The notes below the pieces were generated by a model. It saw only the letters and a list, made by a program, of their open reading frames with translations, did no database searches and was not told the origin of the DNA. DNA of 64,000 nt. Source: Benincasa hispida (taxonomy: Eukaryota > Streptophyta > Magnoliopsida > Cucurbitales > Cucurbitaceae). The position numbers and the translations under genes were made by a program. Below, one piece after another: positions 1 to 64,000 of this stretch (the stretch's first letter is position 1; every line of letters starts with the position of its first letter). Location of the stretch: contig NC_052350.1 of NCBI RefSeq assembly GCF_009727055.1, positions 2,239,395 through 2,303,394 on the forward strand. The letters are read 5' to 3'.

Positions 1-235
1 CTAAACGATCGTGTACTTCTAGCTTCATCGCTTAGTAAAGGTACACGATTGTGTTGTAATGGCTAAACGATCGTATAGTAATGCTAAACGATCATTTAAC
101 TCTAGGAGCGCTGGTAAGCGATAGAACGAAGGATTTGTTTTATCGTGTAGACGATCGTGGGGTGCTTTGTACACGATGGATGGTTGAAGAATCAATGCTT
201 TGTCGAGCAGTTCAAGACCCAGTTCGCCTGTTTGA
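1..235 (+). repeat. ACGATCGT word array, leader of copia copy A
   Basis: The sequence is peppered with variants of the word taaACGATCGTgtag. Perfect CGATCG cores lie at 6-11, 68-73 and 152-157, with one-base variants between them and the reverse-complement form (atcgtgtag) interspersed. The same kind of array sits at 60085-60640 in copy C, about 0.3 kb downstream of its primer-binding site. This segment is therefore read as part of the untranslated leader of a retrotransposon whose 5' LTR lies left of the window. No coding potential is visible. Confidence 0.7.
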
Positions 236-2020
236 CCCGGAGACTCCTTGTCTTTGTAATAGATAGCTTTCTCTTTTTGTGTTTTAAGGCAATTTTACCT
301 GGTTCATCAATTTTTATTGCTTATACATGTGATGTATGGTACTTATATGTCAAAGTGTTTGTCATATAGTTAAAAACCCACCTTAGGTTGTGCAATTACT
401 CATGCATCATGTATTATAAATGTTATAATATTGCATGAAGAAATTACTTGAAAGTATGCGCATGCACCATGAAATATAAGAGTTATATTTTGCATGCAAT
501 GAGCATTATCATGCATCATCCTTTTATTATAAATGTTATAGTCTAAGGGTGAATGGAAGCATGTTTTGCTTGTTTCATTGCGCTTTTTATATAAGTGTTA
601 TATAAAAGAAGTAGCAATGAATGGACAATGCATTGAGCATGACACTTAGGCCGTTTATAAATGTTATGAATGCCTTGTATGTGTTAGCTTCGCAATTTGG
701 TGGTTGTTTCCGTTTATAAGTGTTATAAAGGAAATTAGACCTAAAATCAATAATTCAAAGTTGTATGTGGACTTAGGGTGAACTTGAGTTTTTAAAAGGG
801 TTTTAAAATTGGATTGAGATAGACCTAAGCTTAAGTGGTTCTAAAGAGTTTAATAACCTAGATTAATCTAAAATCGGTTTAATAGGATTAAATTGGTTGG
901 AATAAAAGATAAAATTTGTTGTAAACCTATCTATAAGGGACCTTTTGTCTAAGGTGGGTTCTGGCTAGGCTGGGGTTCTTAAGTTGACGGAAACGTAACA
1001 CCCCTACTTGGGAACCTACCTGGAAAGGTGAATTAAATAGATTTTCAACAAGCATGCGACGTTTTGATCAAAGACTTCGTTAAAGAGTTTAATGGATGAT
1101 GATCAAAAGTTGTTCAACTATCCAAAGTAAATATTACTCTTGGAAAAACCTAAAAGTCACTTAGTTAAAATCCTTAGCCGTGTTTTTTCTAAGTAAGCTA
1201 AACCCTAGGTTATAAAATACTCAGTGGGAGGAGAAGGCGTATTAGATATGTCTATGATTCCACTCACGTTTCTCCCTGTATGTTCACACCGTGAGATTCA
1301 TGCTTGGCCTCGAGATGCCCTAGGATGCATCCCCCTTCGGATGGTGTTTGCATGAGTCAATATCAAGATGGACGGAGAGAGTATTTATAGTAAGTGGGTG
1401 AAGGGTGTGTGCCAACACGTCCTATGGTCTCTGTCATTAGTTCACACCGTGAGATCATTCTGTACGCCCTCGTGTCGCCTTCGATGCGGCCCCCTTCAGA
1501 TGGGTTTTGTGTAGTTGGTTATATCAAGGTGCACTCTATAAATGGATAGGGTCGCTTTAGGTTTTGACCCAATCGGATTTTTTCCCTTCAGATTGGCCTT
1601 TTGGGACGGAGCTCTAGGGCTTAAAATGGCGGGTCACACTTACGGGAGATTATTAAGTAAGTTAATGATCTCTTGGCCAAATCAATGATTTCTTGTCGTT
1701 ATAGGAACAAGAGTTGTTCTGGTATTAATGACTAGTTGAGATCTTCTCAATTTAGAGGAGGGATAACTGACCTCCCTTCGGTGGCTTTTGTCCTAAACTT
1801 TTAAAGCGTCATTACGAAACTAGATGTAACACGGGGTTCATGTTAGTTCTGCTAAAACCTTATTGGATGTTGTTTTGTTTTACAATAAGTATTTACTTAA
1901 AACCTAACGTAGGTCAATGTGTTTTTCTTTTCAGCAACTCGTTAGTATTTTTGTTTAAAGCTTTTAAAAATTCCTGATTTATTACAGTGGAAAGAATCGT
2001 GTGAAACGAATTTCGTAGCA
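236..2020 (+). mobile_element. Untranslated leader of long-LTR copia copy A
   Basis: This region aligns by eye, nearly end to end, with 60690-62450 of copy C. Shared blocks include the hairpin train, a 'gggaacctac' block near 1010, two 'cacaccgtgagat' type blocks near 1288 and 1443, and 'cccccttcggatgg' near 1329. No long open frame exists. Because copy C shows LTR, primer-binding site, leader and pol in that order, this is the leader between the primer-binding site and gag. Its length (about 2.6 kb in copy C) is long for a copia element. Role unknown; packaging or translation control is only a guess. Confidence 0.75.
412..730 (+). repeat. Train of six micro-hairpins, copy A leader
   Basis: Six short inverted repeats with 3-nt loops lie at 412-430 (8-bp arms, loop ATG), 472-490 (8 bp, GAG), 528-540 (5 bp, ATG), 585-607 (10 bp, GTG), 654-670 (7 pairs including a wobble, ATG) and 713-729 (7 bp, GTG). 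The arms are variants of TATATAA/TTATATA. Starts are 56-69 bases apart. Copy C (60863-61176) keeps at least four of them at matching places with changed loops, and copy B keeps two (56242-56313). Confidence 0.75.
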
Positions 2021-2070
2021 AACGACCTCCATCCCACTACTCTCCAAAAGAGGAGACAAGACAGTAAATA

Positions 2071-4645
2071 TGATTTATTGGTCTTAGAGACATGTTTGGT
2101 GAAGAATGATGATTCTGCCTAGATCCTAGATTCAAGTGCTACCAATCATGTCAGTTTCTCTTACCAAGGATTTAGTTCCTGGCAGACGTTGCCATAGGGA
2201 GAAATGACTCTTCGACTCGGTAATGGAGAGGTTGTTTCACCTGTTACTGTAGGCAGGCTGAAGTTATTTGTTGACAAGAAACGTTATCTGTTACTGGATA
2301 ATGTTTTTATAGTTCCTCATATTAAGAGGAACTTAATCTCTGTTTCTTGTCTCATTGAACAAGGCTATACCGTCTCCTTTTCTAAGAATATAGTGTTTAT
2401 TTTCAAGAATGGAATGGAGATTGGTTCTGGTTCAATGGAAAATAACTTATATGTATTAAGGTCGTTAGTCATAAAAGCCTTGTTTAACACTAAAATTTTT
2501 AGTACGACAACAACAGCTAAATGACCAAAGGTTTCTCCAAAGGAAAACGCTTATCTTTGGCATCTAAGGTTAGGTCACATCAACCTCAATAGAATTGAGA
2601 AGTTGGTGAAGAGTGGATTTCTAAAGAGTTTAGAAGAAAACTTCTTGCCGGTATGTGAATCATGCCTCGAAGGTAAAACGACCAAACGACTTTTTACTTG
2701 AAAAGGTTACAGAGCCAAGGAAGCCTTGGAGTTTGTACATTCAGACCTCTGTGGTCCGATGAATGTTAGAGCTCGAGGTGGGTATGGATATTTCATTTTT
2801 TTCATAGATGATTGATTATTCAAGGTTTGGGTATCTCTTCCTAATGCAACATAAGTCTGAAGCTCTTGACAAGTTTAAGTAGTATAAGGCTGAAGTTGAA
2901 AACTTGTTAGGTAAGAAGATAAAAACACTACGATCTGATCGTGGTGGAGAGTATATGGACCTCCAATTCCAGAACTATATGATAGAATATGGGATTGCGT
3001 CCCAACTCTCAGCCCCAGGTACGCCTCAGTAGAATGGTGTATCAAAAAGGAAAAATAGGACCTTGTTGGACATGGTTCGGTCTATGATGAGTTATGCTCA
3101 TCTTCTAGACCCGTTTTGGGGTTATGCAGTGTAGACTGCATGTTATATCCTAAACAACGTTCCCTCGAAAAGTGTTTCTAAAACACCTATTGAGTTATGG
3201 AGAGGCCGTAAAGGTAGTTTACGCCACTTCAAGATTTGGGGTTGTCCGGCACATGTGTTAGTGACTAACCCAAAGAAGTTGGAACCGCATTCGAAGGTTT
3301 GCCTCTTTGTGGGCTATCCCAAGGAAACAAGAGGAGGATACTTCTATGATCTAAGTGAGAACAAAGTGTTTATTTCCACTAATGTTATCTTCTTGAAAGA
3401 AGATCACATGAGGGATCATAAGCCACGAAGTAAGCTCGTTTTATGTGAGATCTCAAGTGAGACTGAGACTGTTGAGGGTTCAACAAGAGTTGTTGAGCAG
3501 GCCGACAGATCAACAAGAGTTGTTGAGGTCGGAACGTCTAGTCAACCAGCGAGATTACCTCGACGTAGTGGGAGGGTTATGAACCCACTGGATCGCTACA
3601 TGAGTTTGACTGAAGCCCAAAACTCATTGCAAATGATGGGGTCGAGGATCTGTTGTCTTTTAAGAAAGCAATGGAGGATGTTGACAAAGATGAATGGGTT
3701 AAGGCCATGAATCAGGAAATGGAGTCTATGTACTTTAATAATGTCTGAGAGCTTGTTGATCCACCTGATGGGGTAAGACCTATTGGGTGTAAGTAGATCT
3801 ATAAGCGAAAGAGAGGTGTAGATGGAAAGGTGCAAACCTTTAAGGCTAGGCTCGTGGCAAAGGGTTATACCCAGGTTGAGGGAGCTGACTATGAGGAAAC
3901 TTTCTCACCTGTTGTCATGCTTAAGTCTATCAGGATTCTCCTGTCCATAGCCACATTTTATGATTATGAAATATGGCAACTGAACATCAAGACTGCCTTT
4001 CTGAATGGTAATCTTGAGGAGACCATCTATATAACTCAACTAGAGGGGTTCGTAGTTCCAGATCAAGAGCAAAGAGTTTGCAAGCTTAATAGGTCCATTT
4101 ATGGGCTGAAACAAGCATCTCGATCTTGGAACATTAGATTTGACACTACTGTCAATTCATTTGGCTTTGACCAGAACGTTGATGAGCCTTGTGTTTACAA
4201 GAAGATCATCAACAGCTCAGCAGCTTTCCTGGTACTGTATGTGGATGATATCCTACTAATTGGGAATAATATAGGATATCTGACTGACATTAAGAGTTGG
4301 CTAGCTGCCCAGTTCCAAATAAAAGATTTGGGTGAGGCACAGTATGTTCTAGGGATCCAGATCATTCGAGATCGCAAGAACAAATGGTTGGCCCTGTCTC
4401 AAACATCGTACATTGATCAAATGTTGATCAGGTATAGGATGCAGGATTTCAATAGGGGTTTGTTACCTTTCATGCATGAAATCGTTCTGTCTAAAGATCA
4501 ATGTCCTAAGACACCTCAAGAGGTTGAGCAGATGAGACGGATTCCCCATGCTTCTGCTGTAGAAAGCTTGATGTATGCTATGTTGTGTACCAGACCCGAT
4601 ATTTGCTATGCAGTAGGGATTGTTAGTCGGTATCACCATGTATAA
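2071..4645 (+). pseudogene. Ty1/copia pol remnant, copy A (protease, integrase, RT)
   Basis: Broken pol reading in several frames. In order: a protease active site reading D-S-S-A-T where family members read DSGAT (near 2130); a pre-integrase zinc region with LRLGHIN and CESCLEGK (2560-2690); an integrase core with frameshifts and stops (2730-3180); the linker (3255-3640); and an open RT frame (3830-4645). The RT keeps FKARLVAKGYTQ, YGLKQASR and YVDD. The motif A Asp is Asn (LNIKTAFLNG near 3983), so it would be dead. Nearly all of gag, including the zinc knuckle, is missing between about 2020 and 2060. The RNase H domain and 3' LTR are absent, because the element stops at 4645. Confidence 0.9.
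3479..3528 (+). repeat. Repeated 17-bp palindrome in the pol linker
   Basis: Two direct copies of tcaacaagagttgttga, each itself an inverted repeat with 7-bp arms and a GAG loop, encode STRVVE twice in the integrase-RT linker of copy A. Confidence 0.7.
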
Positions 4646-4715
4646 AGATCAATCACATATAAATAGTCATGTACACAATATTATTATGCAGTAGGGATTG
4701 TTAGTCGATATCACC
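4607..4715 (+). repeat. 31-bp direct duplication at the broken 3' end of copy A
   Basis: The last 31 bases of the recognisable RT frame (4607-4637, starting tatgcagtaggg) recur with one mismatch at 4685-4715. Between them is unrelated AT-rich sequence. This marks the breakpoint where RNase H and the 3' LTR were lost. Confidence 0.75.
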
Positions 4716-5220
4716 TTAAAATTTTTTCTTAACGTGTGGGTGTGTGAGGGGGTTTAAACATAATCAATGCTATTTTCTTTCATTTTTTTTAGAATAGGTG
4801 ATATTATTATACAACAACAAGGAAGATCCCACAGTCGGGGATCAAGGCATCAAAGCAACAAGCAAAGACAGGGCACTAAAACCAAAACAAAGCCAACAAG
4901 ATAAGACTAGAACAAAACCAACACATAGACACAAACTCGCAAACCACCAGGAAGAAAGGCAGAGAAAAGAACCCAAAACCCCACAAATTAGAAGCTACAA
5001 CAAAACAGAGAACAACGTGAAGTTCAAAAGGAAAAAACATCCGTACACACACTAGATAAGACCAAGAAGGTCAACCCGCCAGAAAGTAGCACGAGCACGA
5101 CCAAAAGGTGAACCAGAGAAAACACCGACCTCGGTTGACCTCCATGCAGCTGTCGATTATGCTACTGTCAGATGTAGTATATGGACGCACACCAGAAAAC
5201 ACGAAACAACTTACTACGCA

Positions 5221-5404
5221 CCCCTTTACCCGACCCCACTCGGCACAACCAACTTAACTCTACATCCCAACCAGCCACCCAATGCGTCGAACCCAACTGA
5301 CATCTAGATGTGTATAAGAGACAGCCCCTTTACCCGACCCCACTCGGCACAACCAACTGAACTCTACATCCCAACCAGCCACCCAATGCGTCGAACCCAA
5401 CTGA
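5221..5404. other. Assembly artefact: Tn5 mosaic end between two 80-bp copies
   Basis: Positions 5306-5324 read AGATGTGTATAAGAGACAG, the 19-bp Tn5 transposase mosaic end used in Nextera libraries. It is preceded by acatct, the tail of the reverse-complement mosaic end. The 80 bases to the left (5221-5300) and to the right (5325-5404) are the same sequence with one mismatch. This is library-derived sequence built into the assembly, not biology. Confidence 0.95.
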
Positions 5405-5500
5405 AGGAACACACTAGACCACACTTCTCTCCCAAACCCACACTCAAAAAATAAATGATCCCACGACTCCACACCTCCCCCACACAGAAGGCACCCCCTC
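5240..5500 (-). pseudogene. LINE ORF2 C-terminal zinc-finger (zf-RVT) remnant
   Basis: The minus-strand frame reads ESWDHLFFECGFGREVWSSV, typical of the zf-RVT region that follows the RT in plant LINE ORF2 (E-x-x-x-H-L-F-F-x-C). The frame then runs through the inserted adapter, so the residues after GAV are artificial. The upstream stretch (5500-6070) contains further broken ORF2 frames, for example one reading SCFVWWDPWLLGG. Confidence 0.7.
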
Positions 5501-6502
5501 TGACAACATACCCCAACTCCTCAACCAATCCCGCGTATCCAACATGTCCCTCATTGCTAACCACGTACAGAAGGAATGACGTGGAATACCACCCCCCGCC
5601 CACAAAATACCAGCCCAAGACACCCTAGGACGACGAGGATGTATACTCTCCCAAGCACTAGCGATAGAAAACTGACCACTAGCATCCAACACCCAAACCC
5701 AATAATTATCTCCCCTCACTCTAGGCCCCACTGCCTGGATAAAACCTTAGATCTCAAGTAGCTCCTAAGATACTGTAGGCCACCTCCGACCATCTCACCA
5801 TCTAAGAACTCCGACAACCACGCTTCCAAACTACTTCTTGCATCATGAACCACCGTAGACCCGTATGAATCCAAAATTGCGCCTCCCAGCAGCCAAGGAT
5901 CCCACCAAACAAAACAAGACTGTCCATCGCCAATCATCAAACGAACCAGATGCTTGAATCTATCTCTACTTCGCAAGATAGCCCTCAAGCACCAAAACCT
6001 CCCAACCTCATTCCGAACAGTCCACAACGACCGCCCACGCAAAATATATGCCTCCACCCATGCCACCCAAAGTGACCCCGATTTAATTAAGAGAAGTCAG
6101 AGCAGCTTCATAATAGCAGCCTAGTTCCAAGAGGCCACATGCTTCACACCCAACCCTCCCTCTCCCAATGGCAAGCACCCTCATCTCACGCCACCCATGC
6201 ACCACCCCGACTCACCACACTACGATTCAATAAATAACTACGTAAGAGACAATCAACCTCATGAGTTACATACGCAGGCAACACGAATATGCTACACCAA
6301 AAAACCTGAAAGGACTATAAAACAGACCTAACAAGCTGCAACCTCCCAGCAAAGGAGAGGGACCTTGCTGCCCAACTTCTAATACGAGCTGTAATCCTCT
6401 GTATCAAAGGCGCACAATCCACAGCCCTCAACCGACCTGCCAAAAAAGGTAAACCCAGATACCTAACAGGACACGAACCAAGAGAGACACCCATATACGC
6501 AA

Positions 6503-7188
6503 CTAGTTCCTCCGCCTCCCAAACTCCACGCTCTCAATAAACATGGAACTCTTCCCAACATTTGCAACTAACCCAAATAGCTTTGTAAACTCTGTCAATA
6601 CCTGCCTCACAAACTCCAAAGAATCTTTCTCAGCTGCACAGAAAATCATCAAATCGTCTATAAAAACCAAATGAGTTAGGCCCAAGTGCTCACACCGATC
6701 ATGGAACCTAAACCACACAGAAGGTTTATTCAACAACCTAGACAAGACCTCCACCACCATCAAAAACAAAAAAGGAGACAACGGATCCCTTTGCCTCAAC
6801 CCCTTCTTACCAGGAAAAAACCCTTCAAAGGAACCATTAATCATCACAGAGAACTTAGGCGAAGTAACACAAGCTCTCACCCAACTAACAAACTGAAGGG
6901 GCATACCTATAGCCAACAACACACCAAACAGAAAATCCCAATTCATCGAATCGTAAGCCTTCTGAAGGTCTACTTTAACACACAACGCGGCTTCCCTCTG
7001 CCCTTTTTATAGCTCCTCATGAGCTCCTGACACAATAAAATGTTATCGAAAATCAACCTGCCCGGAACAAATGTAAACTGATTACCACTGATGAAATCAG
7101 GCATCCACAACTGTAATCTCTCAGCTAAGATCCTCAAGATACACTTATACACAATATTGTAACATGAAATAGGACAAAACTCCTCCAT
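6503..7188 (-). pseudogene. LINE reverse transcriptase domain
   Basis: Two overlapping minus-strand frames, shifted near 6970-6985, carry the non-LTR RT motifs in order: RPISCYN-like FCPISCYN, FVPGRLIFDNILL, KVDLQKAYDSMNWDF (motif A Asp present), GLRQRDPLSPFLF, and FIDDLMIF in place of the usual YADD-type box. The enzyme would copy LINE RNA at the nicked target. The frameshift and nearby stops make it inactive. A further piece upstream (7239-7445) matches the RT N-terminal extension. Confidence 0.9.
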
Positions 7189-7498
7189 ACGTTCAGCTCC
7201 GCCGCCTCTTGGGGATGAAGAGTAATCAAGCAGTAGAATTAAACTCTACGCAGGCAGGTAACATGTTTCAACAAAAATTCAGCACTCACGGGCGTCATAG
7301 AAATCATCTCCAACGCACATTCCAAGCAGCTCTGTAAAAATTCACCGAAAAACCCATCAGGCCAAGAAGCCTTCGCCAACTTCAATCGAGATAAAGCCTC
7401 TGAATCCTCCTCCAGACTCACTGGTCGATCAAGTGGCCTCCACACCTCCTCGGCTAACTGAACTGTACAATGTCCCTAATTCGGGCAGTTAAGATCGC

Positions 7499-7729
7499 CT
7501 ATACCACATGTTGAGCCCCTAAGCAACCCCGAAAGAATTCTACCGCCACCCCTGCCACCCTGTCATACACCGTCTGGCGAGTCCCCCCAGCATCCACCAC
7601 CGTAAATAAACCACTACAGCTACGATGAGAACGAACACAACGATGAAAAAAAGCTGTGTTCATATCACCTAACTCCAGCCACCTGACCCTGGCCTTCTGC
7701 TGGAGTGACGCCTCCTCTAATCTCGCCAC
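7499..7729 (-). pseudogene. LINE ORF2 linker between endonuclease and RT
   Basis: The minus-strand frame includes QKARVRWLELGDMNTAFFHR, the conserved W-x-x-x-G-D-x-N-T-x-F-F-H block found between endonuclease and RT in plant L1 elements. It is continuous for 76 residues and then shifts frame. Confidence 0.8.
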
Positions 7730-7842
7730 TAACTAGAACATCTCAGTGGCCCGAGCCGCCTCCGCACACACCGACTCTGAATAAGGATTCCTTTCTACTG
7801 CAGCCTGAGTAGCCTCTATAACCTGATAGTATCAAGAAAACC

Positions 7843-8583
7843 CTATGCTTCCGCCCAATGAGAAAAATAACGGAACGTAGGAGGCAGTCTATTCCTCGTC
7901 TCCCCTATAGAAACCAGAAGAGGGCTATGATCAGAAATCCCCCACTGACCAACCCTAACCTCCGAATATAGAAAAGCTACCTTCCACGCCTCATTGGACA
8001 AGCATCGATCCAAGCGTCGCAAGATACCATTCCTCTGAAGTTTACTAGTCCAGGTAAACCAGTTACCTGTCACACCCAACTCAACCAGATCTGCCTCCAA
8101 TAACACCTCATCAAACTCCTCCATCTCCCTCAAGCTAGGGCAACCACCAAAATCCTCCGAACTACTACGAATAACATTAAAATCCCCCAAAACAACTCCA
8201 GGAAGTTGCCACGAAGCACACACATCAATCAATTGAGACCACAAGTTCCTCCTCTCACTCACGTGATTAGAGGCATACACAGCACCAATATATACCCTAG
8301 CACTGGATACAACATCCATTAAGGTTCTAGAAATGAATTGATCCCCACTGAAATCAATGAAAAAAATCATAGACACTCTTCCACCATATCACCCAAATCC
8401 TCCCAACTCCCTGCACACTATAGCTACACACATAACTCCAGGCATCACTAAACCTACCCATCACCATACCAAAATTCTCACGACGAACCCTCGTCTCAAG
8501 CAAACAATAGAAAGTAACAGAGGAAGAAGCCAGAAAGTCTGCCACCACCCTACACTTGATAGGGTCATTCAACCCCCTAACAG
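7843..8583 (-). pseudogene. LINE endonuclease (exo-endo-phos) domain
   Basis: The minus-strand frames show the apurinic-type endonuclease signatures in order: LLETRVRREN, then VVLGDFNVI, then NWFTWTS, then RRLDRCLSN, then the catalytic SDHSPLL box. The domain would nick target DNA to prime reverse transcription. The N-terminal part lies in a second frame (8354-8583), and the start is lost in the N gap at 8584-8605. Confidence 0.88.
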
Positions 8584-8605
8584 NNNNNNNNNNNNNNNNN
8601 NNNNN
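8584..8605. other. Assembly gap (22 N)
   Basis: A run of 22 unknown bases inside the LINE endonuclease. The sequence on its right restarts about 440 bases back within the element (see the next entry), so the gap joins overlapping or paralogous contigs. Confidence 0.99.
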
Positions 8606-9019
8606 TACGAATAGCATTAAAATCCCCCAAAACAACTCCAAGAAGCTGCCACGAGGCACACACATCAATCAACTGAGAGCACAAGTTCCTCCTCTCGCTG
8701 ACGTGATTAGAGGCATACACCGCACCAATATGTACCCTAGCACTAGTACAATATCCACTAAAATTCCAGAAATGAATTGATCCCCACTGACATCAATGGA
8801 AAATCATAGACACTCTTCCACCACATCACCCAAATCCTCCCAACTCCCTACACACTATAGCTACACATACAACTCCAGGCATCACCAAACCTACCCATCA
8901 CCATACCAAAATTTTCACGACAAACCCTCGTCTCAAGCAAACAATAGAAAGTAACAGAGGAGGAAGCTAGAAAGTCTGCCACCACCCTACACTTGACAGG
9001 GTCATTCAATCCCCCTAAC
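8606..9019 (-). pseudogene. Second, diverged copy of the endonuclease segment
   Basis: This stretch repeats 8167-8583 in the same order with roughly one change per ten bases and small indels, for example tacgaatagcattaa against tacgaataacattaa. Beyond 9019 the sequence continues as expected for the start of ORF2 and the end of ORF1. It is either a true tandem duplication or, more likely, two LINE copies or haplotypes joined across the gap. Confidence 0.85.
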
Positions 9020-9343
9020 ATTCCAGGAACACCAAATCATGAATCTTGCAAGAGATCACACCTACCACTTTCCACTGGGCCTTTGCCCAAACTCCCAAAC
9101 ATCCCATCCATAACAAACAACGGATCAGGATCTGCCCGTACTAGAGCCAATGCCAACGAGTCTCACCCCCTTATCATACAAAACATCAAACTGATTACGA
9201 TCATCCACATGCTTTACAAACTCTGTAATTCCAGGAGACCCATAAACTACTCTACTCTTCAAGGGTGCCGTACCTCGTGACCCACTCCCACCCCTATGCC
9301 CTACACTTTCTCTATCACGCCTACGTCGACTAACCATAGTAAA

Positions 9344-10891
9344 TTATTCAACCCTCTCCATGCCTTTAATCTCATCCACTAGGCTATCTTCCCTCACACC
9401 CATACCCAAGTCCTGCCCCTTCCTCACACTCTCAATTCCCCCATTATCCTCTAAACACCCCTCATTGAATGCCACAATACATAACTCCCGACCCTTCTCT
9501 ACACCCTGTTGCTCACACACTGCCCCAGTATGCCCAAAAAAACCACAACAAGAACACCTACGAGGTTTCCACTTATACACTATTGGAATAATAAACTCCT
9601 GACCCCGCATTCTAACAGTGACTGAAGGGGACATTAACGAATCACCATCCACCTAAACACAAATCCTCGCATACGATAACCGTCACCGCTCTCTTGTTGC
9701 AACATCAAAAGAGACAGGTTTACTCACGACACTAGCTAACACTACTAAACCCCTATCCGTCCACAACTCAAGTGGATCACGCTCCAGTTTAATCCAAATA
9801 GGAATAGAATCAAACACAAATGTTTCAGGATCAATACCTGGAGACCACTATCGTAATAAGATGGGCTTGCCACCCAAGTGCCACGGACCATTCTCCAGCA
9901 CCCAATCCAATGACTCTACCTTCTGAAAATTAAAGATAATCATATCGTTATCCAACAAGGTAATAGTTGGCATCTCTACACGTCCCCAAATTCTCTAAAT
10001 AAGATGAAAAATAATAGAATATGAGAGTTTGGCATCCACAAACTGACCGACTAGAGATTTCTCCCATACATAGACACCCTCACCAATAATCTTCTCACAA
10101 GGTTCAACAATAACTTTATCATTTTCAACCAATGGGGGAATGAACTCCAAATTACCCCTCAACTTAGACCAAAAACGGCTGCCCACGACTTCCCCCTTTC
10201 ACGCTGGATCCAGAACACCAGAACCACACCCCTCCTCAATCGAACCACCTTTGGACCAAACCCCCTAGCTACACTGGTTTTAGGAATTGACTCCTCCTAC
10301 TCACGAAGAACCTGAATGTCCACCGATCTACCCTCACTTTCACAAAGCCCAACCCGCGACTCCTCACTGTCTGACTTCTGCACCCCCCCTTAAGCCTCTC
10401 AACTCTGACCCCGCACCACGCGGCCCACCCACCAAAGCTCCCACGCCTATCGACCCCTTCCCCAACACCCCCTGCACCATTCCACTACCTTCACTCAGCC
10501 TCAGCCCACTCCTAACAGGCCCGCTTATTCCAGCTCCTTCAAGGCCCACCTCAACACCCCTCACAACCCGGTTTTCATTCGGGCCCCCAACACCCTCCAG
10601 GCTCCCAGACACCCCCTTCACTTCCTACCCATCAACTAACCCAATACCCAGCCCACCCAATTCAACCCTCACAACCCGAATTTGCATCTTCAACCCAACG
10701 CTCCCCATACCAGACCCTTCACCTTCCTCAGAGTGACTGTCAGACAACCCAAAATCCTCCACCTCCAAAGAATGAGCACCCAATCCCAAATCGTTCTCCA
10801 GTCTAAGAAGACGAAAGGGTTGACGAGCAACTCTCCCTCTATTCTTCTCCTTCAGACTTAGAGGCGATCGCTTACGCACCATCATCACCAA
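9344..10891 (-). pseudogene. LINE ORF1 (DUF4283 plus CCHC zinc knuckle)
   Basis: Minus-strand frames give, in order: a basic N-terminus (RKRSPLSLKEKNRGRVAR) from about 10891; a Gly/Pro-rich low-complexity stretch (10620-10360); a DUF4283-like block including ENGPWHLGGKPILL (about 10190-9690); and a zinc knuckle C-S-C-C-G-F-F-G-H-T-G-A-V-C (C-x2-C-x4-H-x4-C spacing) near 9560. ORF1 proteins of this type bind the element's RNA. Several frameshifts break the frame. Confidence 0.8.
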
Positions 10892-10999
10892 CTTTCACCG
10901 TATTAAACCCACACCTCAATAAGATCATCACCGTCTGCGAACCAACAGAACCTAGCCTCACCAGTCGATCGCGAGCACCTCCACCAGTTAATAAGCCGC

Positions 11000-11390
11000 G
11001 AACGAAACCCGTACAGACGTGAAACCAGGAACCACCCGTATAGACGCAGCTTCGAACGCAGAAAAACAATCCACGGCCGTCCATCAGTCCCCCAGTCCAC
11101 CAGACACAAACGAAACCCGTATAGACGCGAAACCAGTCCACCAGTCCACGGCCGTCGAACACAGCTCCACCCAAACAGACGTGAAACCAGGAACCTCATA
11201 GACGCGAAAACTAGGAATCCACCCATACAGACTCAGTCGACGACGGCGACACGTAGAAACCAAACGTAGCCCACCCGAACATCCACCAGGAATCCAGTAC
11301 GCGAAACGATGAAACCAGGATGCGAAACCAAGAACGTTGAAACCAGGAATCCATGATGGCGTAGAGAACCCTAGGCGGTGGCTCATCCTC
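11000..11390 (-). repeat. GC-rich degenerate repeats at the LINE 5' end
   Basis: Short units such as gaaaccagga, tagacgcgaaacc and ccacggccgtc recur many times in irregular order up to about 11390, where the sequence changes abruptly to AT-rich DNA. Repeated GC-rich 5' ends are common in L1-type LINEs and often hold an internal promoter. That function is inferred here. Confidence 0.6.
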
Positions 11391-11399
11391 CTCATTCTT

Positions 11400-13905
11400 T
11401 CCTTTTTTTCCCTTTTTTTAATCAGTAATCAATGTTTTTATAATTATTTTTAAAGGTATGTAATTTTATTGTATTAATGGGTAAAGAATAAAATGTCAAG
11501 ACTTAAATTGGGAGGGTGGAACAAAACAAATATACAAATAACAATTACTGAAATGATACAAATTGGAATTACAAAATTAATATTTGGACAAAATCGTCCT
11601 AAAATGATTCTTCACGTGAGCCCATTTTTAAAATAGTAGGATTATTCAAATGTTGGCACCCCATTATGAAACTTCAAGGATCAAATTGACATCTATATAA
11701 AACCTCAGGGATCTAAAACGTATTTTATCTGAAAAAAACGAGCTCTTTCATTTGATTAAAAAAATATCTTTGTTATTTTAAAAGTTTGCTAGTTCTCCTC
11801 CATTCAATTAATTCCATATTTTCATAGTTGTTAAACCATTTTGTTTCGTCCTTGTCCTAGATTGCTCCCAGCGATTGAGCACCTATTCTTGAGTATATAA
11901 TTATGAGTGGTTTAGCATGGGAGGCCTTCATCGATGAACATATGATTGGTAGCTTCATCGTAAGGCACATGTTAAAGCTCTTTGATCCATTGCATGTCTT
12001 GGTGTGGGAAGACAACATCAATTACTCGGGAGCCATTTCTCAGTCAAGGTTAAGGCATCAGTTGTTTGAAGTGTGGATCGAGTACAGGAAAATAGGCGAG
12101 CAATCATTCGTCCTTCTCGACTCGAGTTCACTTGTCACTATACCCCTCTTTCCTTTGGTTTGTAGTTTTTCAAATACACCTAGGAAAATGAACTCCACCT
12201 TGACCACCTTTAACAAAATCACGAGACTATACAATACAAGGTTGTTTTCTGCAAGAATCTATCTTCATGAGAATTTGAATTAAGTCGAGTTATGTACGAG
12301 TCGTCTACTCAATGCAAGACACTTTTTTCAATCCATATGCCTTTAACCCCCATGCTCAGTCGTGCTCAACTTAGGGAGTCATCTTCCTCATTAGGTGATT
12401 GTCTATACGTTGGTTAGGCTCTACCCATAAAACCACCAATAACTCCACCCATAAACCCACCAATAACAAATTTCTATCCATGGTTAAATTTCATAATTTA
12501 ACTTTATCAATCAATAATCTATATCTATAGTATATAAAAAAGTTTATTATATGACACAAACTTTTTGGATCCGTTTTATCATTTTCTCACTATTATATAT
12601 TTATATATAGATATGTATGTCATACATACATATACAACGGTGGATTTACAAAGAGGCCCTCAACTTCAAGTTCTATATATTATTATATACTTATGCTCCT
12701 CAACTAAAACATATATATTGGCTCATTAGCATTTATGCTATTACGTGTGCCCCTCGGGTTCTGTTTCTTAAAAACAAAGAAAAGGAAAAAAAAAAGAAAA
12801 AGAAAAAAAATTTCTAAGGGAAATTCTTATAAATAAAAAAATTTAAAAAATATTTATATTTTATAACAGAAAGTTGTTGCTTGTACTTTTAAAAGTTTTT
12901 ACTATAAAAATAAATATTTTTAAATTTTTTTATATTAAAAAAAATCTCATATTTTATTTGGGTGAATAAATTTAGATATATTATTATTCTGTAATTAATA
13001 TTATCTAACATCAATATTAAACCAATGTATTTAATGTTGTATCATTATATTTTTGCTAATATACTTGGTGGATGATTTTATAGTTGCTAATATACTTAGT
13101 GGATAATTTTATAGTGATTTTTGTTAGAAAACATAATATATATAGGTTGTTTTTATGCATAGCAAAATGACTCATTACTAATATAACAAAATATAAAAAA
13201 ACCAATCGATTGGAAAAGTTATATATATATTTTTTATTATATTTGAAAATATTTTAAGTGATTTTACCCTTTAAAACAATTTTGTATATAAACAACTTTC
13301 TAACCATAGTAGTAAATAAGAGAACATCTCTTAATAAAGAGTTTAGAGATCATAATTTCAATCCAAGGTAGTCGCCTACCAAAAACCAATATCCCACGTA
13401 TTTCCTTAGTAACAAATTATTATTATTATTATTATTATTATTATTTGAAGATTTAATAATAAATACATTTTTTAAAATTTTTGTTCAGATTAAACTTCGA
13501 AATTTGGAAGAATAATGAAATCATGGCAATTAAAATAAAAAAAAGATGGTTTTATTAAGATGATTATCACAAAATTTTTAGAAAGAATATTACCAAATAT
13601 TTTAATTTATATATTCTTTTATCATACATTTTAAATTTAATTAAAAATAGTTAATATGAAATAAATATTTTTTCTCACCCATTTCTTAAATGTTTTTTCA
13701 TGACTTCTTGAAAAAACATCTCTTATTCATAAATTAAAATTTATTATTAAACACTAAAAATTAAGAACTAAAAATGGCCCCAAAAATAAATATGCATGGA
13801 CGTACTAAAAAAAAAAAGGACATATTATATCATCACATGACATATTTTTTAGTTTGGAAAACATATCAATGCTGAACTAAAATATAAAAGAAAAAAAGAA
13901 AGCTT
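11400..13905. other. AT-rich intergenic DNA
   Basis: No gene is recognised. The region holds an ATT microsatellite at 13416-13446, A-rich runs near 12780-12820, and one open frame of 126 codons at 11903-12283 (plus strand, starting MSGLAWEAFID). I cannot place that frame in any family. Its codon use is even and it may be an old retroelement or gene scrap. Confidence 0.6.
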
Positions 13906-13919
13906 TTTGGTTTTCACAA

Positions 13920-13992
13920 GGCCCAAACGGTTCCTAGGGTTCTCCAAATTACAACCGGTCTACTTCAAAACCCTAATTTGCTCCCTATATAT
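13920..13992 (+). promoter_or_regulatory. RACK1 promoter: site II-like, telo-boxes, TATA
   Basis: Upstream of the RACK1 start are GGCCCA (13920-13925, a site II-like core), a reversed telo-box-like ctagggtt (13935-13942), a perfect telo-box AAACCCTAA (13968-13976) and a TATA run (13986-13992). The TATA run lies about 95 bases before the ATG, leaving room for a 5' UTR of about 65 bases. Site II plus telo-box is the combination known from plant ribosomal-protein and translation-gene promoters, which fits a ribosome-bound scaffold. Confidence 0.6.
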
Positions 13993-14083
13993 ACCATCTC
14001 TTCTTCCTCGCTTCCTTCTCTATCGCTCACAACTTTACATTCTTTACACAGCCAAAGGCGTAGAACCACAGCAGAGCTCAAAA

Positions 14084-15710
14084 ATGGCGGAAGGGCTTGT
14101 TCTGCGAGGCACAATGAGGGCTCACACCGACATGGTGACGGCCATCGCTACTCCCATCGACAATTCTGATATGATTGTCACCTCCTCCCGTGACAAATCC
14201 ATCATCTTATGGCGTCTCACCAAGGAAGAGAAAACCTACGGTGTTCCTCAACGAAGGCTCAATGGTCACTCCCACTTTGTTCAAGATGTTGTCCTCTCAT
14301 CCGACGGTCAGTTCGCCCTATCTGGTTCCTGGGACGGCGAGCTCCGCCTCTGGGACCTCGCTACTGGCGTTACATCCCGTCGATTCGTCGGACATTCCAA
14401 AGATGTTCTCTCCGTCGCCTTCTCCATCGACAATCGCCAGATCGTCTCCGCCTCTCGTGACCGAACGATCAAGCTATGGAACACTCTCGGTGAGTGCAAG
14501 TACACAATCCAGGACGGCGACGCTCATTCTGACTGGGTTAGCTGTGTTAGATTTAGCCCTAACACCCTCCAGCCAACTATTGTTTCGGCGTCTTGGGACA
14601 AGACCGTGAAAGTCTGGAACTTGACCAATTGCAAGTTGAGAGTTACTCTCGCTGGTCACGCTGGTTATGTTAACACGGTGGCTGTTTCGCCGGATGGGTC
14701 TCTGTGCGCTAGCGGAGGGAAAGACGGAGTGATTTTGCTGTGGGATTTGGCTGAGGGTAAGAGACTTTATTCCTTGGATGCCGGATCGATTATTCATGCT
14801 CTTTGTTTCAGCCCCAACAGGTACTGGCTCTGTGCTGCAACTGAGAGCAGTATTAAGATCTGGGATTTGGAGAGCAAAAGCATTGTGGAGGATTTGAAAG
14901 TCGATTTAAAAACCGAGGCGGAGAAAACTGATGACACCCATGCTGCGACTGCCAACAAGATTAAGGTATATTTGTTTTTCCCTGTTCATATTGTACTTGA
15001 CTCATTCTTCAATTCTATCAAATTTGAGGCATTCCAATTGTTCTATGCAAATTTGAGGCATTTCAATTGTTTTTCTATGTTCGTTGATGATTGATCGATT
15101 TATTCTGGTGCCTGCGAATACTAATCACATTGTCTTAGTAGTATACCATGTTATTAACATTCAACTTGATTATTCTGAAGTATGAAATGTCGTATAATTG
15201 GTGTAGTTTCACAATGTTTTCAGAGCTTAATCACGATTCTAACTATAGAGTCACTTACATATGATAGTTGTCCCAATTTTCTTATTGTTTATATATTACC
15301 CATTTGAAGTGCATCCGGAATAGATTAGTGATTTTGTCTATATTTCTATCTGGAAATGTCTTGGGATTATGTTTATGCCTCATAATGAAGTGAAACTTGC
15401 ACATTTCGAAGTCACATGCCGTTCTTTAGTCAAATTTTATGCAAAAATTTAGATATTGGTATGCATGATTCGCAGGGGAAATCTTCCTTTTTGATGACTG
15501 GTTGTCAATTTTTATACAAGCAAACCTCAATTTTTGAACTCGTGCTTCCTTTTGATGAATTTATTCGTTCGTCTATAACTGATTCAAAGTTTTTTGTTGG
15601 ATTTGCAGGTTATTTACTGCACAAGTTTGAGCTGGAGCGCAGATGGGAGCACATTGTTTGGTGGCTACACAGATGGAGTCGTTAGAGTTTGGGGAATTGG
15701 TCGTTATTAG
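14084..15710 (+). CDS. RACK1: RACK1-type seven-bladed WD40 scaffold protein
   Basis: Two exons, 14084-14965 and 15609-15710, with a GT-AG phase-0 intron of 643 bp. They join to 327 codons, the length of Arabidopsis RACK1A. Seven WD blades end in W43, W90, W132, W178, W220, W260 and W322, with GH dipeptides at 61, 103 and 191. The R36-D37-K38 triad known to hold RACK1 on the 40S subunit is present. The protein sits near the mRNA exit channel of the ribosome and docks signalling proteins such as kinases and G-protein partners. The start is the ATG in caaaATGGCGGAAGG; an in-frame extension upstream to 13907 would include the TATA region and is rejected. The second exon encodes only the last 33 residues and closes blade seven, ending GIGRY. 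No damage is seen. Confidence 0.97.
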
Positions 15711-17760
15711 AAGAAATATCCATCATGATTATTTGCAGACGCACTTTTTTGTTTCTATTTTGAGAAGAAACTTGTTAAACCTTAATCCTTACAAGTATCA
15801 GTGTTTAGAATTTTCTTTAGGGTTTTGCTGGGAGTGATGATGAATCATTTGGTTTTTAATTTAATGTTGAAGATTACTTTTGAGGTCAACAATGTTTTGT
15901 CTTTGAGATATGCCAAAATTCAGAGGTTTAAAGTTTCTGATATTTTCTTTAAGAGAGGGTATCATAGTTGCATGCTTCTATAAAGGCTTCGATGTGATGC
16001 TGCTGCCACATATAAGCTAACTTATGCATCATCTAAAATTAATCTATGGTGAATGAATGATGTTTTGCAAAGAATCTCTATTGGCATTTGTAGCAAAAGC
16101 CATGAAGTAATTTCGGGCCGTAGTTAATGTCTGCTCCTATGCGACAAGGTGATTAAATTCATATTAATGTTGTATTGAAATCAGACTGCGAAACAAAGAC
16201 TTCCATGTATATTTGTTTCAAGGTTCCCCCCACCCCCCTTAGATGCGTGAATTTTAAAAGACTGAGTGTAAATGGACTTTCTTTTCTCTTTCATCTGTTA
16301 CTGTGTTACTGTTGATTTGTGATTTTCCCCCTGTTGATTCTGTATTCCACGCAATATCAAGTTGTTTAGATTAATAATTTTCTCCCACTAACTCATGAGT
16401 ATTGTTATTTTGCCGTCAACCCTAGTACATGTTCCACAATGCTACCAGCAATTGTTTCATTAGAAATCCTCTTTTTCTCGGCCAGATCCCTCCACCATTG
16501 CGAACTCCAGTTAGATTTAGGTATGATACACTTCTAAATTTCGGAATCCGGGGACCTCATGGTTCAGTCAAGAGCTGGGAAGAAGAGTGCCTCGAGGCTG
16601 ATTTTCCTATCCCGTGTCCGGTTTTATAACTTTATTTCATGGTATTTACATGAGAGTCAATTGTTAGAAATGAATAAGGGGCATTGAATACATATGATGA
16701 GCTTATATTTTTTGGGTTTAGAAAAGTGCGGATTTTTCAAAAAGAAAATCTTATGATAATCATGCGTAGAATATTAAAGGGTAGTATTATGTTCAAGCAA
16801 ATTTCAATAAATTGTGATTGGTTCTATTTTCACTCTTTTTTTGATGTATTGCAATGGATTCAGCAAAATTCGATAATTAAACTAGTGCTTGATTGGATAG
16901 AATAGTATATGGAAGACATGTACCAAGCAAGGTGGACAATAGGTGGGAGAAATGGAGGTTTGGGCTCAAGGATTTGGTGTTGCTCATATTTTACAAGAGA
17001 TGCTTACTTATAAATCTAATCTGATCAATATTAGAGCTTGGCAAGAAGTACTTGGTACTACTATAATTAGAGGAACAATTCCTAAACTTGAGGATACTCC
17101 AGAATCTTTTTTTGAGAATTACAAACTTTGGCTTTGGAATAGAATCATTTCTTGTATCTAAAAAGAACTTCCAGATTAATAGGAAGGAAACTTAATCAAA
17201 ATCAAGGCATAGAGGAACTACATTAATCCATTCTAAACTTGGATGAAATAAAGAAATACCATCTCCCAATTGGGTCTCAACTATTAGTAAAGCAGTCATA
17301 CTTTACTTAAAACAAAACTTGGTTAAGTGGTTCTTTCTAAAAGGCGTGAATGCAAATAAAAAACATCTCCTAGATGAGCTTCAATAAATATTTTACGAGT
17401 ATTTATAAAAGAATATTTAAGATATCTGTAAATATTTAATATTGATATTAAACTTATCAATTTACGGATATATCGATGAATATTTTAATCAATGGTTTCA
17501 CGGTTGTGTTGTATACCACTAATAGTGTTGTCTTTCATTTTATGTTGGGCTCTGGATGTGTCAAATAGAGGGATCAAGGAGGTCAGTTAGACTTGGACTT
17601 GTCAGACTGTGGGTCAATGGGCCTTCGGCCTTAGTTCAATTTACAACAAGTACAATATGGAGGTTTGTTAACACTAAAGTTTCATAAAAATCAATTCGAC
17701 ATACCTAAATTTTAGAGGCTTATTAGATAAATTAAAGAATTTAACGACTTATCGAACACG
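15711..17760. other. RACK1 3' side and intergenic DNA
   Basis: The first part should hold the RACK1 3' UTR. Farther on there is no recognised gene. Open frames at 16429-16629, 16684-16905 and 16943-17161 (plus; the last includes [13 protein letters not shown] and [13 protein letters not shown]) look protein-like in composition. They lie close together and may be pieces of one decayed unit, but I cannot assign a family. Confidence 0.5.
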
Positions 17761-18344
17761 AATAATTAAATTAAACATGTAATCTAACCCCTAAGCAACA
17801 ATTTCTTTCATAAATACACTTGAAAATATTGCAATTAAGAAATAAAATCAGACTAATGTTCTGAACAAGTTTAAAATACTCCATTGAAAATGAAGTACTT
17901 GGGTAAGAATGCCCTACTAAAATGTAGAAAACGACAAAACTAAACTGGACACATAAAAAAGAACACACCAATTTGTAACGAGAAAAAAAAAAAAGGAAAA
18001 TATGATCATTACCTTTCTCAGAAAATAAATAAATAAATAAGATTAACTCATCAAAATTTGTTGGCTGTGGATTGAGAAAAACTTAGTTGCAGCTATGTTA
18101 TGTGCAACCCAAGTTGCATCTAACGGGAAATGTGATAATTTTATTTTATTTTTTAAAATTATTATTATTATTATTATTATTATTTGTGCGGTAAAGAGGA
18201 GGGGAGCACATGAGCACCTAATTATTGTTTTGAAAATAATGGTAAAAGCCCACTTTATTAAACTAATTGAAGAGTATTTATAGCAGTACCAACTCGGTAA
18301 CAAACTCAACGACAAGAAACAACTTTCTAAGTATATTAACTAAT
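17761..18344. other. AT-rich DNA with microsatellites; probable LTR remnant
   Basis: Contains an AAAT run (about 18025-18041) and an ATT run (about 18160-18184). On the minus strand it directly follows the polypurine tract of the copia tail at 18345-18355, so the part nearest that tract should be the start of a 3' LTR. Its far end is not clear. Confidence 0.45.
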
Positions 18345-18670
18345 TCTCCCCCTCAAGATGGACTATGAAGATTACAAATTCCCATCTTGTACATGAACTC
18401 CTGAATAGTGGATGATGGAAGAGTCTTACTATACATATCATCAGCTAATTGATGAGAAGACCGAGCATAAATAAGTTTCAACTGTCCTTGTTGAATCTTG
18501 CCACAAAAAAAGTGACAATCGATTTCTATGTGTTTGGTTCTTTCATGAAATGCGGGATTAGAAACGATGAAAATAGTAGCTTGGTTATCATAATAAATGG
18601 TAGCTAGAGCTTGAAAAGGAATTTCTAAATCAGCAAGAAGATGAATCTGTCGAGATTGATACCTAAATTT
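18345..18670 (-). pseudogene. Copia RNase H tail with polypurine tract
   Basis: The minus-strand frame of 106 residues reads in part IYYDNQATIFIVSNPAFHERTKHIEIDCHF and RSSHQLADDMYSKTLP. This is the C-terminal copia RNase H (DNQAA-like box, HxRTKHI-D-x-H-F, LAD-x-x-T-K). It ends before a G-rich polypurine tract (plus-strand ctccccctc near 18345-18355). Only this tail remains; on the plus-strand right side it is cut by an LTR fragment of another family. Confidence 0.85.
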
Positions 18671-19245
18671 CATGGGTCATGTAGTTTGTAATTGTAATAT
18701 ACAAACATTTTACTCATTTAATAAAATATGAGATGTTTTATTCAATATTTAGTAGCATTAACCCACAAACCAATAAACTAATATTCAAAGTTAACATATG
18801 TAGCGTAAACATGTATGTAGAGACATAGTTGGATCATGTTCAAGTGATAACCTAAATGGTTTGTGGTAGATGGATAAAACTTGGTACCTTATCCTGGTGA
18901 CACTATGAATACGACCTACGACCCACTTTGTAGAAGTTGCAATTATTGTAAAGTGCTACAAATGATTAGACATGTGAGTAGGGGTGTTCTATACAAAGGA
19001 GTTTGTATAAGACTGGACCACAAAATGACTAGTTTTATTATATAATATCGTTAATAATAGAGATTTTCATTTCACCAGGATGACCATAAGTGACATGACC
19101 TAAATTAGTGAGTTGTGAACTTATGTTTATGCAGGCGATCCTTTGATTTGTATGAGTGAGAATGGTCAAATAACTCAATAAGCCTACCATTGTTGGGATT
19201 TGTCCGATTAGGGGAACACAGCTACACAATATGGAATTTATAATA
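18671..19245 (+). mobile_element. 5' fragment of a long-LTR family LTR
   Basis: Matches the first third of the LTRs at 49790, 53393 and 57707, with shared blocks gtgataacctaaatgg, ttatcctggtgacacta and gtttgtataagactggacc. It starts at atgggtcatgtagtttg and fades near 19245. The 3' two thirds and any internal region are missing. Confidence 0.8.
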
Positions 19246-19415
19246 CAAGGTTGAATTTGTAATTTCCCAGTCTCACTACTGTCGTTTCCAAATAATTCAT
19301 CAACTTCATCAATGTCAATATCTCCATCATTTCCAGGTTCAAGAATAACTAAATCTTCAGGACGCATCGACATATTTATTATGATTTTTTCAATTGTTAT
19401 AGTTGACAAAAAAAA
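19246..19415 (-). pseudogene. Unassigned coding-like scrap
   Basis: The minus-strand frame reads MSMRPEDLVILEPGNDGDI and then an acidic stretch (DIDEVDELFGNDSSET). The acidic, non-repetitive composition differs from the surrounding AT-rich DNA and suggests a piece of a protein gene or transposase. I do not recognise the family. Confidence 0.25.
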
Positions 19416-19479
19416 AAAAATGTTAATATGTCAACTCAACAAAATTCAATTTGTTCAACATATATAATCTAAATATTAT

Positions 19480-19735
19480 ACATTTAAATAAGCCCAAATC
19501 TAAGATTCATAAACTATAGCCTAAATCTAAGATTCATAAAATATACATTTAAATTAGCCCAAATCAAATATTCATAAACTATACATTTAAATAACCCAAA
19601 TCTAATATTCATAAACTATACATTTAAATAGCCCAAATCTAAGATTCATAAACTATACATTTAAATCAATCTAAATCTAAGATCCATAAACTATACATTT
19701 AAATCAGTCCAAATCTAAGATCCATAAACTATACC
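19480..19735 (+). repeat. 38-bp tandem repeat, about 6.5 units
   Basis: Units of 37-38 bp begin acatttaaat, continue (ag)cccaaatctaagat and end cataaactat. The second unit is shortened to about 27 bp. Unit-to-unit differences are single bases, so it is a minisatellite of moderate age. Confidence 0.9.
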
Positions 19736-19934
19736 TTTCAGCCCAAATAAAATCAAAATAATATATCCATGAACCAATCTTCATTTTTATTTCTACATTC
19801 AACCTACAAATACATAATCGTCGAATGAATTAATCATAAAAAAAATAGCCCAACAAATAGACAAATATATACATATATTTCTAGATTCAACCCAACAAAT
19901 AAATCATGGATCCATAGCCTAAATGCAAATAAAG

Positions 19935-19994
19935 ATATATATATATATATATATATGAAGATTATATATTGGAAAACAANATATTGGAAAACAA
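19935..19994. repeat. AT microsatellite and single-N join
   Basis: A (TA)n run near 19935-19956 is followed by atattggaaaacaa (19966-19979), one N at 19980, and the same 14 bases again (19981-19994). The N with flanking duplication looks like a contig join that failed to merge an overlap. Confidence 0.8.
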
Positions 19995-20040
19995 CGTAGG
20001 GAAAGAATTTTACCACGAAAGCGTTCGAACGATTTTGGAC

Positions 20041-20349
20041 GGACGAACAAATGGAGGAGAATTTCGGACGAACAAATGGAGGCAAAATGATATGTTTGGA
20101 TGCACAAGATGGAAGCAAACGAAGAAAGATTTCAGATGATTTTGGAGGGAGAAGACGAAACAAAAAGTGGATGGAGGAAAAGGCAGAAGTGTTCGGATAA
20201 GAAAGAAGAAGAGGCGCGACGTGATTTATGGAGGAGGAAGTCGTGTACCGGGTACATGACGTTATACGATTACCTCAACCAACGCTGCATGACTGTCATG
20301 GTAGACTGCGCGTGCCAGATCAACAGGAACTCGTGTACCTGGTACACGA
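20041..20349. repeat. Direct repeat and two TCGTGTACC palindromes
   Basis: ggacgaacaaatggagg occurs at 20041-20057 and again at 20066-20082. Downstream lie two palindromes: TCGTGTACC-G-GGTACATGA (20241-20259, one mismatch) and a perfect TCGTGTACC-T-GGTACACGA (20331-20349). Open frames through here are not recognisable proteins. Confidence 0.7.
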
Positions 20350-20359
20350 TTTAAAAACC

Positions 20360-20498
20360 TATTTTTTACAATACTTTCACTCTTACCCTATATTTGTCAT
20401 TATATATTAAAAAAAATTATTTTAAAAAAATTTCAAGAAAGAGCAACTTAAGCTCCACCTACATTCATTCTCTCCCTTTCTTTACATGCACAAAAACA

Positions 20499-20530
<32 letters not shown>

Positions 20531-21289
20531 TAAGTTCAATGGTAACATGCCAATTTTTTGTCAAGTTCATTCAAAGAAAGAGCACCCAATTATACAGAGG
20601 CTGCACAATAGGGTGCACCCAAGTTTTTTACTTTCAATAACTTTGATGCACCTAAGTCCATTATTCCCATTGCTCTACATGGACAAGAAAAAACAAAATT
20701 TTAATATCTTTTGAAAAAAATACAAAGCTACACAATGGAAAGATGTAGCTAAGTTTTTTCTTTTAGAAAGTGTAATATTAGGTTCCACGTCCATACTTCC
20801 CATATCCAAAGAGGAATGTAGAGATAGGAAAGATCGACACACAGATATACGTGATTCACTATGTTAGCTAATATTATTTGAGAGAATGTTTTTCAGAAAT
20901 TACATAAAAAAACGGTGTCTCCAGGGTTAGAGAGTTTATATTGCGTACTACTCTAAATCCTAGGGTCATAAACGTAAATAACTGCAAATAGACCTGTACT
21001 TGATTGTTCGAAACACCGACAAACAGATTTAAGGCATTTCAACATTTACATACAATAAAAAATAAACAATAATTTTTTTTTAAAAAAAAAAATCTCTCAT
21101 ACTAGCTTTAAATAATCGATTAATTTTTGGTTTGTGGTGGGTTTGTGAATTGGGCTTCGACCCTCATTTGAACTTGGATATTTGTAATAGAGGGTAAAAT
21201 AAGGGAAAATATCTAAAAATATATCACATATTTAAAATATTTGCAAATATATAAGTGTTAGACTAATCAACTTTTGAATTTTTCTAATT
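20360..21289. other. AT-rich intergenic DNA
   Basis: Holds a (TA)n run near 20506-20530. No coding or transposon signal I can name was found. Confidence 0.5.
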
Positions 21290-21720
21290 TCCAATTTCGC
21301 CCTCCTTTATCTTATCTTGTTGCATACCTTCTTCTTTCTTTTTTTATCTTTTTAATTTTTTTTTTCTTTTCTTCGGTTTTTGCTTCTTTCCTTTTTCTAT
21401 ATTTTTTATTTTCTTTCCTTTCTTTCCTTCTTTGGTTTTTCTTCTTCTTTTTTTTTTCTTAATTTTTAATTTTCTTTTCTTTCTGCAGTTTTTTTTTCTT
21501 CTTCCCTTTCTTTCTTTCTTTCTTTTTTTTTTTAAATTTTATTTTCTTTCCTTTTTTTTTTTTTAAAAAAAAAAAATTTCTTTCATTTCTTCAAATTTTG
21601 TTTTTTTTTTTTAAAAAAAATTTATTTCTTTTTTTTCAGTTTTTGCTTCTTCTCTTTCTTTTTTTTTTTCTTTTTAAATTTTCTTTCCTTTATCTATTTC
21701 TGCTTCTTCCTTTTTTTTCA
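21290..21720 (+). repeat. Long polypyrimidine tract
   Basis: About 430 bases made almost wholly of T and C, with short A runs between 21530 and 21630. The open frames across it (Phe/Ser/Leu-rich) are composition artefacts. Confidence 0.9.
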
Positions 21721-21730
21721 TAAGAACTAT

Positions 21731-21797
21731 AAGGCTGAGTTTCATCAGAAATATGAGGCTGAGTTTCATCAGAAATATGAGGCTGAGTTTCATACTC
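21731..21797 (+). repeat. 24-bp tandem repeat
   Basis: The unit gctgagtttcatcagaaatatgag is repeated just under three times. On the minus strand it encodes the repeated peptide SDETQPHI in a short open frame that is not otherwise protein-like. Confidence 0.9.
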
Positions 21798-21889
21798 AAA
21801 ACTTGAAAGTACTTTATTCATAAGCGACTTAACACCAACAAGCCAATCATCAAGTTTGATTATTATAACGAAATAATAAATATAAATAG

Positions 21890-22850
21890 CAAATGAAAGT
21901 CTATCAGTGATACCCACTAATATTTCTATCATTGATAGCTTAATCTTTGATGATTTTTTCACAGTTAATAGCCACTTATAGAAGTCTGTTATCGTTAGCC
22001 AACTTAGTGAATTTAACTAATAAAGTTGAATCTTGAACTAAAGTGTAAGTGGAATACCTATAATTCATCACTAATAACATGTTTATCAGTGATAGAAGTT
22101 TTCATAATTATTTGATGGTAAAAAAGAATGACGGAAGTTATCTCTAATAGCATGTTATTAATGATAATGCCTATCATCGATAACTACAATATAAGTGATA
22201 TCAATGATATAGGTGATAGAACTTAGGTGATATCAATGATATAAAAGTCAATTTCATTTAATGAAAGTCTATCATTGATAGTCACTGCTAAAAGCTATGG
22301 GGGATAGCCACTAATTGAAGCTATCAGTGATATTCGTATATCAGTGATATGACTTAAGTATATATTAATAAAATGAATGATATTTAATGATATTGGTGAT
22401 ATGACTTATGTAAATATTAGAAATAGTCACTGATAGACCTCTTATTGTTAGACTTCTATTACTTATAATTTTAAATGTTAATCTTTGAAAGATGATAGTT
22501 TCCTTTAAAAAGTTGATAACTACTTATAAAATTCTATCCTTGATATCTACTCATAGCCTTAGGTGTTAATATTTCAAGTTTAATTCCAATTGATCAAATG
22601 TATCAATGATAGTCATTAAAAACTTATAGTAAATTAAAATGGGATATTTCAAGTGTTTCTATTTTAAGGTTGTATTAATATTTCTCAAATTGAAAGTCAT
22701 CACTGATAGCAATTGATAATAGCTATCAATGCTAGTTTTCTATTTGAGAAAATCGAAAGAAGAAGCACAAAATGGTGGGTTGCGTGTGGGTTTTTTGGTC
22801 ATTTACCTATATAGCTATCGTTGATAGCTGTTATCAGTGATAGCTGGCGC
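21890..22850. repeat. Dispersed CTATCA-n-TGATAG dyad array
   Basis: About 1 kb in which ctatcagtgatag, ctatcattgatag and similar dyads occur many times at irregular spacing. The right end (gctatcgttgatagctgttatcagtgatagc) is the densest. The same words form the centre of short MITEs at 42482-42646 and 48704-48853 and the minisatellites near 49.7 and 52.7 kb. No coding frame is present. Confidence 0.75.
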
Positions 22851-23009
22851 TAATTTTGTAATATATCCCTAATATGTTTATTCTTTTTTTATATCTTTAT
22901 TATTTTGAGTCTGATTGCAACCAACCCTTTGAACTTGCTTCTCGAAGTTTGTGTCTTTAGGCCCACTTCCTGAAAATTAGAAAATTAAAATAATGGAAAA
23001 ATATCTTTT

Positions 23010-23440
23010 TGGTCTAAAGTTTCTTGATACAATTTTCATTTGTTCTATAAATTTTGGAATATTACACTTTTAGTTCTTGAGTCTTGATTTTGATTTTAAT
23101 CTAGTCATAGGTTACAAAATGTTACAATTTTATCTTGAAATTTGAGTTTTATTTTAATTTGGTCTTTAAATTTCAAGATTTACACTTTCAGTCTCGATTT
23201 TTTAATTAAATACTTACTTTTTAGTCTTTAGTATTAATTTTTTTAAAATCATTATGAAGTAAATTTTTAAAATTAATTATAATATAGTAAAAATTAATTC
23301 ATTAGAATTCTTTTTAACTAATCAATAAACATTAACACTTAAAATTAAAAGTAAGTATTTAGTAAAAATTTGAAATTAAAATGTAAATCTTGAAATCTAA
23401 GAACCAAATTGAATCAAAATTCAAAATACTGCACATGATA
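23010..23440. mobile_element. Imperfect palindromic element, MITE-like
   Basis: The left half (caagatttacactttcagtc, then aaatacttacttttta near 23210) is mirrored by the right half (aaaagtaagtattta, then gtaaatcttgaaatctaag near 23395). The centre of symmetry is near 23270-23300. Long terminal inverted repeats with no coding capacity suggest a foldback or MITE-type element. Exact ends and target duplications were not resolved. Confidence 0.5.
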
Positions 23441-23689
23441 TACTTTCAATAGAATCTAGCGGTTGAGCTTAGTTGAATGTAAATACCAATATATGGCAGA
23501 AATATGATTTGAGATGAAAAACTATAGACAACTCTCTCCTAAAAATACTAACAGCTACTGAAAATATGAAATTCTTTTAGATAGCTTCCATTATCATAAT
23601 TTTTCTTTCAATCATTTTCCATAATTTCTCTCATTTTAAAACTACAGCAATTTGCTAAACAAAGAGCTTGGTTTACTTAAAAGATGTCT

Positions 23690-23985
23690 TTTTTTTTTTT
23701 TTTTTTTTTTTTCCTGAAAAGATATTATAATTAAAGTGTAGGGTGAAGGAATCGAATCTTAAACTCGAGGTGATAGTATAAATACTATGCTACGCTCTTG
23801 TTGGCTTTTACTCAAAGATGTTGTAAAAAGCTGTAATTGGGGCATAAATTGTGATACCTAAATTTTGGGTTTGAGACAAATTTGGGCTTCCTCAAGATTT
23901 GGGAGAGAAGCCCAAACTTTGGCCCAATTTTAGATTAAATATAAACTTGCTAAATTATGAATTTAACTTATTTTTAGTTCTTTAC

Positions 23986-24016
<31 letters not shown>

Positions 24017-24205
24017 TGTGTTTCAAGTTTCTGACCCTAAATTTCTAGAATGGTAAGAGTGTAGATATTAAATAAAGGCTGAAATTTAAAATTTGTCCCT
24101 TGTACAAAATCATGTGTATATAGTTTTTATTGAAGGCCCCATTTTTTATTCTTAAGATGAATAAAATTGTCTTTTTTTTAAAAAAAAAATATATTATGGT
24201 GTTGT
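23690..24205. other. Intergenic DNA with homopolymer runs
   Basis: Poly-T (about 23690-23712) and poly-A (about 23985-24013) runs, apart from the SINE relic. The poly-A run could be the tail of an old retroposon, but no body is recognisable beside it. Confidence 0.4.
23733..23801 (-). mobile_element. tRNA-derived SINE relic
   Basis: Read on the minus strand, GAGCGTAGCATAGTA resembles a pol III A box, and AAGATTCGATTCC, about 35 bases later, a B box (GGTTCGANTCC). The sequence between (cctcgagttt) resembles that of plant tRNA-derived SINEs. No tail or target duplication was established. Confidence 0.4.
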
Positions 24206-24207
24206 TG

Positions 24208-24507
24208 GGTAACCATTTGGTTTTTGATTTTTGTTTTTGAAAAATAAGCTTATAGACGTTACTTCCATTTTCAAATTTTTTTCTTTGTTACCTATTTTTT
24301 ACGAATGATTTTACAAAACCAAGCCAAATTTTAAAAACTAACCAGAAGAGTTTTTTAAAATTTGTTTTTTGGTTTTAGAATTTGGTTAAGAATTCAAGTA
24401 TTACATTTAAGAAAATTGTAAATCATGGTAAAAAATTGAGAGAAATAAACTTAATTTTCAAAAACTATAAACAAAAAAAAAAAAAAATAGTTACCAAATG
24501 AGATCTA
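24208..24507 (+). mobile_element. MITE, about 300 bp, first of two copies
   Basis: The ends are inverted: ggtaaccatttggtttttg on the left and an A-rich end finishing atagttaccaaatgag on the right. The interior includes aagcttatagacgttacttcc and aaaccaagccaaattttaaa. The reverse complement of this interior is found at 27208-27502, so the family has at least two copies here. No coding capacity. Confidence 0.75.
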
Positions 24508-25029
24508 AAGTATAATAGTTCGACATGTTTAGGTTGAGTTAAAAATAACCCTCAAACTTTGAAATAGTTTTTTTTAAAAAAATTAAATGAAATTTATTTA
24601 TTTTTTTTAACCACAACTCAAGTCACCTCCTTCTCGAGGTTGGGTGCCTTTATATTGGATTCTATAAGTTTGGATGAAAGGATTAATAAAGTATATGATA
24701 TTCTATATTGTATGATAATATTCATTATTTTATAATTTTCTTACCCAAGTTTTCATTCTTAATTAATACGACAAAACTGAATATTGACCTCCAAATAAAT
24801 AGTTTGTTTCCATGATTGGATGGTTTTAAATATCAATTCAAATGCAATAGGTGGTTCCGTGCATTTAAATGAATTTGTCCAAAGTGCCAAAGTTGCTATC
24901 AACTTTGAAAATGAATAATCAATAATGGTGCCATGTGGGTCTCAGTATATATATATATATACTTTCAAAATAAGAAAAATAGAAAAAAAATTATAATTCT
25001 CTTTTTCCTTTTAGTGATCTTTCACTATA

Positions 25030-25445
25030 GTGGAAATGGTTCAGTTCAATTCGATTTGGTGGTCAAACTGAATCGAACAAAAAATTTTAAAATTTCTATA
25101 CGTGAAACCGAACCAATTTATTGGTTCAAATCGAATCGAACCGAACCACATATATGGTTCGATTTGGTTTTAAATTCCATTTCCGTATTTTTAAAAATAT
25201 GTATATATTCTTTTAAAAATTAAAAAGCGATTCGGTTCGTTTTTTTAAAAAAAATTCGGTTGTATTCTTTTTGTAAAACATATATATATAAAAGTTAAAA
25301 ACGGTTGAATTCGGTTTTCGAAATTAAAACCGTATTAATTCAGTTTCAAAATTTCTTTAAACCAGATTGAACCGCATTTTTAAGTTTGATCAAGTTTTCG
25401 ATTTAGTTTTGAGAAACGGTTCGGTTTTTGTAGTTTGAATGGTGG
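25030..25445. repeat. GGTTCGGTT-rich degenerate repeat
   Basis: Words such as ggttcgatttgg, cgaatcgaaccgaacc and aacggttcggttttt recur on both strands over about 400 bp, giving many short potential stems. Low-complexity sequence of this kind is common in plants; no gene is visible. Confidence 0.7.
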
Positions 25446-27207
25446 CCCCTACCTCTCATCATCATTTATAATTGATAGGGCACAATTATTTACCATTGTT
25501 TTAACACAATAAGAATGAGAAGATTCAAACTACAGATTTTTGAACTACGCTCGCTTTGATATAATTTAAAACATTTACATAGTTTTTCTCCTTTTACTGT
25601 TGTACCCAAAAAAAAAAAAAAAAAAAACCCCTTTCTTATAGACATATTGAAGAATTGTCTATACACATAAAATCAAAATTATTGACACAGTCTTTTCTTA
25701 ACATCCAGGTAAAAAAGAGAATCTTTTGTGGATAAGAAATCAGATGGTAAAGACTTTTTATTTTTCTTTATAAATAAAAATGAGTGTTACCAAAAAAGAT
25801 GTTGGTGTCTATATGTATCATAAAGTCTTTGACAAAAATACTTTAGGTAAGAGTACAACCATAAAAGGATCATTTACCCTTTTATTTAAAGCATGTGTTG
25901 TATATGACGTGTATAATTAGCTCTCTTATGATTTATGAGGCTTATTAAGTTTAATGTATTTATCTTACCTTATTTTATTGAGAAGAGTACTTATCTTATT
26001 GAATTAAATAATGTTACATACTATTTTGAAGTATGATGTTATTTATTTATCGTGTGGATAATTTTTTTCATAATATAATTTTATTATATATTTGTGATAT
26101 TACTTTGGAAGACTTTTGTAGTTGGGAAGATCTTTTAAATTTGACGAGAGATCTCATTAAGGGCAATATGAAGAAGAAAAATAAGTGGTGGATTGGGAAG
26201 GCAAAGAGGTGGTTTTGACTTTGGAAGGTAATTAATAGAATGGGCCATGGTGTTCCATGTTACACCCAATTATCAAGAGTCTAGGTCAACTTTGGTGTGT
26301 ACATCGGTATTGCCTTTAATTTTATTTGGTATAAACAGTAAAATTTCTAAGCCATAGGCTCATAAATGTGAGAAAAGAAATAAATTTATTGAAACTAAAT
26401 CCTATTTTAGCGTTAGATTTTGGTAAAATATTAGAAAAATAATGGTTCAAAACGTTTGATGGACTCCAAACACTATAAAAAAAAAAAAAAAAGGTTATGA
26501 CTTTGATTTCAATTCGTCTCAATTTAAAGCACTTAATTTGGTTTTCTAGTTCGGTTGTATGAGTGGATAATACTTTGAAAGAGTGCCCTTGTTATTGGAA
26601 ACAGAAAGAAATTTTTATGTGATTGTAATAATTTTTCATATAGTAAAATTTCTAGTTTATAGTTCTTTTCTCCCATTCGGAATTTTACCACATTAATTTT
26701 TGTGTTCTTAGTATTTATTATTATTATTATTATTATTATTTTTGCATATACCTGTAATAGAAGGGAGAGGATTTTGCCAACGTTTAATTCATTCTTTGTT
26801 TACCAAATGAAATCTTATTTTAATCTCTGTGTTTTTAATTTTTGTCTATTTTTCTTTATTTTTGAAACGTAAAGTTTGAATTTGATAACCTATAGTTTAA
26901 AGTTTTATTATTTTGGCTACTATAATTTCATCAAAGGGTTCATTTTGATTGAAGTGTCTATAAGAAAAGATTAAGCGGAAGCTTATAAATGTACTTTTAA
27001 ATTAGCATACATGAAATCATTTATAATTACATAGAAGATTTAAGATATGATTGTTACCATTTTTTCATCATGGACCTTAAAATTGTTTTTGTTCTTTCAA
27101 AACGTAAATTTGGTAACCTATATCTTTAAATTTTATTTATTTGGGTCATTATACATATACTTGGATCAAAATGTTCATTTTTTTTTTTAAATGAATGTTT
27201 AAGACCT
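25446..27207. other. AT-rich intergenic DNA
   Basis: No recognised gene. It holds an ATT microsatellite (about 26713-26742) and several A runs. A 61-codon frame at 26033-26218 with no known relatives is probably chance. Confidence 0.5.
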
Positions 27208-27502
27208 CGTTTGGTAATCATTGGATTTTTTTTTTTTTTTTTTTTGAAATTTAAGTTGATTTCATCCATATTTATAACAATGATTTGCATCTCTTCTAAG
27301 TACAATAGTTGAGTTCTTAACCAAATTCCAAAAACAAAAATAACTTTTTAAAAGCTACTCCTTTTAGTTCTCAAATTTTGGCTTGGTTTTTTAAACAATT
27401 GCTAAAAAGTAGATAACAAAAGAAGAAATTTGGAAGTAGAAGTAATATCTATAAGCTTAATTTTTAAAAACAAAAAACAAAATAGTTACCAAATATGATC
27501 TA
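27208..27502 (-). mobile_element. MITE, about 300 bp, second copy, opposite orientation
   Basis: Reading the minus strand, aagcttatagatattacttc and aaaccaagccaaaatttgag match the first copy at 24208-24507. The ends are tttggtaatcattgg and tagttaccaaatatgatc. The two copies flank 2.7 kb in inverted orientation. Confidence 0.75.
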
Positions 27503-27705
27503 AACTTTTCATTTTTTTAAAAAAATTATTTTGAATAGCATTGTTTTATTTTCAAAAGGATAAAAGTTATGTTTGAATTTTACAACTAAAAAAAAGTTTT
27601 AAATAAAAAATTTAAAATTAAAAAGGTCAAACAAAAATACAATTTAATTAAACCAATATAACTTTTATCCTTAATAGTTGACTTTTTTTTTATTTTTCAT
27701 CGTGC

Positions 27706-27786
27706 AAAAGATTTAATTTCATTAGGGGATTGAACTGTAGACCTCAAAGAAAATCAAATCAATTATGTTTGAGCTAAGTTCACTTT
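27706..27786 (-). mobile_element. tRNA-derived SINE relic
   Basis: On the minus strand gaacttagctcaaacataa resembles an A box and cagttcaatcccc a B box, about 35 bases apart, as in plant tRNA-derived SINEs. Degenerate. Confidence 0.4.
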
Positions 27787-27928
27787 AGCAAAATATATCG
27801 AATTTAAATGACTTGATACATTTTACCAAATTTTGAATTAATTATACCCAAATTTTTTAGTATATTACAATTTAACATTCTATAATTAGAAAAGAGTGCA
27901 TGCACAAACCTTCTTTTAATATTTGAAT

Positions 27929-28307
27929 TATTATAAATATTATGATAATAGATGTTCTTTCTTAATATCCATTGACCATGTGTTATGCCTCCATTTTCCA
28001 AAGTGTTGTGCATGTGTCTCAATGTTACACATTATTAGTGTTCATATAATTCACCTCCTACTTGCCAAAATGACTATAAATAATGATATTTGGTGGGTTT
28101 TGGAAAACACATATTGGACAAATTCCATGAAAATTGGATAAAGTAGAGAATTTAGAGAAATTTCTTATTTTATATTTTGCTAATTTAATTAATTTATATA
28201 TATATATATCATGTTTAATTTATTTTATTATCATATTATATTATATTCATTTAATATTATATTTTATTGGTATTCGTTTTTTCGTTGCGTTTCTCAAGTT
28301 CACAACA
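27929..28307 (+). mobile_element. 5' LTR of the second copia family
   Basis: 379 bp, matching the 3' LTR at 34795-35172 and the LTR at 39959-40341. Shared blocks include tattataaatatta at the start, ccattgaccatgtgt, tttggtgggttttgga and tattggtat near the end, closing at cacaaca. The flanking pentamers (TGAAT left, TAAAT right of the 3' LTR) agree at four of five bases. Confidence 0.88.
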
Positions 28308-28309
28308 CG

Positions 28310-28326
28310 TTATTAGCACGAGCTCC
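28310..28326 (+). promoter_or_regulatory. Primer-binding site of the second copia element
   Basis: ttattagcacgagctcc follows the 5' LTR by two bases. It lies where the primer-binding site must be and resembles the TTATCAGCACGAGC-type site of some plant copia elements, which prime from an internal part of initiator tRNA rather than its 3' end. That comparison is from memory. Confidence 0.5.
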
Positions 28327-28539
28327 TATTGTTTTCCCCGCTAAAGATAGGTTCTAAAAGTATGTCAGTTTTCCCCTCTTCGTTATAATTAATAAATTTA
28401 ATGTTATTTTGCATTAATATCTATAAAAATTCTAATATAAATATAATATTTTGTAATAGTGTTACTATGGAAATATCATAACATTAGAATTTGTAGCGTT
28501 TTATATTAATGGTAATAATTATTCGTCATTAGTGCTTGA

Positions 28540-31463
28540 TGTCAAAATACACTTGGATGCCAAAAAAATGTGATCATCAGAAAATAATTTTTCTTCCTAA
28601 AGCTTGTCGTAAATGGATGTACTTGATGCTCCAAAATTTTAAATCAATAGGTTAAAGAAGACATTTTCTACATGTCTCGAATACACTCCTGCAACAACAA
28701 TATTGAGAAAAAGGTTTTAAACAATATTCTAAATCAATTTCTTATCTTCTCGTGGCCAAACAAAATAACGAGTTATTGATAAAAAATCATGAATCTCGAC
28801 CAACTGAAACAACATCATTCCCTGAAGTGAATGCTGTGAATTTTAATAATAATTGTGGTCGAGGTCATGGTTGTGTCCGTGGCAGAAGAAGAAATAATTA
28901 TTATTTTCGTGGTGGTCGTTTTAATCATTCAAATTTCAAAAGAATCACACAAAACTATGATCACAAAAAAAAAAAAAAATCCACAAAATAAGAGTTCAAA
29001 AGTGTTAAAAATAAATGCTTCTGATGCGGAATGACTGGACAAAAATGTAGAAGCAAATTTTGCATACCAGGATAATGATATATTTGACCAATCCCATATG
29101 ACAAATTTAGATGTGACAGACTTCTTTAAATCTCCTGAAGAGAAAGTCGGCAGAATTGATAGAACATTAAGTGTTTTCTTTTGACTTTGAAAATATCTAA
29201 ACTTGTTTTTTTTATTCATCTCCATGTTTTATTTTCTTCTTAGTAGATGTTAACATTTCTATATTTCAAATATTTTTTTCTTATTGTAATTTTTTTCTTT
29301 TAATGAAGAAACCTGGATCATTTTCATATGTTGGGTGACTAAAAAATGAGTTAAGAAGATTTATGTCTGGCAGACAGTGCAATTACACACACAATACTTA
29401 CAAGTAAAAAATAATTTTCAAAACTGGCAATGCTGGAAGCAAAAGTCAATACAATATCAGGTTCTGCAAATCTAATTGAAGGGATTGGAAAAGCAAAATA
29501 TTATTTTATCTAGAGGAACAACATTTACAATTGACAATGCATTGTTCTCTAGTCAATTAAAGAGAAATCTACTTAGTTCTAAAGATATATGTTGCAATAG
29601 TTATCATACTGAGTCTGATAGAAAGACTAATATGGAGTATCTTTATATCATATCTACTGTCTCATATGAAAAACGTATATTGAAAGAGTTATCTTCTAGA
29701 TTATATTATACTCATATACGAGTAATTGAAACATATGAAAAAATAAACCTGAAGTTCATGAATCCAGACATATTTATAATTTGGCATGACCAATTGGGTT
29801 ATCCAGGATCTATAATGATGAGAAGAATTATTGAGATTTCAAATGGACATCCATTGAAGAGCCAAAAGATTCTTTAATCCAATGAATTAACATGTGATGC
29901 TTGCTCTCAAGGCAAATTAATCATTAGACCATCACTAGTCAAAGTGGGGATTAAATCACCTGCGTTTTTAGAACAAATTCATGATGATATATATGGATTT
30001 ATTAACCTACTAAGTGGGTCATTTAGATATTTTATGGTATTAATAGACGCATCCAGCAAATGGTTACATGTGTGCTTATTATCCAGTCGAAATCTTGCAT
30101 TTGCAAGATTACTTACACAAATAATTAAGTTAAGAGTACAATTTTCTGATTATACAATTAAAACCATTCGTCTTGATAATGCTGGTGAATTTACATCCCA
30201 AGCTTTTGATAATTATTGTATGTCAATTGGGATATGTGTTGAATATCTTGTAGTTCATGTTCATACACAAAATGGTTTAGCAGAATCTTTTATAAAACGT
30301 TTGCAGTTAATTGCTAGACCATTGCTTATGAGAGCTAAGCTTCCTACATTTGTATGAAGACATGTTATTTCGCATGCAATGTCACTTGTACACATTAGGC
30401 CATTTATCATAAGTACTCACCATTACAATTAGCTTATGGCTATGAGCCAAATATTTCCCATATGAGAATTTTTGGATGTGTAGTATATGTTCAAATTGCT
30501 CCACCACAACGTACTAAGATGGGTCATCAAAGGAAGTTAGGAATATATATTAGATATGATTCCCCACCAATTATTAAATATTTTGAACCCGTAATGGGCG
30601 ATTTATTTACTGCACGGTTTGCTGATTGTCATTTTAATGAGACAAAATTTCCAATGTTAAGGGGAAGAAGTTAAGAAGTTAAAAAAAGAATTACATGGAA
30701 TACATCGTTATTGTCTCATTTAGATTCCCGTAAGAATCAATGTGAACCTAAAATTCAGAAGATAATTCATTTGCAAACTATAGCAAATCAGCTACCAGAT
30801 GCATTTATAGAGGTAAAGAAAGTAACTAAATCACATATATCAACTTCAAATATCCCATTGAAAATTGATATTTCAACACAGCAACTTGTCATTAATGAGT
30901 TTGGAACACGCCATAAGCATGGTATACCAGTGGGTTCCAAAGATAAAAATCATTGAAAAAGAAAAATAATTAATAGTAAAAAAGGGCTTGGTTGAGGATG
31001 TAAATATCCATGAAGAAATATTTGACATGACTAGTGAGCAAAGTGAAATACCTAAAGATAATAATGAGATTTCCATAAACTATGTCATGACAGAAAAAAG
31101 ATGGAACCGAACTCATCTAATTATTGACAATATTTTTGCGTATAATATTGCTCTTGATATTATATCTAAAAATGAGGATTCCGAACCAAAATATGTTAAA
31201 CAATGTTGACATAGAAAAGATTGACTTCAGTGGAAAGAATCAATCGAGGCTAAACTAAACTCACTGTCAAAATTTCAGTTTTTAGACTAGTAGTCTAAAC
31301 ACCAAAAGGTGTCAAACTTGTGGGATATAAATGAGTATTTGTGAGGAAAAGAAATGAAAATAATATGGTCATACAATATAAAGCAGGACTAGTTGCACAA
31401 GATTTCTCACAAGGACCTAGTATTGATTATGAAGAGACGTATTCTCCAGTGGTGGATGCAAAT
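28540..31463 (+). pseudogene. Copia gag-protease-integrase remnant, second family (5' part)
   Basis: Broken frames in order: gag scraps (28550-28740); a basic Arg/Gly/Asn-rich gag tail (28752-28991); a pre-integrase stretch (29476-29877, with LKRNLLS and WHDQLGYPG); the CDACSQGK zinc half (29895); an integrase core (29944-30357, with LIDASSKW, RLDNAGEF and NGLAESFIK, the last matching the usual NG-x-AE box); and the linker (30462-31209, with MRIFGCVVYV). The start of RT (AGLVAQDFSQGPSIDYEETYSPVVDA) ends at 31463, where a solo LTR interrupts. Multiple stops make it inactive. Confidence 0.9.
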
Positions 31464-33326
31464 TGAAGGACTCGTGAGGTCACCTGCGGAAGCGGGGATT
31501 GTTTCCAATTTTCAAAATCACAAAATTAAGATACATAGAACATAAATTATGCATTATAAACAGAATTTTACAACATACTTTTTAGAAAAGGAAGAAGGGT
31601 TAGAAATTAAATACCCTTGAAGCCAAAATCTTCACGAAATCCCTTCCAATTGATCATGAACTCTCCAATTCTCCTTGAACCAAAAACAAAAGTCCAAGAT
31701 GGCCCCCCACCAAAAGGTAATCCTCTGTATTCTTCTTTGGTAGAGAATCAAAAAGTAGGTGTGGGCTTTATTTGTTTTTAAGAGAGAGAAAAATTTCCCT
31801 AGAAGAATTACGGTGGGAGATCAAAATCACACAGACTGTCTGTGTTCTCTCGTGAGGAAGATGATGAATACATAAAAAAAAAAAAAAAATCCCAGATTTT
31901 TCTACGATTATGAGTAATTAAGAGAAATAAAGGCCAGAGAGTTGCCTTGATTTAAATTTAAATTATATATATATATATATATATACACGTATGATAACTA
32001 CCTTATCATATAGTATATATTAAAATATATGTTATATAAAAAATAATATATAACCTATAGTTTTTACATTGTATAAAATACAATATAACCTATAGTTTGA
32101 ATTTGCTCAATCAATCGTGATATTTAATATAAATCACATTTATACTAAATTTAATTACATGAATCCAATTCATATAATTAGTATTTGAATCATATTCAAA
32201 TATTTAATTCCTCTCAAAATAAACTTTATATTATAATGTAAAAAATACATTATATTAATCATATCACAAATAATTAATTTAAATTAATTATATCATATAT
32301 AATTAATACCCTCAATTAATTTGAAGAATTCAAACTAATCCAAAATTAATTAGCAATAATCCTAGTTGAGCTACAGAGGGGACCTTATGGACATGTTGAT
32401 TGAAGGTCCAATAGTACTTGAATAATTAATTAAACTCTTTTAATGAAATTACTTAACATCTATTAACTACCAGTCACTCCACTAAAGACCAACAGTTGCA
32501 CTTTTCGCACTACAAATATATTTCTGTGTCCATTGGATATAATCAGACAATAATGTGATGACCCTTCACAAATTGCTCATAAGTACAGCTAGGCCAAAAT
32601 TACCGTTTTGCCCCTATAGTTACATCTAATTCCTTAAGTACTACTGATCTCTCTAAATAACAATAAATCATAGTCCAACTATGACCAAACCCCCCTCGGG
32701 TCAAGAGAGGGTGTGATGCCGACATTAGGAAAAAAGTGAATTCGTTATGTTCCCAACCCTCTAATAAGACGAATCCCCAAAATGGTAGACATATTGAGTT
32801 AGTGATCTCGCCACTCTCATCTATGCAAATCAAAGGACCGCCTTCATAGGCTGGAGTTCACAACTCACTCAGGACACAGGTCATGTCACCTATGGTCATC
32901 TTGGTGAAATGTAGGTCTCTATTATTAATGGCTTTATATAATGAGACTATTCATTTTGTGGTCTGATCTTATACAAACCCTTTTGTATAGAACACCCCGC
33001 TTACATGTCTCTACATAAATGATCAGGATCAAATCATTTGTAGAATTTTACAGCAATTGTAACATCTATAAAGTGGGTTGTATTCATAGTGACACTAGGA
33101 TAAGGTACCCAACTTTATCATCTACTACAGACCATTTAGGTTATCACTTAAACATGATCCACATGTACGTCTCTACATACATGTTTAAGCTATAGAAGAT
33201 AACATTAGATGTTATTTTATTGGTTTTATGGGTTAGAGCTACTAAATATTGAAAAATAAATAAATTATTTATACAATACAATTACAAACTACAGGACCCA
33301 CGAGATTTTGGGCATCAACCCCAACA
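31464..33326 (-). mobile_element. Solo LTR of the long-LTR family inside copia RT
   Basis: 1863 bp in reverse orientation. The plus-strand right end ccccaaca is the complement of the TGTTGGGG start of the family LTRs, and the left end tgaagga is the complement of their TCCTTCA ends. Internal blocks (for example ggtccagtcttatacaaac-like sequence near 32960) match in reverse. The copia RT frame resumes immediately after it (TLRYLIGLTVYENLDMH). Flanking pentamers (CAAAT and TTACA) do not match, so the target duplication is missing or decayed. It contains an (AT)n run near 31963-31985. Confidence 0.85.
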
Positions 33327-34794
33327 TTACACTAAGATATTTAATTGGTCTGACTGTGTATGAAAATCTGGACATGCATCTTGATCTCTTGATAATGATA
33401 TTTAAATGAGAAACCTAGAAGGATTTAAGGTACTTGAAACGTATAAATCAAATTAAAGAGAATTGTATTCAATAAAGTTATAGAGATCATTATATGGATT
33501 GAAATAATCAAGACGAATGTGGTACAATCGCTTGAGTAGATATTTGTTTAATAAGGATATCAAAACAATCAAATATGTCCATGTGTTTTTATAAAGAAAT
33601 GACAGTCAGGATTTTGCTATTATTATTGTATATGTTGATGATTTAAATATAATTGGAACTCCTAAAGAGCTTTCAAAGGCAATAGAATATCTTAAGAAAG
33701 AATTTGAGATGAAGGATCTAGCATATCTTAAAAACAAAATTTTGCCTTGGCTTACAAATTAAGCATTTAACATATGAAATATTTGTTCATCAGTCAACTT
33801 ATATAGGAAAAATTTTCAAAAGGTTCTATATGGAAAAAAATACATCCACTGAACATTCCAATGGAAGTTCGTTCACTAGATGTGAAGAAAGATATATTTC
33901 GATCTCGAGACGATAATGAAGAACTTCTTGGTCCTAAAATACCATATCTTAGTGCAATTGATGCACTTATGTATCTTGTTAATAATACAAGACTAGATGT
34001 TGCATTTTCAATAAATTTATTAGCAAGATATAGTTCTTCTCTAACAAAAAGAAATTGAAACGAAATTAAGCATATACCCGTTATCTTCGAGGAACGATTG
34101 ATATAGATTATTTTTATTCAAATAAATCAAATTTTGATCTAGTTGGTTATGCAGATTCTGGATATTTATATGATCCACACAAAGCTAGACCTCAAATAGG
34201 TTATCTATTCACATGTGGAGGAATTTTTGTATCATGGTGGTCGATGAAATAGACCATAATAACTATTTTCTCAAATCATGGTGAAATTCTTGCAATTCAC
34301 GAGCCTAGTCGAGAATGTATATGACTAAGAACAATGACAACACATTCGTGAAACATGTGGTTTGTCTTCTAATACAAATCTTCCAACAATATTATACGAA
34401 GACAACACAACATGTATATCCCAAATCAAATGAGAATATATTAAAGGAGATAGAAAAAAACATATTTCATCAAAACTTTTCTACAATCATGATCTTGAAG
34501 AAAATGGCAACATCATTGTAGAACAAATTTTTTCGAAAGATAACCCGATAGATTTATTTACAAAGGCATTACCTATCACAATATTTGAAAAACTGGTGCA
34601 CAACATTGAAATGCGGCGACTTAGAGATCTCAAGTGATGTTTCCATGAGGGGAAGTAAATACACTTTTTAGAAGTATAAATTATATGAAATATATACTCT
34701 TTTCCCTTCACTAGGATTTTTTTTCCATTGGGTTTTTTTCCTAGTAAGGTTTTAACGAGACATATTTCATATATATAATGAACATAAGGGGGAG
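33327..34794 (+). pseudogene. Copia RT-RNase H remnant, second family (3' part)
   Basis: Continues the RT interrupted at 31463. TVYENLDMH follows the junction, IIVYVDDLNIIG (YVDD box) lies near 33630, and an open piece at 33861-34058 has RLDVAFSINLLARYSS. An RNase H part follows (YADSGYLYDPHKARPQIGYL near 34150, then FVSWWSMK). Stops and frameshifts occur throughout. The polypurine tract aagggggag (about 34785-34794) directly precedes the 3' LTR. Confidence 0.88.
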
Positions 34795-35172
34795 TATTAT
34801 AAATATTATGATAATAGATGCCCATTAGATGATCATGCTTAATGTCCATTGACCATGTGTTATGCCCTAATTTCCCAAAATGTTGTCCATGTGTCTCAAC
34901 ATTACACATTGTCCATGTAATCCACTCAAACTGCTTGTAAATAGTAGCATTTGGTGGGTTTTGGAAGACACATATATTGAACAAATTCTATGAAAATTGA
35001 AGAAAGTGGAGAATCCAAAGAAGTTTCTTATTTTATATTTTGTTAATTTAATTTTTTTTATTTATATATTAGGGTTAATTTACTTTAATATTTATTTATT
35101 TATTATCTATATTATTTTATATTATATTTTATTGGTATCTGTATTCCCGTTGTGTTCCTCAATTTCATAACA
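34795..35172 (+). mobile_element. 3' LTR of the second copia family, copy 1
   Basis: 378 bp starting tattataaatattatg and ending cataaca. It differs from the 5' LTR at a clearly visible number of bases and indels, so the insertion is not recent. Confidence 0.88.
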
Positions 35173-35829
35173 TAAATATGATTTTGAATATATGTCAAAG
35201 ATGCAACCATTTTAGTCTTAAACTTTGAAATTCATCCCATTATAAATTTGCAACTTAAACATGAATAAATGTTGCAATATTAGTAGTAGACTTTAGAGAC
35301 TTTTGCAAATTTAGCCCTCTAATGAGTTTTAGCCTCAAATATAGTTTAAAAAAAAATGTGTTCTCTTATACATTAAATGAATATTATAAAACATATATAC
35401 AATATGAATAGATCAATTTTTAGAGAATAAATGACAGTAGAGTCAAGAAATTTATGACAAATTTTGACGAATTAATTTCTGTATTAGTCATGAAAGTTAT
35501 TATTATCCAAAACTTTATTTTATTAAAATCAATAAGCAAAAATTCTACATTGTTATCTTTTTAGTAAGTAAATCAATAAAGATCAAATCAAAAGTAAAAA
35601 TTTAACACTTATTTAAATTTAGATTCTGATTCCATGAAATTGAAAGTTTAGATTTAACAAACAATAGAATTTGATAAGCTAATGATAAAAAATGATTATT
35701 TTTTTTAAAAAGTAAAATAGTTTTTAAATATCTAATTTCAAATGAAGTAGTAGATGTCAATTTTTCTAGCACGACAACTATGATGATGAGAAATCGAATT
35801 GTCTACTTTAGAAAGAAAGGTCTGATTCC
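35173..35829 (+). repeat. Duplicated flank, copy 1
   Basis: This non-element sequence downstream of the 3' LTR is repeated at 40342-40985. Shared blocks include ttagtcttaaactttgaaattcat, tttgcaaatttagccctctaatgag and gtagtagatgtcaatttttctagc. Sharing of flank as well as element shows a segmental duplication, not two independent insertions. Confidence 0.9.
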
Positions 35830-37533
35830 ATGATTAATGCATTGCATTCTTGCGTTAGAGCAATTACTTCTATCTCACTGACTCTTCTCTTCTTCGTCAG
35901 AATATCCTTAAGAAATTTTACATATTTGGGCATTTGTTCCAAGGCTTCTATAAGTGGGATGTTAATGTGAAGTTACCTTAGAAGTTCAAGGAAATGCTTG
36001 AACTGCTGTTCATCATTCTTCTTTAGCAAGCGTCTAGGAAATGGTGCTTCTAGCTGCACCGTAGGTGTTCTTGCGTTAAACATGCTCGGGTTGGAATGAC
36101 TTGTAGATTCAGGCGTTTGTTCTTCTTGATCTTTGAATGCCTTTGGGTGTGTTGTGTGCTTAGTTGATGAAGGATTGTTGTTTCTTGGGTTCATTGTTCT
36201 TTCCACAAGAGGTTTGTTGTTTAACAATGTCACCGCATGACATTGCTCTTTTCCGTTATTATTTCTTGGTGTTTCTGTATTGCTGGGCAGAACTCCTTGT
36301 GGCCAATTCTTCAGCTCACCAACGATTTGCCGCACTTGTATCTCCAGATTTCTAATGAATGACGCTTGGCTTTTTAACAATGCGTCATTCTGGGCGATGT
36401 ATTCCTTTAAGAGATTTTCAAGCGGAGAAGCTAAACTCGACGCATGACCACCTCTATTGAAGGATTGTTTGTGAGGTTGCTTGGCTGGAATCCAAGCGGC
36501 GATCCCTGCCTCTACTACTGGTTTACCCCTGGCTGGTGTTGCCCTACTGGTATCCCCCCTAAGAAAAATTTGGATGGTTTCTCCATCCGGGATTATAAGT
36601 GTTCGAGAATGGGTTGTTTTTAATAAAGCAGACTGACTATGGATTCTGCGGGTAGTCAGTATAGGAATGAGGTTCTTCATAGCCTACACAGCTAACTACG
36701 AGCTGTACGAATGCGTCCACCTGATTTATCTTTTGCGTGTTTGTTGCATTCTCAAGTGATATATTTTGCAAAAGGTTTGTCATGGTAGCCACTTGTGCAG
36801 AAAGCGTGGCTATTGCATTAGAACCAATAGAGTTTACATTCTGAGAACATCTCCTTCTATTTGTTCTTGCGTCATAAGTACCATCTACCCATTCCATGTT
36901 GTGTTTGGTGATGCGGTCTAATATTTCCTTAGCTTCATTGTAAGATTTATCCATGATATCGCCAGCTGTGACTGCGTCGGCTGCCATTTGAGATGCTCTG
37001 TTCAATCCTCCATAAAAGGTTTCCATCTAGACAGTTAAAGGTAATCCATGATTGAGACAGTTCTTGGCCAGTCCCTTGAAGTGCTCCCATGCGGCACTCA
37101 AAGTTTCAAATTCTTCTTGCTCAAAATTCATTATTTCTCTTCGCCTCCTTACATTAGTGGTGGGTGGAAAATATTTTTGCATGAATTTTTCCACTAAATT
37201 TTCCCGAGTTGTTATCTCTCTAAGCTCCAAGAAACTTGCCCATTGTTTTGCGTCATCACGCAGAGAGTATGGGAATAAGGATAGGCTGATGGCTTCTCGG
37301 GTGATTCCAGGAATCACAAACAAATTTCACGTCTCTAGGAAGCGTTTCATGTGGGCATGATGGTCTTCTCCACAGAAACCTCCAAACTGGCCAGCTGTTT
37401 GAAGCATTTGGAGCATTACAGATTTCATTTCAAATCTTGTCCCATCCGATATTGGATATATGATCCCTGGTGAAAAATCATACAACAAAGGTGACTCATA
37501 CTCCTGCATGGGACTCGTAATACTGTTTGCCAT
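35829..37533 (-). pseudogene. Athila-like Ty3/gypsy gag and start of pro-pol
   Basis: One minus-strand frame runs from 37533 to 36637 with two in-frame stops (37327-37329 and 37027-37029), then shifts frame and continues to 35973 and beyond. It shows a retrotransposon gag domain (SLFPYSLRDDAKQW, FMQKYFPP, ETLSAAWEHFKGL), a later block LENLLKEYIAQNDALLKSQA-type with QVRQIVGELKNWPQG, and the pre-protease stretch LHINIPLIEALEQMPKYVKF near 35940. Everything after the start of protease is missing, and the frame ends exactly where the duplicated flank begins. Confidence 0.88.
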
Positions 37534-37835
37534 TATGATTGGATTTTGAGTAGCTTGGCTATCTGTTGAGCTAAGTTAAGGTTTAATTGATCATCTGCCA
37601 TTTGTTGTTGTTTTTATTGTTACTGTTTGAGTTATTGTTGCCTTAACTTCGACGACGATTAGATCGGTTTCTTCGTTTGGAGGTCCTTTCAACTCTGGGG
37701 TCGTATAGGTGCTCAGGAGTGTTTTCCCTGCTCATAAAACATTTACAGGCTTCGACTTAGCTTGTAATACTCCTTAGCTGCAAGTTTTCTACAAAAGATA
37801 CAAGCAAAATTCTGGTTAGCCTTGTTTCCAAATCC

Positions 37836-37858
37836 CCAGCAACAACGTCGAAAACTTG
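37836..37858 (-). promoter_or_regulatory. Gypsy primer-binding site (degenerate)
   Basis: The minus strand reads TTTCGACGTTGTTGCTGGGGATTTGG here. It is a decayed form of the TTTGGCGCCGTTGCCGGGGA-type site that follows the 5' LTR in Athila/Tat elements. It separates the LTR on the right from gag on the left. Confidence 0.65.
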
Positions 37859-37859
37859 T

Positions 37860-39386
37860 TCGTGTTCCTCGTAATGCGAACTAGGAGTGTATTGTGTGAG
37901 GAAGTTGTAAATAGGGTGCAAGTGAGAGTATGAATGATGCGTTATCTTTCTAAGTAACGATTTTGGATGATACATGCAGGGATGCGTTACACTTCTTCTA
38001 ATGCATTCAAGTTTTCTTGAATCGGATCCAAGTATAAATCTAATTCAAGTTCCTGGTTAGTCCAGGGTCGAACTCAGGGATTTAGATCAGAACTAACGCA
38101 GGGTTTGTGTTGTAGTTAATGTAGAAGGATCCTAAGTAAGTGCTGGATGAGTTTTGTTTACACTAAGTTACTGCATGCGTGCAAGAAGATGCAAAAGGTC
38201 AAGTGGAAGACAGGGGTTCATGTAAAAACGGTGTTTAGTGAAAGTGGTATACATTGATCTAAGTGAGATGTACATGTGAGAGAATGTGGTGTGGATGGAA
38301 ATGAACTTTGCTTGCTTATAATCCAAGTATGTGTAGATGCGTTGGGTTTCTTCTTAGCTTTTATTTAGTACTTCTCAATGTGAATGCCACATAAATTCCT
38401 ACCTATAGGATGTATGCGTTAATCACAGAAAGTAATGAAACACTTGTGCCTGTATCTCTAGATGTACCAAGCGTTTTGACTTAATGCTTGCTTGCTTGCT
38501 TATTCTCTTGAATAATTCAAGCTAGAATAACTTTAACCAAGTAATTATATTGGCTTAAGTGTTTAGAAATTGAACTTGCATGAAGTCATGAATGCGTCTA
38601 ATATATAGCGAGAAATTAGTGGCAAAGTGTAGTTGATCAAATATGTGATTCCATAAAGAACCAGATTGTCTTTACAATGTCAATACTTAATCGAATGAGA
38701 TGAAGAGAATAGAATTGAGATGAAAAGAAAAGAACCAAGTCGTAGAGTACAATCTCTTGTCTTCTTTGACTTAATTTAAATGTGTGTACAACCAATTTGT
38801 GGGAGAAATGGAGGAGAGTTCTCTCTCGAGCTAGGTCTCCTTCCTTCTTGATCAACGATGGAAATAGATATTTTCCCTTTGTGTTCTTATTGCAACAGCA
38901 ACAAAGCTCTAAGTCTTTCTGGTTTTCGGAATTATACATAATGAGCTGATTACCCTTCTTTTGTTTGGATTTCATCTATTTATAGACGTTGTTCTTCACC
39001 AACTTAATGATGAGGCAACATTAAATTCCATACCTTGGTCAGCCGCTTGACACTCAGACACTTTTAGACACCGACAATCAGTTGCCCATGCTTGCAAGTG
39101 GTGATTTGACACAAACATCTTAAGTCAATGAACCTTTGCTGCGTTGAAATCCCTCCGACGCATGTTCATGCGTTAGCTTCGCCTGCGATACTTAGAATCT
39201 TCGTTGAAAACTTGCGATAATATGTGTTAGTGACACAACTTTTAGCAATAAACATTATTTTGTAAAAGTTTAGTAGTGTTTGAATAATTCCATGCATTTT
39301 CTCTAAGAATGATGAGATTTTATCATTAAAAATCCTAATTGTTCCAACTTTTGAGAGACAATGACTTGTATTTCTACAAGTTATCA
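37860..39386 (-). mobile_element. 5' LTR of the gypsy element
   Basis: On the minus strand it starts TGATAACTTGTAGAAATACAAG at 39386, with a small hairpin (CTTGTagaaatACAAG-like) at the very start, and runs about 1.5 kb to the primer-binding site. The word atgcgt recurs often inside. A 112-codon frame at 38637-38975 has no protein-like features and is ignored. The 3' LTR is absent. Confidence 0.7.
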
Positions 39387-39958
39387 ATTATTTATTTACA
39401 TGTGAAGGAACTGTTGTATTGTGGTGGTTAGTGAAACAGGCCATAACGGCTATTTTCTTAAATCATGCTGAACTTCTTGCAATTCACGAGGCTAGTAAAA
39501 AATGTGTATGACTAAGATCAATGAGTCAACATATTCGTGAAACATGTGGTTTGTCTTCTAATAAAAATCTTCCAACGGTATTATATGAAGACAACATAAC
39601 ATGCATATCTCAAATCAAATGAAGATATAGTAAATGAGATAGAAAAAACATATTTCACCAAAACTTTTTTCTATAATCATGATCTTGAAGAAAATGGCGA
39701 TATCATTGTAGAACAAATTTGTTTGAAAGATAACCCGATAAACTTATTTACAAAGGCATTACCTACCACAATCTTTGAAAAACTGGTGCACAACATTGGG
39801 ATGTGGTGATTTAGAGATGTTTCCATGAGGAGGAGTAAATATACTTTTTAGAAGTATAAATTATATGAAATATGTACTCTTTTCCCTTTACTAAGATTTT
39901 TCCTAGTAAGGTTTAACGAGACATATTTCATATATATAATAGACATCTAAGGGGGAGT
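39387..39958 (+). pseudogene. Copia RNase H tail, second family, copy 2
   Basis: Matches 34196-34794 in order (for example tgtggtttgtcttctaat and cttgcaattcacgag), with stops in all frames. It begins at the exact start of the gypsy LTR, so the gypsy element was inserted within the RNase H region. A polypurine tract (ctaagggggag) precedes the LTR. Confidence 0.88.
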
Positions 39959-40341
39959 ATTATAAATATTATAATAATAGATGTCCATTAGATGATCATG
40001 CTTAGTGTCCATTGACCATGTGTCATGCCCTAATTTCCTAAAGTGTTGTCCATGTGTCTCAACATTACAAATTGTCCATGTAATCCACCTTTTACTTTCC
40101 AAATTGCTAGCGTTTGGTGGGTTTTGGAAGACACACATTGGGCAAATTTCATGAAAATTGAAGAAAGTGGAGAATTAAGAGAAATTTCTTATTTTATTTT
40201 TTGCTAATTTATTTTTTGTTTATTTATATATTATGTTTAATTTACTTTAATATTTATTTATTTTGTTATTATATTATATTTATTTTACTATTATATTTTA
40301 TTGGTATTCATGTTCCTATTGTGTTCCTCAAGTTCATAACA
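39959..40341 (+). mobile_element. 3' LTR of the second copia family, copy 2
   Basis: 383 bp, collinear with 34795-35172, starting tattataaatatta and ending cataaca. Confidence 0.88.
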
Positions 40342-40985
40342 TGCATGTTTAAATATGTGAAAGATGCATTAATTTTAGTCTTAAACTTTGAAATTCATCA
40401 AATTATAAATTTTCAACTTAAACATGAATAAATGTTGCAACATTAATAGTAGACTTTAGAGGCTTTTGCAAATTTAGCCCTCTAATGAGTTGTAGCCTCA
40501 AATATAGTTTTTGAAGAAAATGTGTTCTCTTATACATTAAATGAATATCATAAAACACATATACAATATTAATAGATCAATTTTTAGAGAATAAATGCCA
40601 GTAGAGTCCAGGAATTTATGATAAATTTTGACGAAGTTATTCAATTGTTAATTTATGATAAAGTTATTATTATCCAAAACTTTAGTTCATTAAAATCAAT
40701 AAGCAAAAATTCTACATTGTTATCTTTTTAGTAAGTAAATTAATAAAAATCAAATCAAAAGTAAAAATTTAACACTGATTTAGTCCAATTCCATGAAACT
40801 GAAAGTTTAGAGTTAGAAACAATAGAATTTGGTAAGTTAACGATAAAAATTGATTTTTTTTTAAAAAATTTAAAAGTAAAATAGTTTTTAAATATCTAAT
40901 TTTAAATAAAGTAGTAGATGTCAATTTTTCTAGCCCAACAACTATGATAATGAGAAATTGAATCGTCTACTTTAGAAAGAAAGAT
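40342..40985 (+). repeat. Duplicated flank, copy 2
   Basis: Collinear with 35173-35829, with scattered substitutions and short indels (for example cattaatagtagactttagaggc against tattagtagtagactttagag). Homology stops near 40985, matching the breakpoint at 35829 in copy 1. Confidence 0.9.
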
Positions 40986-41119
40986 CATGCCAATTATCGT
41001 TAAGCTAAATTCACTTTAATTGTAATATATGTCAATTATTGTTGAATATGCTCTCCTATTAATGTTTTTTTTTATTAATAAGGGAATATGTTATTAATTA
41101 AGCATTATTTTTATTATTT

Positions 41120-42010
41120 ACTCCATGTTTGACTTTTGGACAAGATATATTTGAGTGTCATGGTCATGCATTCATGCTGGACAAGATATAAATGCTCTTC
41201 TTCTAGGTGGCAAACAATTCAGCTTTGACATTGTCAGTTTGAATTTGTCACCTACACATATAATATTATTCAAAAATTAAAAATCAACCGCTTGAAGTAA
41301 GGCTATAATTATTCGTTATTTATTGAATTTAGTTGAAAACTTTATGCAAATAATTTGTCAAATTAAAAAAAAAACTATTTTCACAAATAGAAAAAAACGT
41401 TAAACTATTTATGATAAATAATAAAAAAATATCGATAAACATTGATAGATTTCTATCAACATCTATCAGTAATAAACTTATATTAGTTTCTATCTCTAAT
41501 AGATACTGATAGACTTCTATCAGTCTCTATCAAAGAAGATTAACATTTTTTTTATTTTATGAAATAGTTTCTCATATTTTTTATTTCTAAAAATTTTTCG
41601 CACAATAATCCATAAATTCTCGAATGAATTTCAATTATAGTTTAAGAATTTTGAAAAGTTTCATACTTTGAAATTTGTTGTAAGAGTACTTTTAAATATT
41701 AAAACTGATTAAAAAAAAAAGTTAATCTCAAAAGATATCTTTAAAAACATATATATAATTAAAACTTCATTAATAAAATCATATATTTAATACATGTTTT
41801 TAATAGAATTGACAAAAATATAATACATTATTAGTTCTTATTTACTTTCCCTAACGTTTGACTTTTGTAGTATACATTTGAGGACTGTGGCCATGCATGC
41901 ATGCTAGGACAAGCTATAAATGAATGTTACCTACCCCAGTAACAACAATAAGAGAATAACCCTTTGAAATAAGGTTAAAATGAACCTCTCCTTAATTATT
42001 GAATTTAGTT
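41120..42010 (+). repeat. Pair of local direct duplications with a MITE between
   Basis: A block at about 41120-41345 (tttgacttttgg, catgcattcatgctgg, acaagatataaatg, attgaatttagttg) recurs, diverged, at about 41865-42020 (tttgacttttgt, catgcatgcatgctagg, acaagctataaatg, attgaatttagttgg). Between them, near 41365-41590, is a GATAGA-containing segment with inverted A/T-rich ends (aaactatttatgataaataa against a reversed ttattttatgaaatagttt) that resembles the MITEs below. Confidence 0.6.
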
Positions 42011-42481
42011 GGAAAATTCATACAATTTGTAAAAGACTAAATACAATATTTAAAATTATTCCAATTATATCCCACGTTAGATTTGGTAAATTTTCATTTA
42101 TACCCTTAAATTTAAAAATTTGTAAATTATTCGTCAAAATAAAGTATAGTAATTAATTTGATAATAGATGTGTAAATATTAAAAGGCGTACGTGAAATTA
42201 TCTATCTCGAAAGATATCATGACCCATAAAATCATTTACATAATCAACAATCACCATGTTGATTTACTTGAATTATATACATCATAAATAAGGTTAGATA
42301 ATGTTTTCCAAATTTGTATCAACTAATTCTTAATTGTCATCTTATTTTGATGAAAAAAGCTCTCTCAAGTTATTTTCTAGACAAATTTTGAAGTTCAATG
42401 CTAAAATTAGGTGTATAATTGAAAGATATCCTAAAATTAAGATTATTTTATAATGTTGTTTCGAATATATTAAAATGAACC

Positions 42482-42646
42482 AAAATATTTACAAATATAG
42501 TAAAATGTCAATGTTTATCTGTGATAGATAATGATAAATACTGATAAAAAAACTATCATTTATCACTGATGAACATTGATAGATATCTATTAGTATCATC
42601 AATGTCTAGATAAACTATGACATTGTGCTATATTTATAAATATTTT
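42482..42646. mobile_element. GATAGA-type MITE
   Basis: About 165 bp. The left end aaaatatttacaaatatag is mirrored by ctatatttataaatatttt on the right; the inverted repeats continue for about 37 bases with few mismatches. The centre holds tgataga/tctatca dyads. No coding capacity. The same design occurs at 48704-48853. Confidence 0.75.
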
Positions 42647-43404
42647 TAACATTTTTCCATTTAAAACGATTTCCGTATTTTGCATTTTGCATTTTGCATA
42701 GTTTAACCTAAAAAAGGACTTTAGAAGAGTACTTTTTACTTTTACTTTAATAAAGAGCCAAGAATTTGAACTTTCAGTTTCAACTACTAGTTTAACCAAT
42801 ATCTTTACCGTAAGTAGATCACCACACTATAATTGTCTGGTCGATAATGCAAAGCAACAAAGCAAAGTTCTTTCTTTCTCAAAAGATACCATCATTTGTA
42901 TTCATATGTGATGAAGAAAAAGCAAAATTATCGACAAAATAGTGACAGAACATTAAGATATTTTTCTACTTTGATTGAAAAGATAATTCAGAAAACGTGG
43001 ACAAGGGGCTACACACATTATGAAACTACATCATCCCATCATCAATTATTGAAATTCTTTACCACAGAAAATGAAGAGAAAAGAAAAAGGAATAATAATA
43101 ATTCACAAATAAAAAGGAGAATGAACGAGAGTATCCAAATTAAATGTAATTTCAAGAGAAGGAAAGAAAAAAAACTCAAGTGGGTCTTTGAAAAAAGGCC
43201 ATTATCACTCTCTCTTGAGCTTAAACGTCTGATTCTGATTGTTTCCCTTATCACATACGCAAGAAGAAAGTGATCAATAAGTTCTTGGAATGGGAAAATA
43301 AAGCCGTGTGAGATTGCAATTTGGAGCAGTTATCAATAAGCAATTAATGAAGGCTAAAGGCGGTGGACAGGTTTGCATGATCTCTCCAATTCTTTTTCAC
43401 TTTC
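42647..43404. other. Upstream region of the alpha-dioxygenase gene
   Basis: No separate gene is recognised. A Lys/Arg-rich open frame at 42896-43273 reads through A-rich DNA and lacks protein features. This stretch should hold distal promoter elements of the gene starting at 43543. Confidence 0.5.
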
Positions 43405-43410
43405 TATATA
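43405..43410 (+). promoter_or_regulatory. Probable TATA box of the alpha-dioxygenase gene
   Basis: TATATA in tttcTATATAcatac, 133 bases upstream of the start codon, is the best placed TATA candidate. A second TA-rich stretch (attatatac, about 43421-43430) is an alternative. Confidence 0.4.
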
Positions 43411-43542
43411 CATACACACACATTATATACATACCTTAAACGCTCCATTGCTTCACAAATCGAAAAGGGTTCTGAAAATTTTCTGCCAATACAGTTGATT
43501 TAGAGGAGATTTGGGGACGAAAGCTTTCTCAAACAGGGGAAA

Positions 43543-46500
43543 ATGGGGTTCTCTCTGTTTTCTTCTCCTTTTGTTCATCCTCAGCTTAAACAGATTGTGG
43601 CTAAGATGACTCTTCTGGATACTCTATTGTTTTATGTCAGTTTCTCTTCTTTCTTCTACTTCTTTTGGGTTCTCTTATTATGAACTTTTGAACTGAAATT
43701 ACATTTGGGGATTTGTGGTTTGTTCTTGATAGGTAGTTCATTTTGTGGACAAGCTTGGGTTGTGGCATAGAATGCCAGTGTTTATAGGGCTTGCTTATTT
43801 GGGGATTAGAAGACATTTACATCAGCGTTATAATTTGTTGCATGTTGGATCTATGTACGGCCAAAAGTATGATCATCAACAGTTCTGCTACAGAACGGCT
43901 GATGGAAGTTGTAATCACCCTTTTGATAGTTTGGTTGGTAGCCAGGGAACTCTCTTTGGCCGCAACATGCCTCCATCAAATTCTCCTTATGGGGTAATCT
44001 TCAAACTTGTTGTGACTCTGATTTTCATGTTCCATTAGGTTTTTAAGTATATAATTGGATTCTCTGGTTGCCCGATGGATTTTGAAACGGTCAGTGGACC
44101 GATATCTTGATAGGCATTTCTTAGAGTTGAGTGATGAGAGCGATGGAAATGGTGCATTTGTGTGATACTGTTTAATAGATGTTTGGTTGTCGTATGCAAT
44201 GAAGTGCAGGTACTTGATCCTCATCCATCAGTGGTGGCCACAAAGCTATTGGAAAGGAAGAACTACATTGATAATGGCAAGCAATTCAATATGATTGCTT
44301 GCTCATGGATACAGTTCATGATTCATGACTGGATTGATCATTTGGAGGATACCAAACAGGTAAACAATGCATTCATAGCTTAATTGGTTAAGATATTTAC
44401 GCTTGACTATTCGAATCTCCACTCGCATACTTTGTTGGACTCACTGAAGTAGGGAAAATGTCAAGTGAGCTTCGACCCAACAAAGTAATTTGTTTTGAAG
44501 AAGAGGGTTATGTAAACTGATGCCTTTGAGTTGGACAGGTAGAACTTACAGCTCCTGAGGAAGTTGCAAATGGTTGTCCTTTGAAGTCATTCAAGTTCTT
44601 TAGGACCAAGGTGGTTTCAACAGATTCCCCTTACCTCGAGACCGGCACTCTAAACACAAGAACACCTTGGTGGTGAGTAATGATGATCTCTCATATTTCT
44701 TGTATGCTATATGAGTGGACCTACTTTGAAATAGTGCTTCAATTTGTGTACGAAATAGGCTATAAAAATAATATATGGTCATTTTAATTAATATATGCAA
44801 CTTCTGCCGACTTTTGAGCAGGGATGGAAGTGTAATATATGGCAACAATGAGGAGGGGATGAGGAGAGTAAGGACATTCCAAGATGGAAAAATGAAGATT
44901 ACAGGAGATGGGCTTCTTGAGCATGATGAAAAAGGCATTCCCATCTCTGGAGATGTTCGAAATTGCTGGGCTGGATTTTCCCTCTTACAAGCACTATTTG
45001 TCAAGGAGCATAATGCTGTATGTGATATGCTAAAAGTAAGTTCAAATTCTCACTTCATTGTCTATAACATAATAGTTGTAATGCACTTAAAAGAAACTCA
45101 AGATTAGTTTCAGCCCATATAAACAGCCTACAATGATGCTGATATTGCTTTGTCAAATACCTTTTCTTCTTTTTCCAACATGTCATAGCTCTGCAGAAAC
45201 ACCCATGCTCGTGAAGTCCCATCCATTGTTTCACGAATCTACTTCGATTAATAGAAACTGTACAGTACATTTCATTTAACAGACTAGAGATTTTGCACGT
45301 ACTTTTCAGGAGCATTACCCGGACTTCGACGATGAGCAGCTTTATAGGCATGCCAGATTGGTGACTTCAGCTGTAATAGCTAAAATCCACACCATTGATT
45401 GGACTGTGGAACTTTTAAAGACTGAAACTCTTCTAGCAGGAATGAGAATTAACTGGTAAGACAAGTGAGGAGATTTATACAAGTCAATCTAGCTTAGAAA
45501 ATTTTCTCCAAGTGCTCTGAAAATCAGAGGTAAACTTTCTTGGGGAATTTATTTTGCAAAAAGTCTTCTTTGTGCCACTTGTTTAGGTTTTCTCAATCTT
45601 AAATCTGAAGAACTACTTTGTCGTGTTCTATACAGGTATGGATTTCTGGGAAAGAAGTTTAAGGATACGTTTGGACACATTTGTGGACCGATACTCAGTG
45701 GATTGGTTGGTCTAAAGAAGCCACGAGATCATGGAATTCCTTATTCTCTAACAGAAGAGTTTGCAAGCGTCTACCGAATGCATTGTCTTCTACCTGACAA
45801 ATTAGTTATCAGGGACTTGAAGTCCACCAACTCAGATTATAGTGACCCTCCTGTCGTTGAAGAGTATTTCTTCTTTTCCCTACGATCACCTATGCCTCTA
45901 GAAATGTTGTTAAAGTTCATAAAAGCAAACTTAGAAGGCGATAAATAGTTTCAAACATGGAAACTAATTTCTTTCAAATTATTGGCAAAACTATTATCAT
46001 GAATGTAATCGAGTTTCATTCAACAGATCATTCAAAATCCTATGATTGTCTTGTGAAGAAAATTGTGAGACGTGATCAATGATTACAAAATGTATTTGAA
46101 ATCACAGCAGTTCTAAATGTTAAATCCTTGAGTTTTCTAATGATGGCATATTTGCTTTTTACAACAAATGAGATATAGGAAATTCAAACCTCCAGCCTTG
46201 AGGGAGGTAGTACATGTCAATCACTCACTTTGGCGAGCACCATTTGTTTGTTCGAAACTATATTTTGCATTATTTCAAATTGGGATGAGTTTCTATCCAA
46301 ATTTTCACAAATTTTGAATCTAAAGAGCACCTACTTTTTCATGATTAGGGTGCCCATGGAGGAATTGGTGGGAAAAGAAGGTGAGAAAAGGCTAGCAAAA
46401 TTAGGAATGGAACAAATGTTGGTGTCAATGGGTCATCAAGCATGTGGAGCGCTCTCTCTCTGGAACTATCCATCATGGATGAGAAAACTTATTGCCCACG

Positions 46501-47264
46501 ATGTCGACGGGGATGACAGACCAGATCCAGTCGACATGGCTGCCATGGAAAGTAAGACTCTTAAATTTAACTAGGAAAGAAACTCTCTTTTTGTTCGTTT
46601 GCTAGTATATGCCACTTATAGCCAAGCTTTTCGGTGCTAACATCTAGATTATGTAACGGTGATCAGTCTTCAGGGACCGAGAGAGGGGTGTTGCGAGATA
46701 CAACGAGTTTCGCAGGAATTTATTAATGATCCCCATAAGCAAATGGAAAGATTTAACAGATGATATAGAAGTTGTGACTGCCCTTGAAGAGGTGTATGGA
46801 AATGATGTTGAGAAGTTAGATCTACTTGTTGGATTACATGCTGAGAAGAAGATTAAAGGGTTTGCAATCAGTGAGACTGCCTTTTTCATTTTCCTCCTCA
46901 TTGCTTCAAGGTATGCACTATGCTATATATCTCCACAATGAATAATGTGCATAGTAGAGTAATGAAAAACCAAAATGACAATGAGATGGTTATAGCTGTT
47001 AACCCGTTTCAAACCTTGTTCGTGGTGCTGATGTGCAGGAGGCTGGAGGCCGATCGATTCTTTACGACAAATTACAACTCGAAAACCTACACAGAGGAAG
47101 GCCTAGAATGGGTAAACAAGACAGAGACACTGAAGGATGTAATTGATAGGCATTTCCCTGACATGACAAAAAGATGTATGAGATGTTCAAGTGCATTCTC
47201 TGTCTGGGATTCTTTGCCAAACCCAAAAAACTACATTCCCCTGTATCTCAGGCCAGCAACTTGA
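43543..47264 (+). CDS. DOX2: Fatty-acid alpha-dioxygenase (DOX2 type)
   Basis: Ten exons with GT-AG junctions: 43543-43635, 43733-43993, 44210-44359, 44539-44672, 44822-45035, 45310-45455, 45636-45863, 46349-46551, 46667-46910, 47039-47264. They join without a stop to 632 residues, the family length. The enzyme is a haem protein of the animal-peroxidase/cyclooxygenase superfamily that adds O2 to the alpha carbon of fatty acids. Key residues are visible: distal haem His157 (FMIHDW), catalytic Tyr379 and proximal His382 (VYRMH), a TPWWDGSVIYG calcium-loop region, and R558-R559 in SRRLEADRFF. The N-terminus (MGFSLFSSP, then LGLWHRMP) resembles DOX2 rather than the stress-induced DOX1. At the exon 8-9 joint the usual EIYRDRERG reads EIFRDRERG. 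Acceptor choices for exons 8 and 9 follow family conservation. The gene appears functional. Confidence 0.95.
44382..44426 (+). mobile_element. tRNA-derived SINE relic in alpha-dioxygenase intron 3
   Basis: TAGCTTAATTGGTTAAGA (A-box-like) is followed about 15 bases later by gactattcgaatctcc (B-box-like). This pairing is typical of tRNA-derived SINEs. The unit sits wholly within intron 3 and does not touch the splice sites. Confidence 0.45.
46168..46235 (-). mobile_element. Possible SINE relic in alpha-dioxygenase intron 7
   Basis: On the minus strand ggctggaggtttgaatttcc resembles a degenerate B-box region, preceded by a weak A-box-like stretch. Intron 7 is the longest in the gene (485 bp), and this relic may explain part of the extra length. 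Confidence 0.3.
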
Positions 47265-47683
47265 ATAATTTCTGTCTTTCACCTAACTTTTTTTAGGATG
47301 GACATGCATAAAATGTATCTACTACTTCAGATAAGCAGACAATATGCAATTATATGTATGTACATACATATTGAGGTTGCGTTTCGTTGTTTATGTATAA
47401 AACTAAATTAAATATTTGTTTTGTAAGCAGTTAAATGCCAATGAGAAGTATAAGAAGCAGACTCTTAAAAAATAATCATAAATCTTGGGAGGTTGGAATT
47501 CATCCTTCAATACAAAGAAGAAGAAAAAGAAAAGCATAACCATATCAAAACTGGTCTTCTGTCAAAATGTTTCGGAGAGAATGGAAATTCAAGGATTCTA
47601 TTTGGCACACGTCTAATCTTCTCTTCATTTTTAGTAATATCTCTAGTAATATCTCTCCATCTTCAAAGGCTTTGATGGAATAT
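47265..47683. other. 3' side of the alpha-dioxygenase gene
   Basis: Probably the 3' UTR of the alpha-dioxygenase followed by spacer. A 60-codon frame at 47493-47675 has no recognisable features. Confidence 0.4.
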
Positions 47684-48419
47684 TCAATCATTTGGAATTT
47701 TGGTAATCATCAATAACAGTCTTTCTCTTGGAGTTACAAGTGGTGGATTGATGAAAAAAATTGCATAAATGCTGCCATTAAGTTGTATGGCGCCCACTTC
47801 CTTACAAGCTTCCAAGATCATATTCAATTCAACTTTTTCAACATTGAGAGCATATATGGCATACTCATTTTCTTTATCTTCTCCTTCTCCTTTTCCTATT
47901 CAATAAATGACTCCATATCTCTTTCATTCAAAATGAATCACAAACTCTAAACAATTTGTATTGTCTCATTGTAGTCGTGAAACCAAATCCGATGTAGTGA
48001 ATATGATCAGGAATTCATTAATCATAGATTAAATATGCCATCGCAACAAGTGTAATTAACTTATTTACAAATGACGAGCAGGCCATTGCTAAAATTCATA
48101 ATGGAGATATAGGTCCAGTCGCCATTAAAGTGTAATGAGCGGATTTAGTCAATTTCAATTCTAAAATCAAAATCCACATCCACATATTTGGTAGTATCAA
48201 AATAGATACAATACATCTTAGATTGCTTGGATCAGTATGATTACCACATGTGAATAGAAGGAAGGCATTCGTTCTTACAAGATTAGAGAAATTTGCATAA
48301 TTTAAAACTAGATCATTCCAAATTTTGGAGACAAATCTCAAGTTGGGGAAATTGGAGACAACAAATTTAGAGGAGATTTCACGAACACTATGCGGTGGAA
48401 GCTCCCTTCCTAACTTCAT
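47684..48419 (-). pseudogene. F-box protein pseudogene
   Basis: Starting from ATG at 48419 (minus), ELPPHSVREISSKF and LRFVSKIWNDLVLNYANF match the F-box pattern (LPP-x-x-V-x-E-I, L-R-F-x-x-V-S-K-x-W). A frameshift follows RCI. The next frame reads FDTTKYVDVDFDFRIEID, a stop, then SLHFNGDWTYISIMNFSNG, typical of the first part of the F-box-associated domain. After further stops an open piece (47899-47684) reads YALNVEKVELNMILEACKEV and then LNGSIYAIFFINPP, like the later part of that domain. Such proteins pick substrates for SCF ubiquitin ligases. At least one frameshift and several stops indicate a dead gene. Confidence 0.65.
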
Positions 48420-48703
48420 ACTCTCCGTCTCATTTTTTTCCCCACAGATTCAGATATGAAGAAATTGCTAATTAATTAGATTGGAAATAATAATGAATCG
48501 ATATGATTTAAATACCTGAATTTAATTCCTATTTTAAAAAAAACCTCTCTTTAAAATACTTAAAAACCTATTTTTCTAGAATTCAGATTTCAAATAGGTG
48601 AAGGATATAACTTTTATGCCCTTTTACTTATTTATTTATTTTTAATTATAATTTGAAAGAAAGTAAACACTTATAGGAAAATTATTTTAAATAAAAAAAT
48701 TGC

Positions 48704-48853
48704 CCAAAATATTCACAAACAATAACAAAATATCACAGTTATCTGCGATAGATCACGATAGACTAGTATCTATATTTATCTGATAGGCATAGTCTATCGT
48801 GGTCTGATTGCATATAGACTGTGATATTTTGCTATCATTTGTAAATATTTTGG
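48704..48853. mobile_element. GATAGA-type MITE
   Basis: About 150 bp with inverted ends: ccaaaatattcacaaa on the left, and tttgtaaatattttgg on the right. The next bases (aaaatatcacagt against actgtgatatttt) also mirror. The centre has gatagatcacgatagac and agtctatcgtgg. Same design as 42482-42646. Confidence 0.78.
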
Positions 48854-49148
48854 TTCATTTCCTATATTTGAAAACAACCCAAACTTATATCATCTCATTT
48901 TTGGGCTCTGTTTAGATGTAATAAAAAGGCCCAAAATATTTAAAATGAATAGAAAAAAATAAACCCAGCCTAAAATGAATTAAATAATATAATAAAATGA
49001 ATGTAAATTGACAAAAAACGCAGCCCATGGCAGTGAAATACCAAAAACAATCCCCAGTTCACACAAAAGTCGGATGGGTTCCAACCTACCCACTCGAATT
49101 ATCCAATCACCCGATACCATGACTAATCGTCTTCCCATGCTTCTCCAA

Positions 49149-49400
49149 ATGGCAACGACTTCTTCTTCACATCTAACAGTACACAATAACCATATATCGT
49201 GCTCTATCTCGAGAGATCGTTGGTTTCTTCTTCTTTTGTTGCTGCTAATGCCTATCCTTCTTCCACTGCTTCATCTTCTTCTCTCGCTGCTGCTACTGCG
49301 TTTTCTTCATCTTTTTCTCCTGTCGCTGCTGTTGATTCTTCAAGGTTACAATCTATCATCAAATCAACTCTTCAAGGTTATAATCCTTCTATTTTCTTTT
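49149..49400 (+). pseudogene. Possible first exon of an unknown protein
   Basis: From ATG at 49149, MATTSSSHLTVHNNHISCS is read. A one-base shift then gives a Ser/Ala-rich stretch (SSSFVAANAYPSSTASSSS) ending RLQSIIKSTLQGYNPS. The composition resembles a plastid transit peptide followed by the start of a folded domain. The 5' side carries promoter-like sequence with GGCCCA near 48928. A possible splice donor (AAG|GTTATAA) lies near 49376. No further exon is found before the GATAGA array and solo LTR at 49.7 kb. The frameshift could be real or an assembly error. Family unknown. Confidence 0.25.
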
Positions 49401-49671
49401 CATTTCATCAACTCTTCCATTTAATCATGCTTATTAAATGTTATTAAACATAATTTTATGTAAATAGAGGGTAAGAAAAAAAAAAGTGGTCGAATCATCA
49501 ACAAGTAAAGGAAGCAAAGGAAAATGAAAGAAAATAATGAAAGTTGAATCACCAACTAACAAAGCAAGAGGAAACAAAATAAAATCTGAAGAGAAGAAGA
49601 AGGTAAAACCAATTGATCATTGATTGTTGTTGGTAGATAGTGTTAATGTCATTGGTGTTTGATTGATAACT

Positions 49672-49789
49672 TCGAATTGAGATAGACAGTGATAGAGCAC
49701 TATCATTGTCTATCTAAGATAGATAGAGATAGGATACTATCATTGTCTATTTGATATAGACAATGATAGAGTTCTATCATTGTCTATTT
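49672..49789. repeat. GATAGACAATGATAGA dyad minisatellite
   Basis: Four to five alternating blocks of gatagacagtgataga and tctatcattgtctat. The last pair forms a near-perfect hairpin: ATAGACAATGATAGA, GT, TCTATCATTGTCTAT (15-bp arms). The array is cut at its right end by the solo LTR and resumes at 52697. Confidence 0.85.
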
Positions 49790-52696
49790 TGTTGGGGTTG
49801 ATGCCCTAAATCTCGTAGGGTCCTGTAGTTTGTAAACACCTGTATGAACAAACTATTTGTGATATAATAATATGAGATATTTTATTCACTAGAGTCTTTG
49901 AAATATAATATATTTTAGTTGCATTAATCACAAACCAATAAACTAAGATCCCTGGTTATCGTTGTAACTTAAGCATGTATATGATGACATACAAGTGGAT
50001 CGTGCTTTAAGTGATAACCTAAATGGTCTGTAGTATATGGATATAGGAGGGAAACCTTATCCTGATGACGGTATGAGTGTGGCCCACTTTGTTGATGTTA
50101 TAAGTGTTGTAAAGTGCTACAAATGGTTAGATCCTGACCATTTATGTATTAGACATGCGAGTGGGGATGCTCTATACAAAAGAGTTTGTATAAGACTGGA
50201 CCACGAAATGTTTAATCTCATTATATAACGTCGTTCATGAAAGAGACTGTCATTTCACTAGGATGACCATGACCTTAATCCTGAGTGAGTTGGAAACTTC
50301 TACCTATGAGGGTGGCCCTTTGATTTACATGGGTACGAGTGACCAAATCAACACTCAAACCTACCACTTTGGGGATTCATCTGATTGGGGAGCTGGGAAC
50401 TCAGCTACATAAGACGGAATTCACTCCTTCCCCGATTCAGGGGTAAGTAGATAAATTACTCACTTAAGGGCTGATTTCAGGGCTTGAACAATATGGCGTC
50501 ACACCTTCTCTTGGCCCGAGAAGGGTTTACTCATAGTAGGACTATGAAGTATTGTTCATTAGAGGAATCTGTGGTACTTAAGGAGTTAGATATAATTACA
50601 GGGGCAAAATGGTAAATTGGCCCGACTGTACTTACGAGCGATTTGTGAAGGGTCATCATACTGTTGATTGATTATTTCCAATGTACACAGAAATATATTT
50701 GTAGCACAAAGAGTGCAGCTGTCGCGTTCTTTAAATGAAGTGCCCGACAGTTAATAGATGGTGGATATCGCGATTAAAGAGTTAGTCAGTTATCCACGTA
50801 CCATTGGAGCTTCAAGCTATAAGTCCATAAATTTCCCTTTGGATAGCTCAATGGATTTATATCGAGAATCAATTTTTGGGTTTGGTTTGAAGTGTTCAAA
50901 TTAACAAGAAGAAATTTTGATTATATATGATATCATTAAATTGCTTCAATTTATATGTAATATAATTGATTTGATCAGATAATTTATTGAGGAATTATTA
51001 TAAATTCCATAAAGGAGAAAAAAGAACTATGGTTTATATATTTGCATGAGATGTGATATTAAAGCTATAGGTTTATGAATATACTATTTATTTGTAATTA
51101 AATCAATTATGGATAATTGATTTCGATTTTTTCTCCTAATAACCAACTTAGTGGGGAAGTTGTGATCAGTTATGGTAACTAATAGATAAAATGAAAATCT
51201 TTTCATTTTTTCGATATGCGATTGATAACCGAATGCACAAAAGGAAATAGCTATAACAATAGCTTGAAAGTATAAAACGATCGTGCATCGAGTTTGCTAT
51301 ACAGTAGACACTCATTTTCTAAATGATCGAGTACTCAGTCTATACGATAGACTCCAAAATTCTTCCACTTACTCGATTGTTTATACGATTTTGTCAATTC
51401 CTCCTTTCCTCTACAAATCCATACAAAAGCCCACAACTCCTAGATTCTCACACCGAGAATACCAAGGTAACCTCGTGGTGGTGTCTACTTGCTGTTGAGG
51501 ATCGAATGTTATTTGTTCCTATTCAAGAAGAATTGTTGAGGGCGTGACGTTCGTGCTGACTTGAACGTCGTCTGACTGTCTAAGAAGCACAGACACAGAT
51601 ACAGATACATGATACGGATACGATATTGACGATACGTTAATTTCTAAAAAACTTAAGATACGGATACGTTGAAGATACGTATTATATATTATATATATAT
51701 ATATATATATAATATATATATATATATTAATGTCTAATTAATTTCTATAATACATATTTTAAGTTAGATTATAATAGATTCAAGAAAAGAGTAAAAACTT
51801 GAAAAAAATCCAGTAACGTCGAGTGATTGTTGAGTAACTAAAGTAGACGGTAGGAAAGAAGTAGAAGATGAAGATTGAATAATGAAGTTGAGGATGAAGG
51901 AAGTGTGAATCATGATTTAAATAGTGAGAGAGAATGAAATAATGAAGATTTAATTATGTTTCGTTAATTTTTTTTTTTTTTTATGTTTTATCATTTTTAA
52001 TTTATTTTGTTTTCGATTGCTCAATTTAAGTGGACTTTTATGTTTGGAAGTAATTTTAAAATGGTTGAAATCATTTTTGTCATTTTCAAAATCACTGTGA
52101 AACATGTTTAATTCTTCAAAACTAATTTTTATGATATGAAAATTACATTTAAAAGTGTAAAATTGAAAATTAAATTATTTTGAGTAATTAAAATTATGTT
52201 TTCAAGTGATTTTAAAAATGAAAAAAGTGATTTTTGATATTTTAAAATCACTCCTAAACATGCATTAAAATAAAATGGGTTGTAGGTTGGGCTTTTAAAT
52301 GATTGGGCTTAAATTTTGAAACAAAAAATTGATCCACGTATCCCTTTCATGTATCTGGAAGTAGATACACATATCTGAAAATTAAATAAAAATAAAAAAA
52401 ATCAGATACTTCAAATCACGTATCAGACATGTATCTGCCACGTATCTGGACGTATCCGTATCTAATACCGATTCTCTGCACAATTAGAAGTATCTGTGCT
52501 TCCTAGGTACTGTTTGATCGAAGGGAACGAGAAGAAAAGTTCACTTAACCCTTAGTGTTATTTTACGAAGCATGCTGTAATTTAGAGTTTATGCATAACT
52601 GGTGTTGTTTGATTGTAAATGTGTATGTTCTGTCACAATGGGGTTTGGAATGATCTTGCTTCCATTCATTGGTTCTCTTTGTATAGAGTTCCTTCA
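49790..52696 (+). mobile_element. Solo LTR with TATTT target duplication
   Basis: Starts TGTTGGGGTTGATGCC and ends TCCTTCA. It is flanked by TATTT at 49785-49789 and at 52697-52701. Without the nested element (51581-52507) it is about 1.98 kb, matching the LTRs of copies B and C. No internal region lies between, so it arose by LTR-LTR recombination after insertion. The target was the GATAGA minisatellite. Confidence 0.9.
51581..52507. mobile_element. MULE/MITE-like element nested in the solo LTR
   Basis: About 925 bp with long imperfect inverted ends: aagaagcacagacacagata and catgatacggatacg on the left, cgtatccgtatctaatacc and agtatctgtgcttcc on the right. The right side adds further copies of gtatctg-type words. 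The flanks share ACTGT (gactgtct and tactgttt), a possible worn 8-9-bp target duplication. Contains an (AT)n run near 51680-51728. No transposase is visible, so it is non-autonomous. Confidence 0.7.
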
Positions 52697-52860
52697 TATT
52701 TGTGATAAACAGTGATAGAGTTCTATCATTGTCTATCTGAGATAAATAGTGATAGTGTTCTACCATTGTCTATCCGAGATAAACATTGATATATTTCAAT
52801 GAATGGGGTTTTAAAGGATGGGGATGACTTCAATGAATGATAGAGTTCTATCATTTAAGG
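52697..52860. repeat. GATAGA dyad minisatellite, right half
   Basis: Continues the array of 49672-49789 beyond the solo LTR, with ataaacagtgatagagttctatcattgtctat-type hairpins and worn copies. Confidence 0.8.
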
Positions 52861-53084
52861 ATTTGACTTAAAGAGGGGGGACATAGTTGCAATGAATGTG
52901 TGATGTACAATTAGGAAAACAATCATGGTCTGTATATTTAGTGATAGACAATGGTGCAACTACTGTCTCTTATACACATCTAGATGTGTATAAGAGACAG
53001 GTATAGTTCTATCATTTAAGGATTTGACTTAAAGAGGGGGGACATAGTTGCAATGAATGTGTGATGTACAATTAGGAAAACAAT
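52844..53084. other. Assembly artefact: full Nextera mate-pair junction between 80-bp copies
   Basis: Positions 52963-52981 read CTGTCTCTTATACACATCT and 52982-53000 its exact reverse complement AGATGTGTATAAGAGACAG. Together they form the 38-bp circularisation junction of Nextera mate-pair libraries. The 80 bases at 52844-52923 recur identically at 53005-53084 on the other side. The sequence from 52924 to 53004 is therefore library-derived or misplaced. Confidence 0.97.
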
Positions 53085-53392
53085 ATGTGAAATTGATGAC
53101 ATACACTACTCCAACCTTATTTAATAATGTATTTAAGGTTTTTATTTGACTTATTTAATAATGGGTTTTCATTGTGTTGTTATGCATCGATGCTTATTTA
53201 ATAATGTACTTGTTAGTACAGATTTTTCTATATGAGTCTATCTATTGATACATGGTGATAGACTAGTATCACTATCTGTCTTATGAACTTTAGCAACTAT
53301 AGAAAAACTTTAACATCAATACATACTTGTCTACTTCGAATTGAGATAGACAGAGATAGAGTACTATTAGTGTCTATCTAGGATAGACAGTG
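53085..53392. repeat. Spacer ending in a GATAGA dyad array
   Basis: AT-rich spacer followed at 53335-53392 by gagatagacagagatagagtactattagtgtctatc, closely matching 49672 onward. The array is cut by the LTR of copy B. Confidence 0.7.
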
Positions 53393-55428
53393 TGTTGGGT
53401 ATTATGTCTTAAAACTCGTTGTAAACAATAAATTTATTCTGTTATCAAGAAAGATGTTATTGAGATTTATTCAATAAAGTTGTTATTAAATATATGAATT
53501 GCTCATTTCGTTTTAGAAAGAACCTAAATCCAATCAACTAAGATCCATGGCTATCACATAAACACTTGGACTTTATGTGGAGACATAAAAGTGGATCAAG
53601 TTCGAGTAAATAGTCTAAATGGTCTATAGTATACAGATAAGGCTAGGTACCTTATTCTGGAGACACTATTGGACGCGATCCATTTTGTATTTAGTACAAA
53701 CGATGTGATCCTGAATCGTTCATGTGGAGACATACGAGCAAGGACATCCTATGCAAAGAGTTTGTATAAGACCGGACCAAGAAATAAGTTACTATTACTT
53801 TATAACATTGTTTACTGTTTAAGGCTGACTATTTCAAAGTGATGACTTAGATAACTTGACCTTAATCCTGAGCTAACTATGAACTCTTGTCTATTTGGGA
53901 TTATCCTTAGATTTTCATGGGTGAGGGTTGGCTCAACAACACTGGTTCAATAAGCCCCCCATTTTAGGGGTAAGACTAGGTAGATAGCTGCGGACATAGG
54001 ATGCAAAATGGAATTCACTTCTATCCGCTTTTAGAGATAGTAGAGAGGTTATTCCCTTAAGTGCTGACTTCGGGTCTTGAACAAGAGGCCGCACCTCCTC
54101 ATTAGCCCGAGAGGGACTAGGTTTGGTGATTGGATCACAAATCAATTGTTCATTAGAGGATCGTGGGACTTAAGGAGAAAGATGTAATATTGGGGGAAAA
54201 ATAGCTTTTGACCCAACCGTTATTGTGAATAACTTGGGTTGACTTACTGATTATGGTCATATTGAGTGGACAAAAATATATCTACACTAAAGGGAGTGTA
54301 ACTACTGGGCTTTAGTAGAGTGACTTGGTAGTTAAATTATTTTGATTAATTGGGTTAAAGAGTTTAGCTGGTTAATCTTGGATTGTTGGAGCCCATGATC
54401 TTTAGGTCCATGAAGTCCCCTTACTAGCTCATATCGAGCTAAACCTTAGAACAGTGTAACAAAGAATTTGAAGTGTTCGAATTCAGTTTTTGGAGTAAAG
54501 TGTTAAATATATCCAATATATTTAACCTAATGTTTAATTGTGAATTAAACATAAAGAGAGAGAATAGGAGATATTTACATAAGATTTAAATATCAAGACT
54601 ATGAATAAGGATTCCTATTGATTGAGATTAGCATTAAATTTAATAATTAAATATTAAATTAAATTAGTTAAAATTTTTAATTAATTATTTAATGTTACTT
54701 TAATTTAAAATTAATTATTAGAATTAATTTTGAAATGAAATGGAATTGGTCAAAATTGCAACAAAAGTCAAAATAGTTGACTAGGTCAAAATTATTGACT
54801 AGGTCAAAATTACAACAAAAGTCAAGATTTTGACTTTAGACTTTTGGAGTAAAAATTTCAAATTGTTGTTTTTGGACTTTTAAAGTCAAAGATTGACCTT
54901 TGACCAAGTTAGTGAAAAAATCCAACATTTTTTAGTGAGAAAATCCTAAATTTGTGTTGCTAGGTGTTCATCCAACTTGAAGACACTAATCCCACTTTAT
55001 GTTAATGGAATTTTAAGTGTCAAATTCTCATCAACTCAAAATTTCATGATTTGCATGTTTTTTCTATAAATAAAAGTGTTATACGTTTTTTACTTCTTCT
55101 TGGCAAAGTGGATTTTCATGAGATTTTTTGTGAAAAATCTAACCCTAATTCCTCTCAAATCCTTAACATTTTTCTCTCCAAATTGGTCACTCACCAGATG
55201 CCACCATCCCGTTCTAAGGTTGGAGAATTTTCGGGAAGACTCTCACGGTAGTCTAAGAATCGTTCGTGGGGAGATTGGAGCGGATTTGGAGAAGATTTTA
55301 GACTACAAAAGTTGTACTCTCCATCCTTTTGTTTTAAATTAAATTGCATGTTTATTCTTACTAAATTAACATGATTAGAGTACTTTAGATCCTTTATTTC
55401 TTTCGTTGTACATGTGTTCCTTCTATCA
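53393..55428 (+). mobile_element. 5' LTR of long-LTR copia copy B
   Basis: 2036 bp beginning TGTTGGGTATTATGTC and ending TTCTATCA, two bases before a perfect primer-binding site. It is collinear with the other family LTRs in the gtttgtataagac(c/t)ggacca and ctggagacactatt blocks. Confidence 0.9.
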
Positions 55429-55430
55429 AT

Positions 55431-55442
55431 TGGTATCAGAGC
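55431..55442 (+). promoter_or_regulatory. Primer-binding site, copy B
   Basis: TGGTATCAGAGC, the perfect plant copia site complementary to the 3' end of initiator methionine tRNA, lies two bases after the LTR. Confidence 0.95.
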
Positions 55443-57431
55443 ATGTTTAAAGTACTCAATTATTGTTAATTTTAGTTTTGATGGGTAATTTTTCGTGTGA
55501 TGAATGATTATGTGCTAAAATGGATAACTTTGGTTTTAGCATCTAAATTCTATCTTTGGTTGTAATAATTATTGTAATTTCCCGGTGTTTTATGGACTTT
55601 AACTTGTCGTGAAGGGTCTATATTTTTCCTAGAGTCATTAAAGTTGATCTTAAGTTGTAATTGCTTAATTGTGGAAAGTGGATAGTTTGCTTTTTTTTGG
55701 TGAAATTTTCCCTTCAGACCCGAATCACCTCACAGACTCGGTTCACGACCCAATGACCCGATGTCCTGACCCGACTTTGAAAGGTGATGCCTGATGCGGA
55801 TAGATGCTCCAGACCCGACCACGACCCGTTTGACTCGCGTCTGACCCAGTTTGTGATGGCGTCCACTGTTGCATGGCCCAACCCAGTCGTTCCAGCCTGA
55901 GTCGATGACTCAAGCTGATCCGCACCAGCCCAAGCCATCCTGCATCAATGATCCGCGTTCGTGTATTAGAGCTCCAGCCAACTCATGTTGCACCTGGCTT
56001 GCTCGGTTCAGTGATTGATTGGACTAGTTCAGGTGGTTTCTAGTCAGTTCAACCCAGTTTTGCTATTTTAAAGACCGATTCAGGTGATTTTCAAGTGGTT
56101 CAAGCCAGTTCGAAGTGTTCAGAGGTAGTTCGAGGCTGTTTATTGTTTATTATTGTAATAAATTTAGTTGTTTGCTAGCTTAGGATGCCAAAACCAGTCC
56201 ATTTTAGTGTTAAGTTGTTATATTAATGCATCGAATGAATTTTTATATAATTGTTATATAAAGCATGTTAGATGCATGTTATAGGTTTATTGTCTATGTT
56301 ATAAGTTTTATAAAAAGAGATAGAATTTAAAATCTATAACAAAGATAAAAACATGCTCACTTAGGGTTAACATAATCCAATCAATCCTGTTTTAGTAGTT
56401 AAAATAGGTCGATATCTTGTAAAACTAGTGGTTACAAGAATAACTCACCCGATGAGATCATGTCTAAGGTTGGAGGTATTTAAGTTGACGATTTACGGAA
56501 CACTTGCTACCTGGGGATCGAGCCGGCATATGAGTTAAGTTAACTCGGTTTTATGAGCATGAGTGAGCGATGTGAGGTAATAAATTGGTTTATCACTTAG
56601 ACATTGTAGGGTTAAATCCAATATAAATATTATACTTGGAAAAATCACCTAGACTTAAGGTATGTTTTTTTAGCCAGAATATACCTAAGTAAACATTTAC
56701 CCAAAACAAATAGAACACTTCAGTAGGCGATTAATAATATATGTGATATATTGTTTTTAGCTCTCACGTCCCTAAGAGTTCACATTGTGAGGTCCATGCT
56801 TGGCATCGTGTCGCTTTTACTACGACTGCTCCATTCGAAAAGTGTTTGCAAGGATCAATATCAAGGTGAATAGGGAAAGTGGTTCATAATAAATTGGTGA
56901 AGGAAATGTGTCAACATATGCTACAGTCTCCTCCATTAGGTCTGACCGTAAGATTCCTATGTTGCGCCTACTTGTTGTTTTTAGGCAGCAGTAGGACTAT
57001 CTTTTCAACGATTATCCCCTCGAAGGGTTGTAACATGAGATTCGGAACAACTCAAACTCTAGAAATTGATAGGGTCTCTTAGATTGATTCCCACTCGAAT
57101 TCAATAGCATTATTGAGGCCGACCTCTAATGTCTAAAAATGGTGGGCCACGCTTATGAGAATTACTAAGAATTAGTATATTCTAGACTAAAGAAACGATA
57201 ACTAAAAGATCTATCAGCATATGACTTACTCTGGTAAAAATAATTAGCTGAGATTATCTCAATTCAAAGGAGGAGTAACAGACTGCCCCTCGGTAGATGT
57301 TGCTTTAAACCTGGGAAGTATCGCCCAATAAGAATAATGATGGGTACATTATTTTCTTTATTAAACCTGATTGGATAATATTAAAAAGGTTTATAGCAAT
57401 TCACTAATAGAATTTTTTTTATATTTTCAAC
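55443..57431 (+). mobile_element. Leader of copia copy B with GACCCG-rich segment
   Basis: Collinear in its second half with the leaders of copies A and C (hairpins at 56242-56262 and 56299-56313; cacattgtgaggtccatgc near 56782). Where A and C carry the ACGATCGT array, copy B instead has a GC-rich stretch (55715-55960) full of gacccga/gacccag words, followed by ggttcaa-type words to about 56130. No coding frame is present. Confidence 0.8.
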
Positions 57432-57561
57432 ATGATTAGCTCTTTAGTATAACTACTTGCTTTCGAAAAATTCAATTGCGACAATTATGTTACGTGGAAA
57501 TCAAACTTAAATACAATACTGGTAATCGATGATCTTAGGTTTGTTTTAATGGAGGAGTTAC
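57432..57561 (+). pseudogene. Copia gag N-terminal fragment, copy B
   Basis: From ATG at 57432 the frame reads, with one stop, LLAFEKFNCDNYVTWKSNLN and then TILVIDDLRFVLMEE. This is the start of gag in the copia family common in eudicots (KFNGDNYATWKSNLN). It is cut off after about 42 codons, where an LTR fragment begins. All of pol is missing. Confidence 0.85.
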
Positions 57562-57706
57562 TTGAGTTATTGTCCTAAATCGAGTGTATCTTGTAGTTTA
57601 TAAAGATAAATTATATATTCAATAAAATAAGAGGTATTTTATTAATGTTTAGACTATATTAATTCAATCCAATAAACTAAGATCTAAAGTTATTTTATGA
57701 AACTTA
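57562..57706 (+). mobile_element. LTR 5' fragment, cut by copy C
   Basis: About 145 bp starting gttattgtcctaaatcgag, matching the first bases of the family LTRs, then interrupted at the TGTTGGG start of copy C. Best read as the 3' LTR of the internally deleted copy B, into which copy C inserted. The rest of this LTR should lie beyond the right edge of the window. Confidence 0.65.
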
Positions 57707-59754
57707 TGTTGGGATTGGTGTCCAAATTCCCTCGGAGTTTACACATTGTTATGAATAAAATAAGATTTTATTTTTCATTTACTCATATTCAATAAACAAA
57801 GCTCTATGGTTATTGTATGAAAACTTAAGCATGTCTATGAGATATACAAGTGGATCATGCCTTAAGTGATAACCTAAAAGGGTCTATAGTATAAAGTTAA
57901 GGAGGGATACCTGATCCTGGTGACACTACGGATACGACCCTTTTGTAGAGGTTTACAAGTGTTGTGAACTACTACAGATGGTTGATCCTGACCATTCATG
58001 TGGAGACATGTGAGCGGGGGTGTCCTATACAAAGAGTTTGTATAAGACTGGACCACAAGATGATTTGTCTCTTTATATAACGCCGTTGATACTTGAGACT
58101 TACATCTCACCTAATCGACCATAGGTGACATGACCTTAATCTTGAGTGTTTTGGGAACTCCTACCTTTAAGGGCGATCTTTTGATTAATATGGGTGAGAG
58201 TGGCCAGATTGCCAACTCAACAAGCCTACCTTTTTAGGAATTTTTCTGATTTGGGAGCTGAAAACTCAGTTACACAAAATGAAATTCACTCATTCCCCGA
58301 AGCAGGGTAAGTAGAAAGATTGCTCCCTTAAGGGTTGATTCTGAGTCTTAAACATAGTGGCCACAACTTCAATTTGGAAGAGAGAACTCAGTCATAGTAG
58401 GACTATGACTTATGTTCATTAGAGGGATTAGTGGTATTTAAGAAGTTAGGTGTAACTGTAGGGCATAACGGTAAATTGGCCAGCTATACTTACGAGCGAT
58501 CTATGAAGGGTTATGACACTGTTGATTGGTTGATATGGACACAAAATATATCTATAGTAAGAAGAGTGCAGCTGTTGGTCTTTAGTGGAGTATCCGACAG
58601 TTAACGGATGGTGGATCCCGTGACTAAAAAGTTTAGTCAGTTATTCACGTACCATTGGAGCTTCAAACTACAAGTCCATAAGGTCTCCTTGGTAGCTCAA
58701 TGGATTCAAGTTGAGAATCAGTTCTTGGTGTTAGTTTGAAGTATTCAAATTGACAAGAGAAAATTCAATTATATATTTTATAATTGGTGTGATGTATGAG
58801 ATACATCAAGTGGAGGATTAATGTAAATATGATTTACATTAAGTACCATAAAATAGAAAAAGAACTATGGTTTATATGTTTCATGTGATGAAATATTAAA
58901 ACTATAGGTTATAAATATAATATGGTAAGTTGGTTATCAAATATATTTATAATAATATCAATTATTGGATAATTATCTCTTTTTCTCTAATAACCAATTG
59001 AGTGGGAGATTATTGGTGGTTTTATGGTAACCGTAAGATAAAAAAAATGGTTTTCTTAAAATTAGGTTACTAAATTCGGAAAGAAACTCACGACAAGGCT
59101 ATCAAGTGAAAACGTTTCACTAAACGATAGCTAGTAGAGAGACTAAATGATTGTGGAGTGTCACTATACGATAGCTCACTCAATTGGTCGTAGTTAAACG
59201 ATCACAGGGCATTGTCTATACGATAGGCTGCCTTCTTCTACACGATTGAGCATTCATCTATACGATAGACAGTTCTCATCTCCCACTTGGTCAACCGTCT
59301 ACATGATTGTTGTTCCTCCAGTCTCTTCCTCTAACCAAGATTATACAGAGCCTACACTTCTAGATTCTCACACCAAGAATACCAAGGTAACCATTGTGGT
59401 GATGTCCTCACTCAACTCGACTAAGTTCGAGGTTTTGGAGGCCGTTCGTTGTGTTCGCGTTGTTCATGTGGTGGTTGCTATTGATTGTTTTGTGTTGTGG
59501 TTGTTGTGTTCGAGCGTTCGTGTATTGCTGTCTTGGAGACTAGACGAGCGTTCGTGATCGAGGGAGTTTGAAGAATAAGTCTTCAAAGGTATGACACTCT
59601 ATCCCTTAATTATCTGTAAACATGCTGAAATTTCGTATTGTGCATGACCTGTTAGTTTCCATTTCTTGACTGTAATTGTTAGTATTCAATTTCGAATGGA
59701 ATTTGGAATGATCATTCCGCTGCTCATGGAAATCCTCATGTCTGATTTCCTTCA
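57707..59754 (+). mobile_element. 5' LTR of long-LTR copia copy C
   Basis: 2048 bp from TGTTGGGATTGGTG to TTTCCTTCA. Contains the family blocks and, toward its 3' end (59100-59300), the first words of the CGAT array (aaacgatagc, ctatacgatag). Followed by the primer-binding site after two bases. Confidence 0.9.
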
Positions 59755-59756
59755 AT

Positions 59757-59769
59757 TGGTATTAGAGCC
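59757..59769 (+). promoter_or_regulatory. Primer-binding site, copy C
   Basis: TGGTATTAGAGCC differs from the perfect copia site by one base (C to T at the seventh position). Confidence 0.9.
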
Positions 59770-60084
59770 AAGTTGTTCTAATATTCCAAATTTCACTTCT
59801 GTTTTAAACTTCTTTTACAGTCGTGGTGGGTTTTCTGCATTGCGCTTAAGTGTTAAATGCATTTATGGATGGAGTTAATGAATGTTTATGGGAGAATTGC
59901 CTCTGTTTAAAACTTTCTTTTGATTACAAAGTGTTAATTTGTAAGGGCCCCTGTGTTTTTGGGCATAATTAACATGTAATTGAGTCTGTAATTCAAAGTG
60001 TTTGAGTTTGTTGAGTTGTTCGTGATGAAGTTTCGAAGCATGAAGATGCGGTTCTCAGCAAGGAAGAAGATCAAGAGTTGGTCG

Positions 60085-60640
60085 TATCGTGTAGCCTCAG
60101 GTAAACGATCGTTGGGATTTGACTAAACGATCATGTAGAATTTTCTATGCGATCGTGTAGTATTTACTAAACGATCGTTTTGCTAATGCTAAACGATGAG
60201 GTAAAGTGTTTGCTCTATCGTGTAGCATTGGTTGCCCGATCGCGTGAACGTTGGTGGTAAACGATCGAGTGGGAGCATTTGATGCTCATCGTTTAATAAA
60301 AGGTATGCACACTAAATGATCGTGTAGTTTGCATGCTTCATCGCATAGTCATTGACTACACGATCACGCGATATACGATACTTTGGCGCTCACCCAATGA
60401 TCGTTTAGACGATTGTGCTTCATCGCATCAATGTCGTTTAGATGATCGTTTAAGGTTTGCATTGCTTGTTGCGTGCTGTACGATCGCGTACCTCATGCTT
60501 CATCGCATAGTTATAGGTGCACGATCGTTGCTAAATAATAGTTTAGCTCAAGAAATGTAAGCAAACGATTGAGTAAAACGTTTACTCTTTTGTGTAGGAA
60601 ATCACGAAGGAGTTTGGTACACGATCAGTGGAGATGCGTT
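60085..60640 (+). repeat. ACGATCGT word array, leader of copia copy C
   Basis: Variants of taaACGATCGTgtag occur on both strands about every 20-30 bases. Perfect CGATCG cores lie at 60106, 60150, 60172, 60237 and 60262, with others near 60480 and 60522. The words are separated by non-repeating bases, so it is not a simple tandem repeat. Confidence 0.85.
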
Positions 60641-60862
60641 TCTTCGCCTAGATAGTTTAAGTCATGGTGCACCTGTTTAAACTAGAGACTCTTTGTTATT
60701 TGTAATAAGTTAGCTTTGTTTTTTTTTAGGATTTTGAGGCCAATTACCCTGGTTCATCAACTTTTGTTTAATATACGTGAGATGTATGTGGTTTATATGG
60801 CATAGTGTATGACATATAGATTTGAAATCCACCCTAGGTTGTGCAATTATTCATGCATCATG

Positions 60863-61176
60863 TATTATAAGTGTTATAATATGGCATGATGAAGTTACAA
60901 GAAAGCATGCGCATGTAGCATGAAATATAAGAGTTATATTTATGCATGTAGTAAGCATATTCATGCATCATCTTTATATCGTTATAGTATAAGGGTTAAT
61001 GGAAGCATGTGTGCTTGGTTTATTGCTTATTTGTATAAGAGTTATATAAAAGTAGCAATGAATGAACAATGCATAGAGCATGACACTTAGGCTAATTTGT
61101 AAAAGTTATGAATGCCTTGTATGTGTTTGCTTCGTGTTGTGGATGGTTTTGGTTGTTTCTGTTATAAGCGTTATAA
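60863..61176 (+). repeat. Micro-hairpin train, copy C leader
   Basis: Hairpins at 60863-60881 (8-bp arms, loop GTG), 60923-60941 (8 bp, GAG), 61031-61049 (8 pairs with one wobble, GAG) and 61162-61176 (6 bp, GCG). Two positions of the copy A train are decayed (near 60975 and 61097). Loops differ from copy A while arms are mostly kept. Confidence 0.75.
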
Positions 61177-62460
61177 TGGAAATTAGAACTAAAATTGATA
61201 AGAAAGAGTTGCATGTGGACTTAGGCGAACTCATGTTTTAAAAGAGTTTTAAAATTGGATTGAGATAGACCTAAGTTCAAGGTTCTAATGGGATCAGCAA
61301 CCTAAGTTTAATCTTTTTAAATTAGTTTAATAGGAATAAATTGATTGGCATAAAAGATTAAATTTGTATTAAATCTATTTAGCTATAAGGGACCTTTTGT
61401 CTAAGGCGGGTTCTATCTAGGCTGGGGTATTTAAGCTGATGGAAACGGAACACCCCTACCTGGGAACCTACTTGGAAAGGTAAATTAGATAGATTTTCTA
61501 CAAGCATTCGACAGTTGATCAAAGACTCCGTTAAAGAGTTTAATGGATGATGATCAAAAGTTGTTCAACTATCCAAGGTAAAAGTTACTATTGGGCAAAC
61601 CTAAATAGTCACTTAGTTAAATTTTTAGCCGTTTTTTTTCTAAGTAAACTAAACTCTAGGTTATAAAATACTCAGTGAGAGGAAGAGATATATATGATAT
61701 GTCAATGATTTCACTCACGTTTCTCCCTGAATGTTCACTCCTTGAGATTCATGCTTAGCCTCGTGGTGCCCTGAGAGCATCCCCCTTCGGATGGTGTTTT
61801 CATGGGTCAATATCAAGGTGGATGGAGAGAGTGTTTATAGTAAGTGGGTAAAGGGTGTGTGTTAACATGTCCTGCGGTCTCCTTCATTGGTTCACATCGT
61901 GAGATCATTCTTGCACTCCCTTGTGGTGCCCTGGGAGCGTCCCACTTCAGATGGGTTTTGTGCAGTTAGTCAATGTCAAAGTGAACTCTAGAAATGGATA
62001 GGGTCACTTTAGTTTTTGTCCCAATTGGAAATTTTCCCTTTGGATTGGCTGCTTGGGGCGGAACTCTAGGGCCTACAATGATAGGTCACACTTATGGGAA
62101 ATTGTTAAGTAAGTTAATGATTTCTTGACCAAATCAATGATGGTTAGTCGTTATAGAAGCAAAAGTTGTTTTGGTATTAATGGCTGGTTGAGAATATCTC
62201 AATTCAGAGGAGGGATAAATTGACCACCCTTCGACGGCTTTTGTCCTAAACCATTGAAGCGTCATTACGAAACTAGATGTCACACAGGGTTCATGTTAGT
62301 TTTGCTAATCCATACTGGATGTTGTATGCTTTTCAACGAGTATTTGCATAGAACCTAATGTAGGTTAATGTGTTTGTTTTTTTAGCAATATGTTTGATTT
62401 TCATTAAATGCCTCTAGTTTCACCGATTTCATTTAGCGGAAAGAGTCTTGTAAAACGTAT

Positions 62461-64000
62461 GTCATGGTAAACGACCCCAAGTTTGTCATGGTTGAGGAGT
62501 GTCCTCAAGTTCCGACTCTTGATGCACCACGAAGTGTTCGTAATGCATATGTGGTATGGATGAAGGCTAATTCATTGGCCTGACTTCACATATTGGCTAG
62601 CATATAATGCTTTGGTCAAAAGGGTTAAGAACATGGTTATTGTACGTGAGATCATGGACTCGTTGCAAGAATTATTTGAACATCAGTTCTTACTTTTTGA
62701 GCACAGAGGGATAGATGACAAAGATACCAGTAGTGTCAGTTCCCAACTTAATCTCCAGAAAGAGAAAGCAAGTGTTGTTGACTCTGTTAAAGTTCATCAA
62801 TGAGAAGTTTTCTTCGAAATGGAACTTGAAGCTTATTTAGGTTCCGATACTGATCCCACTACTCTCCAAAAGAGTCTAAAGATAGTAAATATGACTTATT
62901 GGTTTTGGAGACGTGTTTGGTAGAGAATGATGATTCTGACTGGATCCTTGATTTGGGTGCCACCAACCATGTCAGTTTCTCTTACCAAGGATTTAGATCT
63001 TGGCAAACGTTGCCAAAAGGAGAGTTGACTCTTCGTGTCGGTACCGATGAGGTTGTTTCAGCTATTTCTGTAGGTAGACTAATGTTATTTTTGGACAAGA
63101 AACATTATCTGTTACTGGATAATGTTTTTGTAATTCCTCATATCAAGAGGAACTTAATCTCGGTTTCTTGTCTCATTGAACAAGGCTATACCGTCTCCTT
63201 TTCTGAGAGTAAAGTGTTTATTTTCAAGGCTGGTATGGAGATTGGTTTTGGTTCAATGGAAAGTAACTTGTATGTACTAAGGCCGTTAGTCATAAAAGCC
63301 ATGTTTAATACTGAAATGTTTAGTACGACTACAACAGCTAAAAGACCAAAGGTTTCTCCTAAAGAAAACACCCATATTTGGTATCTAAGGTTAGGTCACA
63401 TCAACCTCAATAGGATTGAGCAGTTGGTGAAATGTGGACTTCTAAAGAGTTTAGAAGAAAATTCCTTGCCGGTGTGTGAATCATGCCTTGAAGGCAAGAT
63501 GATCAAATGACCTTTTACTGGAAAAGGTTACAGAGCCAAGGAAACCTTGGAGCTTATACATTCAGACCTCTGTGATCCGATGAGTGTTAGAGCTTGAGGT
63601 GGGTATAAATATTTCATCTCTTTCATAGATGATTATTCAAGGTACGAGTATCTATACCTAATGCAACGTAAGTCTGAAGCCCTTGACAAGTTCAAGGAGT
63701 ATAAGGCTGAAGTTAAGAACTTGTTAGGTAAGAAGATAAAAACACTACGATCTGATCATGGTGGAGAGTACATGGACCTTCAATTCCAGAACTATATGAT
63801 AGAACATGGAATTATGTCCCAACTCTCGGCCCCAGATACACCTTAGTAGAATGGTGCATCAGAAAGGAAAAAAGAACCTTGTTGGACATGGTTTGGTCTA
63901 TGATGAGTTATGCTCATCTTTCATACTCGTTTCGGGATTTTGTAGTGGAGACTGCATGTTATATTCTGAACAACGCTCCCTCAAAAAGTGTTTATGAAAC
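62461..64000 (+). pseudogene. Copia gag-pol remnant, copy C (cut by window edge)
   Basis: gag is reduced to two short pieces: DPKFVMVEECPQVPTLDAPR (about 62475-62580, then stops) and REIMDSLQELFEHQ (62649 on), with the zinc knuckle missing. Pol is open from 62899 to 63510. It has a protease site D-L-G-A-T where the family has DSGAT, the YLRLGHINLNR and CESCLEGK integrase zinc motifs, and then the integrase core with FISFIDDYSR, LRSDHGGEY and a broken NG-x-SE box near 63850. Stops and shifts interrupt it. The RT lies beyond the window. It is more intact than copy A. Confidence 0.92.

Follow-up and report, generated by a model that had tools for sequence, protein, structure and literature searches.

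Mate-pair junction adapter between 80-base duplicates at two sites of a Benincasa hispida scaffold: probable library carry-over with a false local duplicate

The window considered here, that is, the whole stretch of DNA that was analysed, comprises 64,000 nucleotides (64 kb) of a Benincasa hispida scaffold (NC_052350.1, positions 2,239,395 to 2,303,394 of the forward strand). It includes an open reading frame for a RACK1-like WD40 protein (13907-15094), whose two best named matches by E-value, among the best 120 of 6960, are from Ulmus minor (94%) and Cannabis sativa (91%), both of the Rosales. Medicago (94%, with 96% query coverage) and Senna tora (92%) in the same 120 are about as close, so that these matches point to a eudicot and to nothing narrower. 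Repeated blocks of 86-90% identity occur at 928-3184 and 61380-64000, about 60.4-60.8 kb apart, and adjoin open reading frames read as copia-like. At a strict limit of 1e-135, a copia-like frame had a single match, at 80%. A diverged direct duplication connects 34338-35615 with 39527-40782, at a spacing of about 5.16-5.19 kb and with 78-96% identity by block, and related blocks are also found near 27949-28307. Lastly, a run of 22 Ns (8584-8605) lies between two copies of about 415 bases each, 8166-8582 and 8606-9020, which show scattered base differences and a few indels and are 93-95% identical in ungapped blocks; the whole of 8166-9020 looks as if two haplotypes or paralogues had been joined head to tail across a gap in the scaffold.

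Of a different kind are two short sites (Table 1). At site 1, a 19-base mosaic end (ME) on the plus strand (52963-52981) is followed directly by its reverse complement on the minus strand (52982-53000), with no mismatch in either arm and no base separating the two, exactly as a preliminary description made from the letters of this region had it. That description also placed identical 80-bp blocks on either side of the junction, and this holds in every coordinate. The two copies are identical, with a spacing of 161 bases, and the match is bounded by a G/T difference at its left edge and a C/A difference at its right edge. The order across the site is thus block, 39 bases, 38-base junction, 4 bases, block, neither block being in direct contact with the junction. 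The 39-base piece is presumably genomic sequence running up to the end of a fragment; it has no second copy anywhere in the 64-kb window, including the 10.9 kb downstream, the longest exact word shared with it being 13 bases, on the minus strand, at 52762. The four bases on the other side, GTAT, presumably mark where the fragment begins, and agree at two of four positions with the ATAG that stands before the left copy (52840-52843). Both pieces call for an explanation in addition to that of the junction and the second block.

Table 1. Coordinates of the junction sequences and flanking blocks at the two sites in the 64-kb window
Feature	Position	Strand	Remarks
38-base mate-pair junction (site 1)	52963..53000	.	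exact match in both arms; 38-mer printed in PMC7357533
Left exact 80-base copy (site 1)	52844..52923	+	sequence self-comparison
Right exact 80-base copy (site 1)	53005..53084	+	sequence self-comparison
39-base piece, left copy to junction (site 1)	52924..52962	+	no second copy in window
4-base piece, junction to right copy (site 1)	53001..53004	+	GTAT
Truncated 24-base junction (site 2)	5301..5324	.	last 5 ME bases plus complete reverse-complement ME (5306-5324)
Left 80-base copy (site 2)	5221..5300	+	one mismatch to right copy (5255 T, 5359 G)
Right 80-base copy (site 2)	5325..5404	+	directly adjoins ME

A third exact ME, on the minus strand at 5306-5324, is part of a second site with the same succession of block, junction and block (site 2, 5221-5404), of which the preliminary description made no mention. 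Site 2 lies 47.7 kb from site 1 and has a repeat period of 104 bases, and the duplicated blocks of the two sites do not match each other. Its base 5300 (A) can be assigned either to the left block or to the ME. When the window is searched for exact direct 34-mer repeats 41-300 bases apart, they are found only at sites 1 and 2. Site 2 is the strongest evidence within the window for a systematic cause, and because the block-junction-block mistake recurs there, we regard it as an error in the data rather than as biology.

Chance as the origin of the ME matches is ruled out. In 100 dinucleotide-preserving shuffles of the window, with up to 3 mismatches allowed, matches to the 19-mer averaged 0.01 and no shuffle had three or more, as against three exact matches in the real window. 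All 12-mers of the ME that occur in the window fall at these three places. Nine other adapter, linker and loxP strings, one of them doubtful in its label, matched the window exactly over no more than 11 bases.

We take the sequence of each arm of the 38-mer to be the Nextera mosaic end, presumably an engineered hybrid of the outer and inner ends of Tn5. A literature search on both Tn5 end sequences found no paper, and we do not claim that they are absent from print. Relative to a mate-pair circularisation junction adapter of the Nextera long mate-pair type, site 1 has the identical 38 bases and no difference, whereas site 2 retains no more of the first arm than its last 5 bases. The same 38 bases are given in PMC7357533 as a biotin-labelled ring adapter, which in that protocol is ligated to sonicated fragments of about 4 kb for circularisation, unlike Nextera tagmentation. 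The text of the Skewer paper describes how Nextera long mate-pair tagmentation puts junction adapters on both ends of a fragment and how the circles are then sheared; according to that paper the junction sits in the middle of the fragment in all proper fragments, which is why trimming is essential. The letters of the ME occur nowhere in that text. Judged from its letters, 52963-53000 is synthetic library DNA, a circularisation junction. The preliminary description had called it a Nextera mate-pair junction; the circularisation part of that name is borne out by the printed 38-mer (PMC7357533). Nextera tagmentation is the likely source, other sources being possible.

The same 38-mer is present in assemblies of unrelated organisms, among plasmid, viral and bacterial sequences alike, as would be expected of mate-pair carry-over. 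Among plasmids, 5 of 72,556 records contain it. Viral sequences have it in 7 stretches, which come from 6 contigs, and four of these stretches lie no more than 10 bases from a contig end. Bacterial genome contigs contribute at least 120 stretches, with 147 junctions among the matches listed; 50,697 phage records gave no match. Among the listed bacterial matches, 53 of the 147 junctions have an N within 300 bases, as against 129 of 1102 control positions, and this excess near Ns indicates that the junctions gather at gaps.

For a strict comparison of the flanks, only the 120 listed bacterial stretches were used, and for each junction the 300 bases to its left were compared with the 300 to its right to find their longest exact direct repeat. 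Of the 147 listed junctions, 26 had a neighbouring junction close by, 15 lay close to where their stretch ends and 42 had an N within 300 bases; without these, 64 remained, and control positions were drawn from the same stretches. Among these listed matches, 15 of the 64 junctions are flanked by direct duplicates of 20 bases or more (controls, 6/1181), and 10 by duplicates of 50 bases or more (controls, 1/1181). The 15 come from 8 assemblies, as judged by record title, and the 64 tested junctions are not independent, since several loci belong to one assembly. A looser comparison took in 132 viral, bacterial and plasmid loci with 160 junctions, of which 123 were testable, neighbouring junctions being kept; 29 of the 123 had a duplicate of 20 bases or longer, compared with 3 of 502 controls, the bacterial part again being drawn from the matches listed. 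The preliminary description had proposed that an untrimmed library molecule was built into the consensus, and this is supported both by site 2, with its own 80-base duplicate, and by the figure of 15/64 against 6/1181 among the matches listed elsewhere.

In 11 of these 15 listed cases the duplicate touches the junction on both sides, and the blocks are 20-158 bases long. The other four have left/right offsets of 4/0, 80/0, 40/7 and 73/0 bases, so that site 1, with its 39/4, is not alone in its geometry. With 15 of the 64 junctions bearing a duplicate of 20 bases or more and 49 bearing none of that length, junction plus duplicate is best described as a recurring, though not universal, signature of assembly. 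The two sites thus resemble adapter carry-over into other published assemblies, plasmid, viral and bacterial, in which the 38-mer is likewise found, nearer to Ns more often than control positions are and sometimes with duplicates. They differ from the published bacterial cases, with their duplicates of 20-158 bases among the matches listed, in lying on a plant scaffold and in having blocks of 80 bases at both sites.

Adapter carry-over as such is almost certain on this evidence. That it came together with a false local duplicate, the two forming one assembly artefact, is the reading we favour, with a probability of roughly 0.9. In the mate-pair library, a junction adapter would have been attached to both ends of each fragment, and circularisation would have joined the two as an ME followed by a reverse-complement ME. 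Reads containing the junction would then have been incompletely trimmed and have entered the assembly or the filling of gaps, giving at both sites a consensus in which an 80-base block runs into junction sequence, after which the block begins anew. Two routes to such a consensus can be envisaged. By route (a), a short fragment would have been circularised on itself, its length being about 123 bases in the case of site 1 and about 80 in that of site 2; its reads would have joined genomic reads in the assembly graph, and the assembler would have gone once round the resulting loop. By route (b), a contig whose start bears the adapter would have been placed after a contig that it truly overlaps by about 80 bases, the two being left unmerged because the adapter tip blocked their merging. 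The contact of the duplicate with both sides of the junction in 11 of 15 cases, among the matches listed, agrees with what route (a) predicts; that both sites share a length of 80 is in line with an overlap parameter of the assembler, as in route (b). So far as we can infer the history of the reads and contigs, the odds between the two routes are about even.

An ordinary mate pair of several kilobases would be expected to have 52924-52962 again downstream of 53001, and it is less favoured at site 1 because those 39 bases are not found again in the 10.9 kb that follow. The missing second copy may also reflect a short circle, a paralogous fragment, a gap or an insert that reaches past the window. 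Several observations count against carry-over with a false duplicate. First, among the matches listed, 49 of the 64 junctions tested elsewhere lack any duplicate as long as 20 bases. Secondly, the truncation of site 2, the one-base difference between its copies and the mismatch of two in four bases at site 1 have to be put down, in addition, to variation in the sequence or to errors in the reads. Thirdly, the 38-mer had no match among the phage records. Lastly, the head-to-tail duplicate at 8166-9020, at its gap of 22 Ns, carries no adapter, so duplicates in this window also arise without one.

This last duplicate bears as well on the best of the alternatives, that the 80-base tandem duplicate is genuine in the plant, and that the assembler broke down there, leaving a gap that came to be closed with an untrimmed read. 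Assemblers do fail at repeats, and diverged, related short repeats surround site 1, in keeping with such a history, as is the known adapter-free duplicate at 8166-9020. These nearby repeats, however, share no more than 15 exact bases with the site 1 block, and sites 1 and 2 account for every exact 34-mer in the 64 kb that is directly repeated at a distance of 41-300 bases; a genuine origin would have to account for two unrelated 80-base duplicates, each with an adapter inside it. We therefore consider a genuine duplicate improbable.

Insertions by transposition fare far worse. Tn5 target duplications are 9 bases long. A natural element of the Tn5/IS50 type, or two terminal repeats that remained on their own after transposition, would explain why a transposase end is repeated here perfectly in inverted orientation, but the ME is an engineered hybrid of Tn5 ends, the arms have no base between them and hence neither transposase nor cargo, and the 9-base flanks are unequal at both site 1 and site 2, which leaves this origin with a negligible probability. 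Equally negligible is the possibility that the plant had been transformed or treated with a transposon and so carries an engineered mosaic-end insertion, which would account for the identity with a laboratory adapter but is contradicted by the lack of any cargo or marker between the arms, by the presence of two sites, one of them truncated, and by the recurrence of this 38-mer across many assemblies that are unrelated. With no cargo and no 9-base duplication, a Tn5 insertion, whether natural or engineered, is rejected.

The favoured reading, carry-over with a false local duplicate, invites a generalisation that we put forward tentatively, at somewhat less than even odds: untrimmed junctions may leave a scar of block, junction and block, in which the length of the block would reflect either very short self-circles or the assembler overlap, and pairs of duplicates lying close together could then serve to point out false joins, even after removal of the adapter itself. 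If true, this would be an idea for quality control and not for biology. Since two carry-overs lie within 64 kb, screening the scaffold for adapters is advisable. Neither 52844-53084 nor 5221-5404 should be read as a genomic tandem duplication or as a palindromic element, and any primers, probes or repeat annotation built on these stretches would be unreliable; what we describe is ordinary adapter carry-over, most likely with a false local duplicate, and it matters for the quality of the data only.
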